In this document: one piece after another, positions 1-64,000 of the stretch
How positions within the stretch are numbered: the stretch's first letter is position 1
Layout of the letters: every line of letters starts with the position of its first letter
NCBI RefSeq assembly: GCF_011764425.1
Contig: NZ_BLPF01000003.1
Coordinates: 496,001-560,000 of the forward strand
From: Phytohabitans houttuyneae
GTDB taxonomy: Bacteria; Actinomycetota; Actinomycetes; Mycobacteriales; Micromonosporaceae
Reading direction: 5' to 3'
Length of the DNA: 64,000 bases
The notes under the pieces: generated by a model
What the model saw: only the letters and a program-made list of their open reading frames with translations
Databases searched by the model: none
Told to the model about the DNA's origin: nothing
Position numbers and translations under genes: made by a program

Positions 1-238
1 AGTAGATGGCCGCCTCGAAGCCCTTGCGCAGCGCGCGGGTGGCCTGCAGCACGGCCACGAAGCTGACGGACGACTCGTGCGCGATGCCGTGCACGAGGGT
101 GAAGTACGCCTCGCCGTTCTCGGCCTTGTAGTCGGGAAACACCTTGGTGCTGCCGTAGATGCTGGAGCCCTCGGGCAGCGACGGGTGCGGGATCTCCGCG
201 AGGCTCTGGCTCTCCAGCTCGCTCAGGTCGACGGTCAT
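1..238 (-). CDS. MSMEG_0572/Sll0783-family nitrogen-starvation protein (NitB-like), C-terminus cut off by window edge
   Basis: The 79 visible residues start MTVDLSELESQ and contain YFTLVHGIAHESSVSFVAVL followed by QATRALRKGFEAAIY. I recognise this as the small conserved protein of Nit1C clusters (MSMEG_0572/Sll0783 type). Its biochemical role is not established. The family is found with nitrilase, radical SAM, GNAT and AIR-synthase-like genes, and the clusters have been linked to nitrogen starvation and cyanide assimilation. The ATG has GGAGAGG five bases or fewer upstream and lies 24 bp after the amidohydrolase stop, so the gene is the third of a minus-strand operon. The rest of the operon (nitrilase and others) would lie to the left of this window. 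Family recognition is from memory of the motif. Confidence 0.72.
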   Translation of the reverse strand, partial: MTVDLSELESQSLAEIPHPSLPEGSSIYGSTKVFPDYKAENGEAYFTLVHGIAHESSVSFVAVLQATRALRKGFEAAIY

Positions 239-261
239 GTCCTCTCCTTCGATTCGGTGGG

Positions 262-1077
262 CTATCGGTACAGGGCGGAAAAGTTCTCCCGGAAGATCAG
301 GTCTGCCAGGTCGCCGTCACCGGTGGCGGCGACCATCCGGGCGTACTCACCGGCGTGGTCGCCCCACGGCTGGTCACTGGCGAACAGCACCCGGTCGTGG
401 CCGACGCCGCGGCGCTCGATCTCGCGGGCCAGCCAGTACGGGGTGAAGCCGATGGCCCACGACAGGTCGGTGTAGACGCGCTTGCCGGCCGCGATCCAGT
501 CGAAGAAGCGGGAACCGGCCAGCTTGATGTGCCCGCTCATCCCGCCGCCGAAGTGGACCAGGTGGATCGCGGCCCGGTCGGCGTACCAGTCGACCAGGTG
601 GCCGACCTCGTCGATGTCCGACGCGGCGCCCGGCGACGTGTGGACGTGCACGACCAGGTCGAAACGTTCGGCCGTACCGAAGATCTGGTCCAGCAGAGGG
701 CGGCAGGCCGGGTCGGTCGCCCGGCCGCCAAGCAGGAAGCTCACCTTCAGCGCTCGCACACCACGTTCTCCCGCCAGCGCGAGGGCGGCCATGGTGCGCC
801 GCTCGTCGTCCGGTCGAGGCGAAACCCACAGACCGGCGCGGATGCGCTCGTCCGTCTGGGCCGCTTCGACGACCAACTCGTTGAAGGAGAAGGCGACCGC
901 GGGGTCTGGCACACCGTAGTTGGGCAGCACCAACGCCCGCTCGGTGCGCTCGGCGTCCAGATCGGCCAGGAGCTGCTTGACCGTGGCGCGTGCGGTCGTG
1001 TCGGGCTTGACCGGTGGACCGCCGTAGAACGGGTACGCCGGCAGCACACCGATATGGCGGTGAGCGTCAAAGACCAT
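262..1077 (-). CDS. amidohydrolase family (Amidohydro_2-type) metal hydrolase of the Nit1C-like operon
   Basis: A 271-residue TIM-barrel amidohydrolase. It opens with VFDAHRHIG (H6 and H8, the first metal ligands). It continues with K111 in KVSF, H144/H146 in HVHTSPG, H172/H175 in HLVHFGGG, and ends with D235 in LFASDQPWG, the usual terminal metal/catalytic Asp. The family hydrolyses C-N or decarboxylates C-C bonds in the cytoplasm; the substrate here is unknown. I chose the ATG at 1077 because AAGGGGGT lies just upstream. A GTG 18 bases earlier (1095) is an alternative and would overlap the flavoprotein stop. The gap to the preceding flavoprotein gene is 14 bp and to the NitB-like gene 23 bp, so the three are almost certainly cotranscribed. 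Confidence 0.85.
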   Translation of the reverse strand: MVFDAHRHIGVLPAYPFYGGPPVKPDTTARATVKQLLADLDAERTERALVLPNYGVPDPAVAFSFNELVVEAAQTDERIRAGLWVSPRPDDERRTMAALALAGERGVRALKVSFLLGGRATDPACRPLLDQIFGTAERFDLVVHVHTSPGAASDIDEVGHLVDWYADRAAIHLVHFGGGMSGHIKLAGSRFFDWIAAGKRVYTDLSWAIGFTPYWLAREIERRGVGHDRVLFASDQPWGDHAGEYARMVAATGDGDLADLIFRENFSALYR

Positions 1078-1091
1078 CGCGTGGACCCCCT

Positions 1092-2405
1092 TCACCCGAC
1101 CGGCAGTGCGACGCCCAGCGTCGCCGGCGCACCGGTGAGGACCCCGCACACGTCGGCGAGGCGCCGGGACGCGTCGACGTGGTCGGCCAGAAACTCGGCG
1201 TCGCGCCCGACCGCTTCGAACCGGCCCGAACCCCAGCTGTGCTGCCACGGCAGGCCGAGGAAGTAGAGGCCCGGGCAGCTCGTCACGCCCCGCCAGTGCA
1301 TCGGATAGCCGCGCCCGTCGAACACCGGGACGCCGATCCAGCCATGGTCACGGGTGAAGCCGGTGGACCAGATCACCGACGCGATCCCGGCCGACCGTGT
1401 GTCCACGGTGGATGGTTGGCTGTCGTCGGGTTCCCACACCGGCACGTACCGCGCCTCGGTGGGTGCCTCGATCCCGCGCGCCGCGATGTAGGCGTCGATG
1501 CTGTCCTTGATGCTCTCGGCCACCGCGTCGGCACGGTCGAGGTTGGCCTTCAGGTCACCGGCGAACGCGAGCGTCGAGCCGTGCACGTCCACCAGGCGCC
1601 CGTACAGCCGCATCCCATCTTTGGCGAACGCTCGCAGGTCGATGTCGCGGCCGCCGTCCCGGCCGGTGACGTAGTGGTTGACCCGCAGCCGGACCGCGTC
1701 CGCGTCGGAGAACTCGTCGATCCCCTTGGCGTAGTGGCCCATGTCGTCCAGCCAGGCGACACAGTCGCGGCCACGGTAGAACCGCGCCACCCGCGGTGCG
1801 CCGCCGACAGCCAGGTGCACCTGCCGTCCCGCCAGATGCAGGTCCTCGGCGATCTGGCATCCCGACTGGCCGGTCCCGACGACCAGCACCGCGCCGTCGG
1901 GCAACTGCTCCGGACTTTGGTACTGGCAGGAGTGGATCTGGATCACATCACCGCGGAGCCGTTCCGCCATACGCGGAACCGACGGCGAGTGGTACGGTCC
2001 GGTCGCCACCACGACCTGATCGGCGGTGACGGCACCGGCCGATGTGGACAGTTCGAACAGGCCGGTGGCCGATCGTCGCAGCCGGTCGACGCGCACTCCC
2101 TCGACCAACGGCGGTTGGAAGAAGGACACGTACTCCTCCAGGTAGCGCACGACCTCGTCGCGGACCATGAACCCGTCCGGATCCGGCCCCCCGTAGGGGA
2201 ATCCGGGCAGCCGACACTGCCAGTTCGGGGTGACCAGGCAGAAAGAGTCCCACCGGCGTGTGCGCCACTCGTGCCCGACCTGATTCGCTTCCAGGACGAC
2301 GTGTGCGATGCCGCGCTCACGCAGGCAGTAGCTCGCGGACAGGCCCGCCTGGCCACCGCCGACGACGACAACGGGAAAGTGAGAACCGTCGAGCGTCTGC
2401 GGCAT
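1092..2405 (-). CDS. MSMEG_0569-family flavin-dependent oxidoreductase (NitH-like)
   Basis: A 437-residue flavoprotein monooxygenase-like enzyme. It has an N-terminal FAD dinucleotide motif VVVVGGGQAGLSAS (about residues 12-25) and a second NADPH-type motif VLVVGTGQSG (about 173-182). An ATGPYH segment near 135 is typical of class B monooxygenase-like folds. The protein resembles the MSMEG_0569 family found in Nit1C clusters; the substrate is unknown. Two starts are possible: a GTG at 2426 and the ATG at 2405. The ATG has a well-placed GGAG eight bases upstream and gives the usual short N-terminus, so I prefer it. It is the first gene of the minus-strand operon, with about 270 bp of apparently non-coding DNA before it. 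Confidence 0.8.
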   Translation of the reverse strand: MPQTLDGSHFPVVVVGGGQAGLSASYCLRERGIAHVVLEANQVGHEWRTRRWDSFCLVTPNWQCRLPGFPYGGPDPDGFMVRDEVVRYLEEYVSFFQPPLVEGVRVDRLRRSATGLFELSTSAGAVTADQVVVATGPYHSPSVPRMAERLRGDVIQIHSCQYQSPEQLPDGAVLVVGTGQSGCQIAEDLHLAGRQVHLAVGGAPRVARFYRGRDCVAWLDDMGHYAKGIDEFSDADAVRLRVNHYVTGRDGGRDIDLRAFAKDGMRLYGRLVDVHGSTLAFAGDLKANLDRADAVAESIKDSIDAYIAARGIEAPTEARYVPVWEPDDSQPSTVDTRSAGIASVIWSTGFTRDHGWIGVPVFDGRGYPMHWRGVTSCPGLYFLGLPWQHSWGSGRFEAVGRDAEFLADHVDASRRLADVCGVLTGAPATLGVALPVG

Positions 2406-2673
2406 CGCGTCCTCCAACCAGGCCACGGACCCGTGTGAGGAACTACTTCAACGGCCAGCCGTTACCGATCGGAGTCATCCGGAACAAAGCTGCGTTTCAC
2501 GAAGCTCACGATGGGCTGTGGGCGTATCCGGCCGACATGCCGTGGCCTGGGCTGAACTCGGACGGACCTCCTCGACGCGAGTCTCGGCGGTCGTGATGGT
2601 CTGGAGCCGCAGCAGCGAGCGGTCCCGCTGACCGGCATGCCCACACTTTGCCGTAGCACGCCGGACGAACCGA

Positions 2674-3222
2674 TCAGGGCTGGTGTTCGCCGGTCTGGAC
2701 CGGCCAACCGGTCCGGATGAGGACCTCTGCAGCCACGTCGCCAACGGCGCGATCGTTGGCGACCGTGGAGTCTTCAACGACGATCGTCGTCGGTTCGAGC
2801 CGGTGCGCGTCCCGGGTTCTGAGGCGGCGTTCGAGCTTCGACCCCGTGTCCCGTTCCTGCAGGCGCCGGCGGATCGTGTCCTCGTTGGCGGTCAGTCTAA
2901 CCAGGCAAACCTGGCAATCCGCGAGACTGTCGGCATATCGCTTGCGCAAGGCCAGGCTGTCGATGACCGCCGCGACGATGATGAACCGGGCGCCAACGGC
3001 CTTGTAGTTTGCCCAGACCGCCGCCAGATTTGCGCATTTGAGCTCGTCGTAGAACTGGCCCCGCTCACGGGTTCCGCTCGGTGGCGGCCCGAACTGCGCC
3101 AGCATGTCTGTGTCAACGACTGCGGTGACACGGCCTGCTGTGGTGAGAGCCCGCCCGACCGCGTCGGCCACGGTGGACTTTCCGACCCCAGCGACCCCGG
3201 TGAGCAGCAAGGCTCGATACAC
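2674..3222 (-). CDS. P-loop AAA/kinase-like NTPase
   Basis: A 182-residue protein starting VYRALLLTGVAGVGKSTVAD: a Walker A P-loop (GVAGVGKST, about residues 9-17) right after the first beta strand, as in small adenylate/gluconate/shikimate-type kinases. A DTD motif near residue 38 would bind nucleotide or acceptor, and the arginine-rich stretch RRRLQERDTGSKLERRLR resembles a lid. The acceptor substrate cannot be told. The GTG at 3222 is preferred because CGGAGG sits six bases upstream; in-frame sequence further upstream is not conserved-looking. It is monocistronic as far as I can see, flanked by gaps of about 90 and 270 bp. Confidence 0.75.
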   Translation of the reverse strand: MYRALLLTGVAGVGKSTVADAVGRALTTAGRVTAVVDTDMLAQFGPPPSGTRERGQFYDELKCANLAAVWANYKAVGARFIIVAAVIDSLALRKRYADSLADCQVCLVRLTANEDTIRRRLQERDTGSKLERRLRTRDAHRLEPTTIVVEDSTVANDRAVGDVAAEVLIRTGWPVQTGEHQP

Positions 3223-3316
3223 AAAGAACCTCCGATGTGCTCCCCGTTCAGGTCCACGTTCGATCATGCGGATCGACGAGACGTGGACGTCGGGGTGTGC
3301 CGCGCGCACCAGGGTG

Positions 3317-4108
3317 CTACGGAAGCTGCGCAACCACAACCATTCGATTGTGGCCGGCGTTCAGTGGGCTCCCGTCCTCGCCGTATCCGGACACACGGGT
3401 GAAGCCCGCGGCGGTGCACCAGTCACGCAGCTCGGGAAAGCCGAACAACCGCTTGACGAAAGTCAATCGGCGGGCTTGACCGTCGCGAACGACCGTGCGT
3501 TCGACCTGGAAGCGCCCCGTCAGCGGATCCAGGTGGTGACGGTCGACGAGCATGTCGCCGTTGTCTCGGAGAGCCGTCACACGCGACGGCGTGTAGGACG
3601 CCAGGAACTTGGTCAGGTTGTCCAGATCCATGGCCAGCTTGCCGCCCGGCCGTAGGACTCGTGCCATCTGCGTCAGCACCGTCCGGTTGACGGCGTCATC
3701 GAAGTACCCGAACGCCGTCGTCCAGTTCACGACCCGGTCGAACCGGGCCGTCCATTCCGGCAGTTCTCGCATGTCCCCGGATACGTACTCGACTTCCACA
3801 GCCATCGCCTCCGCGTCGGCTCGGGCGCGATCCAGGAACACGGCCGAGGAGTCGAGGCCGGTGACCCGGCAACCGCGCGCCGCCAACATGTTCGCCAACA
3901 CGCCGTGGCCGCAGGCCAGATCGAGCACACTCATGCCAGGCCGCAGATCCAGCAGCTGCCAGACGATATCAGCGGCGGCGGACGCGCCGGCGTACGCCGT
4001 TCCCACAACGGGGCCGTGGGTCGGCGCGCCGCCGGCGTCCGATCCGGCGAAGAAGTACAGGTAGTCCTCGTCGTACATCGCCGCCGCGTCAAACAGGTCC
4101 GCCGTCAC
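3317..4108 (-). CDS. SAM-dependent class I methyltransferase
   Basis: A 263-residue methyltransferase. Motif I is VLDLACGHGVLANML (about residues 61-75), followed by the acidic beta-2 residue in VTGLDSS and motif II/III YVSGDMRELP, with VLRPGGKLAMDL as the post-III motif. It uses S-adenosylmethionine to methylate an unidentified acceptor; the C-terminal half (a beta-rich region with VERTVVRDGQARRLTF) would form the substrate pocket. No strong ribosome-binding site decides the start. I use the GTG giving VTADLFDAAAMYDEDY, which matches how such proteins usually begin. A TTG at 4144 or a GTG at 4117 would add 12 or 3 residues. Confidence 0.82.
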   Translation of the reverse strand: MTADLFDAAAMYDEDYLYFFAGSDAGGAPTHGPVVGTAYAGASAAADIVWQLLDLRPGMSVLDLACGHGVLANMLAARGCRVTGLDSSAVFLDRARADAEAMAVEVEYVSGDMRELPEWTARFDRVVNWTTAFGYFDDAVNRTVLTQMARVLRPGGKLAMDLDNLTKFLASYTPSRVTALRDNGDMLVDRHHLDPLTGRFQVERTVVRDGQARRLTFVKRLFGFPELRDWCTAAGFTRVSGYGEDGSPLNAGHNRMVVVAQLP

Positions 4109-4190
4109 GGTGCCCACCGTATGGACGGGCGGCGCAGCCGGCAACCGCTTTGACGCGCAGCATACGGCGTCCGATCACCGGGGGATTTGG

Positions 4191-5024
4191 TTACCAGTCG
4201 CCGTCGGGCGGGGTGAACTGGCTGATGGTGAATTCGGCTGCCTGCGGGTCGCGTACCAGAGCGTTTTTGGTCCATAGGTCGTCGGAGGAGGTGAGGATCG
4301 TGGCGCCGAGCCGTTCGGCGATGGCGGCGCTGGCGTCCCGGTCGGCCACGGTGAAGGTCACGTGCCAGTGGGGTGGTTCGTCGGCGCTCGCGACGGCGAG
4401 TCCGCCGATCACGTCGGCGAATCCGGCCGGCGCCGAGGCCTGCCGCTCGTGGATGCCGGGGTCGACGGTGGCGGCGAGGTGGTCGCCGTAACCGGGGACC
4501 TGAAGCATCGTGCCGGCCCCCTCGACGTCCAGGGCTCGCCAGCCGAACACGCTGGTGTAGAACGCGAGGGCGGCGGCGGGGTCGGGGGAGTGCAGGTCGC
4601 TGAAGTTCCAGGTGCCCGGGGCGTTCGTCAGTTGAGCGCCGAGCCGCCTGCGGGCCTGCCAAAGCCGGAACACGGCCCCGGTCGGGTCGAGGCAGGTCGC
4701 GGTCCGGCCGCCCGGGCCAGCGTCCGCGGGCGCCGAGACGACCGTGCCGCCTGCCGCGGTGACGGCCGCAGCGCTGATGTCGGCGTCGTCGACGGCGACG
4801 TAGGTGTTCCAGGTCGCGGTGTCGCCGGAGGAGGGCGCGATCGCCGCGACGTCCTGCCCGTCGAGGGTGGCGATGAGGTAGGAGCCGGGCGCGTTCGCGG
4901 GCACCGCGTCGGTCAGCGTCCAGCCGAACAGGCCACTGTAGAACCGGTCGGCGGCTTGCGGATCGGGCTGCTCGGTGTCGATCCAGCACGTCACACCGTG
5001 CGGGTAGCTCCTCGGCTCGGTCAC
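4191..5024 (-). CDS. VOC (glyoxalase/bleomycin-resistance/dioxygenase fold) protein with two tandem modules
   Basis: A 277-residue protein made of two successive VOC modules. Each begins with a metal-edge strand followed by a helix that ends FYSGLFGW (about residues 28-35) or FYTSVFGW (about 155-162). Each ends with a DPTGAVFRLWQ- or DPQAAEFTISQF-type strand. Such proteins (PF00903-like) are usually small soluble enzymes or ligand-binding proteins. The internal duplication lets one chain form the fold that is otherwise made by a dimer. The substrate is unknown. The GTG at 5024 has AAGGGGGA six bases upstream. The genes on both sides are unrelated. Confidence 0.85.
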   Translation of the reverse strand: MTEPRSYPHGVTCWIDTEQPDPQAADRFYSGLFGWTLTDAVPANAPGSYLIATLDGQDVAAIAPSSGDTATWNTYVAVDDADISAAAVTAAGGTVVSAPADAGPGGRTATCLDPTGAVFRLWQARRRLGAQLTNAPGTWNFSDLHSPDPAAALAFYTSVFGWRALDVEGAGTMLQVPGYGDHLAATVDPGIHERQASAPAGFADVIGGLAVASADEPPHWHVTFTVADRDASAAIAERLGATILTSSDDLWTKNALVRDPQAAEFTISQFTPPDGDW

Positions 5025-5326
5025 GTCCGTCCCCCTTCATCGGCCTACCCGAGCCACGTTACCCAGACCCCACCCCCCGGGACGCCACGAACGAACCAGC
5101 TGCCACGACCGCGCGCATCAGCCGATCAGCGGATACACGTAGCTATGGGTCGGTGACGCAGCTGCCGCATCCTCCGAGCGGCCGGCTGAGGACGCGGAAA
5201 TCGTCAGTGCCGATGGAGGTGAGCTTGTACGGACTGTGCGCCGCCAGGCAGGCCAGTCGGCTCGCGCCGTCGGACGCGATGCACATCGCGGTCGCACGTG
5301 GGCGGAGGGCCCGTACGCGGACGCGG
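5025..5326. other. intergenic stretch, nothing recognised
   Basis: About 300 bp between the VOC gene and a small doubtful gene. Short open frames exist on both strands but show no recognisable protein. I see no clear terminator, repeat or RNA. Confidence 0.4.
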
Positions 5327-5683
5327 TCACATGTAACCGAGCTCCTGCATGCTGCCCGTGTAGTTCCCCATCAACTGCTGGACCGACTGGTCGTTGCCGC
5401 CACCGTAGACCTGGATCTCGAAGTCCGACACGATCGCGGTGGCCTGCGCGTTGAGCGTGAGAGTCTCCTCCTCCGCGACGATCTTCATCAGCTCGTCAAG
5501 CTCGCCGTCAACGATCATGACGCCAGGGGCGCCCGCCTGGACTTGGCCAACATTGGCCGCCGCCGTGGCGGCCGGCGTGCCGGGGAACAGCACCGTGGCG
5601 GCATCGCCGGCGTCCGCGCATGCTTGCCGAGCTGGCGTGCGCCGCGGTGGTCCACCGCGCTGACGGCTCTCGGCGGGATTCAC
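5327..5683 (-). CDS. hypothetical protein, probably a C-terminal remnant
   Basis: The last ~70 codons show clear actinomycete coding bias and read APGVMIVDGELDELMKIVAE then a segment ending LMGNYTGSMQELGYM. Upstream of about position 5640 the translation becomes arginine/proline-rich and stops looking like protein. I do not recognise the family. No good ribosome-binding site precedes the ATG at 5519 or any earlier start. This fits the 3' end of a gene whose front was lost, or a small gene starting near 5519. No conserved neighbour helps. Confidence 0.35.
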   Translation of the reverse strand: MNPAESRQRGGPPRRTPARQACADAGDAATVLFPGTPAATAAANVGQVQAGAPGVMIVDGELDELMKIVAEEETLTLNAQATAIVSDFEIQVYGGGNDQSVQQLMGNYTGSMQELGYM

Positions 5684-6129
5684 GCCGAGTAGCTACCGCT
5701 GTGCGGGTGGCTGAGCCACCGGTTGGTCGACCTCGGACGGATCGCCGAGCTATCCGGCGATGCTGCTGCGCCGGCGTACCGATAGATCTTCATTCCAGTC
5801 CGTCCGGATCTACCGAAATCCCTTGGGGAACTGTGCTCCGACCGATCGCTATATCAAGAATCGAGCTAACTCGATCGGACTGATGTGCGAGCCCGTGCTG
5901 GCGAGCTCGCTGTTGGCCGAAGCGGCAAACGATGACCGGCAAGGACCGAGATCCAGGATGGGAGCGCAGCTGGCCACCTGTGGCGACTGACCTGATCACC
6001 TAGGCCCCTCAGGGGCCATTTGATCCTGGCCTCCTATTCAAACTCCTTTCCCCGACGTGGGTCGAAAGCGTGTGTAAGCGTTCGCGGCCCTGCGGTGCTT
6101 GCTACCCCAGGACGGAGGCATGCGAGGAC
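5684..6129. other. intergenic region upstream of the peroxidase gene
   Basis: No convincing gene. It holds a short inverted repeat ATCGAG-CTAA-CTCGAT (5860-5875) and a compact hairpin GGCCCC-TCA-GGGGCC (6003-6017) about 110 bp before the peroxidase start. The hairpin could be part of its 5' untranslated region. GGAGG (6114-6118) and GAGG (6124-6127) precede the ATG at 6130. Confidence 0.4.
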
Positions 6130-7767
6130 ATGACTAAAAGCCACATAGGTGGGCACGAGGCAGAACCGAGCACCGGCCTCAGCCGGCGCAAGCTGCTCGG
6201 GTACGGCGCCGGCACGTTGGGGCTCCTCAGCGCCACCACACTTACCAGCACCAAAGCGCTCGCCGCTATGGTGCAGCAGGAAGCGCAGCTCGTGGCGACC
6301 TCGCCCCAGTTCTTTGGCCGGATGTTCCCGAACCTGCCGCCGTTCGTGAACACGGCAGACACGATCATCCTCCAGCGCACGATCGATGCGATCCGGGACG
6401 TCGGCGAGTTCACCCACGTGATGGACGCCAAGGACGTGCTCGAGAAGGGGCCGGTCGCGCTGATCGCGGACCCGGCGTTGAGCAACAACAATCAGAACAA
6501 CCCCAACCACACCGCCGGCACCACGTTCTTCGGGCAGTTCCTCGACCATGACGTGACGTTCGATACCACCTCGCGGTTGGCCGTCGTGACCGACCCCAAC
6601 ACCACCCGCAACATGCGCAATCCGGCGCTGGACCTGGATTCGGTATATGGCGGAGGGCCAACCGCCAACCCGGAACTGTACGACCCCAGCGATGGGGCCA
6701 AGCTGCGGATCGAGAGCGGCGGACGCTTCGAGGACGTCCCCCGCCGCGCGGACCGTACCGCGATCATCGCCGACCCGCGTAACGACGAGAACGTAGTCAT
6801 CTCCGGCCTGCAGGCGGCGTTCATTCTGTTCCACAACCGGGTCGTCGACCGGGTACGGTCACAAAACCCGGGCGCCAGCGTGACCGCCGTGTTCAACCTG
6901 GCGCGGCAGCAGGTCACCTGGCACTACCAGTGGATCATGCTCAACGAGTTCCTACCGCAGATCATCGGGCAGGACCGGGTCAACGCGATCCGCAACGGCG
7001 GCCGGCGCTTCTACACGCCCGTGTCCGGACAGCACTTCATGCCCGTGGAGTTCCAGGGTGCGGCGTACCGGTTCGGCCACAGCATGGTCCGCCCGTCGTA
7101 CCGGGTAAACCTGGCCGGCAACCCGGACGGCAGCGCGTTCTTCGCGATGATCTTCGATCCGGCCGGCCAGGGCCAGGCCGATCCCGTCGACATGCGCGGT
7201 GGCGCCCGGGCGCCGCGGCGCTTCATCGGCTGGCAGACGTTCTTCGACTTCGGGCCGCAGTTCACCGACCCGGGCTCGACGAATCCGGCAGTCCGGCCTA
7301 ACAAACGCATCGACACAAGGATCTCCACGCCGCTGTTCCGACTGCCGCTGTCCGCCATCTCCAGCGGCGACCCACCGATCGCGCTGCCGGTGCGCAACAT
7401 GCTGCGGGGCATCACCTGGAACCTTCCCTCTGGGCAGAACGTGGCCCGGGCGATAGGCGCGCCGGTGCTGGGCGCCGGAAGCTTCCAGGAGTGGAGCCGC
7501 TACAACATCGGCCTCGACGCGAACACTCCCCTGTGGCACTACTGTCTAAAGGAGGCCGAAGTCCTGGAGCAGGGGCTGCGCCTCGGCCCGGTCGGCGCGA
7601 CCATCGTCGGTGAGGTCTTCATCGGCCTGCTCCAGCTTGCTCCCGGCGGGTTCCTGCGGGACAACCCTGGCTTCCAGCCCAATCTGCCAGCCCGCACCCC
7701 GGGTACATTCCGCATGATCGATCTGTTGACATTCGCGCGAGTGGACCCCACCAGCCGCGGTCAGTGA
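6130..7767 (+). CDS. Tat-exported animal-type heme peroxidase (An_peroxidase family)
   Basis: A 545-residue secreted peroxidase. The N-terminus carries a twin-arginine signal (SRRKLLGYGAG, residues 18-28, hydrophobic run, cut near ALAA at 43-46), so it would be exported folded with heme. The distal site is in FFGQFLDHDVTFD (H140, with Q136), and the proximal heme ligand is H317 in YRFGHSMVRPSY. FILFHNRVVDRV is the conserved helix of the fold. Bacterial members of the myeloperoxidase/cyclooxygenase superfamily oxidise halides or organic substrates with hydrogen peroxide; the substrate here is unknown. I chose the ATG at 6130 because the Tat motif follows at the right distance. It is followed at once by a strong hairpin, so it is probably monocistronic. 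Confidence 0.9.
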   Translation: MTKSHIGGHEAEPSTGLSRRKLLGYGAGTLGLLSATTLTSTKALAAMVQQEAQLVATSPQFFGRMFPNLPPFVNTADTIILQRTIDAIRDVGEFTHVMDAKDVLEKGPVALIADPALSNNNQNNPNHTAGTTFFGQFLDHDVTFDTTSRLAVVTDPNTTRNMRNPALDLDSVYGGGPTANPELYDPSDGAKLRIESGGRFEDVPRRADRTAIIADPRNDENVVISGLQAAFILFHNRVVDRVRSQNPGASVTAVFNLARQQVTWHYQWIMLNEFLPQIIGQDRVNAIRNGGRRFYTPVSGQHFMPVEFQGAAYRFGHSMVRPSYRVNLAGNPDGSAFFAMIFDPAGQGQADPVDMRGGARAPRRFIGWQTFFDFGPQFTDPGSTNPAVRPNKRIDTRISTPLFRLPLSAISSGDPPIALPVRNMLRGITWNLPSGQNVARAIGAPVLGAGSFQEWSRYNIGLDANTPLWHYCLKEAEVLEQGLRLGPVGATIVGEVFIGLLQLAPGGFLRDNPGFQPNLPARTPGTFRMIDLLTFARVDPTSRGQ

Positions 7768-7782
7768 GTGGTTGTCGCTACC

Positions 7783-7816
7783 CGGCGGCCCGGCGCCCTT
7801 CGGCGCCGGGCCGCCG
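7783..7816 (+). terminator. strong hairpin after the peroxidase gene
   Basis: A perfect 15-bp stem (7783-7797 with 7802-7816) closed by a CTTC tetraloop begins 15 bp after the peroxidase stop. There is no T run, as is common for actinomycete terminators. Confidence 0.75.
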
Positions 7817-7899
7817 ACGAGTGGAGGGGCCAGCGCGGCAGCAGCCGGCTCTTGTTGTCCTCCAGAGGTGCCACCTCGGTTCTGGACGATACTGTTCGC

Positions 7900-8661
7900 A
7901 TGAGGGTTGCCGTTCTTGCTGATGTGCACGGCAATCTGCCGGCCCTGGAAGCGGTACTGGACCACGTCCAGACGTTGGACGTGGATCGGATCGTTCTGCT
8001 GGGCGACATCGCTGGCGGCCCGATGCCAGGTCAAACCCTCGATCGGCTGGCAGAGCTCGCAGACCGTGTGATCTGGGTGCACGGCAACGGGGAGCGGGAG
8101 CTGGTGGACGCCTTCGACGGCGCGGGCCCCACCGGGCCAGCAGCGGATACCGTCGCGTCCTGTATCCCGCTACTCGAAAGGCGGCATCGAGATCTGATGG
8201 CCGATCTACCACTGACGGTCACCGTCGACGTGGACGGCCTCGGACCGACGCTGTTTTGCCACGCCACGCCGCGACGTGACGACGAGTTCGTTCTCGTCGA
8301 CTCGCCCATCGAGCGGTGGAAAGCAGTCCTGCACGGCGTTACCGAGCAGGTGGTGGTGTGCGGGCACACCCACATGCCATTTGATCGACTGGTCACCGGG
8401 CGACGAGTCATCAACCCCGGCAGCGTTGGTATGGCATACGGGCCGCCGGGCGCCTACTGGGCTCTGCTAGGCCCAACCGTCCAGCTTCAGCGCACCATGT
8501 ACGACGTGCACGCCGCCGCCGAGCGGATCGCCGCCAGCGGATTTCCGAACGCTTCCGGCTGGGCTGAGGAGTACGTCCTCCGTCCCCACAGCGACGATGA
8601 CGCGCTGCACGCCTTCACGACCATCGCCGCCAACGATGGTCCCACGCCGACGCCAAATTGA
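7900..8661 (+). CDS. calcineurin-like metallophosphoesterase (YfcE/MJ0936 type)
   Basis: A 253-residue phosphoesterase with all signature metal-binding motifs: ADVHGN (D8, H10), GDIAGG (D36), HGNGE (N63), an internal CHATP histidine and the terminal GHTH motif in VVCGHTHMPFD. It would hydrolyse phosphodiester or phosphomonoester bonds in the cytoplasm; the substrate is unknown. The ATG at 7900 starts exactly at the first beta strand (MRVAVLADVHGN). There is no Shine-Dalgarno sequence, but a TACTGT -10-like box lies only a few bases upstream, so the mRNA may be leaderless (inference). Confidence 0.88.
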   Translation: MRVAVLADVHGNLPALEAVLDHVQTLDVDRIVLLGDIAGGPMPGQTLDRLAELADRVIWVHGNGERELVDAFDGAGPTGPAADTVASCIPLLERRHRDLMADLPLTVTVDVDGLGPTLFCHATPRRDDEFVLVDSPIERWKAVLHGVTEQVVVCGHTHMPFDRLVTGRRVINPGSVGMAYGPPGAYWALLGPTVQLQRTMYDVHAAAERIAASGFPNASGWAEEYVLRPHSDDDALHAFTTIAANDGPTPTPN

Positions 8662-8945
8662 ACCGGAGTCGCGTGTCCACAGTGGCCGGCTCACCCTTGC
8701 CACCCACCGCCGTGTGCGGTTTGTTCGGGGCGCCCTCAATTGGCGGACCGTCCCGGCGTCCGAAGGGCTTCCGCGAACGGGAATTGACCGCCCTGCCCGA
8801 TGCCGCACACCAGCAACTCGGTGCGCCGATCGTGTTGGTCTGGGACCACCTGCCGCCCATCCTGACGCCGGGCCCCGAACAAGCCGGAGCGTTCGCCGTT
8901 GTGGCTGGGGATTCAACCGGACGGAAGTGCCGAGCAGCGATGGAC
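8662..8945 (+). pseudogene. degraded IS630-family transposase fragment
   Basis: Beginning just after the phosphoesterase stop, the plus strand encodes LPDAAHQQLGAPIVLVWDHL. This closely resembles the DDE-core strand of IS630-type transposases (typically HQQLG-PIVLVWDNLNTH). A shifted frame about 90 bp later gives GFNRTEV, like the DFNPTE..W motif that supplies the last catalytic acid. The 5' part and the intervening segment are missing or frameshifted and there are no evident terminal repeats, so it is inactive. The 3' limit is arbitrary because the NUDIX gene's end overlaps it. Confidence 0.5.
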
Positions 8946-9401
8946 CTACGGGCCGCTCGGCGATGTGGTTGTCCGTGCTTCGTCGCGACGAGGCAGCCGG
9001 TCAGGCTCAGGCAGGGAAGGAAGCAATGCCGGCAGGGTGTCGAAGACGAGGGGAAGGCCGCCCAGCTCGCTGATCCTGACCCATGCGATGTCGTCGTGCT
9101 CCTCGGGTGCATGGTTGGTGGGGGAGCCGACCCAGTCGCTGATTTGCCAGACGCTCACGTGGACGGCGTCCTGGCCACTGCCGGCATGCAGGTCGCCCAA
9201 CCGTGACGAGGACTCCGCCACGATGTGAACCCCTAGCTCCTCGTGCATCTCACGCGCGAGGGCCTGTGGCTCCGACTCACCCGTTTCGACGTGTCCGCCG
9301 GGCAGGTCCCAGAGGTCTGGGTACGCCCGGCGGGTCGGGCTGCGGTGTACCAGCAGGACCGCGCCGTTTTCCACGAGTGCGCCGCAGACGACCATATGCA
9401 T
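8946..9401 (-). CDS. NUDIX hydrolase
   Basis: A 151-residue NUDIX enzyme. The box GX5EX7REUXEEXGU is complete at about residues 36-58 (GHVETGE...REMHEELGV), so it should bind Mg2+ and hydrolyse a nucleoside diphosphate linked to another group. LWDLPGGH just before the box is typical of MutT/ADP-ribose-type members, and the specific substrate is not visible. The ATG at 9401 opens MHMVVCGALV at the first strand; an in-frame start at 9452 would add 17 unlikely residues. The C-terminal tail after about residue 130 is proline/arginine-rich and may run into decayed IS DNA. Confidence 0.82.
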   Translation of the reverse strand: MHMVVCGALVENGAVLLVHRSPTRRAYPDLWDLPGGHVETGESEPQALAREMHEELGVHIVAESSSRLGDLHAGSGQDAVHVSVWQISDWVGSPTNHAPEEHDDIAWVRISELGGLPLVFDTLPALLPSLPEPDRLPRRDEARTTTSPSGP

Positions 9402-9808
9402 GGCGGGATTAGAGCACAGGGGTAGGACAAGCTCGCTCCAGCCGGAGGGCACGTGCAGGCATTCGGCTCTGCCGCAAACTGCGTGCTCTGCGGCAGGTCG
9501 ACTGACATCGACGCTCGGCTCCGCATGGCCGCCTCATGCCACTGCTCCTCGACTCATCCGCAGCCGCCATTGCAGAACCGCTGGAAGTGACCTCCAGGCG
9601 CCACCGAGACGGATGCGCCCGCACGAGCAGCAACAGCGGCTGCGGCCGGACACCGCAGCGACGTGACGCGAGACGGACCGCCCAGACAATGGACGGCGCA
9701 CCCTAGCGGGCCGGTGGCTGACGCCACCGACCCGCAGCGCAGGGTGCACTGGCGCGAGTCGAACAAAGGATAGGCGGCTATCCCTTCGACGAACGCAGCG
9801 GCGTCGAG
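9402..9808. other. intergenic, no gene recognised
   Basis: About 400 bp with only short, composition-driven open frames on both strands. I see no repeat, RNA or regulatory pattern I can support. Confidence 0.4.
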
Positions 9809-10063
9809 TCACTCGCGTGGCGGGCGCCGCCGGACAGTTGGCTCGCCGATGTCGCCGTCGCCGTGCACGCCGACGTGCCGTTCCAACGTGCTCTGATCGG
9901 CGTCGAAAATCGACCAGGACACCGGCATCACCGATGAGAGCGCGTCGTGCCGAGATCCGACGGCACGCAGTTCGTAGGCGTCCATTGGCAGGTCTCGATC
10001 ACAAAGCTGCATGATCCACTCTCTGGCAGTCGTTGCTGGATCTTTCGTGTTGTGTTCGGCCAC
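9809..10063 (-). CDS. small hypothetical protein
   Basis: The minus strand reads REWIMQLCDRDLPMDAYELR followed by AVGSRHDALSSVMPVSWSIF and DADQSTLERHVGVHGDGDIG. It looks protein-like (mixed hydrophobic/acidic, sensible codon bias) rather than a shadow frame. I do not recognise the family. The start is uncertain: GTG at 10063 gives 84 residues, and internal ATGs give about 70 or 59. No good ribosome-binding site is visible. It lies inside the decayed block between two IS remnants, so it may be a relic. Confidence 0.4.
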   Translation of the reverse strand: MAEHNTKDPATTAREWIMQLCDRDLPMDAYELRAVGSRHDALSSVMPVSWSIFDADQSTLERHVGVHGDGDIGEPTVRRRPPRE

Positions 10064-10575
10064 CGCGCCGGCAGCGAAATTCGGGAGATGCGGCTGCCGG
10101 GAACGCGTACGAGACTCTGCCGATTCGGTTAACGCTCGTGGGGTGGTTAAAAAGACGCCTATCTGGTCCGGTGGCTCGGCTGCATTTGACATTCCGAGTT
10201 CCTCAATTATGAGGTTTTGTATGGCAGCGGGAACCGACAGGCTCCGTAGGAGCCAAACGAAACCAGAAATGCAGGTCGGCCGGAGGACGAACGTTGCCGC
10301 GACTAGTTCGTGGCTCGATTGCGAGAACGAAGTCGGCACAGGCAGGTCGCCGGACATAGCAACACGCGGTTGTGACGGAGGATTGAGCCGCGCCCCAGCC
10401 GTGGGTGCCTCCGGGTCTTCGCCTTTGGAGGCGAGCGGCGTCGTCGTCGGTAGGCGAACCGAGCGGGACGTCGAGCATGCTCAGGGGAGCTTCAGGTGGT
10501 CGAGGCAGGGCGCTGGCGGGTGGTCCGCGATGGTGCAGGATGGCTCGCGTCCGTCACTTTCCTATACGATTTGGG
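10064..10575. other. intergenic/decayed stretch before the GntR remnant
   Basis: About 510 bp. A long plus-strand open frame crosses it, but its residues look like random translation and codon bias is poor. I see no conserved domain, RNA or repeat. Confidence 0.4.
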
Positions 10576-10989
10576 TGGCGTCAGCATGCAGCAGCGTCGC
10601 GACCGATGTCAACAGGTTCGCGGACGGGAGAAGGGACCTCACGTCCCGAGTTCGCGGCCGGCTTGCCGACGAGGTGTACGACACGCTGCTCGGACACCGG
10701 ATGTCGCTCCGGATCGAGCCCGGCTCCCGCGTGGCGATCGACGTCCTGGCGCGAGAGCTGGGAGTCTCGCAGACGCCAATCCGAGACGCCCTGAACCGCA
10801 TGGAGGCCGAGGGCCTGGTCGTGCGTGTGCCCATGCTGGCTACCGCATTCCCCCTCAAATCACCCGTCGCCGGTTCGAGGACATGCTCGAGGTCCGCCTG
10901 CTCCTCGGTCCCGACAGCGGTCCGGCGAGCGGTTCCGGCGGTTGTTCGACGAGGTCAAGGATGCGGACGGAGTGGCGATGAAGGCTTGA
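10576..10989 (+). pseudogene. frameshifted GntR-family (FadR/FCD type) transcriptional regulator
   Basis: The segment to about 10835 encodes a GntR winged-helix domain (LADEVYDTLLGH, VLARELGVSQTPIRDALNRM, EAEGLVVRV). The expected continuation HAGYRIPPQITRRRFEDMLE, the linker and first helix of an FCD ligand domain, is found in another frame from about 10838. A further shift gives ERFRRLFDEVKDADGVAMKA before a stop at 10987-10989. At least two indels have occurred and most of the roughly 150-residue FCD domain is missing. It is a dead remnant of a metabolite-sensing repressor. Confidence 0.7.
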
Positions 10990-11066
10990 CGGGCGGCCTG
11001 GGCCGAGGAATGATCCAATCGGATCGGATTGGATCGACCTCACCCCCCACATGTGAGGAGAAGCAG

Positions 11067-11636
11067 GTGCCCAGAGCGCTGCTCCTGACCGGCGACGCCG
11101 CCGAGGAGCTCGACACCATGTATCCCTACTACCGCGTGCAGGAGGGCGGCTGGGACGTTGACGTCTCGTCACGGACGATGCGCGACGTGCAGCTGGTCAT
11201 CCACGAGTTCGACCCCAACTCCGATGCCTACGTGGAGAAGAACGGCCGGAAGCTGCCGGTCGACGTGCCCTGGGCCGAGGTCGACGTCGAGCGCTATGAC
11301 GCCCTCATCATCCCCGGTGGCCGTGCCCCCGAGTGGATCCGGGTCGACGCCGACGTCAGGCGCATCACCGAGCACTTCTTCGCGCGCGACCTCCCGATCG
11401 CGCTGGTGTGCCACGGCGCGCAGGTGCCCGCGGTGTACGGGCTGCTGAAGGGTCGAAAGACCGCGTGCTTCCCACCCATCACCGGCGACATGGAAAACGC
11501 GGGCGCGACGGTCATCGACGCTCCCGACGTCGTGGACGGCAACCTCGTCTCCTGCCGGGGGTGGCCCGACATGCCGCAGTTCGGCAGAGCGATGATGGAG
11601 CTCTTTTCGAAGTCGGTCAACTCCGCATCGCCATGA
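11067..11636 (+). CDS. DJ-1/PfpI superfamily protein (class I glutamine amidotransferase-like)
   Basis: A 189-residue protein of the DJ-1/PfpI fold. C115 sits in the nucleophile elbow IALVCHGAQVPA and is followed by H116, and E89 in IIPGGRAPEW is the conserved acidic partner. Members include stress proteases, glyoxalases/deglycases and catalytically silent chaperones; sequence alone does not decide which applies. The GTG at 11067 has GAGGAG seven bases upstream and starts at the first strand (PRALLLTGD). An open frame continues far upstream through the GntR remnant, but this is read-through of a decayed region and not one protein. The gene looks intact inside the degenerate block. Confidence 0.82.
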   Translation: MPRALLLTGDAAEELDTMYPYYRVQEGGWDVDVSSRTMRDVQLVIHEFDPNSDAYVEKNGRKLPVDVPWAEVDVERYDALIIPGGRAPEWIRVDADVRRITEHFFARDLPIALVCHGAQVPAVYGLLKGRKTACFPPITGDMENAGATVIDAPDVVDGNLVSCRGWPDMPQFGRAMMELFSKSVNSASP

Positions 11637-11861
11637 CCACCTGACCGCCCGGTGACGGCACTTCGCCCGACGTTCGTCGTCGGCTATGCGATCTGGGCGT
11701 GGCAGTTTACCGCGCGGCGGGAAAGGAACTGGTCAACGCTCGCCCGGGTCGAATTGGGCGCGGGATCGCACTAAACGATTAATTCCAAGGGGTAGCGGCA
11801 GCGAGAAGGAGCAAGGCGGCCATGATCGACGTTGCTGAGCAACGATGACCATGGAGGCCAC

Positions 11862-12718
11862 GTGCACGTCGATCTGGACACCTCGGCACCGCACTGTACG
11901 TGAAGATCGACGATGAGCTGAAGATCATCGACGCTGAGTTGATTACCGTCGCGATGTTGCAGGTCCTGCTCAGCCACCACCACGAGACCCGGTGGCTACG
12001 CCGAGCCCGCAAGGACAACCCGCATCTGTTCCCGTACCTGCCCGAACAGCCCGGCTACACAAGCGGCTACGAGCCCTGACCACACAACTGGCATACCCTG
12101 ACCGGCCTGCTGGCCACGGACACCGACCTGTGGCAAGACCCGATCCGGATCGCCGACTCCACCGCCGTGCCATGCGGCACCTCCCGCACCACCGCCCAAC
12201 ACTCCGACCTGGCCGGCTGGGCCGGATACGGCTACTGCGCCTCCCACTCCGCAAATTCGGGGACTACGGCTAGACCTGGTCACCGTGCACGGCCTGCCCG
12301 TCGCGTTCGCCCTGGCCAGCTCAAAAGCCGACGAACGTGACGTGCTCATCGACCGGGTCTCGTTACAGCCGAACAGGTTCCACCACCCTGACGGGTTGAT
12401 TCTGGCCGTGGACAAGGGATACCGCGACCGCGCCACCGAAACCTGGCTCAACGAAGCCAACATCGCCGTTGTCCGACCCGCCTACTGGACCGAACCCGCC
12501 CGCCCTGGCCGCACTCTGCCACGCGCAGTACGACAAAGCGTCGAATCGGTCCACGACACCCTCAAATACCAACTCGACCTGGAACGACACGGCGGACGAA
12601 CCCGGCCGGAGTCACCGCACGCGTCCTACAGCGCATCCTCGCCATGACCGCCGCCATCTGGCACAACTGGCACACCGGCCAACCCATCATGCGGTCGCTG
12701 ATCGCGTACGACCACTAA
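11862..12718 (+). pseudogene. inactivated IS982-family transposase
   Basis: Pieces of an IS982-type transposase follow each other in three frames. They are VHVDLDT..LYVKIDDELK, TRWLRRARKDNPHLFPYLPE, HKRLRALT, ADSTAVPCGTSRTT..SDLAGWAGYGYCASHS, then LVTVHGLPVAFALASSKADE. After these come LILAVDKGYRDRATETWLNE and a C-terminus ending IWHNWHTGQPIM..LIAYDH with TAA at 12716-12718. At least four frameshifts separate them and stop codons interrupt the product. The acidic DDE segments survive only as fragments. No clear terminal inverted repeats remain. It lies directly upstream of the ThuA operon. Confidence 0.75.
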
Positions 12719-12795
12719 CTCCTGGAATAGATCGTCTAGCACGGATGCAATCCCAACGGTTCCCGGTCCATCGGGAAGAGGAGGAGAACCTCGCA

Positions 12796-15700
12796 ATGAG
12801 AAAGCGCACGTTATACGCGTGTGGGCTCGCAGGGCTGGTCGCTGCAGCGGCGCTGCCGCTGCCGTCCGCACCTGCCGCCAAGGCCGCACCACCAGACGCC
12901 GGCTTCAAGGTGCTCGTGGTGCGCAGCACCCAGGACGCAGTGTCGTCGGCCGGCGTGGCCGCGATCCGGGATGCGGCCAGAACCGGTGATTTCACGGTCG
13001 TGGCGCCCGCGCCCGCTGACATAGGCGACCATTTCACGGAGAAGAAGCTGGAGCAGTACCGCGCGGTCGTGTTCTTGAACACGGGTCTCGCGAGCCCGCT
13101 CACGGACGCGCAACGCGCGAACTTCGAGAGCTACTTCCGCAACGGTGGCGGCTTCGTCGGCGTCGGCTCGGCGGTCGAGACCGACGAGTCATGGTCGTTC
13201 CTGACTGACGTCCTGGGGACGCGTGCGTCCAGCAGGACCGGCGTGCAATCGGGTGACGTGAAGGTCGCCGACCGCGTCCACGACGCGAGCAAGGATCTGC
13301 CGCAAATCTGGTCGCGGACCGACAACTGGTACAACTTCACGAAGAACGTCCGCGGGTTGTCACACGTCCTCACTACCGTCGTCGAGGACCCGTTCGGGCC
13401 GCAGCCCCAGGGCGCCAACCTCGACGGGATCGCCGGGGGAACCATGGGCGCCGATCACCCGGTCTCGTGGTGCAAGGACTTCCAGGGCGGCCGCTCGTTC
13501 TACACCGGCCTGGGCAACACGGCCGCGAGCTTCGACGCCGGCCTCACCAAGCACCTCAAGGGCGCGATCGGCTGGGCCGCGGGCAAGGCCGACCCGGTCT
13601 ACAGCGACTGCGGCGCGACCGTGCTGGCCAACTACCAGCAGACGAAGATCGGCTCGCCGCCGAACCTGCAGGAGCCGATCGGCTTCGACCAGCTGCCGGA
13701 CGGCCGCGTTCTGCAGACGGATCGCCTCGGCTCGCTGCGCATGCACGACTCGACCACAGGCGTCACCACGGTCGTCGCCAACTTCGCCGACCCGAGCCTG
13801 CCGATGACGCAGCAGATCTACTCCGCGGGCGAGGACGGGCTCTACGGCCCGGCGGTCGACGCCAACTTCGCGACCAACAAGTGGGTCTACCTCTACTACT
13901 CGGGGAAGGAGGTCACCGACGTCAAGCTGAGCGACGGATCGGTCGTCACCCAGATCACGCCGAACACCACCCCGCCGAACGTGGCGGCGTCCAAGACCGC
14001 GTGGGACCCGTACGTGGGCTATTTCCAGCTCAGCCGCTTCAAGTTCGTCGACGCCACCGACAGCGCGCCGGCGCACCTCGACATGGGCTCCGAGCAGCAG
14101 ATCATGCGCGTGCCGGTCAACCGCCAGGAGTGCTGCCATGTCGCGGGCGACATCGACTTCGACAAGCACGGCAACCTCTGGATGGTCACCGGCGACGACA
14201 CGCCCGCGGGCGGCATCAACGGCGGCGGCTACGCGCCGTACAACTCGCAGAAGACCGACGAGCAGCAGACCGTACGCGTCACCAACGCGACGGGCGGCAC
14301 GTTCACGCTGACCTTCGAGGGCCAGACGACGGAGCCGATCGCGTGGAACGCGGATCGCAATGCGATCGACGCGGCGCTCGAGGCGCTCTCGAACATCGAG
14401 GCGGATGAGATCCAGACCAGCGGCGGCCCGGTCAACACGTCGAACGTCAACGTGTTCTTCCGCCGCGGCAAGCAGCAGTCCGATCAGGCGCAGATCACCG
14501 CCGACGGCGCCGGTCTGACCGGCACCGCCACGCCGGCGATCGCCACCAGCACGGCGCAGGCGGGCGGCTGGTACCAGCGGCTCACCGGTGACGCGCGCCG
14601 CAGCGCGCTGAACACCAACGACCTGCGCGGCAAGGTGCTGCGGATCAAGGTCAAGGACGGCAGCATCTCCGCCGCCGACGCCAACAAGGTCGACTTCGGC
14701 TCCGGCACGGGCGCCTACTCGATCCCGTCGGGCAACCTGTTCCCGCTGGTCGGGGGCGCGCCGCAGGACAAGACGCGGCCGGAGGTCTACGCGATGGGAT
14801 TCCGCAACCCGTTCCGGATCCAGGTCGACGAGAACGACGTGGCCTACATCGGCGACTACTCGCCCGACGCCCAGACACCGCAGCGCTCGCGCGGCCCGTC
14901 GGGCACCGGCCGCTACGAGATCGTGCGCAAGCCGTCCAACTACGGCTGGCCGACGTGCTACAAGCGCGACCTCGCGCACTACGAGTGGAATTTCCACGAG
15001 TTCGCGCCCGGCACCACCACCGCGGGCACGCCGCTGAACAACCCGCCTCAGAAGTTCGACTGCGACGGGCCGACGCAGCGCAACGACTCGCTGTGGAACA
15101 TTGAGGGCGGTCCGACGGTCGAGCCGGGTCTCCGGGACGTCCCGCCGGTCACCGACCCGGACATCTGGTACTCCTACCGCGACAACAACACGACCACGCC
15201 GCTCGGCACCCCGTGCGAGGCCTACTACGCGCCGACCCCGGGCCCGATCGCGCCCGGCTCGACGACCGAATGCCCGCGGCTGTTCCCCGAGCTTTTCACC
15301 GGTGGCGTCGGTCCGCACGGGGTCACGAAGTACCACTACGACCCGGCGAACCCGAACCCTAACAAGTTCCCGCCGTACTACGACGACTCGGTGATCATCA
15401 GCGAGTGGACGCAGGACACGCTGCGCGAGGTCAAGCTCGACAATCAGAACAACCAGATCCAGAAGATCAACAACTTCCTGGATTGCGGCAGCCGTGCGAA
15501 CGCCGGGGCAGGCAGGTTCCGGTTCGAGTGCGACAACCCGATGGACATGCAGTTCGGTTCTGACGGCGCGTTCTACATGCTGACCTACGGCAACGGGTTC
15601 AACGTCATCAGCCCCGACGCGGGCATGTACAAGTGGGAGTACGTCAAGGGCAAGCGCGCGCCGAAGGCCGTGCTCACCACGGACCGCACCGACGGCTCAA

Positions 15701-16677
15701 CGCCGCTGACCGTGAACTTCTCCAGCGCCGGCTCGCTGGATGAGGATCCCGGCGACTCGATCCGCTACGAGTGGAACTTCGGCGACGGCTCGGCGATCGA
15801 GACCGACCCGAACCCGACACACACCTACACGCAGTCCGGCCGCTACACGGCCGTGCTGACCGTGCTGGACTCGTCCGGCAAGCAAACCTCGACCAGCACC
15901 GTGATCACCGTGGGCAACACGAGCCCGACTGTGGTCGTCAATACGCCGGTGGAGGGCGGGACGTTCGTGTTCGGCGACGACATCCCGTTCTCGGTCACGG
16001 TCACCGACCCCGAGGACGGGACGGTGAACTGCTCCGAGGTGCAGGTGACGTTCGTGCTCGGCCACGACGCGCACGGCCACGCCGAGGAGTCCGTCAACGG
16101 CTGCTCGGGCGTGCTCCACACGGTCGCCGACGACGTCTCACACGGCGGCAACGTCTCCGGCGTGGTCCAGGCGCGCTACACCGACCACGGCGGTCCCGGC
16201 GGCGTCCCACAGCTGACCACGACCGGCCAGCACCAGATCCGCCAGAAACACCAGGAGGTGGAGTTCGTCGTCAACCAGTCCGGCACCAACACGGCGTCCA
16301 ACACCGACGGCGGCGCCGGCGTGCACCGCGGCAGCCTGGGATCGGGCGACTGGCTCCAGCTCAACGGCCCATTCAACCTGACCAACATCGATTCGATCAC
16401 GTTCCGCGTGGCGGACGCGGCGACCGGCCGCACGCCCGGGTCGCCGCTGGCGGCAATCGAGGTCCGTCAAGACTCGCTCACCGGCCCGATCGTGACGACG
16501 GCCAACCTCGTGTCCACCGGCGGGACGGGAACCTGGACGAGCCAGACGTTCCCGGTCTCGATGTCCGGGACGCATGAGCTGTTCCTGGTGTTCCGCCCAG
16601 TCACGGGCGGCGCCACGGGCGGCAACCTGTTCAACCTCAACTGGGCCGAGTTCGTCGGCACGGGCATCGGCAGCTAG
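12796..16677 (+). CDS. large secreted ThuA-domain / glucose-sorbosone dehydrogenase / PKD fusion
   Basis: A 1293-residue exported protein. Residues 1-31 are a Sec signal peptide (RKR, hydrophobic core, AKA-A). A ThuA-like domain (about 37-262, FKVLVVRST..., RNGGGFVGVG) is followed by a glucose/sorbosone dehydrogenase beta-propeller (about 290-850; GFDQLPDGRVLQTDR, GEDGLYGPA, MGFRNPFR, NYGWPTCY). A PKD domain (about 953-1042, YEWNFGDGS) and a C-terminal CBM6-like beta-sandwich (about 1155-1290) complete it. The propeller family oxidises sugars or related alcohols with PQQ, and ThuA-type proteins belong to sugar catabolism. Combined extracellular sugar or glycan processing is an inference. An extra ~100-residue beta domain is inserted in the propeller (see findings). 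GAGGAGAA precedes the ATG. It forms an operon with the next ThuA gene (39-bp gap). Confidence 0.88.
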   Translation: MRKRTLYACGLAGLVAAAALPLPSAPAAKAAPPDAGFKVLVVRSTQDAVSSAGVAAIRDAARTGDFTVVAPAPADIGDHFTEKKLEQYRAVVFLNTGLASPLTDAQRANFESYFRNGGGFVGVGSAVETDESWSFLTDVLGTRASSRTGVQSGDVKVADRVHDASKDLPQIWSRTDNWYNFTKNVRGLSHVLTTVVEDPFGPQPQGANLDGIAGGTMGADHPVSWCKDFQGGRSFYTGLGNTAASFDAGLTKHLKGAIGWAAGKADPVYSDCGATVLANYQQTKIGSPPNLQEPIGFDQLPDGRVLQTDRLGSLRMHDSTTGVTTVVANFADPSLPMTQQIYSAGEDGLYGPAVDANFATNKWVYLYYSGKEVTDVKLSDGSVVTQITPNTTPPNVAASKTAWDPYVGYFQLSRFKFVDATDSAPAHLDMGSEQQIMRVPVNRQECCHVAGDIDFDKHGNLWMVTGDDTPAGGINGGGYAPYNSQKTDEQQTVRVTNATGGTFTLTFEGQTTEPIAWNADRNAIDAALEALSNIEADEIQTSGGPVNTSNVNVFFRRGKQQSDQAQITADGAGLTGTATPAIATSTAQAGGWYQRLTGDARRSALNTNDLRGKVLRIKVKDGSISAADANKVDFGSGTGAYSIPSGNLFPLVGGAPQDKTRPEVYAMGFRNPFRIQVDENDVAYIGDYSPDAQTPQRSRGPSGTGRYEIVRKPSNYGWPTCYKRDLAHYEWNFHEFAPGTTTAGTPLNNPPQKFDCDGPTQRNDSLWNIEGGPTVEPGLRDVPPVTDPDIWYSYRDNNTTTPLGTPCEAYYAPTPGPIAPGSTTECPRLFPELFTGGVGPHGVTKYHYDPANPNPNKFPPYYDDSVIISEWTQDTLREVKLDNQNNQIQKINNFLDCGSRANAGAGRFRFECDNPMDMQFGSDGAFYMLTYGNGFNVISPDAGMYKWEYVKGKRAPKAVLTTDRTDGSTPLTVNFSSAGSLDEDPGDSIRYEWNFGDGSAIETDPNPTHTYTQSGRYTAVLTVLDSSGKQTSTSTVITVGNTSPTVVVNTPVEGGTFVFGDDIPFSVTVTDPEDGTVNCSEVQVTFVLGHDAHGHAEESVNGCSGVLHTVADDVSHGGNVSGVVQARYTDHGGPGGVPQLTTTGQHQIRQKHQEVEFVVNQSGTNTASNTDGGAGVHRGSLGSGDWLQLNGPFNLTNIDSITFRVADAATGRTPGSPLAAIEVRQDSLTGPIVTTANLVSTGGTGTWTSQTFPVSMSGTHELFLVFRPVTGGATGGNLFNLNWAEFVGTGIGS

Positions 16678-16716
16678 CGAACCCACCCGTATAGCGGCAA
16701 GAGAGAGAAGACACTC

Positions 16717-18753
16717 ATGCGAAGAAGATTTCGAACATCGGCAGTGGTCGTCTGCGTGACGGCGGCCGCATTGCTCCCCGCGGCACCGTCGTGGGCACTG
16801 GAAACGACACCGCCGACGATCAACGCGGCGACGCTGTCGCCCGCTGCGCCGACCGGCCAGAACAACTGGTACCGCGGCCCGGTGACGCTGAACGTGTCGG
16901 CGACCGACGACGTCGGCATCGCCAAGTTCCAGTACTCGCTCAACGGCGGCGCCGCCTACATCGACGTGCCCGTCGAGGGCGCGCCGGCGTCGGCCACGGC
17001 GTCGGCGGTGATCACGCAGGAAGGCAACACCAGCGTCCGGTACCGCGCGGTCGACACGTCCGGAAACATCTCGGCGTTCCGCTCGATCTCGGTCCGGATC
17101 GACACGCGCGCGCCGGCTGCATCGTACCCGGCGATCACCGACGGTCACGTCGGTCACGTCGCCACACTTATCCCGACGCGCACGGACCCCGCCCCCGGCT
17201 CGGGCGGAGTGGCTGTGCTGAACATGTACCTGGACGGCAAGCTGGTCCCGCCGTTGCCGGTGCAGACCGCCGACCTGTCGTTCGGCGTGCACACGCTCGC
17301 GGTGCATCTCTCCGACGCTGCTTCCAACAGCGCGAAGTACACGCAGACGTTCATCGTGACGACGTCGTTCGCGGACGTCGGCACGCTGATCGGCCGGTTC
17401 GTGACCGCCGGCAGTGTCTCGGCGGAGGTCGGCGCGGCGCTCCAAGCCAAGCTCGACCAGTCGAAGGCGCTCGCCGACGCCGGTTCGGCCAAGCGCGCGG
17501 GCCAGGTCCTGAACGAGTTCGTCTCGATCGCCGGCGACCAGATCGCGCCCGGCTCGGCCCGCAGCACACTCGTGGGCGATGCGCGTTACCTGATCGACCA
17601 GCTCAACGGCCGGCTCGCGCCGGAGCCCGCGACGGGCCTCGCGTCTGAGCCCGCGGAGGGCCCGAAGTTCATCCCGGACCCGGTGCTCGCCCCGCTCCCG
17701 CACAACCCGGACGCCGACTACAACGTCCTGGTCTTCTCCAGGACGACGGGCTTCCGGCACGACCACATCCCGCACACCGTGGCCGCGATCCAGAAGCTCG
17801 GCATCGCGCACAACTTCAACGTCGACGTCTACGACCCGCAACTGCCGACCGTCACGCTGCCCACGAGCCCGTTCCTGAGCCTCGACACGCTCAAGCAGTA
17901 CGACACGATCGTCTTCGAGTCCAACGTCGGGCACCCGGGCCCGCTCAATGCGAGCACCGAGCAGCCGAACTTCGAGGCCTACATGAACCAGGGCGGCGGC
18001 TATGTCGGCATCCACGGCGCCGCCGACTCGTTCGAGATCGGCACCTGGCCGTGGTACGGCAACCTCGTCGGTGGGTTCTTCACCAACCATCCGAACGGCC
18101 AGAACGGGTTCGGCCAGTGCGGCAGCTGCATCCACACCGAGGTGGTGACCGAAGACAACACGCACCCGGCGACCGCGCATCTGCCTGCCCGGTGGATGAC
18201 GGTCGACGAGCTCTACAACTTCGACCGCAACATGCGGGCCGACGTGCACACGCTGCTGAGCCTCAACGAGGCCAGCTACCAGCGCAGCCTCAACAGCGGC
18301 AACGCGGCCACCAACCCGCTGCGGCTGATGAACGGCGACCACCCGATCGCGTGGTGCCAGAACTGGGGCGGTGGCAAGGCGTTCTCGAACATCCTCGGCC
18401 ACTTCCGGACGCAGTACTACGACGACTCGTTCATGCAGATCATCCTCGGCGGGATCGAGACGACCGCCGACCGCACGGACGCCAACTGCTCGTCCTACCG
18501 CGAGACCAGCCTGCTGATCGAGGCTGACCGAGCGGCCGGGCTGCTGACCGCGGACGCCGCGGACGCCGCCGATGCCGCCCTGGACATCGCGCGGGACAGC
18601 TACCTGGCAACCAACTACACCACCGCCATCCCGGCGCTGAACTCGATCGTCGACCTGGCGAACGACGAGGCCTCCGGCGACGCTGCGGCGCGTTCCGAGC
18701 TCGCGCGGCAGGCGCGCGCGCTGCGGGAGTGGATGCAGAACCTCAACCGCTGA
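16717..18753 (+). CDS. secreted ThuA-domain protein with Ig-like and FIMAH-type modules
   Basis: A 678-residue exported protein. A signal peptide (about 1-28, ending SWA) precedes an OmpL47/Ig-like beta domain (about 30-125, WYRGPVTLNVSATDDVG..) and a second beta segment. A helical FIMAH-like module follows (about 218-300, LIGRFVTAGSV...ARYLIDQL). The ThuA domain comes next (about 333-575: YNVLVFSRTTGFRHDHIP, GGGYVGIHGA, HPIAWCQNWGGGKAF), then a second helical repeat at the C-terminus. ThuA proteins are linked to trehalose and other sugar use, but their exact reaction is unsettled. The gene is 39 bp after the ThuA-dehydrogenase gene and ends in a strong terminator, so the pair is an operon. 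Both proteins carry ThuA, which suggests joint action outside the cell on one substrate. Confidence 0.87.
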   Translation: MRRRFRTSAVVVCVTAAALLPAAPSWALETTPPTINAATLSPAAPTGQNNWYRGPVTLNVSATDDVGIAKFQYSLNGGAAYIDVPVEGAPASATASAVITQEGNTSVRYRAVDTSGNISAFRSISVRIDTRAPAASYPAITDGHVGHVATLIPTRTDPAPGSGGVAVLNMYLDGKLVPPLPVQTADLSFGVHTLAVHLSDAASNSAKYTQTFIVTTSFADVGTLIGRFVTAGSVSAEVGAALQAKLDQSKALADAGSAKRAGQVLNEFVSIAGDQIAPGSARSTLVGDARYLIDQLNGRLAPEPATGLASEPAEGPKFIPDPVLAPLPHNPDADYNVLVFSRTTGFRHDHIPHTVAAIQKLGIAHNFNVDVYDPQLPTVTLPTSPFLSLDTLKQYDTIVFESNVGHPGPLNASTEQPNFEAYMNQGGGYVGIHGAADSFEIGTWPWYGNLVGGFFTNHPNGQNGFGQCGSCIHTEVVTEDNTHPATAHLPARWMTVDELYNFDRNMRADVHTLLSLNEASYQRSLNSGNAATNPLRLMNGDHPIAWCQNWGGGKAFSNILGHFRTQYYDDSFMQIILGGIETTADRTDANCSSYRETSLLIEADRAAGLLTADAADAADAALDIARDSYLATNYTTAIPALNSIVDLANDEASGDAAARSELARQARALREWMQNLNR

Positions 18754-18761
18754 CCGTTCAC

Positions 18762-18794
18762 GCGGCGGGGGCGGTGGATCGCCGCCCCCGCCGC
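18762..18794 (+). terminator. rho-independent terminator of the ThuA operon
   Basis: A perfect 13-bp GC stem (18762-18774 pairing 18782-18794) with a 7-base loop begins 9 bp after the stop codon and is followed by GGGGACTTTT. Confidence 0.9.
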
Positions 18795-18932
18795 GGGGAC
18801 TTTTGCGCTATCGCGACGTCCGCTGCGGTCCAGAACGGACGACGTAGCCGACGAACGTGAGGTCGCCGCGCACTGAGCGGATCTGCCGCGAGCGGTGGGG
18901 CCGTACGGATCTTTGTCGGAGGCGCTGATTGA

Positions 18933-18993
18933 TGGGGCAGGCGGGGCTTGAACCCGCGACCGGCGTCCTATTAGGACGTTGAGCTACTGCCCC
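18933..18993 (-). tRNA. tRNA-like sequence lacking the D arm (probable tRNA pseudogene)
   Basis: On the minus strand a 7-bp acceptor stem (GGGGCAG with CTGCCCC, then A) encloses TAGCTCA, the usual 5' D-arm start. It also holds an anticodon-like hairpin CGTC-CTAATAG-GACG and a perfect 5-bp T arm, GCGGG-TTCAAGC-CCCGC. The D loop and 3' D strand, about 12 bases, are missing, so the total is 61 bases. With a standard seven-base loop the anticodon would be AAT, abnormal for bacteria. No CCA is encoded. It lies 24 bp downstream of the LuxR gene stop, on the same strand. It may be a dead tRNA, an integration-site scar or a truly D-armless RNA; I favour the first. Confidence 0.5.
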
Positions 18994-19017
18994 TGAGGAT
19001 CGACGGCGCGAGATTGT

Positions 19018-21252
19018 CTAGCTCTCGGGGGCGGCGACCCAGCTCGCGATCTGAGTACGCGAGTGGAAGCCCAGCTTGTTCAGGATGTTGCGCACGTGGC
19101 TCTCGACCGTGCGTTCGGAGATGAACAGCCGCGCACCGATGTCCTTGTTGCTCAGGCCTTCGGCCACCAGCCCGGCGACGTTCTTCTCGCGCTGTGTCAA
19201 CGGACCGTTCGGGCTCGGGGCGGCCACCTCACGCAGCGCCAGCCGCAGCGCGTCGGCACGGTTCATCCGCAGGCCGTCGCGGAGCGCGGACTCGAAGCGC
19301 GCTGGACCGAGAGCCGCCCGCACCGATTCGGTCGCCGAGGACAGGGCGGGTGCCATTCCACTGTTGACGATCACACCCACCTCGACACGCAGCCCGTCCA
19401 TGGCCCCGAGCAGCCGGGCCGCACGCTGTGGGTCGCGAACCGACGCGGCGCACGCGCCGAGGCCGCCGAGCAGGTAACACTGCGCGACCCGGTCGTCTAC
19501 CTGGCGGGCGATCGGCAGCGCCTCGACGAACCGACGCTCCGCATCGTCGGCGTCACCGGTGCGCAGTGCGGCGAAGCCCTGGTTCAGCAGCATCCACGTG
19601 AGGCTGTACAGATCGCCCGCCCGGCGACTCAGCCGCGCGCCGTCGGCGGCTGCGGAACAGGCGGTCTCGAGATCACCGTCTCCGAGTGCGTTGAGGGTCC
19701 GTGCCTGATGCACCATCAGCGCGGCACCGACATCGTCCCGGTCGGCGGACAGGGCTACCGCTTCGTCGAGCAGCCGTTCGGCGGACGGACGGTCGCCTGC
19801 CATGTTCGCCGCGATCGCTGCCATCGCGAGCAGCTGGCACAGGACGTCCGGCTGCCCGGCCGCGCGAGCGGCGAGCACGCCACGCTCCAACACCGGCACG
19901 GCGACGACCGGGTCGCTCTGCAGCACGGCCAGGAAGCCGCGGACGAAGTAGGTCCACGGCGACGCCGCCGCGGGAGCGAATTCGTCGAGCCATCGGACGC
20001 CCTCGGTTGTGGCGCGGGTGACCCAGTACCAGATCAGGCTGGTGGCCAGAGCGACGCCGCGCACGTCGGCGGAGAACGCCCGCAGCAAAGCCCGGACGTT
20101 GTCGATCTCCGGCTCGATCCATGTCAGCCACTCCACCAGCCGGTACCGGCCTTCGGCACCGAATCGTGCGCATCGTTGCAGGTAGTGGTCCGCCCAGCGC
20201 TCTTCGAGGCCATCCGGGGAACGCATCGAGCTGGCGTATTGGCGCATGGTCTCGTGCAGGCGGTAGACGGCCGTGCCCGCGGCGAGCTCTCGCTGCAGCA
20301 GCGACTTGTCAACCAGCGAGGACACCAGTTCGACGCTCTGCGCCGCCGGCACCTCACCGAAGCAGCACACCGCCTCGATGTCGTCGAGCGTGAACCGGCC
20401 GGCGAACACCGACAGCCGGGACATCAGTGCCTGTTCGGCCGAAGTCAGCTGGTCGTAGCTCCACTGGAGGGTGGTGCGCAGCGTCTCGTGGCGGGGCAGG
20501 GCCGCCCTGGTGCCGCGGGCGAGCAGCGCGAACGGGTCGTGCAGCCGGTCGAGGATCTGTGCGGGGGCGAGCACCCGGGTCCGGGCCGCCGCCAGCTCGA
20601 TCGCCAGGGGCAACCCGTCGAGGCGCCGGCACAGGTCCACCACGGCCGCCTGGTTGGTGTCGGTGAGCTCGAAGTCGCCCGACGCGGCCGCCGCACGCTC
20701 GACGAAGAGCCGAACCGCTTCGTTTTCGCGCAGGCGCTCCAGCGGATCGTCCGCCGGCAGCGACAACGGCGGCACCGGCAGCACGTGTTCCCCGGCAGCC
20801 CGGAGCGGCGCCTGGCTGGTGGCGATCACCCGAACCGCCGGCGCCGCCCGGAGCACCTCGCCGATCAGCGTGGCCGCGGCGTCGAGCAGGTGCTCGCAGT
20901 TGTCGACGACGAGCAGCAGCTCGGCGTCGCGGAGGTGCCGGAGCAACAGTTCACTCGGTGCGGAGGCGGCCTGGTCGCGCAGGTCGAGGGCCGCCATCGC
21001 GGTGTGGGTCACCAGCGCCGGATCGCGCAGCTTACCGAGTTCGACCAGCCACGCGCCGTCCCGGAACCCGCGGGCGAGGTCGGTGGCGAGACGGAGCGCG
21101 AGGCGCGTCTTGCCCACGCCACCGGGCCCGACCAAGCTCACCAGACGCCCGTCGGCCAGCTTCCTCCTCGCCTCGGCCAGCTCACGGCGGCGACCGACGA
21201 AACTCGTGGCCTCGGCGGGGAGGTTGCCCGGTCGTCGACTGCGGGTGGCCAC
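19018..21252 (-). CDS. LuxR-family regulator with N-terminal NB-ARC-type ATPase and TPR region
   Basis: A 744-residue STAND-type transcription factor. It has FVGRRREL at the N-terminus, P-loop GPGGVGKT at about 42-49 and Walker B LLLVVDNCEHLL. NB-ARC helical motifs (LCRRLDGLPLAIELAAAR) and a long TPR-like helical region follow. The C-terminal LuxR/GerE helix-turn-helix is LTQREKNVAGLVAEGLSNKD, continuing to SERTVESHVRNILNKLGF. Such proteins bind a ligand or partner through the TPRs and switch DNA binding through ATP. The GTG at 21252 begins just before the NB-ARC; in-frame sequence further upstream (to 21519) runs through the divergent membrane gene and is not protein-like. A 13-bp palindrome lies immediately upstream. 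It is divergent from the membrane protein gene (74 bp). Confidence 0.88.
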   Translation of the reverse strand: MATRSRRPGNLPAEATSFVGRRRELAEARRKLADGRLVSLVGPGGVGKTRLALRLATDLARGFRDGAWLVELGKLRDPALVTHTAMAALDLRDQAASAPSELLLRHLRDAELLLVVDNCEHLLDAAATLIGEVLRAAPAVRVIATSQAPLRAAGEHVLPVPPLSLPADDPLERLRENEAVRLFVERAAAASGDFELTDTNQAAVVDLCRRLDGLPLAIELAAARTRVLAPAQILDRLHDPFALLARGTRAALPRHETLRTTLQWSYDQLTSAEQALMSRLSVFAGRFTLDDIEAVCCFGEVPAAQSVELVSSLVDKSLLQRELAAGTAVYRLHETMRQYASSMRSPDGLEERWADHYLQRCARFGAEGRYRLVEWLTWIEPEIDNVRALLRAFSADVRGVALATSLIWYWVTRATTEGVRWLDEFAPAAASPWTYFVRGFLAVLQSDPVVAVPVLERGVLAARAAGQPDVLCQLLAMAAIAANMAGDRPSAERLLDEAVALSADRDDVGAALMVHQARTLNALGDGDLETACSAAADGARLSRRAGDLYSLTWMLLNQGFAALRTGDADDAERRFVEALPIARQVDDRVAQCYLLGGLGACAASVRDPQRAARLLGAMDGLRVEVGVIVNSGMAPALSSATESVRAALGPARFESALRDGLRMNRADALRLALREVAAPSPNGPLTQREKNVAGLVAEGLSNKDIGARLFISERTVESHVRNILNKLGFHSRTQIASWVAAPES

Positions 21253-21260
21253 GACACGAC

Positions 21261-21273
21261 GGTACTCAGTACC
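21261..21273. promoter_or_regulatory. palindrome GGTACTCAGTACC between divergent genes
   Basis: A perfect 13-bp inverted repeat with a central C, 8 bp upstream of the LuxR-type regulator's start and 53 bp from the divergent membrane gene. Its position suits an operator for autoregulation; function is inferred. Confidence 0.4.
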
Positions 21274-21326
21274 GGCTCCGTACTTCCACTGATGAGCGTC
21301 GACCGCGTTCTTCCTACCGTTGGCCC

Positions 21327-21752
21327 ATGACCACGAATGCCCTGGTGGAAGATGTCGCCTTGTCATTGCCGCGCCTGTACGCGCTGCGCTTCGGGTACTC
21401 CCTGCTCGCAATCTTCCTCGCGATCGAAACGTGGCCGGTCGTCCTGAACCACGACTCGTCTTGGAAAGGGACAGAGAGCCTCGTCTACTGCATACTGGCG
21501 GCGATATCGCTCCTGGCATTCGTCGGCCTGCGCCACCCCGTGACGATGCTCCCGCTGCTCCTGTTCGAGTCGGCCTGGAAGCTGATCTGGCTGAGCGCGG
21601 TGGCCCTGCCCGCGTGGCTCTCCGACCGGATGGACGACGAGACGTGGGGGTACACGACCTCGTCCCTTCTCGTCGTCATCTTCCTGGCGGTGGTGCCGTG
21701 GCCGCACGTCTACCGGCAGTACGTCCTCACCCCTGGCGAGCGGTGGCGCTGA
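21327..21752 (+). CDS. small integral membrane protein
   Basis: A 141-residue protein with four predicted membrane helices (about residues 18-37, 50-68, 72-95, 107-128) and a short cytosolic C-terminus. It resembles the size and helix layout of DoxX-like or unnamed four-helix membrane proteins, but I cannot assign a family. The ATG is clear (MTTNALVEDVALSLPRLYAL), though only a weak ribosome-binding site precedes it. It is divergent from the LuxR regulator, which may control it. Confidence 0.7.
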   Translation: MTTNALVEDVALSLPRLYALRFGYSLLAIFLAIETWPVVLNHDSSWKGTESLVYCILAAISLLAFVGLRHPVTMLPLLLFESAWKLIWLSAVALPAWLSDRMDDETWGYTTSSLLVVIFLAVVPWPHVYRQYVLTPGERWR

Positions 21753-21791
21753 GCCGGGCTCCGGATGTCCCAGTCTTCCAGCCGTAGCGCG

Positions 21792-23045
21792 CTATGACGC
21801 GGTCGCGCCGCGCTGGCGGCACGTGTCGGCCCGGGCTTTCATGAGGGCGCGTTCGGTGCCGTTGGCGGCGAGTTCGGCGGCGCGGTCGAACTGGGCGGCC
21901 GCCTCTGGGTAGTGGCCGAGCCGCGCGAGCAGGTCGCCGCGGACGGCCGGGACGAGGTGGAAGCCGGGTAGTGCGGGCTCGATCTCGTCGACGATGGTGA
22001 GGCCGGCCTGTGGGCCTTGGGCCATGGCCACCGCGACGGCGCGGTTCAGCTCGACCACCGCTGAGCCGGTCGCCTGGTGCAGTGTGCCGTAGAGTGCTGC
22101 GATCCGCGCCCAGTCGGTGGTTTCCACTGAGGACGCTCGTGCGTGTTCGGCGGCGATCGCTGCCTGCAGTACGTACGGTCCGCCGCCGCCCAGTGAGAGG
22201 GCGACGCGCAGCGCGGCGTCACCGCGGGAGATCGCCGATCGGTCCCACCGCCGGCGATCCTGGTCGGTCAGCAGCACAGGGTGGCCGGCCGGGTCGATGC
22301 GCGCCGTTAGCCGCGACGACTGGAGCTCGAGCAGGGCGAGCAGGCCGTACGCCTCTGGTTCGCGGGGTGTGACGGTGATGAGCAGGGCGGCCAGTCGGAC
22401 GGCCTCCGCGCACAGTGCCGGCCGGGTCCAGTCGATGCCGGCGGTGGCCGCATACCCCTCGTTGAAGAGCAGGTAGATCACGGACATGACTGAGGCGAGG
22501 CGGGCTATCCGCTCCGCGCCGGTCGGCTCCTCCAGCGCCGCGACCGTGGTGTGCAGTGTCCGCTTGGCGCGGGAGATGCGGGTGGCCACGGTGGCTTCGG
22601 AGGTCAGGTAGGCGCGGGCGATCTCGCGCGTGGTCAGGCCCGCCACGAGCCGTAGGGTGAGCACCGTGCGCGTGTCGTCGGTCAGCGACGGGTGGCAGCA
22701 GACGAACATCAGCCGCAGGACGTCGTCCTCCAGGCGGTCCACCGCGAACTCCTCGTCGTAAGCCTCGGCGGTGCCGGCCGCAAGCGTCGCGTACGCCCGC
22801 AGTTGCCGCTCGCCGGAGCGAAGATGGTTGATGGCCCGGCGCTTGGCGGCGGTCATCAGCCAAGCGCCCGGGTTATCGGGCACCCCCTCGGCCGGCCACT
22901 GGGCCAACGCCGCGGCCAGCGCCTCCTGGGCCAGGTCCTCGGCGCGGTCGAGGTCTCGGGTAATGCGCAGCAGCGCGCCGAGCAGGCGTGACGACTCCAG
23001 CCGCCACACCCGCTCGACAGCCCTTGCGGTGTCGTTCGTCGTCAC
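21792..23045 (-). CDS. ECF42-type RNA polymerase sigma factor (sigma2/sigma4 plus DUF6596/TPR tail)
   Basis: A 417-residue extracytoplasmic-function sigma factor. Region 2 is visible as LLGALLRITRDLDRAEDLAQ, region 4 as LTLRLVAGLTTREIARAYLT followed by SEATVATRISRAKRTL. A long C-terminal helical domain (about residues 190-400) contains YLLFNEGYAA and TPR-like segments, characteristic of the ECF42 group. These sigma factors have no anti-sigma factor and are normally next to a YciI-like DGPF protein, exactly as here. The GTG start overlaps the YciI stop by 4 bp (GTGA), so translation is coupled. Candidate target promoters with a shared motif lie upstream of this operon and of two nearby DUF998 genes. 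Confidence 0.9.
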   Translation of the reverse strand: MTTNDTARAVERVWRLESSRLLGALLRITRDLDRAEDLAQEALAAALAQWPAEGVPDNPGAWLMTAAKRRAINHLRSGERQLRAYATLAAGTAEAYDEEFAVDRLEDDVLRLMFVCCHPSLTDDTRTVLTLRLVAGLTTREIARAYLTSEATVATRISRAKRTLHTTVAALEEPTGAERIARLASVMSVIYLLFNEGYAATAGIDWTRPALCAEAVRLAALLITVTPREPEAYGLLALLELQSSRLTARIDPAGHPVLLTDQDRRRWDRSAISRGDAALRVALSLGGGGPYVLQAAIAAEHARASSVETTDWARIAALYGTLHQATGSAVVELNRAVAVAMAQGPQAGLTIVDEIEPALPGFHLVPAVRGDLLARLGHYPEAAAQFDRAAELAANGTERALMKARADTCRQRGATAS

Positions 23046-23416
23046 TGGCCGGCCGGTGGGCGCCCGTCGAGCACGGTGCGGACCTCGACCCAGCCCTCCC
23101 AGCCCGGCCAGGTGCTGCGGTGTGCCTCGAGGAAGTCCTCGGCCTTCTTCGCGGCCGCTGCGACGTCGGGCACCTCGTAGACCGCGTACCCGCCGACCAG
23201 CTCCCGGGTCTCCACGAACGGGCCATCCGTGGTGGTGACGCTGTCGGCGGCCAGGCGGACGACGGCGCCCGCCTCGATCGGCAACAGGCCGCCGATCTCG
23301 ACGAGGCTACCGTTGGCGGTGTTCTCCGCGCCGAGGGCGCCGATCGCCGCGAACAGCTCCGCGGGCGGCTCGGCGGTGGGCCGGGTGACCTCGTGCACCA
23401 GCAACATGTACTTCAC
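23042..23416 (-). CDS. YciI-like DGPF-domain protein, partner of the ECF sigma factor
   Basis: A 124-residue YCII-related protein with the signature TTDGPFVETRELVGGY at about residues 62-77 and the N-terminal MKYMLLVHE strand. These small dimeric proteins are almost always encoded beside ECF42 sigma factors and may sense or modify the signal; no reaction is established. The GTG at 23416 has AAGGAG six bases upstream. A promoter-like motif, TGTCAA-N20-CGCA, sits about 50 bp before the start (23464-23495, minus strand). Confidence 0.88.
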   Translation of the reverse strand: MKYMLLVHEVTRPTAEPPAELFAAIGALGAENTANGSLVEIGGLLPIEAGAVVRLAADSVTTTDGPFVETRELVGGYAVYEVPDVAAAAKKAEDFLEAHRSTWPGWEGWVEVRTVLDGRPPAGQ

Positions 23417-23463
23417 GGTGGCTCCTTCAGGCTGTAACGGCCCTGGGACGGGCCGCTCTCACC

Positions 23464-23495
23464 CATGCGTCACCGGCGGCGGCCGGTTCTTGACA
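23464..23495 (-). promoter_or_regulatory. candidate ECF42 promoter upstream of yciI-sigma operon
   Basis: Minus strand TGTCAA (23495-23490), exactly 20 bases, then CGCATG (23469-23464), about 50 bp before the yciI-like start. It shares layout and the context GATGTCAAGAACCG with the sites near 26.3 kb. It overlaps the last codons of the upstream DUF998 gene. Assignment to the sigma factor is inferred from the repeated layout and a TGTCGA-like -35. Confidence 0.55.
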
Positions 23496-24230
23496 TCATC
23501 GCCGAGAAATTCTCGTACCGGTCGGCTTCGCGTGGGCCGGGCGCATCCGTCCGGGGACTGAGGCGAGTGTCGCGCAGGTGTCGCAGCAGCAGCGCCGTGT
23601 AGATCCACGCGCCGGTGAGCACGACGTAGAGCAGCACGGTGCCGAATGGCGTCGTCAGGCAAGCCGCCGTGACCACCAGCGCGGCCGCCGCGCCGGCACA
23701 GCCCCAGGCCATGCCGGCTTGCGCGCGGTTGGCTCGCTGGCCGCCCGAGAGGCGGCGCCCGCCCCGCGCGAACCAGCGGGCCAACACGACGAGCAGCGCC
23801 ACCACGACACGATCGAGAGGCCGAACCCAAGCCCGTGCAGATGGCCGTGGGTGGTGACGGTCTGCGGCAGGCCCGGCGGCGCGCCCGCGGGAAAGCCGTT
23901 CGACGGGTCGAGGGTGAACAGCCCGGCGACAACCTGGCCGAGCCCGTGGGCGGCCAGCAGCGCCGCGGCGGCGTATGCGGTCCGGCCGGTCAGGGCACGC
24001 ACGAGGGCGGTCGCCGCGACGATGTGTGCCAACCCCATCAGCACGAAGTTCGCCTGCTGTAGCGGGCCGGTCGGACCGATGCTCAAGTAGCTGAACGCGT
24101 GCTCGGTGAGGTCGAGGCCCGGGTTGAACGGCAGCTGCACCGCACTGACGAGCAGGAACAGCGGGGCCGCGAGCACACCGGCGGTGAGCCGGATCCGGGC
24201 TGAGTCACGGACGGGTGCGACGGTGGTCAT
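23470..24230 (-). pseudogene. DUF998-family membrane protein, frameshifted (possible sequencing error)
   Basis: From the ATG at 24230 the frame encodes about 140 residues of a DUF998-like six-helix membrane protein (LTAGVLAAPLFLLVSAVQLP, DLTEHAFSYLSIGP, GLFTLDPSNGFPAGAPPGLP, THGHLHGLGFGLSIVSW). After about 23805 the expected continuation VALLVVLARWFARGG...GTVLLYVVLTGAWIYTALLL lies in another frame, ending near 23470. A single missing base near 23800-23812 accounts for everything and no other damage is seen. It is therefore either a recent mutation or a read error. The start overlaps the hydrolase gene by 26 bp, inside the ECF42 operon. Confidence 0.75.
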
Positions 24231-25050
24231 CGGCTCTCCCTGAGATCGCGAAGTCGCCGATCGCGGCGGCGAGGGCAGGCATGGACACGTTGTGGCCCTG
24301 ACCGGGCAGGGTGAGCCGGGTGGCGTGTGGCAGGTGCCCGGCGAGCGCGTCGGCGGCGGCACCGGCGCCGGCGGGGCTCTTCCCGCCGTCGATCACCAGC
24401 ACCGGCACGGGAACGTCCCGCCACGGCTGGGGATCCAGGGGACGCCCCGCGAGCGTCTCGCCCATGACCGCATGGTCGGCCGGAAGCGTGTGGGCCACGG
24501 CCGTGAGATCCCGCCAGAACGGCGCCAGGCGCATCAGCAGTACGGCCGGGGCTGGCGCGCCCATACCCCGCGTCATGAACAGGCGAACGGCCTTCGACCG
24601 CTTGCCCGCCGCGACCAGCCGGGCCACCCGCTCTGCCAGGTCGGCCGGCGGAACCCGGCCGCCGAGGACGAACGGGGGCTGGTAGACGGCAAGACTCCGC
24701 ATGGGCACGCCGGCCGCGGCGGCCCGCAGGCTGAGCACGCCGCCCGATGACATGCCGAACACGTGCGCCGGTCCGCCACTGGCATGAGCGACGACGGCCC
24801 GCAGGTCCGCCATCTCCAGCGCCACCGACGTGGCCGGGCCCGGCTCGCTGTCCGCGCGCCCGCGCCGGTCGTACCCGACCACAGTGAAGTCGTCCGCGAG
24901 TAGCTGTGCCAGCTCGACGAAGCCCTTCCACCGCCGGAAGCTGAACGCCCCACCGACGAGGACGAGCGGCGGCCCTGACCCGAGCACGTCGAGCGCCAGC
25001 CGGGTGCCGTCAGCGGAACGCACATGGTCGACGATCACGCGGTGGCTCAT
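24205..25050 (-). CDS. alpha/beta-hydrolase
   Basis: A 281-residue hydrolase. It has an oxyanion segment PPLVLVGGAFS, nucleophile elbow VFGMSSGGVLSL (Ser about residue 101), acid in VLVIDGGKSPAG and catalytic His in LPGQGHNVSMPA. The reaction (ester, amide or similar) is not deducible. The ATG overlaps the DHFR-like gene stop (ATGA) and its end overlaps the following DUF998 gene, which indicates tight translational coupling in one operon with the sigma factor locus. Confidence 0.88.
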   Translation of the reverse strand: MSHRVIVDHVRSADGTRLALDVLGSGPPLVLVGGAFSFRRWKGFVELAQLLADDFTVVGYDRRGRADSEPGPATSVALEMADLRAVVAHASGGPAHVFGMSSGGVLSLRAAAAGVPMRSLAVYQPPFVLGGRVPPADLAERVARLVAAGKRSKAVRLFMTRGMGAPAPAVLLMRLAPFWRDLTAVAHTLPADHAVMGETLAGRPLDPQPWRDVPVPVLVIDGGKSPAGAGAAADALAGHLPHATRLTLPGQGHNVSMPALAAAIGDFAISGRADDHRRTRP

Positions 25051-25610
25051 CGGTCCCCTTCCTCGGTGGCGGCGGCGCGGGAATAGACGTTGTGCACGAC
25101 TCCGTTCGCGAAGGCACGCGTCGCGACGAGGTCCAGGCCCACCGCCGCGGCGCCGTTCTCGAACAGGTGCTTGCCGTTGCCGACGACGACCGGGTGCACC
25201 AGCAGGTGCAGCTCATCCACGAGGCCGGCGCTGAGCAGGTGCCGGGTGAGGGTCCCGCTGCCGTTGACCGCGATCCGCCCACCGGGCCGCGCCTTGAGGT
25301 CGGCCACCGCGGCGAGAACGTCGCCGGTGAGCACAGTGGACGGTGCCCAGCCGACATCCGCGCCGCTGCCGGTCACGACGTACTTGCGCGTGCTGTTGAT
25401 GAAGTCGGCCAGTGGGTAGCCCGACTGGCCCGGCCAGAAAGCCTTCCACTCCTCGAACGTGCGCCGGCCCATGAGAAGCGCGTCGACGTCCTTGGTGGCG
25501 TCGCCGACCACGTCCATGACCTCGGCGCCGGCGTACGGAAAATGCCAGTTCTGGGGCGCGTCGACGACGCCGTCGAGGCTGATGAAGTAACTGGCGAAGA
25601 GGGTGCGCAT
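25047..25610 (-). CDS. RibD/dihydrofolate-reductase-fold family protein
   Basis: A 187-residue protein of the RibD C-terminal/YyaP-YwjB family (fold of DHFR): LFASYFISLDGVVDAPQNWH at the N-terminus, ALLMGRRTFEEWKAFWP in the middle, IAVNGSGTLTRHLLSAGLVD and ELHLLVHPVVVGNGKHLF near the end. Members probably use NADPH to reduce small heterocycles. Genes of this type are frequent companions of ECF42/YciI loci. The ATG is 11 bp after the DUF998 stop, and the stop overlaps the next start. Confidence 0.87.
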   Translation of the reverse strand: MRTLFASYFISLDGVVDAPQNWHFPYAGAEVMDVVGDATKDVDALLMGRRTFEEWKAFWPGQSGYPLADFINSTRKYVVTGSGADVGWAPSTVLTGDVLAAVADLKARPGGRIAVNGSGTLTRHLLSAGLVDELHLLVHPVVVGNGKHLFENGAAAVGLDLVATRAFANGVVHNVYSRAAATEEGDR

Positions 25611-25621
25611 ATCAGCGGCTC

Positions 25622-26302
25622 CTAAGTGGTGAGTGCGAGATGACGTCGGCCGAGGTCCGGATGGGGCACGATCGGCCACAGGTAGAGGCAGGCGGCCGCG
25701 AGCCACCCGTACGATGCGAGGACCGCCACCCACAGCAGGGCGACCCCGCCGGCGCTTTGCGCCAGCGCCGCACCGCCGATGAACCCACCGAGGATGACGA
25801 CCGCGGCCGCCCGGAAGCCGCGCGCCGAGGCGCGGTCGTCGCGGGCCGCGGCCCAGCGGGAAAGGCTGAGCGCGCCGATCGCGACGCTGACGAACTGCAC
25901 CAGCCCGAACGCCAGGTGCAGTAACCCGGAGGCGGTCACGTGTGCGTGCGCGCCGGCGGGGAAGCTGTCCACCGGATCGGGGGCGAACGCGGCGCCGCCA
26001 AACAGCCCGAGGGAGTAGAGGCCGAGCAGGCGGCCGGCTCCGGCCCCACCGCCCGCGGGCACCATCGCCTGACGGACCCCGATGGCGGCAAGGAGGCAAA
26101 GCAGGCCGTTGACGGCCAGGTCGGCCCGCTGCATCCACCCGCCGTCGCCGAGCATGAGCAGGCTCAACGCGTGTTCGCCCAGCTCGAACCCGTCCCGGGT
26201 GAGCGCCAACGCGAGGCCGACCGCGAGGTAGATCGGGCCGGCCAGCACCCCCCAGCCGAGCATCGAGCGGGTCACGGCACTGCCGATGTCGAGTTGTTTC
26301 AT
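25622..26302 (-). CDS. DUF998-family membrane protein (first gene of the ECF42 operon)
   Basis: A 226-residue integral membrane protein with six predicted helices and the DUF998 pattern: WGVLAGPIYLAVGLALAL, FELGEHALSLLMLGDGGWMQ, DPVDSFPAGAH and SGLLHLAFGLVQF. Function is unknown. The ATG has no ribosome-binding site but lies about 4 bases after a CGTACG -10-like box whose TGTCGA -35 partner is 20 bases further up. The transcript may thus start at or next to the start codon (leaderless; inference). It heads the minus-strand run through the reductase, hydrolase, DUF998, YciI and sigma genes. Confidence 0.85.
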   Translation of the reverse strand: MKQLDIGSAVTRSMLGWGVLAGPIYLAVGLALALTRDGFELGEHALSLLMLGDGGWMQRADLAVNGLLCLLAAIGVRQAMVPAGGGAGAGRLLGLYSLGLFGGAAFAPDPVDSFPAGAHAHVTASGLLHLAFGLVQFVSVAIGALSLSRWAAARDDRASARGFRAAAVVILGGFIGGAALAQSAGGVALLWVAVLASYGWLAAACLYLWPIVPHPDLGRRHLALTT

Positions 26303-26305
26303 GCC

Positions 26306-26337
26306 CGTACGTCACGCCGACCACGCCGATCTCGACA
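26306..26337 (-). promoter_or_regulatory. candidate ECF42 promoter of the leftward DUF998 operon
   Basis: Minus strand TGTCGA (26337-26332), 20 bases, then CGTACG (26311-26306). The DUF998 start codon is at 26302. TGTCGA is, to my memory, the -35 reported for ECF42 sigma factors. It is back to back with the rightward site at 26363. Confidence 0.6.
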
Positions 26338-26362
26338 TCGCCGGAGAAAGTTTCGGTGGCGA

Positions 26363-26394
26363 TGTCAAGAACCGCGGCTCCACAGCGACGTAAG
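26363..26394 (+). promoter_or_regulatory. candidate ECF42 promoter of the rightward DUF998 gene
   Basis: TGTCAA (26363-26368), 20 bases, then CGTAAG (26389-26394), 22 bp before the GTG start at 26416. It has the same spacing as the two minus-strand sites. Confidence 0.6.
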
Positions 26395-26415
26395 AGACGA
26401 GGAAAGGAGGTACAC

Positions 26416-27032
26416 GTGCCCCTCGTCACCATGAGCCGCAGGCGGGCCGGTGGAATCATCGCGGCCCTGGCCGTATTCGTCATCGCACTTGCACTCCAAG
26501 ACGTCCTGCGGAGCGACGTGTCCGCCATCCGGCACTGGATCAGCCACCTGTCCCTCGGCCCATGGGCGGGGTCAATATCGCTGGCCTGTTGCTCACGGGC
26601 GCGGCGGCGGCTGCTCTCGTGCGCCCGGTTCGAGTCGCCACACCGTCGCGGTGGCCGGCCGTAATGGTCGCGGTCGCGGCGACCGGCCTCGTCCTGGCCG
26701 CTGCCTTCGTCTCTGACGCGCCACCCGGCACCCGCTACGCGGAGGAGGCGACATGGCACGGCCAACTGCACGACCTTGGCGGCGGACTAACCTTCCTGGG
26801 CCTGTTCGGCACCTGCCTGGCCACGCGGCGCCTGGCGACGCCGCCGTGGGGTGTGGTCTTCGCTGTCATCGTCGCCCTCGGCTTCGTCACGGCCAGTGCC
26901 ATGGCGGCCGCGTCGTTCGCCGTGAACGGGCCAGCGCTGCCCAGTGGGATCGCCGAGCGTGTGGCGTTGTTGGCGGGTCTTGCCTGGCTCGCGTTTCTCG
27001 CCCACCGACTAAGCAAAGGAGTAGATCGATGA
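26416..27032 (+). pseudogene. DUF998-family membrane protein, frameshifted (possible sequencing error)
   Basis: A GTG start with an excellent AAGGAGG five bases upstream begins MSRRRAGGIIAALAVFVIAL...IRHWISHLSLGPW. The expected continuation VNIAGLLLTGAAAAALVRP and the rest to WLAFLAHRLSKGVDR lie in another frame from about 26565. One missing G in the TGGGCGGGG run would restore a single protein of about 205 residues with six helices, including SDAPPGTRYAEEATWHGQLH in the DUF998 position. Nothing else looks damaged. Divergent from the other DUF998 gene; its end overlaps the DUF4287 gene by 4 bp. Confidence 0.75.
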
Positions 27033-27259
27033 GCTTCCAGGGGTACCTCAACACCATCAAGGCCAGGACCGGCCTTGGACCCCACGACTTCCGCCGGCTC
27101 GCCGCCGAGCGAGGACTCGACCGGCCAGGTACCAAGGCCGCCGCGGTCATCGCCTGGCTGGCAGAGGAGTATGGCCTCGGACGTGGCCACGCGATGGCGA
27201 TCGTGGCCGTACTCAAGGGCGAGGCGCCGGTGCTCGACGCCGACCATCGGGCCGACTAG
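27029..27259 (+). CDS. small DUF4287-type protein
   Basis: A 76-residue soluble protein, MSFQGYLNTIKARTGLGPHD continuing FRRLAAERGLD, then KAAAVIAWLAEEYGLGRGHA. This pattern is typical of DUF4287 proteins, which are small helical and of unknown function. AAAGGAG lies upstream of the ATG, and the ATGA overlap with the DUF998 frame couples the two. Confidence 0.85.
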   Translation: MSFQGYLNTIKARTGLGPHDFRRLAAERGLDRPGTKAAAVIAWLAEEYGLGRGHAMAIVAVLKGEAPVLDADHRAD

Positions 27260-27260
27260 G

Positions 27261-27287
27261 TGACCTGACCAGCTCAGAGCTGACCTG
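27261..27287. promoter_or_regulatory. inverted repeat within direct repeats upstream of the GH6 gene
   Basis: A perfect palindrome CAGCTC-A-GAGCTG (27270-27282) is flanked by two direct copies of TGACCTG (27261-27267 and 27281-27287), ending 38 bp before the cellulase start. It could be an operator; no known regulator motif is matched. Confidence 0.3.
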
Positions 27288-27325
27288 TCGTTGAGATTGA
27301 TTGATTTCCATGTCACGCTGGGTGC

Positions 27326-29284
27326 ATGCGTACCGTAGCCGCGTCGGGTCGTGCCGTGACCATCGCCATGACCGCCCTTCTGGTGACCGGTACCCTCGTC
27401 GCCGCGCCTACCCCCGCGGCCGCGGCCGCCTCCTGCGGCGTCACGTACGTGAAGACCTGGGACAGCGGCGGCAGGTTCGGCGCGGCCGTCACCATCACCA
27501 ACACCGGTGACGCGCTCGACGGCTGGACGCTCGCCTTCACGTTCGCCGGCGACCAGCGCGTCACGACCGGATGGCCGGTGACGTGGACCCAGGCGGTCGG
27601 CAGCCGGCAGGTCACCGTGGCCAGCAACGCGCCTTGGAACGCGCGACTGGCACCCGGCGCGCTTATCGCGATCGGCTTCAACGCGAGCTACACCGGCGCG
27701 AACACCGACCCCACCGAGTTCACCCTCAACGGGGTGGCCTGCGGCAGCGGGCAGAACCAGCCCCCGTCGGTGCACGTCACGAGCCCGACACCCGACCAGG
27801 TCTACCTGTCGGGCCAGGCGATCCTGCTCGGCGCGACGGCGAGCGACGACCACGGCGTGGCCCGCGTCGACTTCCACCTCGACGGCACGCTCGTCGGCTC
27901 CGACACCACCATGCCGTTCGGCACCATAGTGGAAGGCGTACCCGCCGGCCAGCACGTCGCCAGGGTCACCGTGTACGACAACGGGATACCGCCGCTGACC
28001 CGGAGCGAGGAGGTGCGGTTCCGGGTGGACGGGCCGCAGCCGCAGCCGGCCAACCCATACGCGGGCGCCCGGGTGTACGTCGATCCGGAGTGGCGCGCGA
28101 AGGCGCTGGCCGAGCCCGGCGGCGACCGGGTCGCGCACCAGCCGACGGCGGTGTGGCTGGACAGCATCGCCTCGATCGCGGGCGGGCGGGGCCACGCCGA
28201 CCACCGCTCGATGAGCTTGGCCGAGCACCTCGACCAGGCGGTCGTGCAGGCGGGCGGCGAGCCGCTGGTCGTGCAACTCGTCCTCTACGACCTGCCTGGT
28301 CGCAACTGCGGCCGGTTGGCCTCCGACGGGGAGCTCGGCCCCAACGACCTGGCCTTGTACAAGGCGGAGTTCATCGACCCGATCGCCGGGATCCTGGCCC
28401 GCCCGCAGTACGCCGACCTGCGGATCGTGACCGTCATCGAGCCGGACTCGCTGCCGAACCTCGTCGTCAGCACCGGCACACGGCCCAGCGCGACCCCGCT
28501 CTGCAACACAATGTTGGCCAACAACGGCTACGTCGACGGGGTCGGGTACGCCCTCGCCAAGCTCGGCGCGCTGCCGAACGTCTTCAACTACCTCGACGTC
28601 ACGCATCACGGCATGATCGGCTGGGACGACAACCTCGGTCCCAGCCTGCAGTTGATGGCCCGTGCCGCCCGGGCGTCCGGCAGCAGCCCGGCCAATGTGG
28701 ACGGCTTCGTCACGAACACCGCCAACTACTCGGCCCTGCGCGAGCCGTTCATCCCGATGGTCCAGCCGTACACCTACTCCAAGTGGATCGACTGGAACAG
28801 GTTCAACGAGGAGTTCGCCTTTGCCCAGGCGCTGCGGACCCCGCTCGTCCAGCTCGGCTTCCCCGCGGACATCGGATTCGTCATCGACACCTCACGCAAC
28901 GGGTGGGGCGGGCCGACGCGGCCCGTCGGGCCGTCGACGTCGACGGACTCGAACCAGTTCGTCGACCAGTCGCGGATCGACCGGCGGCTCCACAAGGGCA
29001 ACTACTGCAACCAGGCCGGCGCCGGCCTCGGCGAGCGCCCCGTAGCGGCGCCTGAGCCGGGCGTCGACGCCTACGCCTGGATCAAGCCGCCGGGCGAGTC
29101 CGACGGTGCCAGCACGCAAATCCCGGGCGCGGCCTTCGACCGCATGTGCGACCCCACGTACAACGCGTGCGTGTGCGGGAGCAACCGCCCGACCGGTGCG
29201 CTGCCCGGCGCACCGCCCTACGGCGCATGGTTCCCGGCACAGTTCCGGGAGCTGATGGCGAAAGCGCACCCGCCGCTCGGCTGA
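27326..29284 (+). CDS. secreted cellulase: CBM2 + Ig-like domain + GH6 catalytic domain
   Basis: A 652-residue exported glycoside hydrolase. It has a signal peptide (about 1-35) and a family 2 cellulose-binding module (36-140, with the aromatic WDSGGRFGAAVTITNTG pattern and a C37/C139 pair). An Ig-like linker (about 143-238) and a GH6 catalytic domain (about 242-652) follow. GH6 landmarks are YDLPGRNCGRLASDGE (D322, D335), the acid IEPDSLPN (D374) and WIKPPGESDG near the C-terminus. It should cut beta-1,4-glucan by inversion; whether it acts as endoglucanase or cellobiohydrolase depends on loops I cannot judge. No Shine-Dalgarno is evident before the ATG. Confidence 0.93.
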   Translation: MRTVAASGRAVTIAMTALLVTGTLVAAPTPAAAAASCGVTYVKTWDSGGRFGAAVTITNTGDALDGWTLAFTFAGDQRVTTGWPVTWTQAVGSRQVTVASNAPWNARLAPGALIAIGFNASYTGANTDPTEFTLNGVACGSGQNQPPSVHVTSPTPDQVYLSGQAILLGATASDDHGVARVDFHLDGTLVGSDTTMPFGTIVEGVPAGQHVARVTVYDNGIPPLTRSEEVRFRVDGPQPQPANPYAGARVYVDPEWRAKALAEPGGDRVAHQPTAVWLDSIASIAGGRGHADHRSMSLAEHLDQAVVQAGGEPLVVQLVLYDLPGRNCGRLASDGELGPNDLALYKAEFIDPIAGILARPQYADLRIVTVIEPDSLPNLVVSTGTRPSATPLCNTMLANNGYVDGVGYALAKLGALPNVFNYLDVTHHGMIGWDDNLGPSLQLMARAARASGSSPANVDGFVTNTANYSALREPFIPMVQPYTYSKWIDWNRFNEEFAFAQALRTPLVQLGFPADIGFVIDTSRNGWGGPTRPVGPSTSTDSNQFVDQSRIDRRLHKGNYCNQAGAGLGERPVAAPEPGVDAYAWIKPPGESDGASTQIPGAAFDRMCDPTYNACVCGSNRPTGALPGAPPYGAWFPAQFRELMAKAHPPLG

Positions 29285-29425
29285 CGACCCCAACGCCCCC
29301 GCCCGGCGCGAGCCGCACGATCATCGCCCGCGCGCATGGCCCGCCACGGCTGTCGTTGAGCCATCCCCGCGAAACCGTTTGTCACGATGGGCAGCTGCCT
29401 GCGGATCCGTGCGAATCGACTGGGT

Positions 29426-29851
29426 CTAGTGCGACGTGGACGCCCACGGGCCGACACCGCCGATGCGTTCGACGGAGTAGCGCACGACGTAGCCGGGCCC
29501 CTTCGGCGCCGGGAACTCGGTGTCTGAGGAGATATAAACCTTCGTCAAGCGGTTGAGTAGATCCCACGCGTCGTCACTGCGTTGGACAACGGCCCGCGCC
29601 CGCAACACGGCGTACTCGTTCAAGAAGACGGTGCGCACCCGAGGCGCATCGAAGGACAACACGACCCGCGGGTCACGCTCGATGTTGCGCAGCTTCGCGT
29701 ACCACGACATGTGACCACTGACGAGGTCGTCGCCGTCCAGCCCGATCCAGACCACGGTCACCTGAGGGCTCCCGTCAGCGTTGATAGTGCTCAGGTGAGC
29801 CATCGGGCCGGACTCGATCAAATCTCGCAGTTCATCCGGCAAACCGCTCAT
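29426..29851 (-). CDS. PPOX-class (pyridoxamine-oxidase-like) F420/FMN-binding protein
   Basis: A 141-residue split-barrel protein. GPMAHLSTINADGSPQVTVV near the N-terminus, DDLVSGHMSWYAKLRNIERD and PRVVLSFDAP are the flavin/deazaflavin-binding signature of the PPOX family (F420-dependent TIGR03618-like). It would act as a small cytoplasmic reductase or cofactor-binding protein. The C-terminal YVVRYSVERIGGVGPW strand closes the barrel. The ATG at 29851 starts MSGLPDELRDLIESG. A longer in-frame extension to 30235 is not protein-like. Confidence 0.87.
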   Translation of the reverse strand: MSGLPDELRDLIESGPMAHLSTINADGSPQVTVVWIGLDGDDLVSGHMSWYAKLRNIERDPRVVLSFDAPRVRTVFLNEYAVLRARAVVQRSDDAWDLLNRLTKVYISSDTEFPAPKGPGYVVRYSVERIGGVGPWASTSH

Positions 29852-30209
29852 AGCGTGATGGTTTCTATCACGAGACCACGGTAGCCGCCCTCCGGCGCGC
29901 GCTTGATCACGCGCTCGGCCGAAGTTCGCAAGATTCGAGCCAACTCGCAGCGCGCCGCGCCATCTCAGCCCCGATCCACTCACTGACGCTGACGAGCGGA
30001 TGCCGACTGACGACGTTGGTTTAGCGCCGTTCGGCTGACGCGGACCAGCCACAACATCGCGAAGTCCATGGCACATGTCGAACAGGAGGTCTGTGCGGGG
30101 TCTGGTTCTGGGGATGCCAGCCGGCAGGCCGGGCCTCTCAAAGGGCCGCCCGACCGGCTGGCGAGGTGATCGGCGGGAGTGGTTTCGGTGGTGTGCGTAG
30201 CGTGCGGGC
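29852..30209. other. intergenic region with a hairpin
   Basis: No gene recognised in about 360 bp. The only structured element is the hairpin at 30116-30162, listed separately. Confidence 0.5.
30116..30162. terminator. terminator-like hairpin downstream of the small secreted protein
   Basis: Arms GCCAGCCGG (30116-30124) and CCGGCTGGC (30154-30162) pair perfectly, with additional GGCC/GGCC pairing inside. It lies 48 bp after the stop of the minus-strand gene; no T run. Confidence 0.45.
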
Positions 30210-30626
30210 TTATCGCCGGATACGGACGACCTCATCGGTTTGTATGGTGGTGCAGTTCGCTCCGGGGCAGGACTGGAGTTGGGTGGTCACGAGGGCGACG
30301 CCGGTGCGGAACGGGGCACCGTTGACATTTGCCAGGACGAGGATGGAGAACTGCTGTGGTTGGCCGGTGCAGGTGAAGCTCTGCGCCTGGGTGCCTTGGG
30401 CGACACGGTCGCCGGCTGCCTGGGTGACGGTGGGCGTAATGCCACCTACGTCTCCTTCGAAGCAGGTGGCGGTGATCTGTACCCTCACGGCGGCGCCGTT
30501 GGCGACAAGGGTCACCGAGCCAACGTCAAGGGCCAGAGTGGGGGCGGCACTGGCCGGTGAAACGGCGACCAGAACCAGAGAAGAAGTGGTTAGAAGAAGA
30601 ACAAGGGCAGCGCGCAGCCGGGACAT
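30210..30626 (-). CDS. small secreted protein of unknown function
   Basis: A 138-residue protein with a clear Sec signal (MSRLRAALVLLLTTSSLVLV, cleavage near ASA-A at about 28). The mature beta-rich domain has four cysteines (CFEG, SFTCTG, SCPGANC), probably two disulfides. No family recognised. Similar small secreted beta-proteins are common in actinomycetes. The ribosome-binding site is weak. Confidence 0.7.
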   Translation of the reverse strand: MSRLRAALVLLLTTSSLVLVAVSPASAAPTLALDVGSVTLVANGAAVRVQITATCFEGDVGGITPTVTQAAGDRVAQGTQAQSFTCTGQPQQFSILVLANVNGAPFRTGVALVTTQLQSCPGANCTTIQTDEVVRIRR

Positions 30627-31102
30627 GAAACACCGCTTTCTGGATGTCTGGAAAGGCTAGAGACGAAGAATGCGCTGGGGGCATATGGCGCTGGTCGAAT
30701 TCGGCGCAGATCGCGCAGCCGGTGCGTCAGACCGTATGTTCCCTTCGCCACGGCGTCCGGCCTTCACGGGCTCGTACTACGCCGAGGTCTTGGGCGACAC
30801 GGTCAGCGTACCCCCGACCAAAGGTCATCAGAGAAAACCTGTCGCATTTTCCAAGGTAACCGAAACGTCATGGTCATTTCCGTCTGGGAGCTGCTTGCTT
30901 GTCGCGGTTACTTAACAGATCGAAGGCCAGGTCATCGGCCCGAATCGCATGGTTCGACGAGTACTGGTGGTTATGGGCCGCAGCAGAGAAGACGATGGGT
31001 CGAGCGCTGCCACGCGGCGCTTCTCCGTAGGTGGTTTGAGGCGCGACTGATCCAGGGTGACCCGGTGGCGGGGGAGGTGGGATACCGCGAGATGCGCCCG
31101 CG
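30627..31102. other. intergenic region, nothing recognised
   Basis: About 475 bp of lower-GC sequence than its surroundings, with short unconvincing frames on both strands. It presumably contains the promoter of the leftward secreted-protein gene and possibly of the rightward membrane gene. Confidence 0.4.
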
Positions 31103-31705
31103 TTGACGGGGCTGGTCCACTGCTTACCCCTGACCGTGGGTCGACGTCGGTCGAGGACGGATCTCGTCTTCGGTCTGATGCTGATCGGGTTCGGGCTGGC
31201 GCTGCTGATCGGGGTGCCGGTCATCTGGGGTCAGGCCCGGAACGATCCCCGCGCGGGCGATCGGGCGAACTGGGCGCGCGGTGGCTACGCCGTCCTGAGC
31301 TCCCTCTCGATGTCGCTTTTCGGGCTGGTGGGTCTCGGCATGCTGATCTTCGGCCAGCCCGTCGACGAGGACGGAGACACCTACCGCGTGCCGGACAGCC
31401 CTCTGCAGGTGCGGATCTTCGGTGCTGTCCTCTTTCTGATGCCGGTCGGAGTGGTGATCTACGGCGCTTACCGGCGCCGCGGGCCCCGTTGCAGGGCCAG
31501 AGCTGCAGTCTGGGTTCGGCGCTGCCGTCGCCGGCCGTATTCATGCTGCGTCGAGGCACGGGACCGCGAAGTGGCTGGAGAGCTTGCCGGCGGGCGGGTT
31601 CAGATACGTGCTGGACGGAAGGTTGGCCCGGTCCTCCCGATGCGCAGGGTCACCACATCTGCGGATCTGGGCCTGCGTCCCCCGATGGCCAAGCTGATGA
31701 AGTAG
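31103..31705 (+). CDS. putative small membrane protein (start and C-terminal part doubtful)
   Basis: Residues 20-125 look like a genuine membrane protein with three hydrophobic helices (LVFGLMLIGFGLALLIGVPV, VLSSLSMSLFGLVGLGMLIF, IFGAVLFLMPVGVVIYGAY). After about residue 125 (position 31480) the translation becomes arginine/cysteine-rich and random-looking. The true gene may end or be frameshifted there. The TTG at 31103 and a GTG at 31136 are both possible starts and neither has a strong ribosome-binding site. Family unknown. Confidence 0.45.
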   Translation: MTGLVHCLPLTVGRRRSRTDLVFGLMLIGFGLALLIGVPVIWGQARNDPRAGDRANWARGGYAVLSSLSMSLFGLVGLGMLIFGQPVDEDGDTYRVPDSPLQVRIFGAVLFLMPVGVVIYGAYRRRGPRCRARAAVWVRRCRRRPYSCCVEARDREVAGELAGGRVQIRAGRKVGPVLPMRRVTTSADLGLRPPMAKLMK

Positions 31706-31974
31706 GGCGTGTCGGAGGCGGCCGTTGGGTCGAACCCCCGCGCCGGTTTCAAAATGCGAAGCCCGCCACCGTCGCGTCGGACGATCGGCCCGCTACGTCG
31801 ATGCCCGGCTTAAACCAGAAGCTGTGTTGTCCGGAGGTTCGGGAGTTGTCGCGCTAGATGTTGATCCCGGGACGGCGGCGATTGCGGCCGATCTGGCAGG
31901 GGACCCGCCGCTACGAATTGGGCAGGGTGGACCGGCCCCGCCCCGAAGCGGGACCGGGCCGGCTCGCGGACCTT

Positions 31975-32243
31975 CTAAACGGCACTCGTGAAGAAGAGCG
32001 CGCTGGTCCGGAAACCGTCGGGGATGACGAGGCCCTCCACCGTCGCGGCAGTACTGGAGGAACAGCGTCTGCGAGTACAGGAAGGCGCCGGTGGGCACCT
32101 CGAAGATGAACCACTCCGGCGTGTAGGTCTCGCAGATCTCGCCGGCCGCGGCCGCCATGTGAGGCGCGTACTGGCGCGGTGAATGCCAGCACACCGGACA
32201 CAGCCATCGCCGGCGCGAGGCCGACTCGGAGCCTACGGAACGT
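31975..32243 (-). pseudogene. degenerate small secreted protein gene divergent from the SARP gene
   Basis: Behind a perfect AGGAGG ribosome-binding site the expected start codon reads ACG (32243-32241). It is followed by FRRLRVGLAPAMAVSGVLAF, a signal-peptide-like sequence. After about 32155 the sense continues in another frame as AAAAGEICETYTPEWFIFEV, then PTGAFLYSQTLFLQYCRDG. After about 32050 a third frame gives VEGLVIPDGFRTSALFFTSA then V and TAG at 31977-31975. Two indels and a lost ATG make it a pseudogene of an about 88-residue secreted protein. The mature part has conserved-looking Cys and aromatic residues. No family recognised. Confidence 0.5.
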
Positions 32244-32397
32244 TGATTCCTCCTGTTGAAACGGGTCAGCCGGACAGCGGTCGAGCCCTGTCCGCTTGCC
32301 GACACGTGCCGCTGGTGGCGATTGGCATCCAGGTGCGGATGGCAGGCGTACCACCTATGGGGCGCGATGTTCGTGAATGCGTGTCGGCGCGACTGAC

Positions 32398-35373
32398 ATG
32401 GAGTTCCGGGTCTTGGGGCCGGTCCAGATATGGGCGTGCGGCCAGCCGGTGCCGGCGGGTGAGCCGCGCCAGCGGGCCGTGTTGGCCATGTTGCTGATCG
32501 AAGCCGGCCGCACGGTCAGCATGCCGACGCTGGTGGACCGGATCTGGGACGACGAGCCTCCGGCACAGGCTTATCGATCGGTCCAGGCGCACGTCGCCCG
32601 GATCCGGCGGGCCCTGGAACGGGCGGCGGGCGCGGATTGCGGACGGGGTGGCGTTCCACCCAGCCAACCGCTGGTTCGCGGTCCCGGCGGCTACGTACTG
32701 TCGGTCACCGGCGAAGATGTGGATCTGCACCGGTTTCGGGCGCTGGTGGCCCGGTCCCATGATGCCGGCACGACGGACCGGGACCGCGCCGCACTGCTGC
32801 GCGAGGCGCTGGACCTGTGGCTCGGCGAGCCCTTGACCGGGGTGGCGGGGGCGTGGGCGGCGCGCACCCGCGACGTGCTGCGGCAGGAGCACGCGGACGC
32901 CTTGGTCGCATGGGCGCATGCTGAGGTACGCACCGGCAACGCGGCCGCCGCGGTTCGGCCGCTGACCGAGTTGCTCGACGAACGCCCGACCGACGAGTCC
33001 GTCGCCGCGGTGCTGATGCGGGTGCTCTACGCGGTGGGCCGTCCCTCGCAGGCGCTGGAGCGCTATGACCGGATCCGGCGGACACTGCGCGAGGAGCTCG
33101 GCACCGATCCGGGTCCGGAGCTGCGCGAGGTCCACCAGGCCGTGCTGCGGCACGACCTCGACACCGCGGCCGGCAAGAGTGCCCCGGCGCGGGCCGTTCC
33201 CGCGCAACTGCCCGCGGACGTGGGCGCGTTCACCGGTCGTAGCGCCGAACTGGCCGCGTTGGACAGCTTCGTCGACGCCGAGCCCACCACCGCACCGGTC
33301 ATCGTCGGCATCACCGGTACGGCCGGCGTCGGCAAGACCGCCCTCGCCGTCCGCTGGGCGCACCTCGTCCGCGACCGGTACCCGGATGGCCAGCTCTACG
33401 TGAACCTGCGCGGCTACGATCCGCAGCGGCCGATGACGCCCGACGAGGTGTTGTCCATCTTCCTGGCGGCGCTGACGCCCGATGAGCGACACCTGCCGGC
33501 TGACGTCGAGGCGCGGGCCGCCCGGTACCGGACTGAAACGGCCGGCCGGCGAATGCTTGTCATCCTCGACAACGCGTCCACAGTGGAGCAGGTTCGCCTG
33601 CTGCTACCCGGTTCGCCGGGCTGCACGGTCCTGATCACCAGCCGGAGTTCCCTCGCCGGTCTGGTGGCTCTGCACGACGCGGGACGCGTGATGCTCAGTC
33701 CGTTGCCGACCCCGGACGCGACGTCACTGCTTCGCCGCCTCGTCGGCTCGGCGGTGGAGGACGAACCCGAAGCGTCGAGGGCGCTCGTGCGTCATTGCGA
33801 CGGGCTTCCACTGGCGCTGCGGATCACCGCCGAGCTCGCGCTGTCCAGGCCGGCCATCTCCCTGGCCGCGCTGGCTGCGGAGCTTGCCGAAAAGCAACGC
33901 CGGCTGGAGCTGCTCAGCAGCGGAGGCGATCCGCGAGCAGCGGTGCGGACGGTCTTTTCCTGGTCGGTACAGCACCTCGCGGTGTCAAGCGCCCAGACGT
34001 TCGCGCTACTGGGCCTTCATCCGGGCAGCGAATTCGACGCCTACGCCGTTGCCGCACTCGCCGACACCGACCTCGATGACGCCGGCCGCCGGCTGGACGG
34101 GCTGGCCCGCGCCCACCTGGTCCACCGGGTCGGCAACCGCCAATTTGGCATTCACGACCTACTCCACGTGTACGCCACGCGGCTCGCCACCGCACCCGCC
34201 GCTGACCCCGATGCCCTCGAACCGCCGGTCGATGCCCCAGCGGCGTCCCGTCGGCTGGTGGACTACTACCTGGCCGCATCGGCCGCCGCGATGAACGTGT
34301 TGCATCCGGGCGAAGCCGCCCGGCGTCCGCCCGTACCCCCACCGGCCACGCCCGTCCCGTCCTTTCCCGACCGGGCGGCGGCGCAGGAGTGGCTCAACGT
34401 CGAGCTACCCAACCTGGTGGCTGTCTCCGCCTATGCGGCCACAGTGGACTGCCTGACCCAGGCGGTTCAGTTGTCGCCGGTGCTCTTCCGGTACCTCGAC
34501 GACGGCCACGACGCCGCTGCCGTGTCCGTCCACCAGCAGGCCCGCGACGCCGCGCACCGCCTCGGCGACCGGACCGGCGAGGCGGTGGCGATGGTCGCCC
34601 TCGGCGCCGCGCACACCCAGGCCGGACGGTACGCGGCCGCGGTCGACGAACTGAACCGGGCCGTGCACGCGGCACGCGACGGCGGTGACCGGCTCGCCGA
34701 GGCCCGGGCGGTGGGCAACCTCGGCCAGCTCCACGAGCGGTTCGGACGATACCGATCAAGCAGCGCACACTACCGGCGGGCACTCGCGCTGTACCGGCAG
34801 GTCGGCGACCGGGTCGGCCTGGCGCATGCCCTGACCCGGCTGGGCGTCGTGGGGGCCAGGCTGGGGCGCCACAACGACGCCCACGGCCATCTGCGGCACG
34901 CGTTGCGGTTGCACAGGCAGGCCGGGCACCGGTTCGGCGAGGCATGGGCACTGCTCGGCCTCGCCGAACTGGACGCCCGCACCGGACGACCGCAGACCGC
35001 GGCCGAACGGTCCCGGCAGGCGGTGACGCAGTTCCGCGAGCTCGGCCACCGAACCAGCGAAGCGTGGGCCCTGACCGGACTCGGCACCGCCGAGCGGCTC
35101 CTCGGCCGCTACGCCCAGGCCCGCGACCGGCACCTGCACGCTCTGCACCTGTTCCGCGAGCTGGGCGACGACGACGGACAGGCCTCTGCCCTCAACGGCC
35201 TCGGCGAGGCAGCCGACGTGGCCGGGCAGGCGCCCACCGCGCTCGCCTACTACCGCAGCGCGCTGGCGATCGCCACCCGGACCGGCGCCCGCGACGAGCA
35301 GGCCCGTGCGCACGCCGGACTGGCACGCGTCCACCAATCTGGACGTGAGGACAGCGCGGACGAGTCCACCTGA
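32398..35373 (+). CDS. SARP/AfsR-type transcriptional activator with NB-ARC and TPR domains
   Basis: A 991-residue regulator. An OmpR-like winged-helix SARP domain (about 1-95; EFRVLGPVQIW, AVLAMLLIEAGRTVSM, LVDRIWDDEPP) is followed by a bacterial transcriptional activation domain (about 110-255, ending ALERYDRIRRTLREELGTDP). An NB-ARC ATPase comes next (P-loop GTAGVGKTAL near residue 306; MLVILDNAST; GCTVLITSR), then a long TPR array from about 650. This is the AfsR layout. SARPs activate antibiotic clusters by binding heptameric direct repeats near promoters. The gene lies 1.1 kb before the thioesterase/NRPS operon on the same strand, so it is the probable pathway activator. The ATG at 32398 starts precisely at the SARP fold. 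Confidence 0.92.
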   Translation: MEFRVLGPVQIWACGQPVPAGEPRQRAVLAMLLIEAGRTVSMPTLVDRIWDDEPPAQAYRSVQAHVARIRRALERAAGADCGRGGVPPSQPLVRGPGGYVLSVTGEDVDLHRFRALVARSHDAGTTDRDRAALLREALDLWLGEPLTGVAGAWAARTRDVLRQEHADALVAWAHAEVRTGNAAAAVRPLTELLDERPTDESVAAVLMRVLYAVGRPSQALERYDRIRRTLREELGTDPGPELREVHQAVLRHDLDTAAGKSAPARAVPAQLPADVGAFTGRSAELAALDSFVDAEPTTAPVIVGITGTAGVGKTALAVRWAHLVRDRYPDGQLYVNLRGYDPQRPMTPDEVLSIFLAALTPDERHLPADVEARAARYRTETAGRRMLVILDNASTVEQVRLLLPGSPGCTVLITSRSSLAGLVALHDAGRVMLSPLPTPDATSLLRRLVGSAVEDEPEASRALVRHCDGLPLALRITAELALSRPAISLAALAAELAEKQRRLELLSSGGDPRAAVRTVFSWSVQHLAVSSAQTFALLGLHPGSEFDAYAVAALADTDLDDAGRRLDGLARAHLVHRVGNRQFGIHDLLHVYATRLATAPAADPDALEPPVDAPAASRRLVDYYLAASAAAMNVLHPGEAARRPPVPPPATPVPSFPDRAAAQEWLNVELPNLVAVSAYAATVDCLTQAVQLSPVLFRYLDDGHDAAAVSVHQQARDAAHRLGDRTGEAVAMVALGAAHTQAGRYAAAVDELNRAVHAARDGGDRLAEARAVGNLGQLHERFGRYRSSSAHYRRALALYRQVGDRVGLAHALTRLGVVGARLGRHNDAHGHLRHALRLHRQAGHRFGEAWALLGLAELDARTGRPQTAAERSRQAVTQFRELGHRTSEAWALTGLGTAERLLGRYAQARDRHLHALHLFRELGDDDGQASALNGLGEAADVAGQAPTALAYYRSALAIATRTGARDEQARAHAGLARVHQSGREDSADEST

Positions 35374-35532
35374 ACATCGGTACAGCCGGCCACGATACGG
35401 CAGCGGGGAGTCCGGGGCGGCGACCGCGTCAGCGACGCGTCAAAGGAACGCATGCGTCCCGTCGTAGCTTCACGGGCACAGGTCGCGTGGAAGCCAGATC
35501 CGGCCGCTCAAGTCGGATCGGAAGGGACAAAT

Positions 35533-36309
35533 GTGTTAGCACGGATTGTTGGCGCCGGCGCGCTGTTGGTGGGCGCGGTGCTGGCGCCGGCTCAGCCGGC
35601 GGGTGCGGCGGTAACCCCGCTCAAGGCGTCGGTCGTATGCGACGCCGCCACCGACACGGTCACTGCCAGCATCGTGGGCGATGCCTTCACCGAAGGTAGC
35701 CGCGTCACCGTCCACTTCGACGTGATCGCTGGCACCTACGTCAGCGCGACAACCCAGGGCCACATCCCTGAGAAGAACACCCGGGTGACGAAGCAGGCGA
35801 CGGTGTCCGGCGGCAGTCTCTCGGTCATCGGGTACCAGCGGGCCTGGCCCTCGGCCAGCTATCGCTTCTACACCGAGACGGTGCGCGTCACGGTGCGCGA
35901 CGACGCGACCGGTGTCGCCGTCCAGCGCGAGGGGTACTGCGCGTACGACACCCGCACGACGTACACGTTCACGTGCGACCAGGCGACCCAGACGCTGCGG
36001 CTGGTCGTGGCGGGCGGCGGTTACCTGGCGAACGCGGCCATCCGCGTGGTGTACACGCAGTCGTACGTCTCGCAGTACCGCCCAGAAGACCTGCGCTGGG
36101 GCACGACGTTGCCGGAAAAGGGCTACGGGGTGCGGGTCGCGGCCGACGGCAGCTGGTCGCACGTGGGTTACGAGGCGCGGGCCGGCGCCACGCCGCCTCA
36201 CTACCTGTACGTCCATTTCGGCGTTCGCATCGAGCAGTACTACGACGGCATGCCCTTGGTGGTCGGGCGTGGCGAGGCGAGCTGCCTTTACAGCGACGGC
36301 AGCCGATGA
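35533..36309 (+). CDS. secreted protein of unknown function with a TTA codon at position 2
   Basis: A 258-residue protein with a Sec signal (VLARIVGAGALLVGAVLAPA, cleaved near AGA-A). The mature part looks like two related beta domains: ASVVCDAATDTVTASIVGDA and YTFTCDQATQTLRLVVAGGG begin them, and each holds Cys and aromatic residues. I do not recognise the family. The start is GTG with GGAAGGG upstream; an in-frame extension to 35452 lacks a ribosome-binding site. The second codon is the rare TTA, making translation potentially dependent on the bldA leucyl-tRNA. It sits between the SARP gene and the thioesterase, so it may belong to the cluster (resistance, export or developmental role unknown). 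Confidence 0.75.
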   Translation: MLARIVGAGALLVGAVLAPAQPAGAAVTPLKASVVCDAATDTVTASIVGDAFTEGSRVTVHFDVIAGTYVSATTQGHIPEKNTRVTKQATVSGGSLSVIGYQRAWPSASYRFYTETVRVTVRDDATGVAVQREGYCAYDTRTTYTFTCDQATQTLRLVVAGGGYLANAAIRVVYTQSYVSQYRPEDLRWGTTLPEKGYGVRVAADGSWSHVGYEARAGATPPHYLYVHFGVRIEQYYDGMPLVVGRGEASCLYSDGSR

Positions 36310-36369
36310 TCATCGAGGGTGGGGCGCCCCTGGCTACCTGAAGACGGCGAATTGTCGGCTGTATGAATC

Positions 36370-36429
36370 ACGGTGAGCGCGGGTAGGTCGCTGCCGTTGG
36401 GAATTCCGGCCAGCCGGCTGGCTCACCGT
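36370..36429. promoter_or_regulatory. nested palindromes immediately upstream of the thioesterase start
   Basis: A 9-bp inverted repeat ACGGTGAGC (36370-36378) / GCTCACCGT (36421-36429) encloses a perfect 14-bp palindrome GCCAGCCGGCTGGC (36409-36422), whose right half overlaps the outer right arm. The outer right arm ends one base before the GGAGG ribosome-binding site (36431-36435). It could be an operator or a 5'-leader hairpin controlling the biosynthetic operon. Confidence 0.45.
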
Positions 36430-36442
36430 AGGAGGCGGACAG

Positions 36443-37180
36443 GTGCGTGGAACATACGCGGCGGGGGTGGTCTGGCCATCGCCACGGCCGGAGGCGGCGC
36501 GGGTCCTGGTGTGCTTCACGTACTGCGGGGGTGGGCCGGCGGCGTACCGGGGATGGATGGGCGCTCTGCCCGCGGACGTGGACCTGGCACTCGTCTGCCT
36601 GCCCGGGCGGGAGCGCCGGATGGCGGAGCCGCCCGCGCAGCGGTGGGACGACCTGATGCGTGAGGCGCTCTCGGCGGCGCGCTCGGTCACCGCGCGGCCG
36701 TACGTGCTGTTCGGGCACAGCATGGGCGCCTGGGTCGCGTACGAGGCCGCGCTCGGGTTGGCCGCCGGCGGGCGCGGGCCCGAGGCACTCGTCGTCTCGG
36801 CCGCGAACGCGCCCAGCCGGGCCAGCGAGGAGCGGTTGCGCCCGCCGACGTCGCGCGCCGGTGACGAGGAGTTGCTGGGCTGGATGTCGAGGGCCGGCCA
36901 GCTGCCGCCGGCCGTGCTCGCCGACGACGGGCTGCGCCAGATGGCCCTCGACCTGTACCGGGCGGACAGGCGTGCCGCCGAGTCGTACGACTTCGTGCCC
37001 GGGCGGACCGTGGCCTGCCCGGTGCGCCGCCTTGCGGGGGAGGAGGACGCGGACGTGGACCCCGTCGACGGCGGGTGGTCGGCGCTGGCGGGCGGGGTGT
37101 ATCGGGCGGAGGTCCTGCCCGGCGGCCACTTCTACACCGAGAAGGTGTGGGAGATGCTTCCGCTTTATATGGGCATTTAA
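36443..37180 (+). CDS. type II (editing) thioesterase
   Basis: A 245-residue alpha/beta-hydrolase of the external thioesterase family found with NRPS and PKS systems. It has VLVCFTYCGGGPAAYRGWMG (oxyanion loop), nucleophile elbow YVLFGHSMGAWVAYE (Ser about residue 93), an acidic residue in AGEEDADVDP and H in LPGGHFYTEK. It removes misprimed or stalled acyl groups from carrier-protein phosphopantetheine arms. The GTG is preceded by GGAGG at seven bases. It is the first gene of the presumed biosynthetic operon, 175 bp before the PBP-type hydrolase. Confidence 0.92.
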   Translation: MRGTYAAGVVWPSPRPEAARVLVCFTYCGGGPAAYRGWMGALPADVDLALVCLPGRERRMAEPPAQRWDDLMREALSAARSVTARPYVLFGHSMGAWVAYEAALGLAAGGRGPEALVVSAANAPSRASEERLRPPTSRAGDEELLGWMSRAGQLPPAVLADDGLRQMALDLYRADRRAAESYDFVPGRTVACPVRRLAGEEDADVDPVDGGWSALAGGVYRAEVLPGGHFYTEKVWEMLPLYMGI

Positions 37181-37355
37181 CGGGCGCACGCGCGCGTAAT
37201 ACCGTCGCTGTGCAGTCTCAAACCCCTCGTTTGTCACTACCCACGGTGACTTCATCACGGGAGATCAATGACGGGCGGCACTTGTTGGCGGCACCCCGAA
37301 ACTCGGAGGCTGACACAGACGAACGGTCAGTGTCATCCAGCCGGAAGGGGCTTGC

Positions 37356-38885
37356 GTGGTGGAGAAGCGAAGTGCAGAGGGGGCCGCGACCACGTGGTTT
37401 CTCAGCGCACGTACGCGCGTGGGGACAACCGGCGCCCCTCTCACCACTGCCGGCGGGGCGCGTCCGGGTAATCCTCGGATCCGCCCGGCCGGCGGGCCGC
37501 CCAGCTCGCCCGGCGGGCACACGGGCGGCGGGCCGCTGCCGGCCGCCGCGCTGCCCCTGCTGCAGGCGCGGCTGGCGGCGCTGACCCGGCGATACGCCGT
37601 ACCCGGGGCTCAGCTGGCCGTACACCGCCGGGGCACGACCGTCGCGATCGAGGTCGGCGAGCTGGAGCAGCGGACCGGCCGGCCGATGAGCCGGGACAGT
37701 GCCGTCCCGCTCGGCTCGATCACCAAGACCCTCACCGCCGCCCTGGCCCTCATCCTCGTCGCCGACGGCGACCTCGACCTGGACGCGCCGGTCGGTGAGT
37801 ACCTGCCCGAGCTCGACGGGCTTGGCGACGAGGTGACGCTCCGGCGCCTGCTCAGCCACACCGCCGGGCTCGCCTCCGGCCCCGACTCCGCCGACGTCGA
37901 CGGCGTTCCGGTGCGCCGCTACCTGGCCGACCACTGCCGCGCCGCCGACCTCGTGCTGCCGCCAGGCACGGGGTTCTCGTACTCCAACGCCGGTTACGTC
38001 ACGGTCGGTGCGCTCATCGCGGAAGCGACCGGGATGGACTGGGCCGAGTCGATCTCCGCCATCCTGCTCGAGCCGCTGGGCATCGTCCCGGCGTTCGCGA
38101 TCGACGGCGGCTCCACCACCGGCCGGCCCATCGCCACCGGGCACGCGAGCGGCGGCGGTCGGGCACGCCCGGTCCGCCAGACGCTCGCGCTCGTCGAGTC
38201 CGCCACCGGAGCACTCGCGGGGAGCGCCACGGACCTCGTCCGGCTCGGCGCGGCGCTGATCCAGCCGGCCGCCCGGGGCCCGCTGCCCGCCGAGCAGGCC
38301 GCGTGGATGCGCACGCCCGAGCCGGCCGCCGACCCGTTCGGCCTGGCCGACGGCTGGGGACTCGGCCTGGCCCTGTTCGAACACGACGGCCGGCGCTGGG
38401 TCGGCCACGACGGCAACGGCTTCGGCACCGCGTGCTACCTGCGCGCCGATCCCGTCGACGGGTGGGTCGTCGCGTTCACCAGCAACGGCACCGGCGGCGC
38501 CGCGCTGTGGCGCGACCTGTGCGCCCAGCTGCGCATGCTCGGCGTGCCACTGGGCGACGCGGGCGCCGACGATGTCGCCGCCGCGCCGGTGGTGGCGGTC
38601 CCGTGGGGGTGCGCCGGCACGTACGCCAACGGTGGCGTCGAGTTCGAGGTCTTCGCGCGGGACGGGCACGCCGTCCTCGCCGTCGACGACGCACCGCCGG
38701 TACCGATGACGTTCCACGATGGACTTGTCTTCTCCGTGCCAGACCCGGAGTCCGGCCGGCTCGTGCGCGGCGGGAGGTTCCGCCGCGACCCCGGCACCGG
38801 GGTCATCGACGCCCTGCAGATCGGCGGGCGCGTGGCCCGCCGCGACCGGACCGCACCGATTCGGCGCGCATCGATGATCGCCTGA
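37356..38885 (+). CDS. PBP/class C beta-lactamase-fold serine hydrolase, candidate stand-alone peptide cyclase
   Basis: A 509-residue serine hydrolase. The SxxK motif is S121-ITK124 (GSITKTLT), the YxN motif Y209-SN211 (FSYSNAGY), and the third motif H351-DG (VGHDGNGFG). About 120 C-terminal residues ([16 protein letters not shown]...) form a separate beta, lipocalin-like domain. No signal peptide is seen; the first ~60 residues are Gly/Pro-rich and low-complexity. Cytoplasmic enzymes of this layout next to NRPS genes include the PBP-type thioesterases (SurE type) that offload and cyclise peptides in trans. A plain esterase or a resistance peptidase is the alternative. The GTG has GGAAGGGG five bases upstream. 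NRPS1 follows after 83 bp. Confidence 0.85.
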
Positions 38886-38968
38886 TCCCCGTTCACTTCC
38901 GTCCCTGCGGCCGCCCGCGCCCACACCGGCGCGGGCGAGGCATGGACGCGCCCGAAAGGTGTTCCCTC

Positions 38969-40900
38969 ATGGAGACGATCGCGCCTGCCCGGCCCGCATC
39001 CGACCCCGACGACGGCCTTTCCGCGAGATCGCCGGCGGGCGTGACGGCGGCCGGCGCAACCGCCGACGTGCCGGCCGCGACCCTTGCCGAGCTGGTCGAG
39101 GCGCAGGTGGCCCGCACGCCCGCCGCGCCCGCGGTGCTCGCCGGCGACCGCGCGCTCACGTTCGCCGAGCTTGACGCGGCGGCGAACCGGCTCGCGCACG
39201 TGCTCATCGGCTGGGGCGTCGGCCCGGAGGCGCTGGTCGCGCTCGTGCTGCCGCGGTCGGTGGAGGGGATCGTGGCGCGGCTCGCCGTGGCCAAGGCGGG
39301 CGGCGCGTTCCTGCCGGTCGACCCGGCGTACCCCGCCGAGCGGATCACGGCCATGCTCGCCGACGCGCGGGCCGCGGTGACGCTGACCCTCGCGGAACTG
39401 GCCGCCGTGCCGCCGCCGGGCGGGAGGCTCGCCGCGCTGGACGGGGCGGAGGTACGCGAGCTGCTCGCGGCAGCCGCCACACACGCCCCTGTGGACGCCG
39501 ACCGGCGGGCACCGCTGCGGCTGGACCACCCGGCTTACGTGATCTACACCTCCGGCTCGACCGGGCGGCCCAAGGGCGTGGTGGTCACCCATCGAGGGCT
39601 GGCGAACTTCTCCGCCGCGGAGATCGAGCACTACGCGGTACGCCCCGGTGACCGCGTGCTGCAGCTGTCGTCGCCGAGCTTCGACGCGTCGGTGCTGGAG
39701 CTGTGCATGTCGCTGCCGGCCGGTGCGGCGCTGGTCGTGCCGCCGCCGGGCGTACTGCTCGGCGACGACCTCGTGCGCGCCCTCGCCGACGGCCGGGTGA
39801 CGCACGCGCTGGTGCCGCCGGCGGCTCTGGCCACTGTGGACTCAGCCGCCGGGCTACCGGACTTCGGCACGGTCATCGTCGGCGGCGAGGCGTGTTCGGC
39901 GGAGCTGGTACGTGACTGGGCAGCGGGCCGCCGGCTGATCAACTCGTACGGCCCGACGGAGTGCACGGTCGTGGCGACGTGGTCGGATCCGCTCACCGCG
40001 GACGGCTCGGCGCCGCCGATCGGTCACGCTCTTCCGCACACTCAGGTGTACGTGCTGGACGACAACCTGCGTCCGGTGCCGGCGGGTGCGGTGGGTGAGC
40101 TGTACGTGGCCGGCGTCGGCCTGGCGCGCGGATACCTGAACCGGCCGGGTTTGACCGCGCAGCGGTTTGTCGCCGACCCGTTCGCCACCAGCCCAGCGCG
40201 GATGTACCGCACCGGCGACCTGGTGTGCCAGCGACCGGACGGGCAGCTGGACTACCGCGGTCGGGTTGACGAGCAGGTGCAGATCCGCGGGTTCCGGGTG
40301 GAGCCGGGCGAGGTCGAGGCCGCGCTCGCCGCGCACCCCGCCGTGCGGCAGGCCGCGGTGGTCGGGCGTCCCGCGCCCGGCGGCACCGGCGTACGGCTCG
40401 TCGGCTACGTCGTGGTCACGCCCGGCGCGACCGCCCCGACCGCCGGGCAGCTGCGCGCGTTCCTCGCCGAAACGCTGCCCGACTACCTGATCCCGGCGGC
40501 GTTCGTCGCGTTGCCGGCCCTGCCGGTCACCACGAACGGCAAGCTGGACCGCCGGGCCCTGCCGGAGCCCGACCCGACCGCCGACGCCGGCCGCCCGGCG
40601 GGCGTCGCGCCGCGCACCGGCGCCGAGGCCGCGCTCGCCCGGATCTGGGCCGAGGTGCTGCAGGTGACCGACGTCGGCGCCGACGAGGACTTCTTCGCGC
40701 TGGGCGGCGACTCGATCAGCGCGTACCGGGCGGTGGCCCGGGCTCGTGAGGCCTTCGGCGTCGAGCTGTCCACCCGGGCACTGTTCGACGCGCCGACCGT
40801 CGCCCAGCTCGCGGCGCGCATCGCGGCCGCCACGAGCGGCGGGGCGGACCTCGGCGCCGGCATCCCGTCCGCGCCGCGGCGGGTTCTGCCGGGGCGGGGA
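38969..40900 (+). other. NRPS1 module 1: A1-T1 (loading)
   Basis: A1 about 39081-40575, T1 about 40605-40825 ([11 protein letters not shown]). The adenylation pocket residues I extract by alignment to GrsA are DALLIGSVV(K). I cannot assign a monomer with confidence; the pocket is hydrophobic. The same ten residues occur in module 5. No C domain precedes it, so this is the chain-initiating module, and no E follows, so residue 1 should be L (or achiral). Confidence 0.85.
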
Positions 40901-43900
40901 GAGGCGGTGCCGCTCTCGCCGGCGCAGCGGCGGCTGTGGGTCCTGCACGACCTGACCGGCGGCGACACCGAGTACAACACCGGCGTCGCGCTGCGGCTGG
41001 CCGGCGATCTCGACGCTGCCGCGTTGCGGACGGCGCTGGACGCGCTGGTGGCCCGGCACGAGGCGCTGCGCACGACGTTCGCCACCGTCGACGGCGAACC
41101 GGTGCAGATCGTCGCCCCCGAGGGGCACATCCCGCTGCGCACCGTCGAAGCTTCCGGGCAGTCCGATGTGGACGCCGCGCTGGAGGAGGAGCTGCGCCGC
41201 CCGTTCGACCTCGAACGCGGGCCGCTGACCCGGGCGCTGCTGGTGCGGCTCGACCCCGCCGAGCACGTGCTGCTCGTCAGCCAGCACCACATCGTCACCG
41301 ACGGCTGGTCCGTGCGGGTCCTCGTCGACGAGCTGGCCGACCTGTACGCCGGCGGGCACCCCGGCGGTCCGGCCGTGCAGTACCCGGACTACGCGGCCTG
41401 GGCGCGCGAGCAGAGCACCCCCGACGCCCTCGCGCCGCACCTGGCGTACTGGCGCGAACGGCTGGCCGGGCTGCCCCCGCTGGACCTGCCGACCGACCGC
41501 CCCCGGCCGCCGGTGCGCACCACGGCCGGCGCTGCCGTGCGGCGGGAGCTGCCGGCACCGCTGGTGCGGGCGCTCGCCGACCTGGGCAGGGCCCACGGCG
41601 CCACGCTGTTCATGACGCTGACCGCGGCGGTGCAGCTGCTGCTGGCGCGCCAGACCGGCCAGAGCGACGTGGCCGTCGGCACGGTCACGTCCGGGCGCGG
41701 CCGGCCGGAGCTCGACGGCATTCTGGGCTTCTTCATCAACACGCTCGTGCTCCGCTCCACTGTGGATGAGGAGCGCGCCTTCGCCGACCTGCTCGACCAG
41801 GTGCGCGGCACGGTGCTGGAGGCCTTCGAGCACGACGCGGTCCCGTTCGACCGGCTGGTCGAGCAGTTGCAGCCCGAGCGCGACCCGAGCCGTACCCCGC
41901 TGGTGCAGGCGCTGGTGGTGCTCCAGGAGGAGATGACGCGCCCGCGCGAGCGCGGCGGGCTGCGGCTCAGCGGGTACGACCTGCCCAGACCCGCGGCACG
42001 GTTCGACATCGTCGTCGAGTTCGCCCACCGGGGCGACGCGCTCGACCTCGTCATCGAGTACAACGCCGACCTGTTCCTCGCGCAGAGCGTCGCCCGGCTC
42101 GCCGACCGGCTGGCCGCGCTGCTCGGCCGTGTCGCGGCCAACCCCGACGAGCCGTTGTGCGGCCAGGCGCTGGTGACCGGCGCCGAGCTGCGGGACCTGC
42201 TCGTCGAGCGCAACGACACGGCCGTCGACCTGCCGGCCACCGTGCTGCCGTCGGTGTTCGAGGCGCGCGCGGCGGCCGATCCGCACGCCCCGGCGGTGCG
42301 GCACGGTGCGACGGTGCTGACGTACGGCGAGCTGGACGCGCGAGCCAACCGGCTGGCCCGGCAGCTCGTGGCGCGCGGCGCCGGACCGGAGCGGTTCGTG
42401 GCCATCGCGCTGCCACGCACCCCCGACCTGATCGTCGCGCTGCTGGCGGTGCTCAAGGCTGGCGCGGCGTACCTGCCGATCGACCCCGCGTATCCGGCCG
42501 AGCGGGTCCGCTTCATGCTGGCCGACGCGCGGCCCGCGCTGCTGCTGACCGACGCCGAGGTAGGCGCCCGGCTGCCCGAGACGCCCGGCGTCCCGCGGAT
42601 GAACCCGGCGAGCGAAGCGAGCGCGACCGGCGCAGCCGCGAGGGACGGCGTCCTCACCGACGACGACCGGATCGCGCCGTTGGCGCCCGACCACCCCGCG
42701 TACGTCATCTACACCTCCGGTTCGACCGGCACGCCCAAGGGTGTCGTGGTAGCCCATCGCGGCGCGGTACAACTGGCCGCCTGGGCGGCGGACGCCTTCG
42801 GGCAGCGCGGCCTCAGCGACGTGATCGTGTCGACGTCGCTGAACTTCGACGTGTCCGTGTTCGAGATCTTCTGCCCCTGCTCAACGGCGGCGCCATCGAG
42901 CTGGTGCCGGACGTGCTCGCGCTGGCCCAGCCGCGTACCGAGCCGCGCCGGGCGAGCCTGGTGAGCGCGGTGCCGTCCGCGCTGGCGCCGGTGCTCGCGG
43001 CCGGCATGCGGGACGTGACGGCCGGCGAGGTGGTGCTCGCCGGCGAGGCCCTCGCCCCGCGCACGGTCGAGCAGATCCGCGCGGCCCTGCCCGGCGCCCG
43101 CGTCTCGAACATCTACGGCCCCACCGAGGCGACGGTGTACGCCACCGCCTGGTACTCCGCCGCCGACGACCCGGCCGACCTCGCGCCGCCGATCGGCCGC
43201 CCGATCGCCAACACCCGGGTGTACGTGCTGGACCGGTGGCTGCGGCCGGTGCCGGCCGGCGTGCGCGGCGAGCTGTACCTGGGCGGGCCGCGACTGGCCC
43301 GGGGCTACCTGAACCGGCCCGGGCTGACCGCGCAGCGGTTCGTCGCCGACCCCTTCACCGGGCCAGGCGCGCGGATGTACCGCACCGGTGACGTGGTGCG
43401 CTGGACCGCCGGCGGGCAGCTGGAGTACCTGGGCCGCACCGACCATCAGGTGAAGCTGCGCGGCTTCCGGATCGAGCTCGGCGAGGTCGAGGCCACCCTG
43501 CTGCGCCACGACGCGGTGGCCGAGGCGGTCGCCGTGGTGCGCACCGACCACGGCCACGACCGGCTCGTCGCCTACGTCGTGCCGCGTGGCGGCGCGCCTG
43601 ATCCGGCGCAGCTCAAGGACTTCCTGGCCGCGGCGCTGCCCGCCTACCTGGTGCCGTCGGCCGTCGTGACGCTGGACCGGCTGCCGCTCAACCCGAACGG
43701 CAAGCTCGACCGGCGCGCCCTGCCCGCACCCGACCTGGCCGCGGCGGCCGGATACGTGGCACCGCGCGACGACACCGAGCGCGTGCTGGCCGGCGTGTGG
43801 GCGCAGGTGCTCGGCGCCGAGCGGGTGGGCGTCGACGACAACTTCTTCGAGCTGGGCGGTGACTCGATCCTCAGCATCGAGGTGGTGTCCCGCGCCCGCG

Positions 43901-46900
43901 CCGCCGGGCTCGCGCTCACCTCGCGCGACGTGTTCGCGCACCAGACGGTCGCGGCGCTCGCGCGCCACGCCACGCCGGTCGCGGCACGGGACACGGGCGA
44001 GCAGGGTGCGGTCACCGGGGCGGCGCCGCTCACGCCGGTACAACACTGGTTTTTGGCTTCTGAGCCGCCGCGGCCGGGACACTTCGCGCAGCATCTGGCG
44101 GTCGAGCTGGACCCGGCCGCGGACTCGGCCGCGCTGGCCGCCGCGCTCGCCGCGGTGGTGGCGCAGCACGACGCGCTGCGGATGCGGTTCACCCGCGACA
44201 AGGACGACTGGCGGCAGGAGAACGCGGCCGACGAGACCGCCGCGCTGCTGACCGAGATGGCTCTGTCTGATGTGGACATCGACGCCGTCGCGGGCGAGGT
44301 GGCCGCTGGCATGGAGATCAGCCGCGGGCCACTGCTGCGGGCGGTGCGGGTGCGGTACGGCGGCCAGGAAAGCGACGCCCTGCTGCTCGTCGTGCACCAC
44401 CTCGTCGTCGACGGTGTGTCCTGGCGGATACTGCTGGCCGACCTCGAGCGGGCCTACGAACAGGCCGCGCGTGGCGAGAACGTCGCGCTGGGGGCGAAGA
44501 CCACGCCGTTCCGCGACTGGGCGCGCAGGCTCGCCGAGCACACCGAGGCGGGTGGCTTCGACGGGCAGGTCGGCTACTGGACCGCGCAGCCCGCCGCCGC
44601 ACCCGCGCCGGTGGACCCGGTGTCGGCCACCCGGTCGATCACCGTGCGGCTGGATGCCGCGCGGACCCGGGCGCTGCTGCACGACGTGCCCGGCGCGTAC
44701 CGCACGCAGGTCAACGACTGCCTGCTGGCCGCGCTGGGGCGCGCCTTCGGCGGCGGCACCGTGCGGGTCGACCTGGAGGGGCACGGCCGCGAGGAGATCC
44801 TGCCCGGCCTCGACCTCTCGCGCACGGTGGGCTGGTTCACCGCCATCCACCCCGTCGCGCTGCAGGTGCCGGACGGCGACTGGGGCGCCGCCCTCAAGTC
44901 GGTCAAGGAGCAGCTGCGGGCGGTGCCGGACAAGGGCATCGGCTACGGCGCGCTGCGCTACCTCGCCGGCGTCGCGCTGCCGGACGCGCCGCAGGTGTCG
45001 TTCAACTACCTGGGCCAGCTCGATGGGCTGGGGACCGGGCAAGGCGTGCTGTGCGGCCTGCGAAGCGAGCTGCGGCTGGCCGAGGACCCCACAGCGGCGC
45101 GCCGGCACGCCCTCGACGTCATCGCCCGGGTCACCGGCGGCGAGCTGGACCTGCTCTGGGAGTACTCGCCGTCGGCCTACGACGAGGCGGCGGTGCGCGC
45201 GCTGGCGTCGGCCATGCTCGACGCGCTGTCGGGAATCGTCGAGCACTGCGCGTCGCCGGGCGCCGGCGGGCGCACCCCGTCGGACTTCCCGCTCGTCGAC
45301 CTCGACCAGGCGGAGGTCGACCGGGTGGTCGGCGACGGTCGTGGCGTGGCCGACGTGCTGCCGCTGACCCCGATGCAGGCGGGCATGGTCTTCCACGCGC
45401 TCGCACAGGCCGACCAGGGCGTCTACGTCGAGCAGGCCACCTTCGTGCTGGACGGCGTCACCGACGTCGACCTGCTCGCCCGCGCCTGGCAGGCGACCGT
45501 CGACGGCATCGCGGAGCTGCGCGGCCGGGTGGTCTGGCAGGGCGTGCGCGAGCCCGTGCTGGTGCTCGACCGTGCCGCGCGGCTGGGCGTGGCGACGCTG
45601 GACTGGACCGGTACCTCGCCGGCCGAGCGGGAGGCCGCCCTCGCGGACCTGCTCGCCGAGGACCGGGCGCGCGGCCTCGACCTCGCCGCGGCGCCGCTGG
45701 CGCGCGTCACCCTCATCCGCCTGCCGGACGAGGCGGTACGCGTCATCTGGACGTTCCACCACGTGCTGCTCGACGGGTGGAGCGTGTTCGAGGTGCTGGC
45801 CGAGGTGTTCACCCGGCACGCCGCGCTCGCCGGCGACGGCTCGGCGCAACCGGTGGCGCGGCGGCCGTTCCGGGACTACCTGGCGTGGCGCGGCGGTCAG
45901 GACCGCGAGTCCGCGCTCGGGTACTGGCGGAAGGCGCTCGGCGGGCTGGCCGAGCCCACCGCCCTGCCGTACGACCGGCCGCCCACGCACCGGCACGGCG
46001 CCCGGTCCGTCCACAGTGTCCAGGTCGCGCTCGGCGCGCCGCAGTCCGCGCGGCTGGCCGGGTTCGCCCGGGCGCACGGGCTGACGCTGAGCACGGTCGT
46101 GCAGGGCGCCTGGGCGGTGCTGCTGTCCCGGCACAGCGGCCAGCGTGACGTCTGCTTCGGCACCACGGTCGCCGGCCGGCCGCCCGAGCTGCCGGGCGTC
46201 GCTTCGATGGTCGGCATGTTCATCAACACGCTGCCCACGCGGGTGGACCTCGGTGTACGCCGGCCCCTGGTCGAGTGGCTCGCGGCGCTGCAGGCCGACC
46301 AGACGCAGGCCCGGCAGGACGACCTGTTCTCCCTGCCGCGGCTGCAGGCGCTCGCCGGCGTGCCGGCCGGAACCAACCTGTTCGACAGCATCGTCGTCTT
46401 CGACAACTACCCCATCAACGACGACTCGGCCGCCGCGCACGGCCTTCGGCTGCGCGACCTCACCGCCACGGAGGCCACCAACTACCCGCTCGCCGCCGTG
46501 GTGTCGCCGGGCGAGCAGCTGGCGGTGAGCCTCGGGTACGACCCGGCGCTGTTCGACGAGGCGACCGCGCGGCGCCTGGGCGAGCACCTGTTGCTGCTGC
46601 TCGACGCGATGCCGCGGCACGCGGGGACACCGGCCGACCTGCCCATGCTGGCCGAGGCCGAGCGCGTGCGGGTGCTGCGGGAGTGGAACGACACCGACCA
46701 CCCGGTACCCGACGGCACGGTGCCGGAGCGGTTCGTCGCACAGGCACGGCGCACCCCGTACGCACCCGCCGTGGTCGGCGACGGGCTGTCCGTGACCTAC
46801 GCCGAGCTGGACGCGCGGGCGGACCGGCTCGCCGGGCGCCTGGTATCCCTGGGTGTCCGCGCCGAACAGCCCGTCGGGCTGCTGATGCGCCGAGGGCTCG

Positions 46901-49900
46901 AACTGCTCGTGGCGGAGCTGGCGGTGCTCAAGGCCGGCGGCGCGTACGTGCCGCTGGACCTGCGTGCGCCCGCCGCCCGGCTGCGGGTGCTCCTGGCCGA
47001 GACCGGCGTGGCCGTCCTGCTGGCGGACTCCGGGTGGGCCGACACGGCCCGGTCGGTCCACGACGGCGTGGTCTGCGAGGTCGACGAGTCCGGCCCGGTA
47101 CCCGCGCCCGACCCGGTGCCGCCGGCGGCCGTCCACCCGGACAACCTCGCGTACGTCATCCACACCTCCGGCTCCACCGGGACGCCCAAGGGCGTGGCCG
47201 TGCGCCACCGCGACATCGTCTCCTTCGCCGCCGACCGGCGCTTCCGGGGCGGCGGGCACGCGCGCGTGCTCATGCACTCGACGCACTCGTTCGACGCGTC
47301 CACGTACGAGCTGTGGGTGCCGCTGCTGAACGGCGACACCGTCGTGCTCGCCCCGCCCGTCGATGTCGACACCGCCCTGCTCCGCCGCATGATCACCGAG
47401 TACGGCGTGACCGGCATCTTCCTGACCTCAGGGCTGTTCCGCCTCGTGGCGCAGGACGCGCCGGATGCCCTGGCCGGCGCGCGCGAGGTGTGGACCGGCG
47501 GCGAGGTCGTGCCCGCCACCGCGATCCGCCGGGTCTTGGCCGCCTGCCCCGGCCTTCTCGTCGTCGACGTGTACGGGCCGACGGAGACCACCACGTACGC
47601 CACGCAGCGCGGCATGGCGGCCGTGGCCGAGGTGCCCGACGTGGTGCCGATCGGCCGGCCGCTGGACAACATGCGCGCCTACGTGCTCGACGCCGCGCTG
47701 CGGCCGGTGCCGGTCGGGGTGCCCGGAGAGCTGTGGCTGGCCGGCGCGGGGCTGGCCCGCGGCTACCTGAACCGGCCGGGGCTGACCGCGCAGCGGTTCG
47801 TGGCCGACCCGTACGGTTTCCCCGGCACGCGGATGTACCGCACCGGCGACGTCGTGCGGTGGACCGCCGACGGCGAGATCGCCTTCGTCGGGCGGACCGA
47901 CGACCAGGTCAAGATTCGCGGGTTCCGGATCGAGCTGGGCGAGGTCGAGGCCGTCCTGCGCTCCCACGACGAGGTCGCCGAGGCGCTGGCGATGGTGCGG
48001 CAGGACGCGGACGGCCGGAAGCGGCTCGTGGCCTACGTGGTGCCCGCGCCCGGGCGCGCACCGGACCACGCCGCGCTGCGCCGGCACCTGGCCGCGTCGC
48101 TGCCGGACTACATGGTCCCGTCGGCGTACGTGAGCCTGGCCCGGCTGCCGCTCAACGCCAACGGCAAGGTGGACCGCCGTGCCCTGCCCGACCCCGACCC
48201 GCAAGGTTCGGCCGCCTACGTGGCGCCGCGTACCGACGCCGAGTGGCACCTGGCAGCCGTGTGGCAGGCGGTGCTGAAGGTCGACCGGGTAGGCGTCGAG
48301 GACGACTTCTTCGAGCTGGGCGGCGACTCGATCCTCAGCATCCAGGTGGTGTCCCGGGCGCGGCAGCAGGGGCTGGAGCTGACCCCGCGAGACCTGTTCG
48401 CCCACCCGACCGTCGCCGCGCTCGCCGCGGCAGCACGGTCCACAGAGGACACCGGCCCGGTCACCGCTGAGCAGGGCCCGGTGACCGGGCCGGCACCACT
48501 GATCCCGATCCAGCACTGGTTCTTCGAGCAGGGCCTCGGGGCTGGCGGGATCCGGTCCGAGGAGCGCAGCGACGAGGCCGGATGGCGCCGGCCTCCCGGG
48601 GCACCCAACGAGCGAAGCGAGCGCAGCCGGCACAGCCTGGGAAACCGGTTCAACCAGGCGGTCCGGGTGGAGCTGGCACAGCGGCCGGACGAGGACGCGT
48701 TGCGCGCGGCGCTGGCCGCGCTGCTGGCCCAGCACGACGCGCTGCGCATGCGGTTCCGGCGCGACGCCGACGGCTGGTACCAGGAAGGCACCCCGGTCTC
48801 TGCCGACCAGGACGTGCTCACCGTCGCGCAGGCGCGGGACGAGGCCGCCGCGGTCGCGGCGGCGCACGCGGGCCTCCACCTGGCAGGCGGGCCGCTCCTG
48901 CGCGCGGTGCTGCTGCGCCGCGGCGAGTCGGCGGCACTGTTCCTCACGGCGCACCACCTGGTCGTGGACACCGTGTCGTGGCGGATCCTGCTCGACGACC
49001 TCGCCCGCGCCTACGGCCAGGCGAGCAAGGGGGAGAAGGTCGACCTCGGGCCGAAGACGACGTCGTTCCGGGACTGGGCCGTTCGGCTGACCGAGCACGC
49101 GGCCGCCGGTGCGTTCGACGGCGAGCGGGCGTACTGGGCCCAGTCGACGGGCGATGCCGCCGCACCGCTGCCCGTGGACGGCGACGGACCCAACACCGTC
49201 GGCGCCATGCGGTCGGTGACGGTCGCGCTGGACGCCGCCGAGACCGCCGCGCTGCTGCGCGACGTGCCGGCGGCGTACCGGACGCAGGCCAACGATGTGC
49301 TGCTGGCCGCCGTGGGCCGGGTGGTCGCCGATTGGGCCGGCGGGTCCCGGGTCCTGGTGGACCTGGAGGGCCACGGCCGGGAGGACGTGTTCGACGGCGT
49401 GGACCTCTCCCGCACGGTCGGCTGGTTCACCACGATGTTCCCGGTGGCGCTGGACGTGCCGGCCGGCGACTGGGGCGGCGTGCTGAAGTCGGTCAAGGAG
49501 CGGCTGCGCTCCGTGCCGGGCAGGGGCCTGGGCTACGGCGCGTTGCGCTACCTCGCCCGCGACCCGGAGCTGGTCGACCGCCCGGCACCCCAGCTGAGCG
49601 TCAACTACCTGGGCCGCTTCGACGGCGCCCCGGCCGGCGGCCCGTTCGCCGCGGTCGGCGGCATCGAGGGCGACGCCGCCGACGGCGCGCCGCGGGCGCA
49701 CCTGATCGACGTGATCGGCGCGGTACGTGACGACCGGTTGGAGCTCACCTGGCTCTACGCCGACGGCGTGCACACCGAGACCACGGTGCGGCGGTTGGCC
49801 GACGCCACCGCCGGCGCGCTGCGCGACATCACTGTCCACTGTGCTCACCACGGCGGCCGTACCCCGTCGGACTTCCCGCTGGTGCGGCTGGACCAGACCA

Positions 49901-52900
49901 CCGTGGACCGGCTGGCCGGCGACGGCCGTGAGGTCGAGGACATCTACCCGCTCACGCCCATGCAGTCGGGCATGGTGTTCCACAGCCTCGTCGAGGGGCC
50001 GTCCGGCGCGTACGTCAACCAGCTGCAGCTGCGGCTCGGCGGGATCACCCGCCCGCGGGCGCTGGGCGAGGCGTGGCAGCGCGTCGTGGACCGTACCCCG
50101 GCGCTGCGCGCACAGGTCGCCTGGGACGGGCTCGACGAGCCGGTACAGGTGGTGCGCCGCGGCGTGAGCGTCCCCGTGACGTACCTGGACTGGGTTTCGC
50201 TCACCGCGGCGGACCGCGAGGCCGCGCTGGGAGAACTGCTCGACGCCGACCGGGCGGCCGGCTTCGACCCGGCCGTGGCGCCGTTGCTGCGGTTCACCGT
50301 CGCCACCCTCGGCGCCGACGAGGTGCTGCTCGTCTGGAGCTTCCACCACGTGCTGCTGGACGGCTGGAGCGCCGCCCAGGTCCTCGACGAGGTGTGCGCG
50401 GAGTACGCGGCGCCTGACGCGGCGCGGCCTGCCCGCCGGCCGTTCCGGGAGTACCTCGACTGGCTGGCCCGCCGCGACCACGCCGAGGCCGAGGCGTACT
50501 GGCGCGGCGTGCTAGCCGGCGTGGAGGCGCCCACCGCCCTGCCGTTCGACCGCGCCGCCGGCCGTGTCGACGGGCCGGGCGGCTCGGTCCGGCTCGAGCT
50601 CGGCCAGGAGCGCACCGCGGCGCTGCGGGCGACCGCGCAGCGGCACGGCCTCACGTTGAACACCCTGGTGCAGGGGGCGTGGGCGCTGATGCTGTCCCGG
50701 TTCAGTGGCGAGCGCGACGTGGTGTACGGCACGACCGTCTCCGGCCGCCCGGCCGAGCTGCCCGGCGTCGAGTCGATGGTCGGCGTGTTCATCAACACCA
50801 TCCCCGCACGGGTCGACACCGAGCCACGCCAGCAGGTCGTTGCCTGGCTGCGAGGCATCCAGCGCGAGCAGGCCGAGGCGCGCCGGTACGACTTCGTGCC
50901 GCTGGCCCAGATGCGCGGCTACAGCGATATCCCCGGTGCCGCCCCGCTGTTCGACAGCATCCTGGTCTTCGAGAACTACCCGTTCGACGAGGCCGCGATA
51001 GCCGCGCACGGCGTGCGGGTGCTGGAGGCCCGCGACCTGGAGCCCACGAACTACCCGCTCACCGCCGTCGTGTACCCGGGGGAGCGGCTCGCGGTCGCCC
51101 TCGACTACGACCCGGCCCGGTTCGACGAACCCACCGTCCGCCGGCTCGCCGACCAGGTGGCGCTGGCGCTCGACGAGATCGCCACCGACCCGGACCGGCG
51201 CCTGCTCGACCTTCCGGCCGCCACGCCGGAGCAGCGGCGGCTGGTCCTCGGCGAGTGGAACGCCACCGCACGCCCGGCCCGCGACGTGTCGCTGTGCGCC
51301 CCGTTCGACTCCTGGGTACGGTTCACGCCCGGTGCGCCGGCGGTGACCTGCGGCGACCAGAGGCTCAGCTACGCGGAGCTGGACGCGCGGGCCCGCGCGC
51401 TGGCCGGCCGGCTCCTCGCGCTGGGCGTGCGGCCGGAGGACCGGGTCGGCGTGTTGCTGGACCGCTCCGTGGACCTCGTCGTGGCGGTGCTGGCGGTGAT
51501 CCGCGCGGGGGCGGCGTACCTGCCGCTGGACGCGCGCGCCCCGCTGGAGCGGTTGCGCCTGGTGCTGGCCGAGGCCGGCGCGGGCGTGCTGCTCACCGAC
51601 ACCGCGTGGCGGGACACCGCCGCCGCCGTCCACGATGGACCGACGCTGCTCGCCGGTGAGCCCGGCGACGCGCCGCCCGTCCCCCTGCCGGAGCCCGACC
51701 CCGACGCGCTGGCGTACGTCGAGTACACGTCGGGCTCGACCGGCACGCCGAAGGGTGTGGCGGTGCGCCACCGCGACGTGGTCGCGCTCGCCGCCGACCA
51801 GCGCTTCGCCGGCGGCGCGCACCATCGCGTGCTGCTGCACTCCCCGCTGGCGTTCGACGCCTCCACCTACGAGCTGTGGGTGCCGCTGCTCAACGGCGGC
51901 ACGGTCGTCGTGGCCCCGCCCGGCGAACTCGACGTCGAGACGCTGCGCGCGACGCTCGCGGCCGGCGCCGTGACCGGGCTGTGGTTGACGGCCGGTGTGT
52001 TCCGCGTTGTCGCGCAGGACGCCCCGGACGCGCTGCGCGGTGTGCGTGAGGTGTGGACCGGTGGTGATGTGGTGCCGGCCGCGGCGGTGCGTCGGGTGTT
52101 GGAGGCGTGTCCCGGGATCACGGTGGTGGACGGGTACGGGCCGACGGAGACGACGACGTTCGCGACGAGTTTTGCGATGTCCGCGGCCGGTGGGGTGCCG
52201 GATGCGGTGCCGATCGGTGCGCCGTTGGACAACATGCGGGCGTACGTGCTGGACGGTTGGTTGCGGCCGGTGCCGCCGGGTGCGCCGGGTGAGCTGTACG
52301 TGGCCGGTGCGGGTCTGGCCCGCGGTTATCTGGGTCGGCCCGGCCTGACGGCGGCCCGGTTCGTGGCGGATCCGTTCGGTGGTGCGGGGGAGCGGATGTA
52401 CCGCACTGGTGATGTGGTGCGGTGGCGGAGCGACGGTGTGGTCGAGTTCGTCGGTCGGGCCGATGAGCAGGTGAAGATCCGTGGTTTCCGGGTGGAGCTG
52501 GGTGAGATCGAGGCGGTGCTGGCGGGGCATCCGGCGGTGGCGGATGTGGCGGTGCTGGCCCGGGCCGACGCTGGCGCCAAGCGCCTGGTCGCCTACGTCG
52601 TGCCCGCGAGCGGCGCGGACACGCCCGGCGGCGACGCGGGCCTGCTCGCCGCGGCGCTGCGGGAGCGAGCCGAGGCGGCACTGCCGGACTACATGGTGCC
52701 GGCCGCGTACGTGGAGCTCGACGCGCTGCCATTGAGCCGCAACGGCAAGCTCGACCGCCGCGCCCTGCCCGCCCCCGAGCCGGCCGGCCCGGCCGCCGGC
52801 TACGCCGCCCCGATGGACGACACGCAGCGGGTGCTGGCCGACATCTGGGCGGCGACGCTGGGCGTCGAGCGGGTCGGCATCCACGACAACTTCTTCGAGC

Positions 52901-55900
52901 TCGGCGGCGACTCCATCGTCAGCATCCAGCTGGTCTCGCGCGCCCGCCGGGCCGGCCTGCGGCTCATGCCCGGCGACCTGTTCCGCCACCAGACCGTCGC
53001 GGAGCTGGCCCGCGCCGCGACCGCCGCCCAGGACCTCGACACCCCGGGCGCGGAGCAGGGCGAAATCACCGGCGAGGCTCCGCTCACCCCGATCCAGCAC
53101 TGGTTCTTCGACACCCACGGCCGCCAGCCGGAGCGGTTCACCCAGCAGGTCACGGTGGAGCTGCGGCCCGGCGCCGACCGGGACGCGCTGCACCGGGCGC
53201 TGGACGCGCTGCTGGCACAGCACGACGCCCTGCGGGCCTGCTACGAGCCCACGCCCGACGGTTGGCGGCAGCGCTTCGCCCCGAGGGCTGGCGGGATCCG
53301 GTCCGAGGAGCGCAGTGACGAGGCCGGATGGCGCCGGCATCGCGGGGCGCTTGCGAGCGGAGCGAGCGCGGAGGGCACAGCCCCGGTCGACGCTGGCGGG
53401 ATCCGGTCCGAGGAGCGCAGTGACGAGGCCGACGTCGCGTTCACCGGCGGCTTCGACCTGGGGCGCGGACCGCTGCTGCGGGCGGCCTGGGTGGACCGCG
53501 GCCCGTCCGGCGCCCCGCTGCTGACCCTCACCGCGCACCACCTGGTCGTCGACGCCGTCTCCTGGCAGATCCTGCTCGACGACCTCGACCGCGCGTACGG
53601 GCAGGCCGTCCGCGGCGAGCGGATCGACCTCGGCCCGAAGACGACGTCGTACCGCGACTGGGCCACCGGCCTTGCCGGGCACGTCGCCGGCGGCCACCTC
53701 GCTGGCGAGGCCGACCACTGGGCGGCGCTGCCGGCCGGCACGCCGCTGCCAACGGACGCGGACGGCGATGCCACCGTGGCCAGCACGGCGGCGGTCACCG
53801 CCCGGCTCGAGCCCGAAACGACGGCCGCGCTGCTGCGCGATGCGCCCCGGGCGTACCGGATGCGGATCGACGAGGTTCTGCTGGCCGCGCTGGCCCGGGT
53901 GCTCGGCCGATGGGCGCGGGGGCCGGTGGCCTTCGACGTCGAGGGCCACGGGCGCGAGGGCATCCTGCCCGGCGTGGACCTGTCCCGCACGGTCGGCTGG
54001 TTCACCACGATCCACCCGGTCGTGCCGGACCCGGGAGCGGGCGACTGGGACACCACGCTCGCCTCGGTCAAGGAACAGCTGCGGGCCGTGCCGCGCCGCG
54101 GCATCGGGTACGGGCTGCTGCGCCACCTCGCCGGCGACCCGGCCGTCCCGCCGTCACCGGCGCAGGTCAGCGTCAACTACCTCGGCCAGGCCGACGGCGC
54201 AACCCGGCCGGACGGCGAGCTGGTCGCCGCTGTCCACGAAGGACTGTCCGGCGACGCCGGGCCGGCCGACGAGCGCCCGTACCTGCTCGATGTCGTGGCC
54301 CGGGTGACCGGCGGCGTGCTGGAGGTCGAGTGGGGGTACTCCACCGGGCGCCACCACGAGGCGACCGTGCGCCGCCTCGCCGCGGCGACCACCGACGCGC
54401 TGCGCGAGATCGCGAAGCGGTGTGCCGGCCCCGGCCGCCGCACGCCGAGCGACTTCCCGCTGATCGCCGCCGACCAGGCGGCCGTGGACCGCCTGTCGGC
54501 CGGGCGGGACGTGGTCGACGCGTACCCGCTGACCCCGATGCAGGCCGGCATGGTCTACCACGCGCTGTCCCAGCGCGAGCAGGGCCTGTACCTGGAGCAG
54601 GCGACGTTCGTCCTGAGCGGCGTCACCGACCTCGACCTGCTGGCCCGGGCGTGGCAGTCGGTCGTGGACCGCACGCCGGTGCTGCGCACCCGGATCGTGT
54701 GGCAGGGCGTCGACACGCCGGTCCAGGTCGTCGACGCGCACGTCGCGCTGCCGGTGCGCCAGCTCGGCTGGACCGATCTGGCCGAGCCGCAGCGCCAGTC
54801 CGCGCTGCGGCAACTGCTGGACAGCGACCGCGCGGCCGGCTTCGACCTGGCCGCCGGGCCGCTGCTGCGGGTGGCGCTGATCCGGCTCTCCGACACCGAG
54901 GTGCGCGTCGTCTGGACGTTCCACCACGTGCTGCTCGACGGCTGGAGCGTCTTCGCCGTGCTCGGTGACGTGTTCGCCGCGTACGCCGCCCTGGCCGCCG
55001 GCCGCGACGCGCCGGAGGCCAGCCCGCACCGGCCGCCGTTCGGAGACTACCTGCGCTGGCTCGCCGCCCGCGAGCCGGCCGCCGCCGAGGCGTACTGGCG
55101 CGGCGCGCTCGCCGGCCTGGAGTCGGCCACGCCGCTGCCCTACGACCGGCCGCCGGCGCACGGGCACGCGGCGCGGTCGGCGCGCTGGCGGGAGTACCAC
55201 CTGGACGCGCAGGCCACCGCGGGCCTGGAGACGCTGGCCCGCCGGCACCGGGTCACGCTCAACGCGGCCGTCCAGGCGGCGTGGGCGCTGGTGCTGGCGC
55301 GGGCCAGCGGGCGCGGCGAGGTGTGCTTCGGCGCCACCGTGTCCGGCCGGCCCGCCGACCTGCCCGGCGCCGACGACATCGTCGGCATCTTCATCAACAC
55401 CCTGCCGGTACGGGTCGCGGTGCGCCCGGGAGCCGGGCTGGGCGACTGGCTGCGGGAGATCCAGGCGGCGCAGGCCGAGGCGCGCCGGTACGACCACGTG
55501 TCGCTGGCCCAACTGGCGGCCTGGGCGGACCTGCGCGGCGGCCTCTTCGACAGCCTGGTCGTCTTCGAGAACTACCCGATCAACGACGAGACGGCGGCCG
55601 CGCACGGCCTGCGGGTCAGCGAGCTGGCCGCGTTCGAGACCACGAACTACCCGCTGACCGTGGTGGTCTCGCCGGGCGAGCGGCTGGGCGTGGAGCTGGG
55701 CGCCGACCCGGACCTGTTCGACGAGTCCACAGTCGAGCGGCTGGCCGGCCAGCTGCTGCGCGCGCTGGCGGCGTTCCTCGACGAGCCCGGTACGGTCGGC
55801 GCGGTCGACGTCCTGGCGCCCGACGAGCGCCGCCGGGCCATCGAGTCCGGGGCGGGCGCGGTGCGCGACGTACCGCCGGTGCCGCTGCGCGAGCTCATCG

Positions 55901-57663
55901 CGGCCGCCGTCGACCGGTACGCCGAACAGCCCGCGCTCGTCTGGGACGGCGGCCAGCTCACCTTCGCCGAGCTGGACGCCCACGCCAACCGCCTCGCCAG
56001 GCTGCTGGCCGCGCGGGGCGCGGCGCCGGAGCGGCTGGTGGCACTGGCCCTGCCGCGCTCGGTCGACCTGGTCACGGCGCAGCTGGCGGTCACCAAGGCG
56101 GGGGCGGCGTTCCTGCCCATCGACCCGGCGTACCCGGCCGACCGGATCGCGTTCATGCTCACCGACGCCGACCCGGTGCTGGTGCTCGGCTGGGGGTCGC
56201 CGGACGGCATGGTGCCGGCCGAGCGGTGGCTGGCCCTCGACGACGACGCGGTCCGCCGCGAGCTGGCCGCCCTGCCCGCGGAGCCGGTCACGGACGCGCC
56301 GCCGCACGTCGACCACCCGGCCTACGTGATCTACACCTCCGGCTCGACCGGGCGGCCCAAGGGCGTGGTGGTCACCCATCGAGGGTTGGCGAACTTCTCC
56401 GCCGCGGAGATCGAGCACTACGCGGTACGCCCCGGTGACCGGGTGCTGGAGTTCTCGTCGCCGAGCTTCGACGCGTCGGTGCTGGAGCTGTGCATGTCGC
56501 TGCCGGCGGGTGCGGCGCTCGTGGTGCCGCCGCCCGGCCCGCTGCTGGGCAACCAGCTCGCCGCCGTGCTCGCCGCGCACCAGGTGACCCACGCGCTGAT
56601 CCCGCCGGCCGCGTTGGCCACTGTGGACACCGCGGCCGCCCTGCCCGACTTCGGCACGGTCATCGTCGGCGGTGAGGCGTGTTCAGCCGACCTGGTCTCG
56701 GCGTGGGCGCCCGGCCGCCGCCTCATCAACTCCTACGGTCCGACCGAGTGCACGGTCGTGGCGACGTGGTCGCAGCCGCTGACCGCGGACGGCTCGGCGC
56801 CGCCGATCGGGCGGCCGCTGCCGAACACCCGCGTGTACGTGCTGGACGGCGCGTTGCGTCCGGTGCCGGTCGGTGCGGTCGGTGAGCTGTACGTGGCCGG
56901 CGTCGGCCTGGCGCGCGGATACCTGAACCGGCCGGGGCTGACCGCGCAGCGGTTCGTCGCCGACCCGTTCGCCACCAGCACAGCCCGGCCGGGGGAGCGG
57001 ATGTACCGCACCGGCGACCTCGTCCGGTGGCGCGCCGACGGGCAGCTGGAGTTCCGCGGCCGGGTCGACGAGCAGGTGCAGATCCGCGGCTTCCGGGTGG
57101 AGCCCGGCGAGATCGAGGCCGTGCTGGCGGGGCATCCCGCGGTGGCACACGCGGCCGTGGTCGCCCGGGACGGCGGCGGCTCCCACCGCCTGGTGGGGTA
57201 CGTCGTGCCGGCGCCCGGCGCGGACCGCCCCACACCCGCGCAGCTGCGCGCGCACCTGGCCCGCACACTGCCCGACTACCTGGTGCCGAGCGGGTTCGCG
57301 GTGCTCGACGCGCTGCCGCTGACCCCGAACGGCAAGCTCGACCGCCGTGCGCTGCCCGAACCGGAGGCGGCCGCGCCCGCCGCCGAGCCGGTGGCGCCGC
57401 GCACCGACACCGAGGCCGTGCTGGTCGGCATCTGGCAGGAGGTGCTGGGGTCGCCGCTGGTGGGTGTGCACGACGACTTCTTCGACCACGGCGGCGACTC
57501 GCTGCACAGCCTGGGGATCACCGCCCGGATCACCGCGGCGTTCGACGTCGAGCTGGCGCCCCGTGACGTACTGACCGCCCGAACCGTCGCCCAACTCGCC
57601 GAGCTGGTCGAACTGGCCGTGCTGGCCGAGCTGGAGCGGTTCGCCGCCGCCCGGGATCTGTGA
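38969..57663 (+). CDS. five-module non-ribosomal peptide synthetase (NRPS1), interrupted by one apparent frameshift
   Basis: About 6,230 residues: A-T / C-A-T-E / C-A-T-E / C-A-T-E / C-A-T. The frame opening [11 protein letters not shown] breaks at 42874-42877, where CCCC replaces the CCCCC needed to read [15 protein letters not shown]. The remaining 14.8 kb is open, so a sequencing error is likely. Otherwise the product would stop at 42964. There is no starter C domain, so no N-acylation by this protein, and no terminal TE or reductase; the chain passes to NRPS2, whose gene starts 9 bp later. Carrier serines lie in GGDS(I/L). The ATG at 38969 has GAAAGG nine bases upstream; an ATG at 38942 has a poorly spaced site. 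Module details are given separately. Short DNA repeats are inserted in three domains. Confidence 0.93.
40901..45320 (+). other. NRPS1 module 2: C-A-T-E
   Basis: C about 40908-42170, LCL-like ([24 protein letters not shown]). A2 about 42240-43720 with the frameshift at 42874-42877 and a short repeat at 42608-42624. T2 about 43755-43975 ([12 protein letters not shown]). E about 44020-45290 ([34 protein letters not shown]). Extracted pocket residues are DVFSVAIVY(K). DVFS-type codes are associated with small or unusual residues and I do not assign one. Residue 2 should be D. Confidence 0.85.
42608..42624 (+). repeat. short repeat GAGCGAAGCGAGCGC in A2
   Basis: A 17-bp copy (GC + GAGCGAAGCGAGCGC) inside a non-conserved loop before core A3 of A2, read as PASEASAT. 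The same core occurs in the second half of the elements at 48541 and 53287. Confidence 0.7.
45321..49900 (+). other. NRPS1 module 3: C-A-T-E
   Basis: C about 45350-46680, DCL-like ([25 protein letters not shown]), as expected after an E domain. A3 about 46716-48195, pocket DAYFWGVTY(K), closest in my view to Ile/Val-type codes. T3 about 48222-48435. E about 48490-49870 ([34 protein letters not shown]), interrupted in frame by a 97-bp repeat at 48541-48637. Residue 3 should be D. Confidence 0.85.
48541..48637 (+). repeat. 97-bp repeat element inserted in the E domain of module 3
   Basis: Starts GCTGGCGGGATCCGG, contains GAGGAGCGCAGCGACGAGG and GAGCGAAGCGAGCGC, ends GGCACAGCC. Read as [17 protein letters not shown]... 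then [10 protein letters not shown]. It lies between E-domain motifs IQHWFFEQ and [11 protein letters not shown], where other E domains have only a few residues. ATCCGG (48550-48555) and CCGGAT (48578-48583) could pair. Confidence 0.8.
52035..52560 (+). other. codon-usage patch inside A4 (probable recombinant segment)
   Basis: Within the Val-like A domain, codons switch abruptly from C-ending (GGC, GCC, GAC, ACC) to G/T-ending forms (GGT, GTG, GCG, GAT, ACG, CGT) and switch back near 52560. The patch runs from the [10 protein letters not shown] segment past the A8 core [14 protein letters not shown], spanning pocket positions equivalent to 299-331. It looks like DNA from another NRPS. Confidence 0.6.
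53287..53382 (+). repeat. 96-bp repeat element, second copy, in the E domain of module 4
   Basis: Matches the copy at 48541 over its whole length with few substitutions (C to T in GCAGTGACG) and one base less in the middle. The second half is therefore read in another frame ([10 protein letters not shown]). It sits in a different loop of the E domain from the first copy. Confidence 0.8.
53392..53430 (+). repeat. 39-bp partial repeat element, third copy
   Basis: Repeats only the first 39 bases of the element (GCTGGCGGG to GACGAGGCC), ten bases after the second copy ends. Read as [13 protein letters not shown], then rejoins normal E-domain sequence ([15 protein letters not shown]). Confidence 0.8.
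54481..57663 (+). other. NRPS1 module 5: C-A-T
   Basis: C about 54528-55800, DCL-like ([25 protein letters not shown]). A5 about 55890-57360, pocket DALLIGSVV(K), identical to module 1. T5 about 57395-57610 ([11 protein letters not shown], the form usual when no E follows). No E domain, so residue 5 should be L. A short helical tail ([19 protein letters not shown]) ends the protein and may dock to NRPS2. Confidence 0.87.
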
Positions 57664-57672
57664 GGAGCACCG

Positions 57673-60600
57673 ATGACGTCCACCTACGAGCGCCGGGTCG
57701 CCGCTCTCCCCGCCGAGCTGCGCGAGCAGCTGCGCCGCCGGCTCGCCGGGGGCAGCGGCGCCGCCGCCGAGATCCCGCTGGCCGACCGGAGCGGGCCGCT
57801 TCCGCTCTCCTTCGCCCAGCAGCGGCTGTGGTTCGCCGAGCAGCTGCGGCCGGGCACCGCTGAGTACCACAGCGCGCTGCCGTTGCGGCTCAACGGCGAG
57901 CTGGACGTGCCCGCCCTGGCCGCCGCGCTCGGCCAGCTGGTGGCCCGCCACGAGATCCTGCGCACCACGTTCCCCGACCGTGACGGGGTAGCCGTACAGG
58001 CCGTCCACGCCGAGTCCGATGTGGACCTGCCGGTGGTCGACCTGTCCGCTTCGCCGCAGCGGCTGGAGGCGGTGCTCACCACGGAGTACGAGCGCCCGTT
58101 CGACCTGCGCGTCGGGCCGCCGCTGCGCGCGCTGCTGGTCCGCCTGGGCCCGGCCGAGCACGTGCTGCTGCTCACCGCGCATCACATCGTGGTCGACGGC
58201 TGGTCGATGGGCATCATCGGCACGGAGCTGGCGGCGCTGTACCGCGCCCGGCGGGCCGGCGAGCCGGCGGAGCTGGCGCCGCTGCCGCTGCAGTACGCGG
58301 ACTACGCGGCGTGGCAGCGCGAGCGCCTGTCCGGCGACGCCCTCGCCGGGCACCTCGACTACTGGCGCGAGCGGCTGGCCGGCGTCGAGCCGCTGCAGCT
58401 GCCCACCGACCGGCCCCGCCCCGCGGTGGCCACGACCGGCGGCGCCGTACACGAGTTCACCGTCCCGGCCGACGTGGCCCAGCGGCTCGGCACGCTGGCC
58501 CGCGAGGGCGGCACCACCCTGTTCGCCGTGCTGGTGGCCGCCTGCCAGGCGCTGTTCGCCCGGTACGCCGGGCAGCAGGACGTGGCCGTCGGCACCGCCG
58601 TGGCCGGGCGCAACCGGCCGGAGCTGGAGCGGCTGGTCGGCTTCTTCGTCAACACCGTCGTGCTCCGCTCCACAGTGGATGGGGACCGGTCGTTCCGGGA
58701 GCTGCTGGCCGCCGTGCACGACACGGTGCTCGACGCGTTCTCCCACGACGAGGCGCCGTTCGAGCGGGTCGTCGAGGCCGTCGAGCCCGACCGCGACCCC
58801 AGCCGCAACCCGCTGTTCGACACCATGGTGCTGCTGCACGCGGCCGGCGGCGGGCCGAGCGACCTCGACGGCGCCGTGGCCACACCGGCCCCGCTCAACC
58901 GGCGGGCGTCGAACTTCGACCTGACCGTGGAGTTTCAGCCGCGCGGCGGGGAGCTGGCCGCGTCCCTGGAGTACCGCACCGACCTGTTCGAGCCGGCGTC
59001 GGCGCGGCGGCTGGCGGGGCACCTGGTGGCGCTGCTGTCCGGCGTGGCCGCCGACCCGGACCGGGCGCTCGCCGACGTACCGCTGACCTCCGGCGACGAG
59101 CTGCGCCACCTGCTGGCGGCGGGGACGGACACCGCCCTGCCGGTACCGGACACGACGCTGCCGGAGCTGTTCGAGGCGCAGGTGCGGCGCGACGCCGGGC
59201 GTACCGCGCTGGTCTGCGGGCCTGAGCGGCTCACGTTCGGCGAGCTGAACGCGCGGGCCAACCGGCTGGCGCGGCTGCTCGCGGCCCGTGGCGCCGGCCC
59301 GGAGCGCCCGGTCGTGCTGGCCCTGCCCCGCTCCGCGGACGCGATCGTGGCGATGCTCGCGGTGTGGAAGGCCGGTGCGGTCTACCTGCCGGTGGACCCC
59401 GACGTGCCCGCGGAGCGGCTTGCGCTGCTGTGCCGCGACGCCGACCCGGCACTGCTCGTCGCGGCGTCCGGCAGCCCGGCCGGCGGCGTCGCCGTACTGG
59501 CGCTGGACGACCCGGCGACCGTGGCGCAGCTGCGCGCGCTGTCCGGCGACGACCTGGTCGGCGGCGACCGGCGCGACGGGCCCAGGCCCGACAACGCCGC
59601 CTATGTCATCTACACCTCCGGCTCCACCGGCATGCCCAAGGGCGTCGTGGTGGACCACCGGGCGCTGGCAAACCTCGTCGCCAACCACCGGGCCGACTTC
59701 GTCGCCCGCGCCGGCGGGCGGCGGCTGCGGGTCGCGCTCACCGCCGCGTTCTCGTTCGACACGTCACTGGAGGGCCCCGCCCTGCTGGCGGACGGGCACG
59801 AGCTGCACCTGATCGACGCCGCGGTCCGGCTCGACCCGGCCGGCCTCGTCGACTACGTGGCCGCCAACCGCATCGACTTCCTCGACCTCACCCCGTCGTA
59901 CCTGCGCCAGCTGCTGCCGGCCGGGCTGCTCACCGACCCCCGCCACCGGCCGGCGATCCTGATGCTCGGCGGCGAGGCGGTCGACCCGGCGCTGTGGCGC
60001 GAGCTGGCCGCGGCGCCGGACACGGCGTCGTACAACTTCTACGGCCCGACCGAGTGCACCGTCGACGCGCTGTCCTGCCCGATCGAGGGTGACGGCCGGC
60101 CGGTCATCGGGCGGCCGCTGCGCAACGTGCGCGCGTACGTCCTCGACGCCCGGCTGCGGCCGGTGCCCGTCGGCGTCGTCGGCGAGCTGTACCTGGCCGG
60201 CGACCAGCTCGCCCGCGGCTACCTCAACCGGCCCGGGCTGACCGCACAACGGTTCGTGGCCGACCCGTTCGGTGGTCCTGGCACGCGCATGTACCGCACC
60301 GGCGACCTGGCCCGGTGGACCGGCGACGGGGTGGTGGAGTACCTCGGCCGTGCGGACGAGCAGGTGAAGGTGCGCGGCTTCCGGATCGAGCCGGGCGAGG
60401 TGGAGGCGGCTCTGCTGGACGAGCCGGGCGTGGCCGAGGCCGCCGTGGTGGCCCGCGCCGGTGCCGACGGCCACCGGCGGCTCGTGGCGTACGTGGTGGG
60501 CGACGCCGACCTGGCCGGGCTGCGGGCCGGGCTCAAGCGGCGGCTGCCGGAGTACATGGTGCCGTCGGCGTTCGTGCCCCTGGCGCAGCTGCCCCGCACG

Positions 60601-62310
60601 GTCAGCGCCAAGCTCGACCGGCGCGCGCTGCCCGACCCCGACGACGCCGTGGCCGGCGCCGAGGACCACGTGGCGCCGAGCACGCCGAACGAACGCGTGC
60701 TGGCCGACATCTGGGCCGGCGTGCTGGGCACCGAGCGGATCGGCGCGACGGACAACTTCTTCGCCCGGGGCGGCGACTCGATCCTGGCGATTCAGGTCGT
60801 CTCGCGGGCCCGGCAGGCCGGGCTGCGGCTGGCCGCCCGGGACGTGTTCGTCCACCAGACGGTGGCCGAGCTGGCGGCGGCCGCCTCCACCGGCGACGCG
60901 GACGCCGCGCCGGCCCGCGGCCCGGTCGACGGCCCGGCCCCGCTCGTGCCGATCCAGCACTGGTTCTTCCACACTCACGGCGCGCTGCGCCACTTCACGA
61001 TGTCCGTGCTCGTCGAGCTGGCTTCCGATGTGGACCAGGCGGCGCTCGCCCAGGCCGTCGACGCGGTGGTGGCCCACCACGACGCGCTGCGCCTGCGATT
61101 CCGTCGCACGGCCACCGGGTGGCGCCAGGAGCTCGCGCCCGCCGCGCCCACGCAGGTGCTGCGCCGCTGCGACCTGTCCGACCTCGACCCGGGCGAGCAG
61201 GCCGCCGCCGTGGAGCGCCAGGCCGGCGCCGCGCGTGCCGGCCTGGACCTCGCCGACGGCCCGCTCGTCGCGGCACGGCTCTTTCCGCGCGGCCACGACC
61301 GGCCGCCGCTGCTCTTCCTCACCGCCCACCACCTCGTCATGGACGGCGTCTCGCTGCGCGTGCTGCTGGAGGACGTGGAGTCCGCGTACGCCGACCGGTG
61401 CGCCGGCCGGCCGGTGGCGCTGCCGGAGGTGCCGACCGCGTTCACCCGCTGGGCGCACGAGCTGACCCAGCACGTCGAATCCGGTGCGCTCGACGCGGAC
61501 CTGGCGTACTGGGAAGCCACGTCCGACCCCGAGGCGGCGCGGCTGCCGGTGGACCGCGAGGGCGCGGGTACGGCCGGCCCGGCGCGGCAGGTGACGGTCC
61601 GGCTGGACCCGGCGGCCACCGATGCGCTGCTGCGCCAGGTGCCCGACGTGTACCGCACCCAGGTCAACGACGTGCTGCTGGCGGCGCTCGGCCGCACGCT
61701 GGCCGAGTGGACCGGCCGCGAGCGGCTGCTGGTGGCGCTGGAGGGCCACGGCCGCGAGGACCTGCTCGACGGCGTCGACCTGTCCCGCACCGTGGGGTGG
61801 TTCACCACCCAGTTCCCGGTGCTGCTGACCGTACCGTCCACAGCGGACTGGCGGACCGTCCTGCCGGCGGTCAAGGAGCAGCTGCGGGCCGTACCGCGCC
61901 GGGGCCTGAGCTACGAGGCGCTGCGCTACGTGCGCGGGGCGGACACCCTGGCCGGCGCCCCGCAGCCGAGGATCTGCTTCAACTACCACGGCAGGTTCGA
62001 CGCCGGCACGGGCGCGGACGGGCTGGTGCGCGGCTGGAGTGAGGACGCCGGCGCCGGGCCGGACACCGACCCGACGGCCGACCTGTCGTACCTGCTGGAT
62101 GTCACCGGAGCGGTCACCGGTGGCGAGCTGGTGCTGACCTGGCTGTACCCCGCCGACGCCCTCGACGAGTCGACCGTGCGCCGGCTGGCCGACCGGATGG
62201 TGCGCGCGCTGCGTGAGATCGTCGCGCATTGCGCGGCACCGGGCGCGGGCGGGCGCAGCCCCAGCGACTTCCCGCTGGTGCGGCTGGACCAGGCGGGCGT
62301 GGACCGGCTG
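57673..62310 (+). other. NRPS2 module 6: C-A-T-E, basic residue predicted
   Basis: C about 57787-59090 ([25 protein letters not shown]-like). A6 about 59155-60635, pocket DTEDMGFVD(K); the three acidic positions suggest a cationic side chain (Lys, Orn, Arg or a relative). T6 about 60670-60885 ([12 protein letters not shown], with Arg for the usual Leu). E about 60945-62265 ([34 protein letters not shown]). Residue 6 should be D. Core A10 reads VSAKLDR in place of NGKLDR, with the lysine kept. Confidence 0.85.
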
Positions 62311-64000
62311 GTGGGCGACGGCCGCGACGTGACCGACCTGCTGCCGCTCACCCCGCTGCAGGCCGGCATGCTCTTCCACGCCCTCGACGGCACCGGCGTC
62401 TACCTGGACCAGGCGCGGCTGCTGATGGACGGCGTCGGCGACCCCGCCACCCTCGGCGCGGCCTGGCAGGACGTCGTCGACCGGACGCCCGCACTGCGTA
62501 CCAGGGTGGTGTGGCGCGACGTGGACGAGCCGCTGCAGGTGGTGCACGCGCGGGCCACCGTGCCGGTGGCGTACCACGACCTGCGCGGCCTCGACGACGC
62601 CGCGCGGGAGGCGGAGCTTTCCCGCATCGCCGAGGCCGAGTGGCGCTCGGGCGTCGACCTGGCCGCCGCGCCGCTGCTGCGCCTCGCCGTTGCCACCGTC
62701 GGCGCCGAGCGGGTCGTGCTCGTGCTCACGTCCCACCACATCGGACTGGACGGTTGGAGCCTGGCCCAGGTGCTCACCGACGTGTGCGAGCGGTACACGG
62801 CGCTGCTGACCGGCCGGCCCGCGACTTCTTCGCCGCGCCCGGCCTTCCGCGACTATCTGGCCTGGCTCGCCGGGCGGGACATCGACCGGGCGGGGGAGCA
62901 CTGGACCGCCGCGCTGGCCGGCATGGAGCCCACGCCGCTGCCGTACGACCGGCCGCCGGCCCGGGCGCACCAGGCCGAGTCCTCGCGGATGTTGCGCCTG
63001 CGCCTGGACGCGGCGGAGTCGCAGCGGCTGCGCCGGATGGCCGCCGGCGCCGGACTGACGGTGAACACCGTGGTGCAGGGCGCCTGGGCGCTGCTGCTGG
63101 CCCGCTGGACCGGGCGGGACGACGTGGTGTTCGGCGCGACCGTCTCCGGACGCCCGGCCGACCTGCCCGGCGTGGAGTCGATGGTCGGCATGTTCGTCAA
63201 CACGGTGCCCGCGCGGGTGCGGGTGCCGGGCGGCGACGAGGCCGCCGCGTGGCTGCGGCGGCTGCAGGACGAGCAGAACCGGACCCGCGAGTACGACTTC
63301 GTCGCGCTCACCCAGCTGCGCGCGTGGGCCGGGGTGCCGGTCGGCACCGAGCTGTTCGACAGCATCGTGGCGTTCGAGAACTACCCGTACGACGAGTCGT
63401 CCGGGGCGGGGCCGCGGATCGTCGACGTGGTGCCGCGCGACTCCACGACGTTCCCGCTGAGCCTGCGGGCGTACGTGACGGACCGTCTCGGCTTCGACCT
63501 CGCGTACGACCCCCGGCTGTTCGACGCGGCCACCGCCGAGGCGCTCGGCGACCGGCTGCTGACCCTGCTTGCCGGCCTGGCGTCCGATCCGTACCGGCCG
63601 GTGCGGGCGGTGCCGTGGATGCCGGCTGCGCAGCGGCGGCAGATCCTCGAGGACTGGAGCTGCGCGCGCGTCGACGGGATCGTCCACCGCCCGGCGACAC
63701 TGGTGGAGCTGTTCGCGGCGCAGGCGGCCCGCACGCCCGACCGGGTCGCGGTGACCGGGGAGGACGGCGAGCTCACGTACGCGGAGCTGGACGCCCGGGC
63801 CGACCGGCTGGCCCGGCGGCTGGTGGTCGCCGGGGCGGGGCCCGAGCGGTACGTGGCGCTCGTGCTGCCCCGGTCGGTCTCGCAGGTCGTGGCGGTGCTG
63901 GGTGTGCTGAAGTCCGGCGCGGCGTACCTGCCGGTGGACCCGGCGCAGCCGGCGGACCGGATGGCGCGGATGCTGCGCGACGCCGCCCCGGTCGCCGTTG
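57673..64000 (+). CDS. second NRPS (NRPS2), first two modules, runs off the window edge
   Basis: An open frame of 2,109 codons without a stop to the window end. [20 protein letters not shown] is a short helical N-terminus of the kind that links or docks NRPSs, followed by C-A-T-E / C-A(partial). The gene starts 9 bp after the NRPS1 stop with GAGGAG five bases upstream of the ATG, so it is cotranscribed and continues the assembly line. Its first C domain is LCL-like, matching module 5 without an E domain. How the chain is released is not visible here. Absence of a C-terminal TE in the rest would support the upstream PBP-type enzyme as cyclase. Confidence 0.93.
62311..64000 (+). other. NRPS2 module 7: C and start of A (cut by window edge)
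   Basis: C about 62340-63640, DCL-like ([25 protein letters not shown]), fitting the preceding E domain. A7 begins about 63700 ([31 protein letters not shown]) and is cut before any specificity residues. Confidence 0.87.

Follow-up and report, generated by a model that had tools for sequence, protein, structure and literature searches.

The closest described counterparts of the sequence reported here are the Rickettsia palindromic elements (RPEs), palindromes of about 150 bp known as in-frame insertions across many unrelated genes (PMC10969869, PMC3733652), two of which, RPE-6 and RPE-4, are the CGTC-1 and CGTC-4 repeats of PMC3733652. The latter paper also deals with the GTAG REPs and REPINs, small dispersed hairpins without genes that are thought to be moved in trans by RAYT (TnpA_REP), and with the CGTC REPs (Di Nocera 2013), palindromes of several phyla, some of them within genes, for which it gives no dedicated transposase; the word Actinobacteria is absent from its main text. 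Bacterial MITEs are likewise short and without coding capacity, and in-frame fusions are known (PMC10969869).

The same DNA of the Phytohabitans element occurs in frame within unrelated genes, as in RPEs; the element belongs to another phylum, lacks the CGTC tag of RPE-6 and RPE-4, and is likened to them by description. No GTAG stands beside hairpin 1 or hairpin 2 in the consensus of 30 copies, and the Y1_Tnp profile (PF01797, IS200/RAYT transposase) found no match in eight genomes including the source (6 of 14 control genomes were positive), which places the element outside the GTAG definition. It also falls outside the CGTC definition as set out in PMC3733652, since it has no CGTC or TGTC tag, no 8-9 bp stem starting with AT and no 4-5 nt loop. 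Among the papers listed by literature searches with strings of the peptide, the tip and hairpin 2, none treats such an element by its title, in line with the earlier note, which knew of no named actinomycete equivalent. The string CCGAGGAGCG occurs twice in a Mycobacterium avium typing paper.

The window, a stretch of 64,000 nucleotides from Phytohabitans houttuyneae, holds two full copies (A and B) and one partial copy (C) within two epimerisation (E) domains, where the earlier note had placed them, as well as a half copy (Table 1). Copies A, B and C lie in the NRPS frame 42157-57663, which stays open through the inserts. Copy B aligns as one base shorter than copy A, so that the second half is read in a different frame (NERSERSR versus ASGASAEG), as the earlier note had explained. 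Its statement that homologous E domains lack these residues was borne out by alignment: neither insert is present in the window's own E domains 1 and 4 or in the E domain of PvdL (PDB). Copy A is a clean gain of 32-34 residues in E domain 2. Meanwhile, B and C together amount to 149 nt, or about 49 residues, with a net gain over PvdL of just 28, and therefore about 20 native residues were lost. The HHLVVD motif is present in both E domains, and the earlier note was mostly right, the replaced residues at copies B and C being the correction. An AlphaFold model of E domain 2, built from four sequences to look for a surface loop, has a mean pLDDT of 54.9, with residues 1-61, including the insert, below 50, and was set aside.

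Table 1. Copies of the element and the domains that hold them, in window coordinates.
Feature	Position	Strand	Description	Basis
Copy A	48534..48638	+	99-nt body 48537-48635; CCT (48534-48536) on the left, CCT (48636-48638) on the right	30-copy alignment A1, triplets, sequence
Hairpin 1 of copy A	48534..48601	+	tip CCGAGGAGCGCAGCGACGAGG at 48557-48577	A1 pair counts, RNA-parameter fold
Hairpin 2 of copy A	48608..48622	+	ACGAGCGAAGCGAGC in copy A; consensus GCGAGCGNAGCGAGC	A1 columns 79-94
Copy B	53280..53383	+	98-nt body 53283-53380, CCC on both sides; tip 53303-53323; hairpin 2 53353-53367	
Copy C, partial	53392..53431	+	hairpin 1 only, directly after B; tip 53408-53428	
Half copy	42585..42637	+	just hairpin 2 with the right end; within the adenylation domain that ORF 38303-42964 encodes, frame kept	BLAST match C3:538585-538637
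Epimerisation domain 2	48472..49893	+	holds copy A; HHLVVD motif present	
Epimerisation domain 3	53056..54474	+	holds B and C; HHLVVD motif present; replacement of about 20 native residues	

Beyond the window, dozens of copies are found in this Phytohabitans genome and in its congeners. A genome-wide BLAST with copy A returned at least 48 matching pieces, counting the query itself, with 40 scored out of 184 candidates from a first look. A lack of other copies, which the earlier note had named as a refutation, is thus not what the genome shows. The exact 21-nt tip has 26 matches in the genome against none for the reversed pattern, rising to 43 against 1 with up to two mismatches allowed. Copies sit both inside genes and between them, in several frames and both orientations, with hosts that include an enoyl-CoA hydratase, an AftD-like transferase, NRPS adenylation and condensation domains and a baseplate-J-like protein (a match below the Pfam cut-off). 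In genome G400 the hits on either chromosome half do not clearly favour one strand, taking the origin to lie near coordinate 1, and tandem arrays occur with a period of 99-102. Copy A has no match at E ≤0.001 among plasmids and phages; the tip is present in nine stretches of viral contigs. Absence of stop codons was considered as a special trait and rejected, with 15 of 30 copies stop-free in all six frames against 40% expected from composition; this count used windows of a fixed length of 99, a figure that does not measure the body, and body length rests instead on empty sites.

The element is mobile: orthologous sites are filled in some species and empty in others. It consists of a 99-nt body plus 3 nt, and clean orthologous sites differ by exactly 102 bp net, a difference seen at L014, L016, L017 and L021 in most orthologs measured. 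Flanks are joined without a net gap at the empty site in all four matched genomes for L218 and in four of five for both L212 and L211. Several sites give other lengths, from 54 to 141, and the insertion at L013 is 98 bp and shifts the frame. Up to four congeners lack the element at a single site, from which we infer gain rather than loss. The NRPS stretch of the window has a best DNA match of 72% in five congeners and no close ortholog there, so absence at the sites of copies A, B and C was judged from paralogous E domains; the mobility proposed in the earlier note is upheld by empty orthologous sites at other copies. Among dispersed full copies of this genome the best aligned identity is about 91%, and very recent jumps therefore lack support.

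The element folds as two hairpins, each with the tip GCGNAGC, in which N is free and G.A pairs flank the loop, and these hairpins are maintained through compensatory changes. In the 30-copy alignment, two-sided compensatory changes are seen in 12 of 28 stem pairs, 92.4% of stem cells are paired against 31-45% in slid controls, and none of 500 shuffles scored as high on any pairing measure. The invariant columns lie within the hairpin tips and not at the element ends, although the copies were chosen by tip pattern (up to 2-3 mismatches), which makes tip invariance partly a matter of ascertainment. With DNA energy parameters the element shows no gain in stability over shuffled sequences (z +1.10 and +1.13), while RNA parameters gave z from +0.08 to -4.19 across six copies. 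Since these calculations give no clear DNA stability, a role as single-stranded DNA is argued from the literature on the GNA mini-hairpin, whose C-GNA-G loop is described as hyper-stable as DNA (PMC4686876). An Rfam search of seven loci at E ≤1 matched no family in the element; one match (E 0.47) lay outside it.

That the inserts are ordinary variable residues of E domains, a feature of the protein, has a negligible chance of being right: the frame does stay open through them, but unrelated genes carry the same DNA, read in another frame or antisense, and the residues are missing from homologous E domains. This reading is refuted, and the earlier view that DNA rather than protein is conserved is confirmed by the same copies. 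Spread as RNA, for example by reverse transcription, with the hairpins as RNA structures, is very unlikely. The RNA-parameter fold draws the tip exactly as proposed, with U.G pairs in some stems, but the copies run either way with respect to genes, the loop is described as hyper-stable for DNA and no gene recurs beside the tips at more than 4 of 119 loci.

A miniature DDE insertion sequence (MITE), bounded by short terminal inverted repeats (GGGGCYG...CAGCCCC) and duplicating 3 bp of its target, its hairpins incidental or regulatory, would account for the net insertion of 99 + 3, for the ACC on both sides of L211 with a single ACC in the empty allele, and for the matching unusual triplets at copy A (CCT/CCT) and L010 (CGC/CGC). 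It is nevertheless improbable, as left and right triplets are equal in 10 of 30 copies where 8.4 are expected (P 0.24, with right triplets partly misaligned) and differ at L221, L218, L045 and L050. Furthermore, the terminal repeats span only about 7 bp, invariance lies in the tips, no half-match pair marking a longer relative was seen among the copy-A matches examined and no parent insertion sequence was found; the covarying internal hairpins also set the element apart from bacterial MITEs.

In IS200/IS605 elements, an internal guide selects the target. At filled sites of the Phytohabitans element, complementarity between the six bases preceding the body on its left and the segment after hairpin 1 was 4.50 against 3.82 for shuffled partners (30 copies, 0 of 2000), and a repeat set of 29 copies, placed by tip search among 38 fetched loci outside the first set, gave 4.55 against 3.73 (0 of 5000; 25 sites of G400 alone 0 of 5000, 4 sites of G398 alone 1240 of 5000). 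Guide-target pairing lost its support on ancestral empty alleles, where the signal is gone (4.22 against 4.21, p 0.43, a weak test on 13 sites); with their flanks as filled, those 13 sites gave p 0.18. Because the pairing vanishes there, and outer left bases are missing from the empty alleles of L235 and L239, it was more likely gained after insertion, by quasi-palindrome correction, or is partly element-borne.

The preferred reading, held at a probability of about 0.7, is a mobile DNA element of Phytohabitans, palindromic and non-autonomous, that belongs broadly with REPs and RPEs and is moved in trans, and the interpretation of the earlier note is supported. That note did not mention the two hairpins with their GNA tips, the half copy, the cost of about 20 residues at copies B and C, or that the tip recurs in other phyla. 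A putative trans-acting nuclease or transposase would recognise the extruded hairpins, the candidate recognised feature being the rigid GCGNAGC tips and their tandem sheared G.A pairs, and extrusion would be favoured where DNA is single-stranded, as on the lagging strand. The enzyme would then join the element to C-rich sites, and tandem arrays may arise from slippage or from further insertions into the right end, which is itself C-rich. Neither a mobilising enzyme nor a longer autonomous version was found among the matches of copy A or the genes beside tips. The element would survive in genes since it usually adds a net length divisible by three and stops are few in GC-rich DNA, and some 34 extra residues in a host protein seem to be tolerated.

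The 21-nt tip is also multicopy, and caps stems, in other bacterial phyla. It has 252 matches against 1 for the reversed pattern in 16 genomes, which were selected for holding the tip and 3 of which belong to the same family as the Phytohabitans source. A first stem test on 51 cross-phylum tip flanks gave 2.18 against 1.27 (sd 0.14); it allowed too little looping and a gapped version followed. Elements of the form tgtcatt-CC...GG-aatc, from Acidobacteria and others, share the Phytohabitans tip and resemble CGTC REPs in their TGTC tag and AT stem start. Such recurrence in unrelated bacteria hints at common machinery. Only tentatively, CC-GA-G-GA-GC-GNA-GC-GA-C-GA-GG may serve generally as a recognition head, a DNA hairpin zipped by G.A pairs with a GNA cap, on palindromic mobile repeats of unrelated stems in many bacterial phyla (archaea uncertain), read by one widespread candidate mobility or processing enzyme.

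How palindromic repeats move without a RAYT is an open question, stated as such for the CGTC REPs in PMC3733652. The Phytohabitans family offers empty sites, near-exact ends, a covarying structure and a defined tip, which together make the recognition step testable. It also provides an actinomycete example of enzymes, among them NRPS domains, altered by an element of this sort, and a string of residues like EERSDE in a predicted protein may in fact be mobile DNA.

A single palindromic element is present at window 48541-53430, the place given in the earlier note, in two near-full copies and a partial one, all within the NRPS frame 42157-57663; copy B is one nucleotide shorter than copy A. Copies were placed against A1, an alignment of 30 element copies in windows of fixed length, 24 from the P. 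houttuyneae genome (2 of these in the window) and 6 from congeners; the body length of 99 was derived from empty sites, i.e. orthologous positions without the element (102 = 99 + 3), and not from A1. A half element at 42.6 kb sits in frame, upstream of a point near 42.87 kb (window 42820-42970) at which the NRPS adenylation domain switches from ORF 38303-42964 to ORF 42157-57663, and this switch is a frameshift or an assembly error. Hairpin 2 stands alone at loci L031 and L040, one at the end of a PurQ-like gene (judged by eye) and one in an NRPS adenylation domain, and from these cases a half element may survive or be moved by itself.

Window copies, net differences between filled and empty sites at P. 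houttuyneae loci (L-numbers), and genes around in-phase insertions
Feature	Window position	Length or net difference	Remarks
Copy A body	48537-48635	99 nt	placed against A1
Copy B body	53283-53380	98 nt	placed against A1
Copy C	53392-53431		partial, hairpin 1 only; placed against A1
Half copy	42585-42637		hairpin 2 only
L010		69	
L011			enoyl-CoA hydratase (Pfam)
L013		98	2/2 orthologs
L014		102	2/2 orthologs; AftD-like transferase (Pfam)
L016		102; 111	102 in 3/4 orthologs, 111 in one
L017		102	3/3 orthologs; two more distant orthologs left out
L018			baseplate-J-like (Pfam, 19.8 bits, below the cut-off of 21.1)
L019		90	NRPS condensation (Pfam)
L020		93	NRPS adenylation (Pfam)
L021		102; 101	third ortholog without usable alignment
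L022		129-141	nested piece
L025		54; 63; 108	
L037		92; 38	three orthologs left out, one (L198) with element-like sequence

Hairpin 1 has a long stem, interrupted by an internal loop, and the cap CC-GA-G-GA-GC-GNA-GC-GA-C-GA-GG, while hairpin 2 reads GC-GA-GC-GNA-GC-GA-GC. In A1, 92.4% of cells are paired and 12 of 28 pairs show two-sided changes; none of five measures of pairing was reached by shuffles (0/500), and slid partners were paired in 31-45%. The four G.A mismatch pairs of the tip are invariant in 30/30 rows and the loop G.A is present in 29, an invariance that is partly ascertainment because rows were chosen with the tip pattern. The loop N varies in hairpin 1 (C 19, A 9, T 1, G 1) as in hairpin 2 (A 16, G 10, C 4). 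Tandem sheared G.A pairs are favoured in a CGAG context and receive little bonus in DNA energy parameters, with which no excess stability of the element was seen; with RNA parameters the tip folds as the same cap. According to PMC4686876, a GNA or GNNA loop combined with two or more G-C pairs makes nuclease-resistant mini-hairpin DNA, and the GCGAAGC mini-hairpin has a Tm of 78 C.

Copy A lies in epimerisation (E) domain 2 between QHWFFEQGL and NRFNQ, where 36 residues stand against 4 in the NRPS PvdL, in line with the earlier note's statement that homologous E domains of the window lack these residues. Copies B and C lie in E domain 3 between WRQRFAP and GFDLG, and because 55 residues are found there against 27 in PvdL, about 20 native residues have been lost. 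Both insert-bearing domains retain the HHLVVD motif. No close ortholog of the insert-bearing NRPS stretch was found in 5 congeners, and a structure model of the E domain was of too poor quality to place the insert loops.

Further genomic copies, on which the idea of a mobile element depended, were sought by BLAST in the 11.34-Mb P. houttuyneae genome, and at least 48 pieces, the query's own site among them, matched copy A (40 of 184 candidates scored) and at least 43 matched copy B (40 of 158 scored). That genome has 26 exact copies of the tip CCGAGGAGCGNAGCGACGAGG (reversed control 0), which is present in 6/6 Phytohabitans genomes examined, with 2 to 26 occurrences each. A covariance model (E <=1e-5) was run on 81 family genomes, congeners G396 and G397 being outside the sample, with 47 candidates scored per genome, so that counts are floors; it found at least 32 copies in P. 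houttuyneae, 34 in genome G400, 14 in G398 and 2 in G441, while the remaining 77 of the 81, congener G399 included, gave none. In wider draws the 19-nt inner tip was found in 10/150 family genomes (control matches 2 in total), and the 21-nt tip in 2/396 phylum genomes, P. houttuyneae being one of the two. Tandem arrays with a period of 99-102 also occur, with six units at C1:1208859-1209449 (contig C1) and several arrays in G400.

When 15 single flanks of P. houttuyneae were searched in 5 congeners, orthologous stretches were read at 11 sites, and at every one of these the element is missing from the same position in one or more congeners (see table). In the reverse test, the joined flanks of 20 G400 and G398 sites match other genomes across the junction. 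Query and genome aligned lengths are equal in 4/4 genomes matched at L218 and in 4/5 at both L212 and L211, the fifth being 9 and 3 shorter, respectively. Alignments were read for 13 of the 20 sites, of which L211, L212, L218, L221, L225 and L233 show a clean or almost clean picture and the other seven a less simple one. Some insertions are old, since two Phytohabitans species share a filled site (L028 and L053), and the element sequences there differ much.

As raw counts with no background control, the junction triplet of the closest empty alleles has at least two C at 11/13 sites, and at 6/13 one or more empty alleles have GGYCC at the junction. ACC is duplicated at L211; among the 30 copies, 10 have identical left and right triplets, where 8.4 are expected. 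At L210 and L280-L282 the empty alleles already carry CTGGGGCT(G/C)GA, which resembles the left end of the element, so microhomology may have been used in insertion at this site. Guide-target pairing was also considered as a mechanism, and the idea failed on the ancestral empty sequence of 13 sites, too few for a strong test.

By codon scoring, 8 of the 38 rows with a tip keep a single coding phase across both flanks and are free of stops (both scores >=0.2), namely the three window copies and L011, L014, L018, L019 and L020. The element gives one 16-residue peptide in L011, while L014 uses a different frame and L019 the antisense strand; this variation in frame and strand indicates conservation at the DNA level, bearing out the earlier note's proposal that DNA and not protein is conserved.

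Scanning a collection of species genomes gave at least 119 stretches with the tip, in Acidobacteriota, Gemmatimonadota, Chloroflexota, Desulfobacteraceae, WOR-3, Akkermansiaceae, Bacteroidia, Clostridia, Bacillus, Planctomycetota, Actinomycetota and a few archaea. Some of these stretches must be chance matches in coding sequence. Removal of similar flanks kept 36 of 127 instances, and the flanks of the 29 outside the GTCAT class are self-complementary (mean 4.03; shuffled partners gave a mean of 1.27, sd 0.32, and no more than 2.67 in any of 60 shuffles), 6 of the 29 scoring 0. With at most one mismatch, 252 tips were counted over 16 genomes selected for already holding a match, vs 1 for the reversed control; 61 of these come from G550, G551 and G558, which shared coordinates assign to the window's own family, and genomes have 1 to 39 tips, with more than one in 14/16. 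The same tip is thus borne by unrelated stems, and it is repeated within genomes. Its presence in archaea is uncertain because a haloarchaeon has a single tip and a nanoarchaeon three. Shared ancestry, transfer or convergence on a hairpin that works well may each account for the sharing across phyla. Other actinobacterial elements (L141, L153, L073, L049) carry this tip on a different stem, and in their genomes a variant of it starting CTGAGG is common. In Akkermansiaceae genomes (L079, L088, L112, L140, L152, L168) the same tip belongs to a longer repeat family, in which a second, conserved GC-rich half comes after it.

The Phytohabitans sequence is best explained as a non-autonomous palindromic element, mobilised in trans by a putative enzyme that recognises its hairpins. 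Y1_Tnp (PF01797), the IS200/RAYT transposase domain, was not detected in 8 genomes, six of the genus included. Genes shared beside tip copies at 119 loci form only one group of 4 Akkermansiaceae loci, where the tip lies inside the frame, and four groups of 3 loci. Many cross-phylum tips have the form TGTCATT-CC...GG-AATC, which is near that of the CGTC/TGTC repeats presented in PMC3733652, a paper that gives no known transposase for them. RPE and CGTC repeats are already known as palindromic elements that enter genes, a property common to the Phytohabitans element. As far as the open-access literature shows, three points are new: the occurrence of such a family, empty sites included, in an actinomycete, its anatomy of two hairpins with GNA loops and G.A pairs, and a tip shared across phyla.
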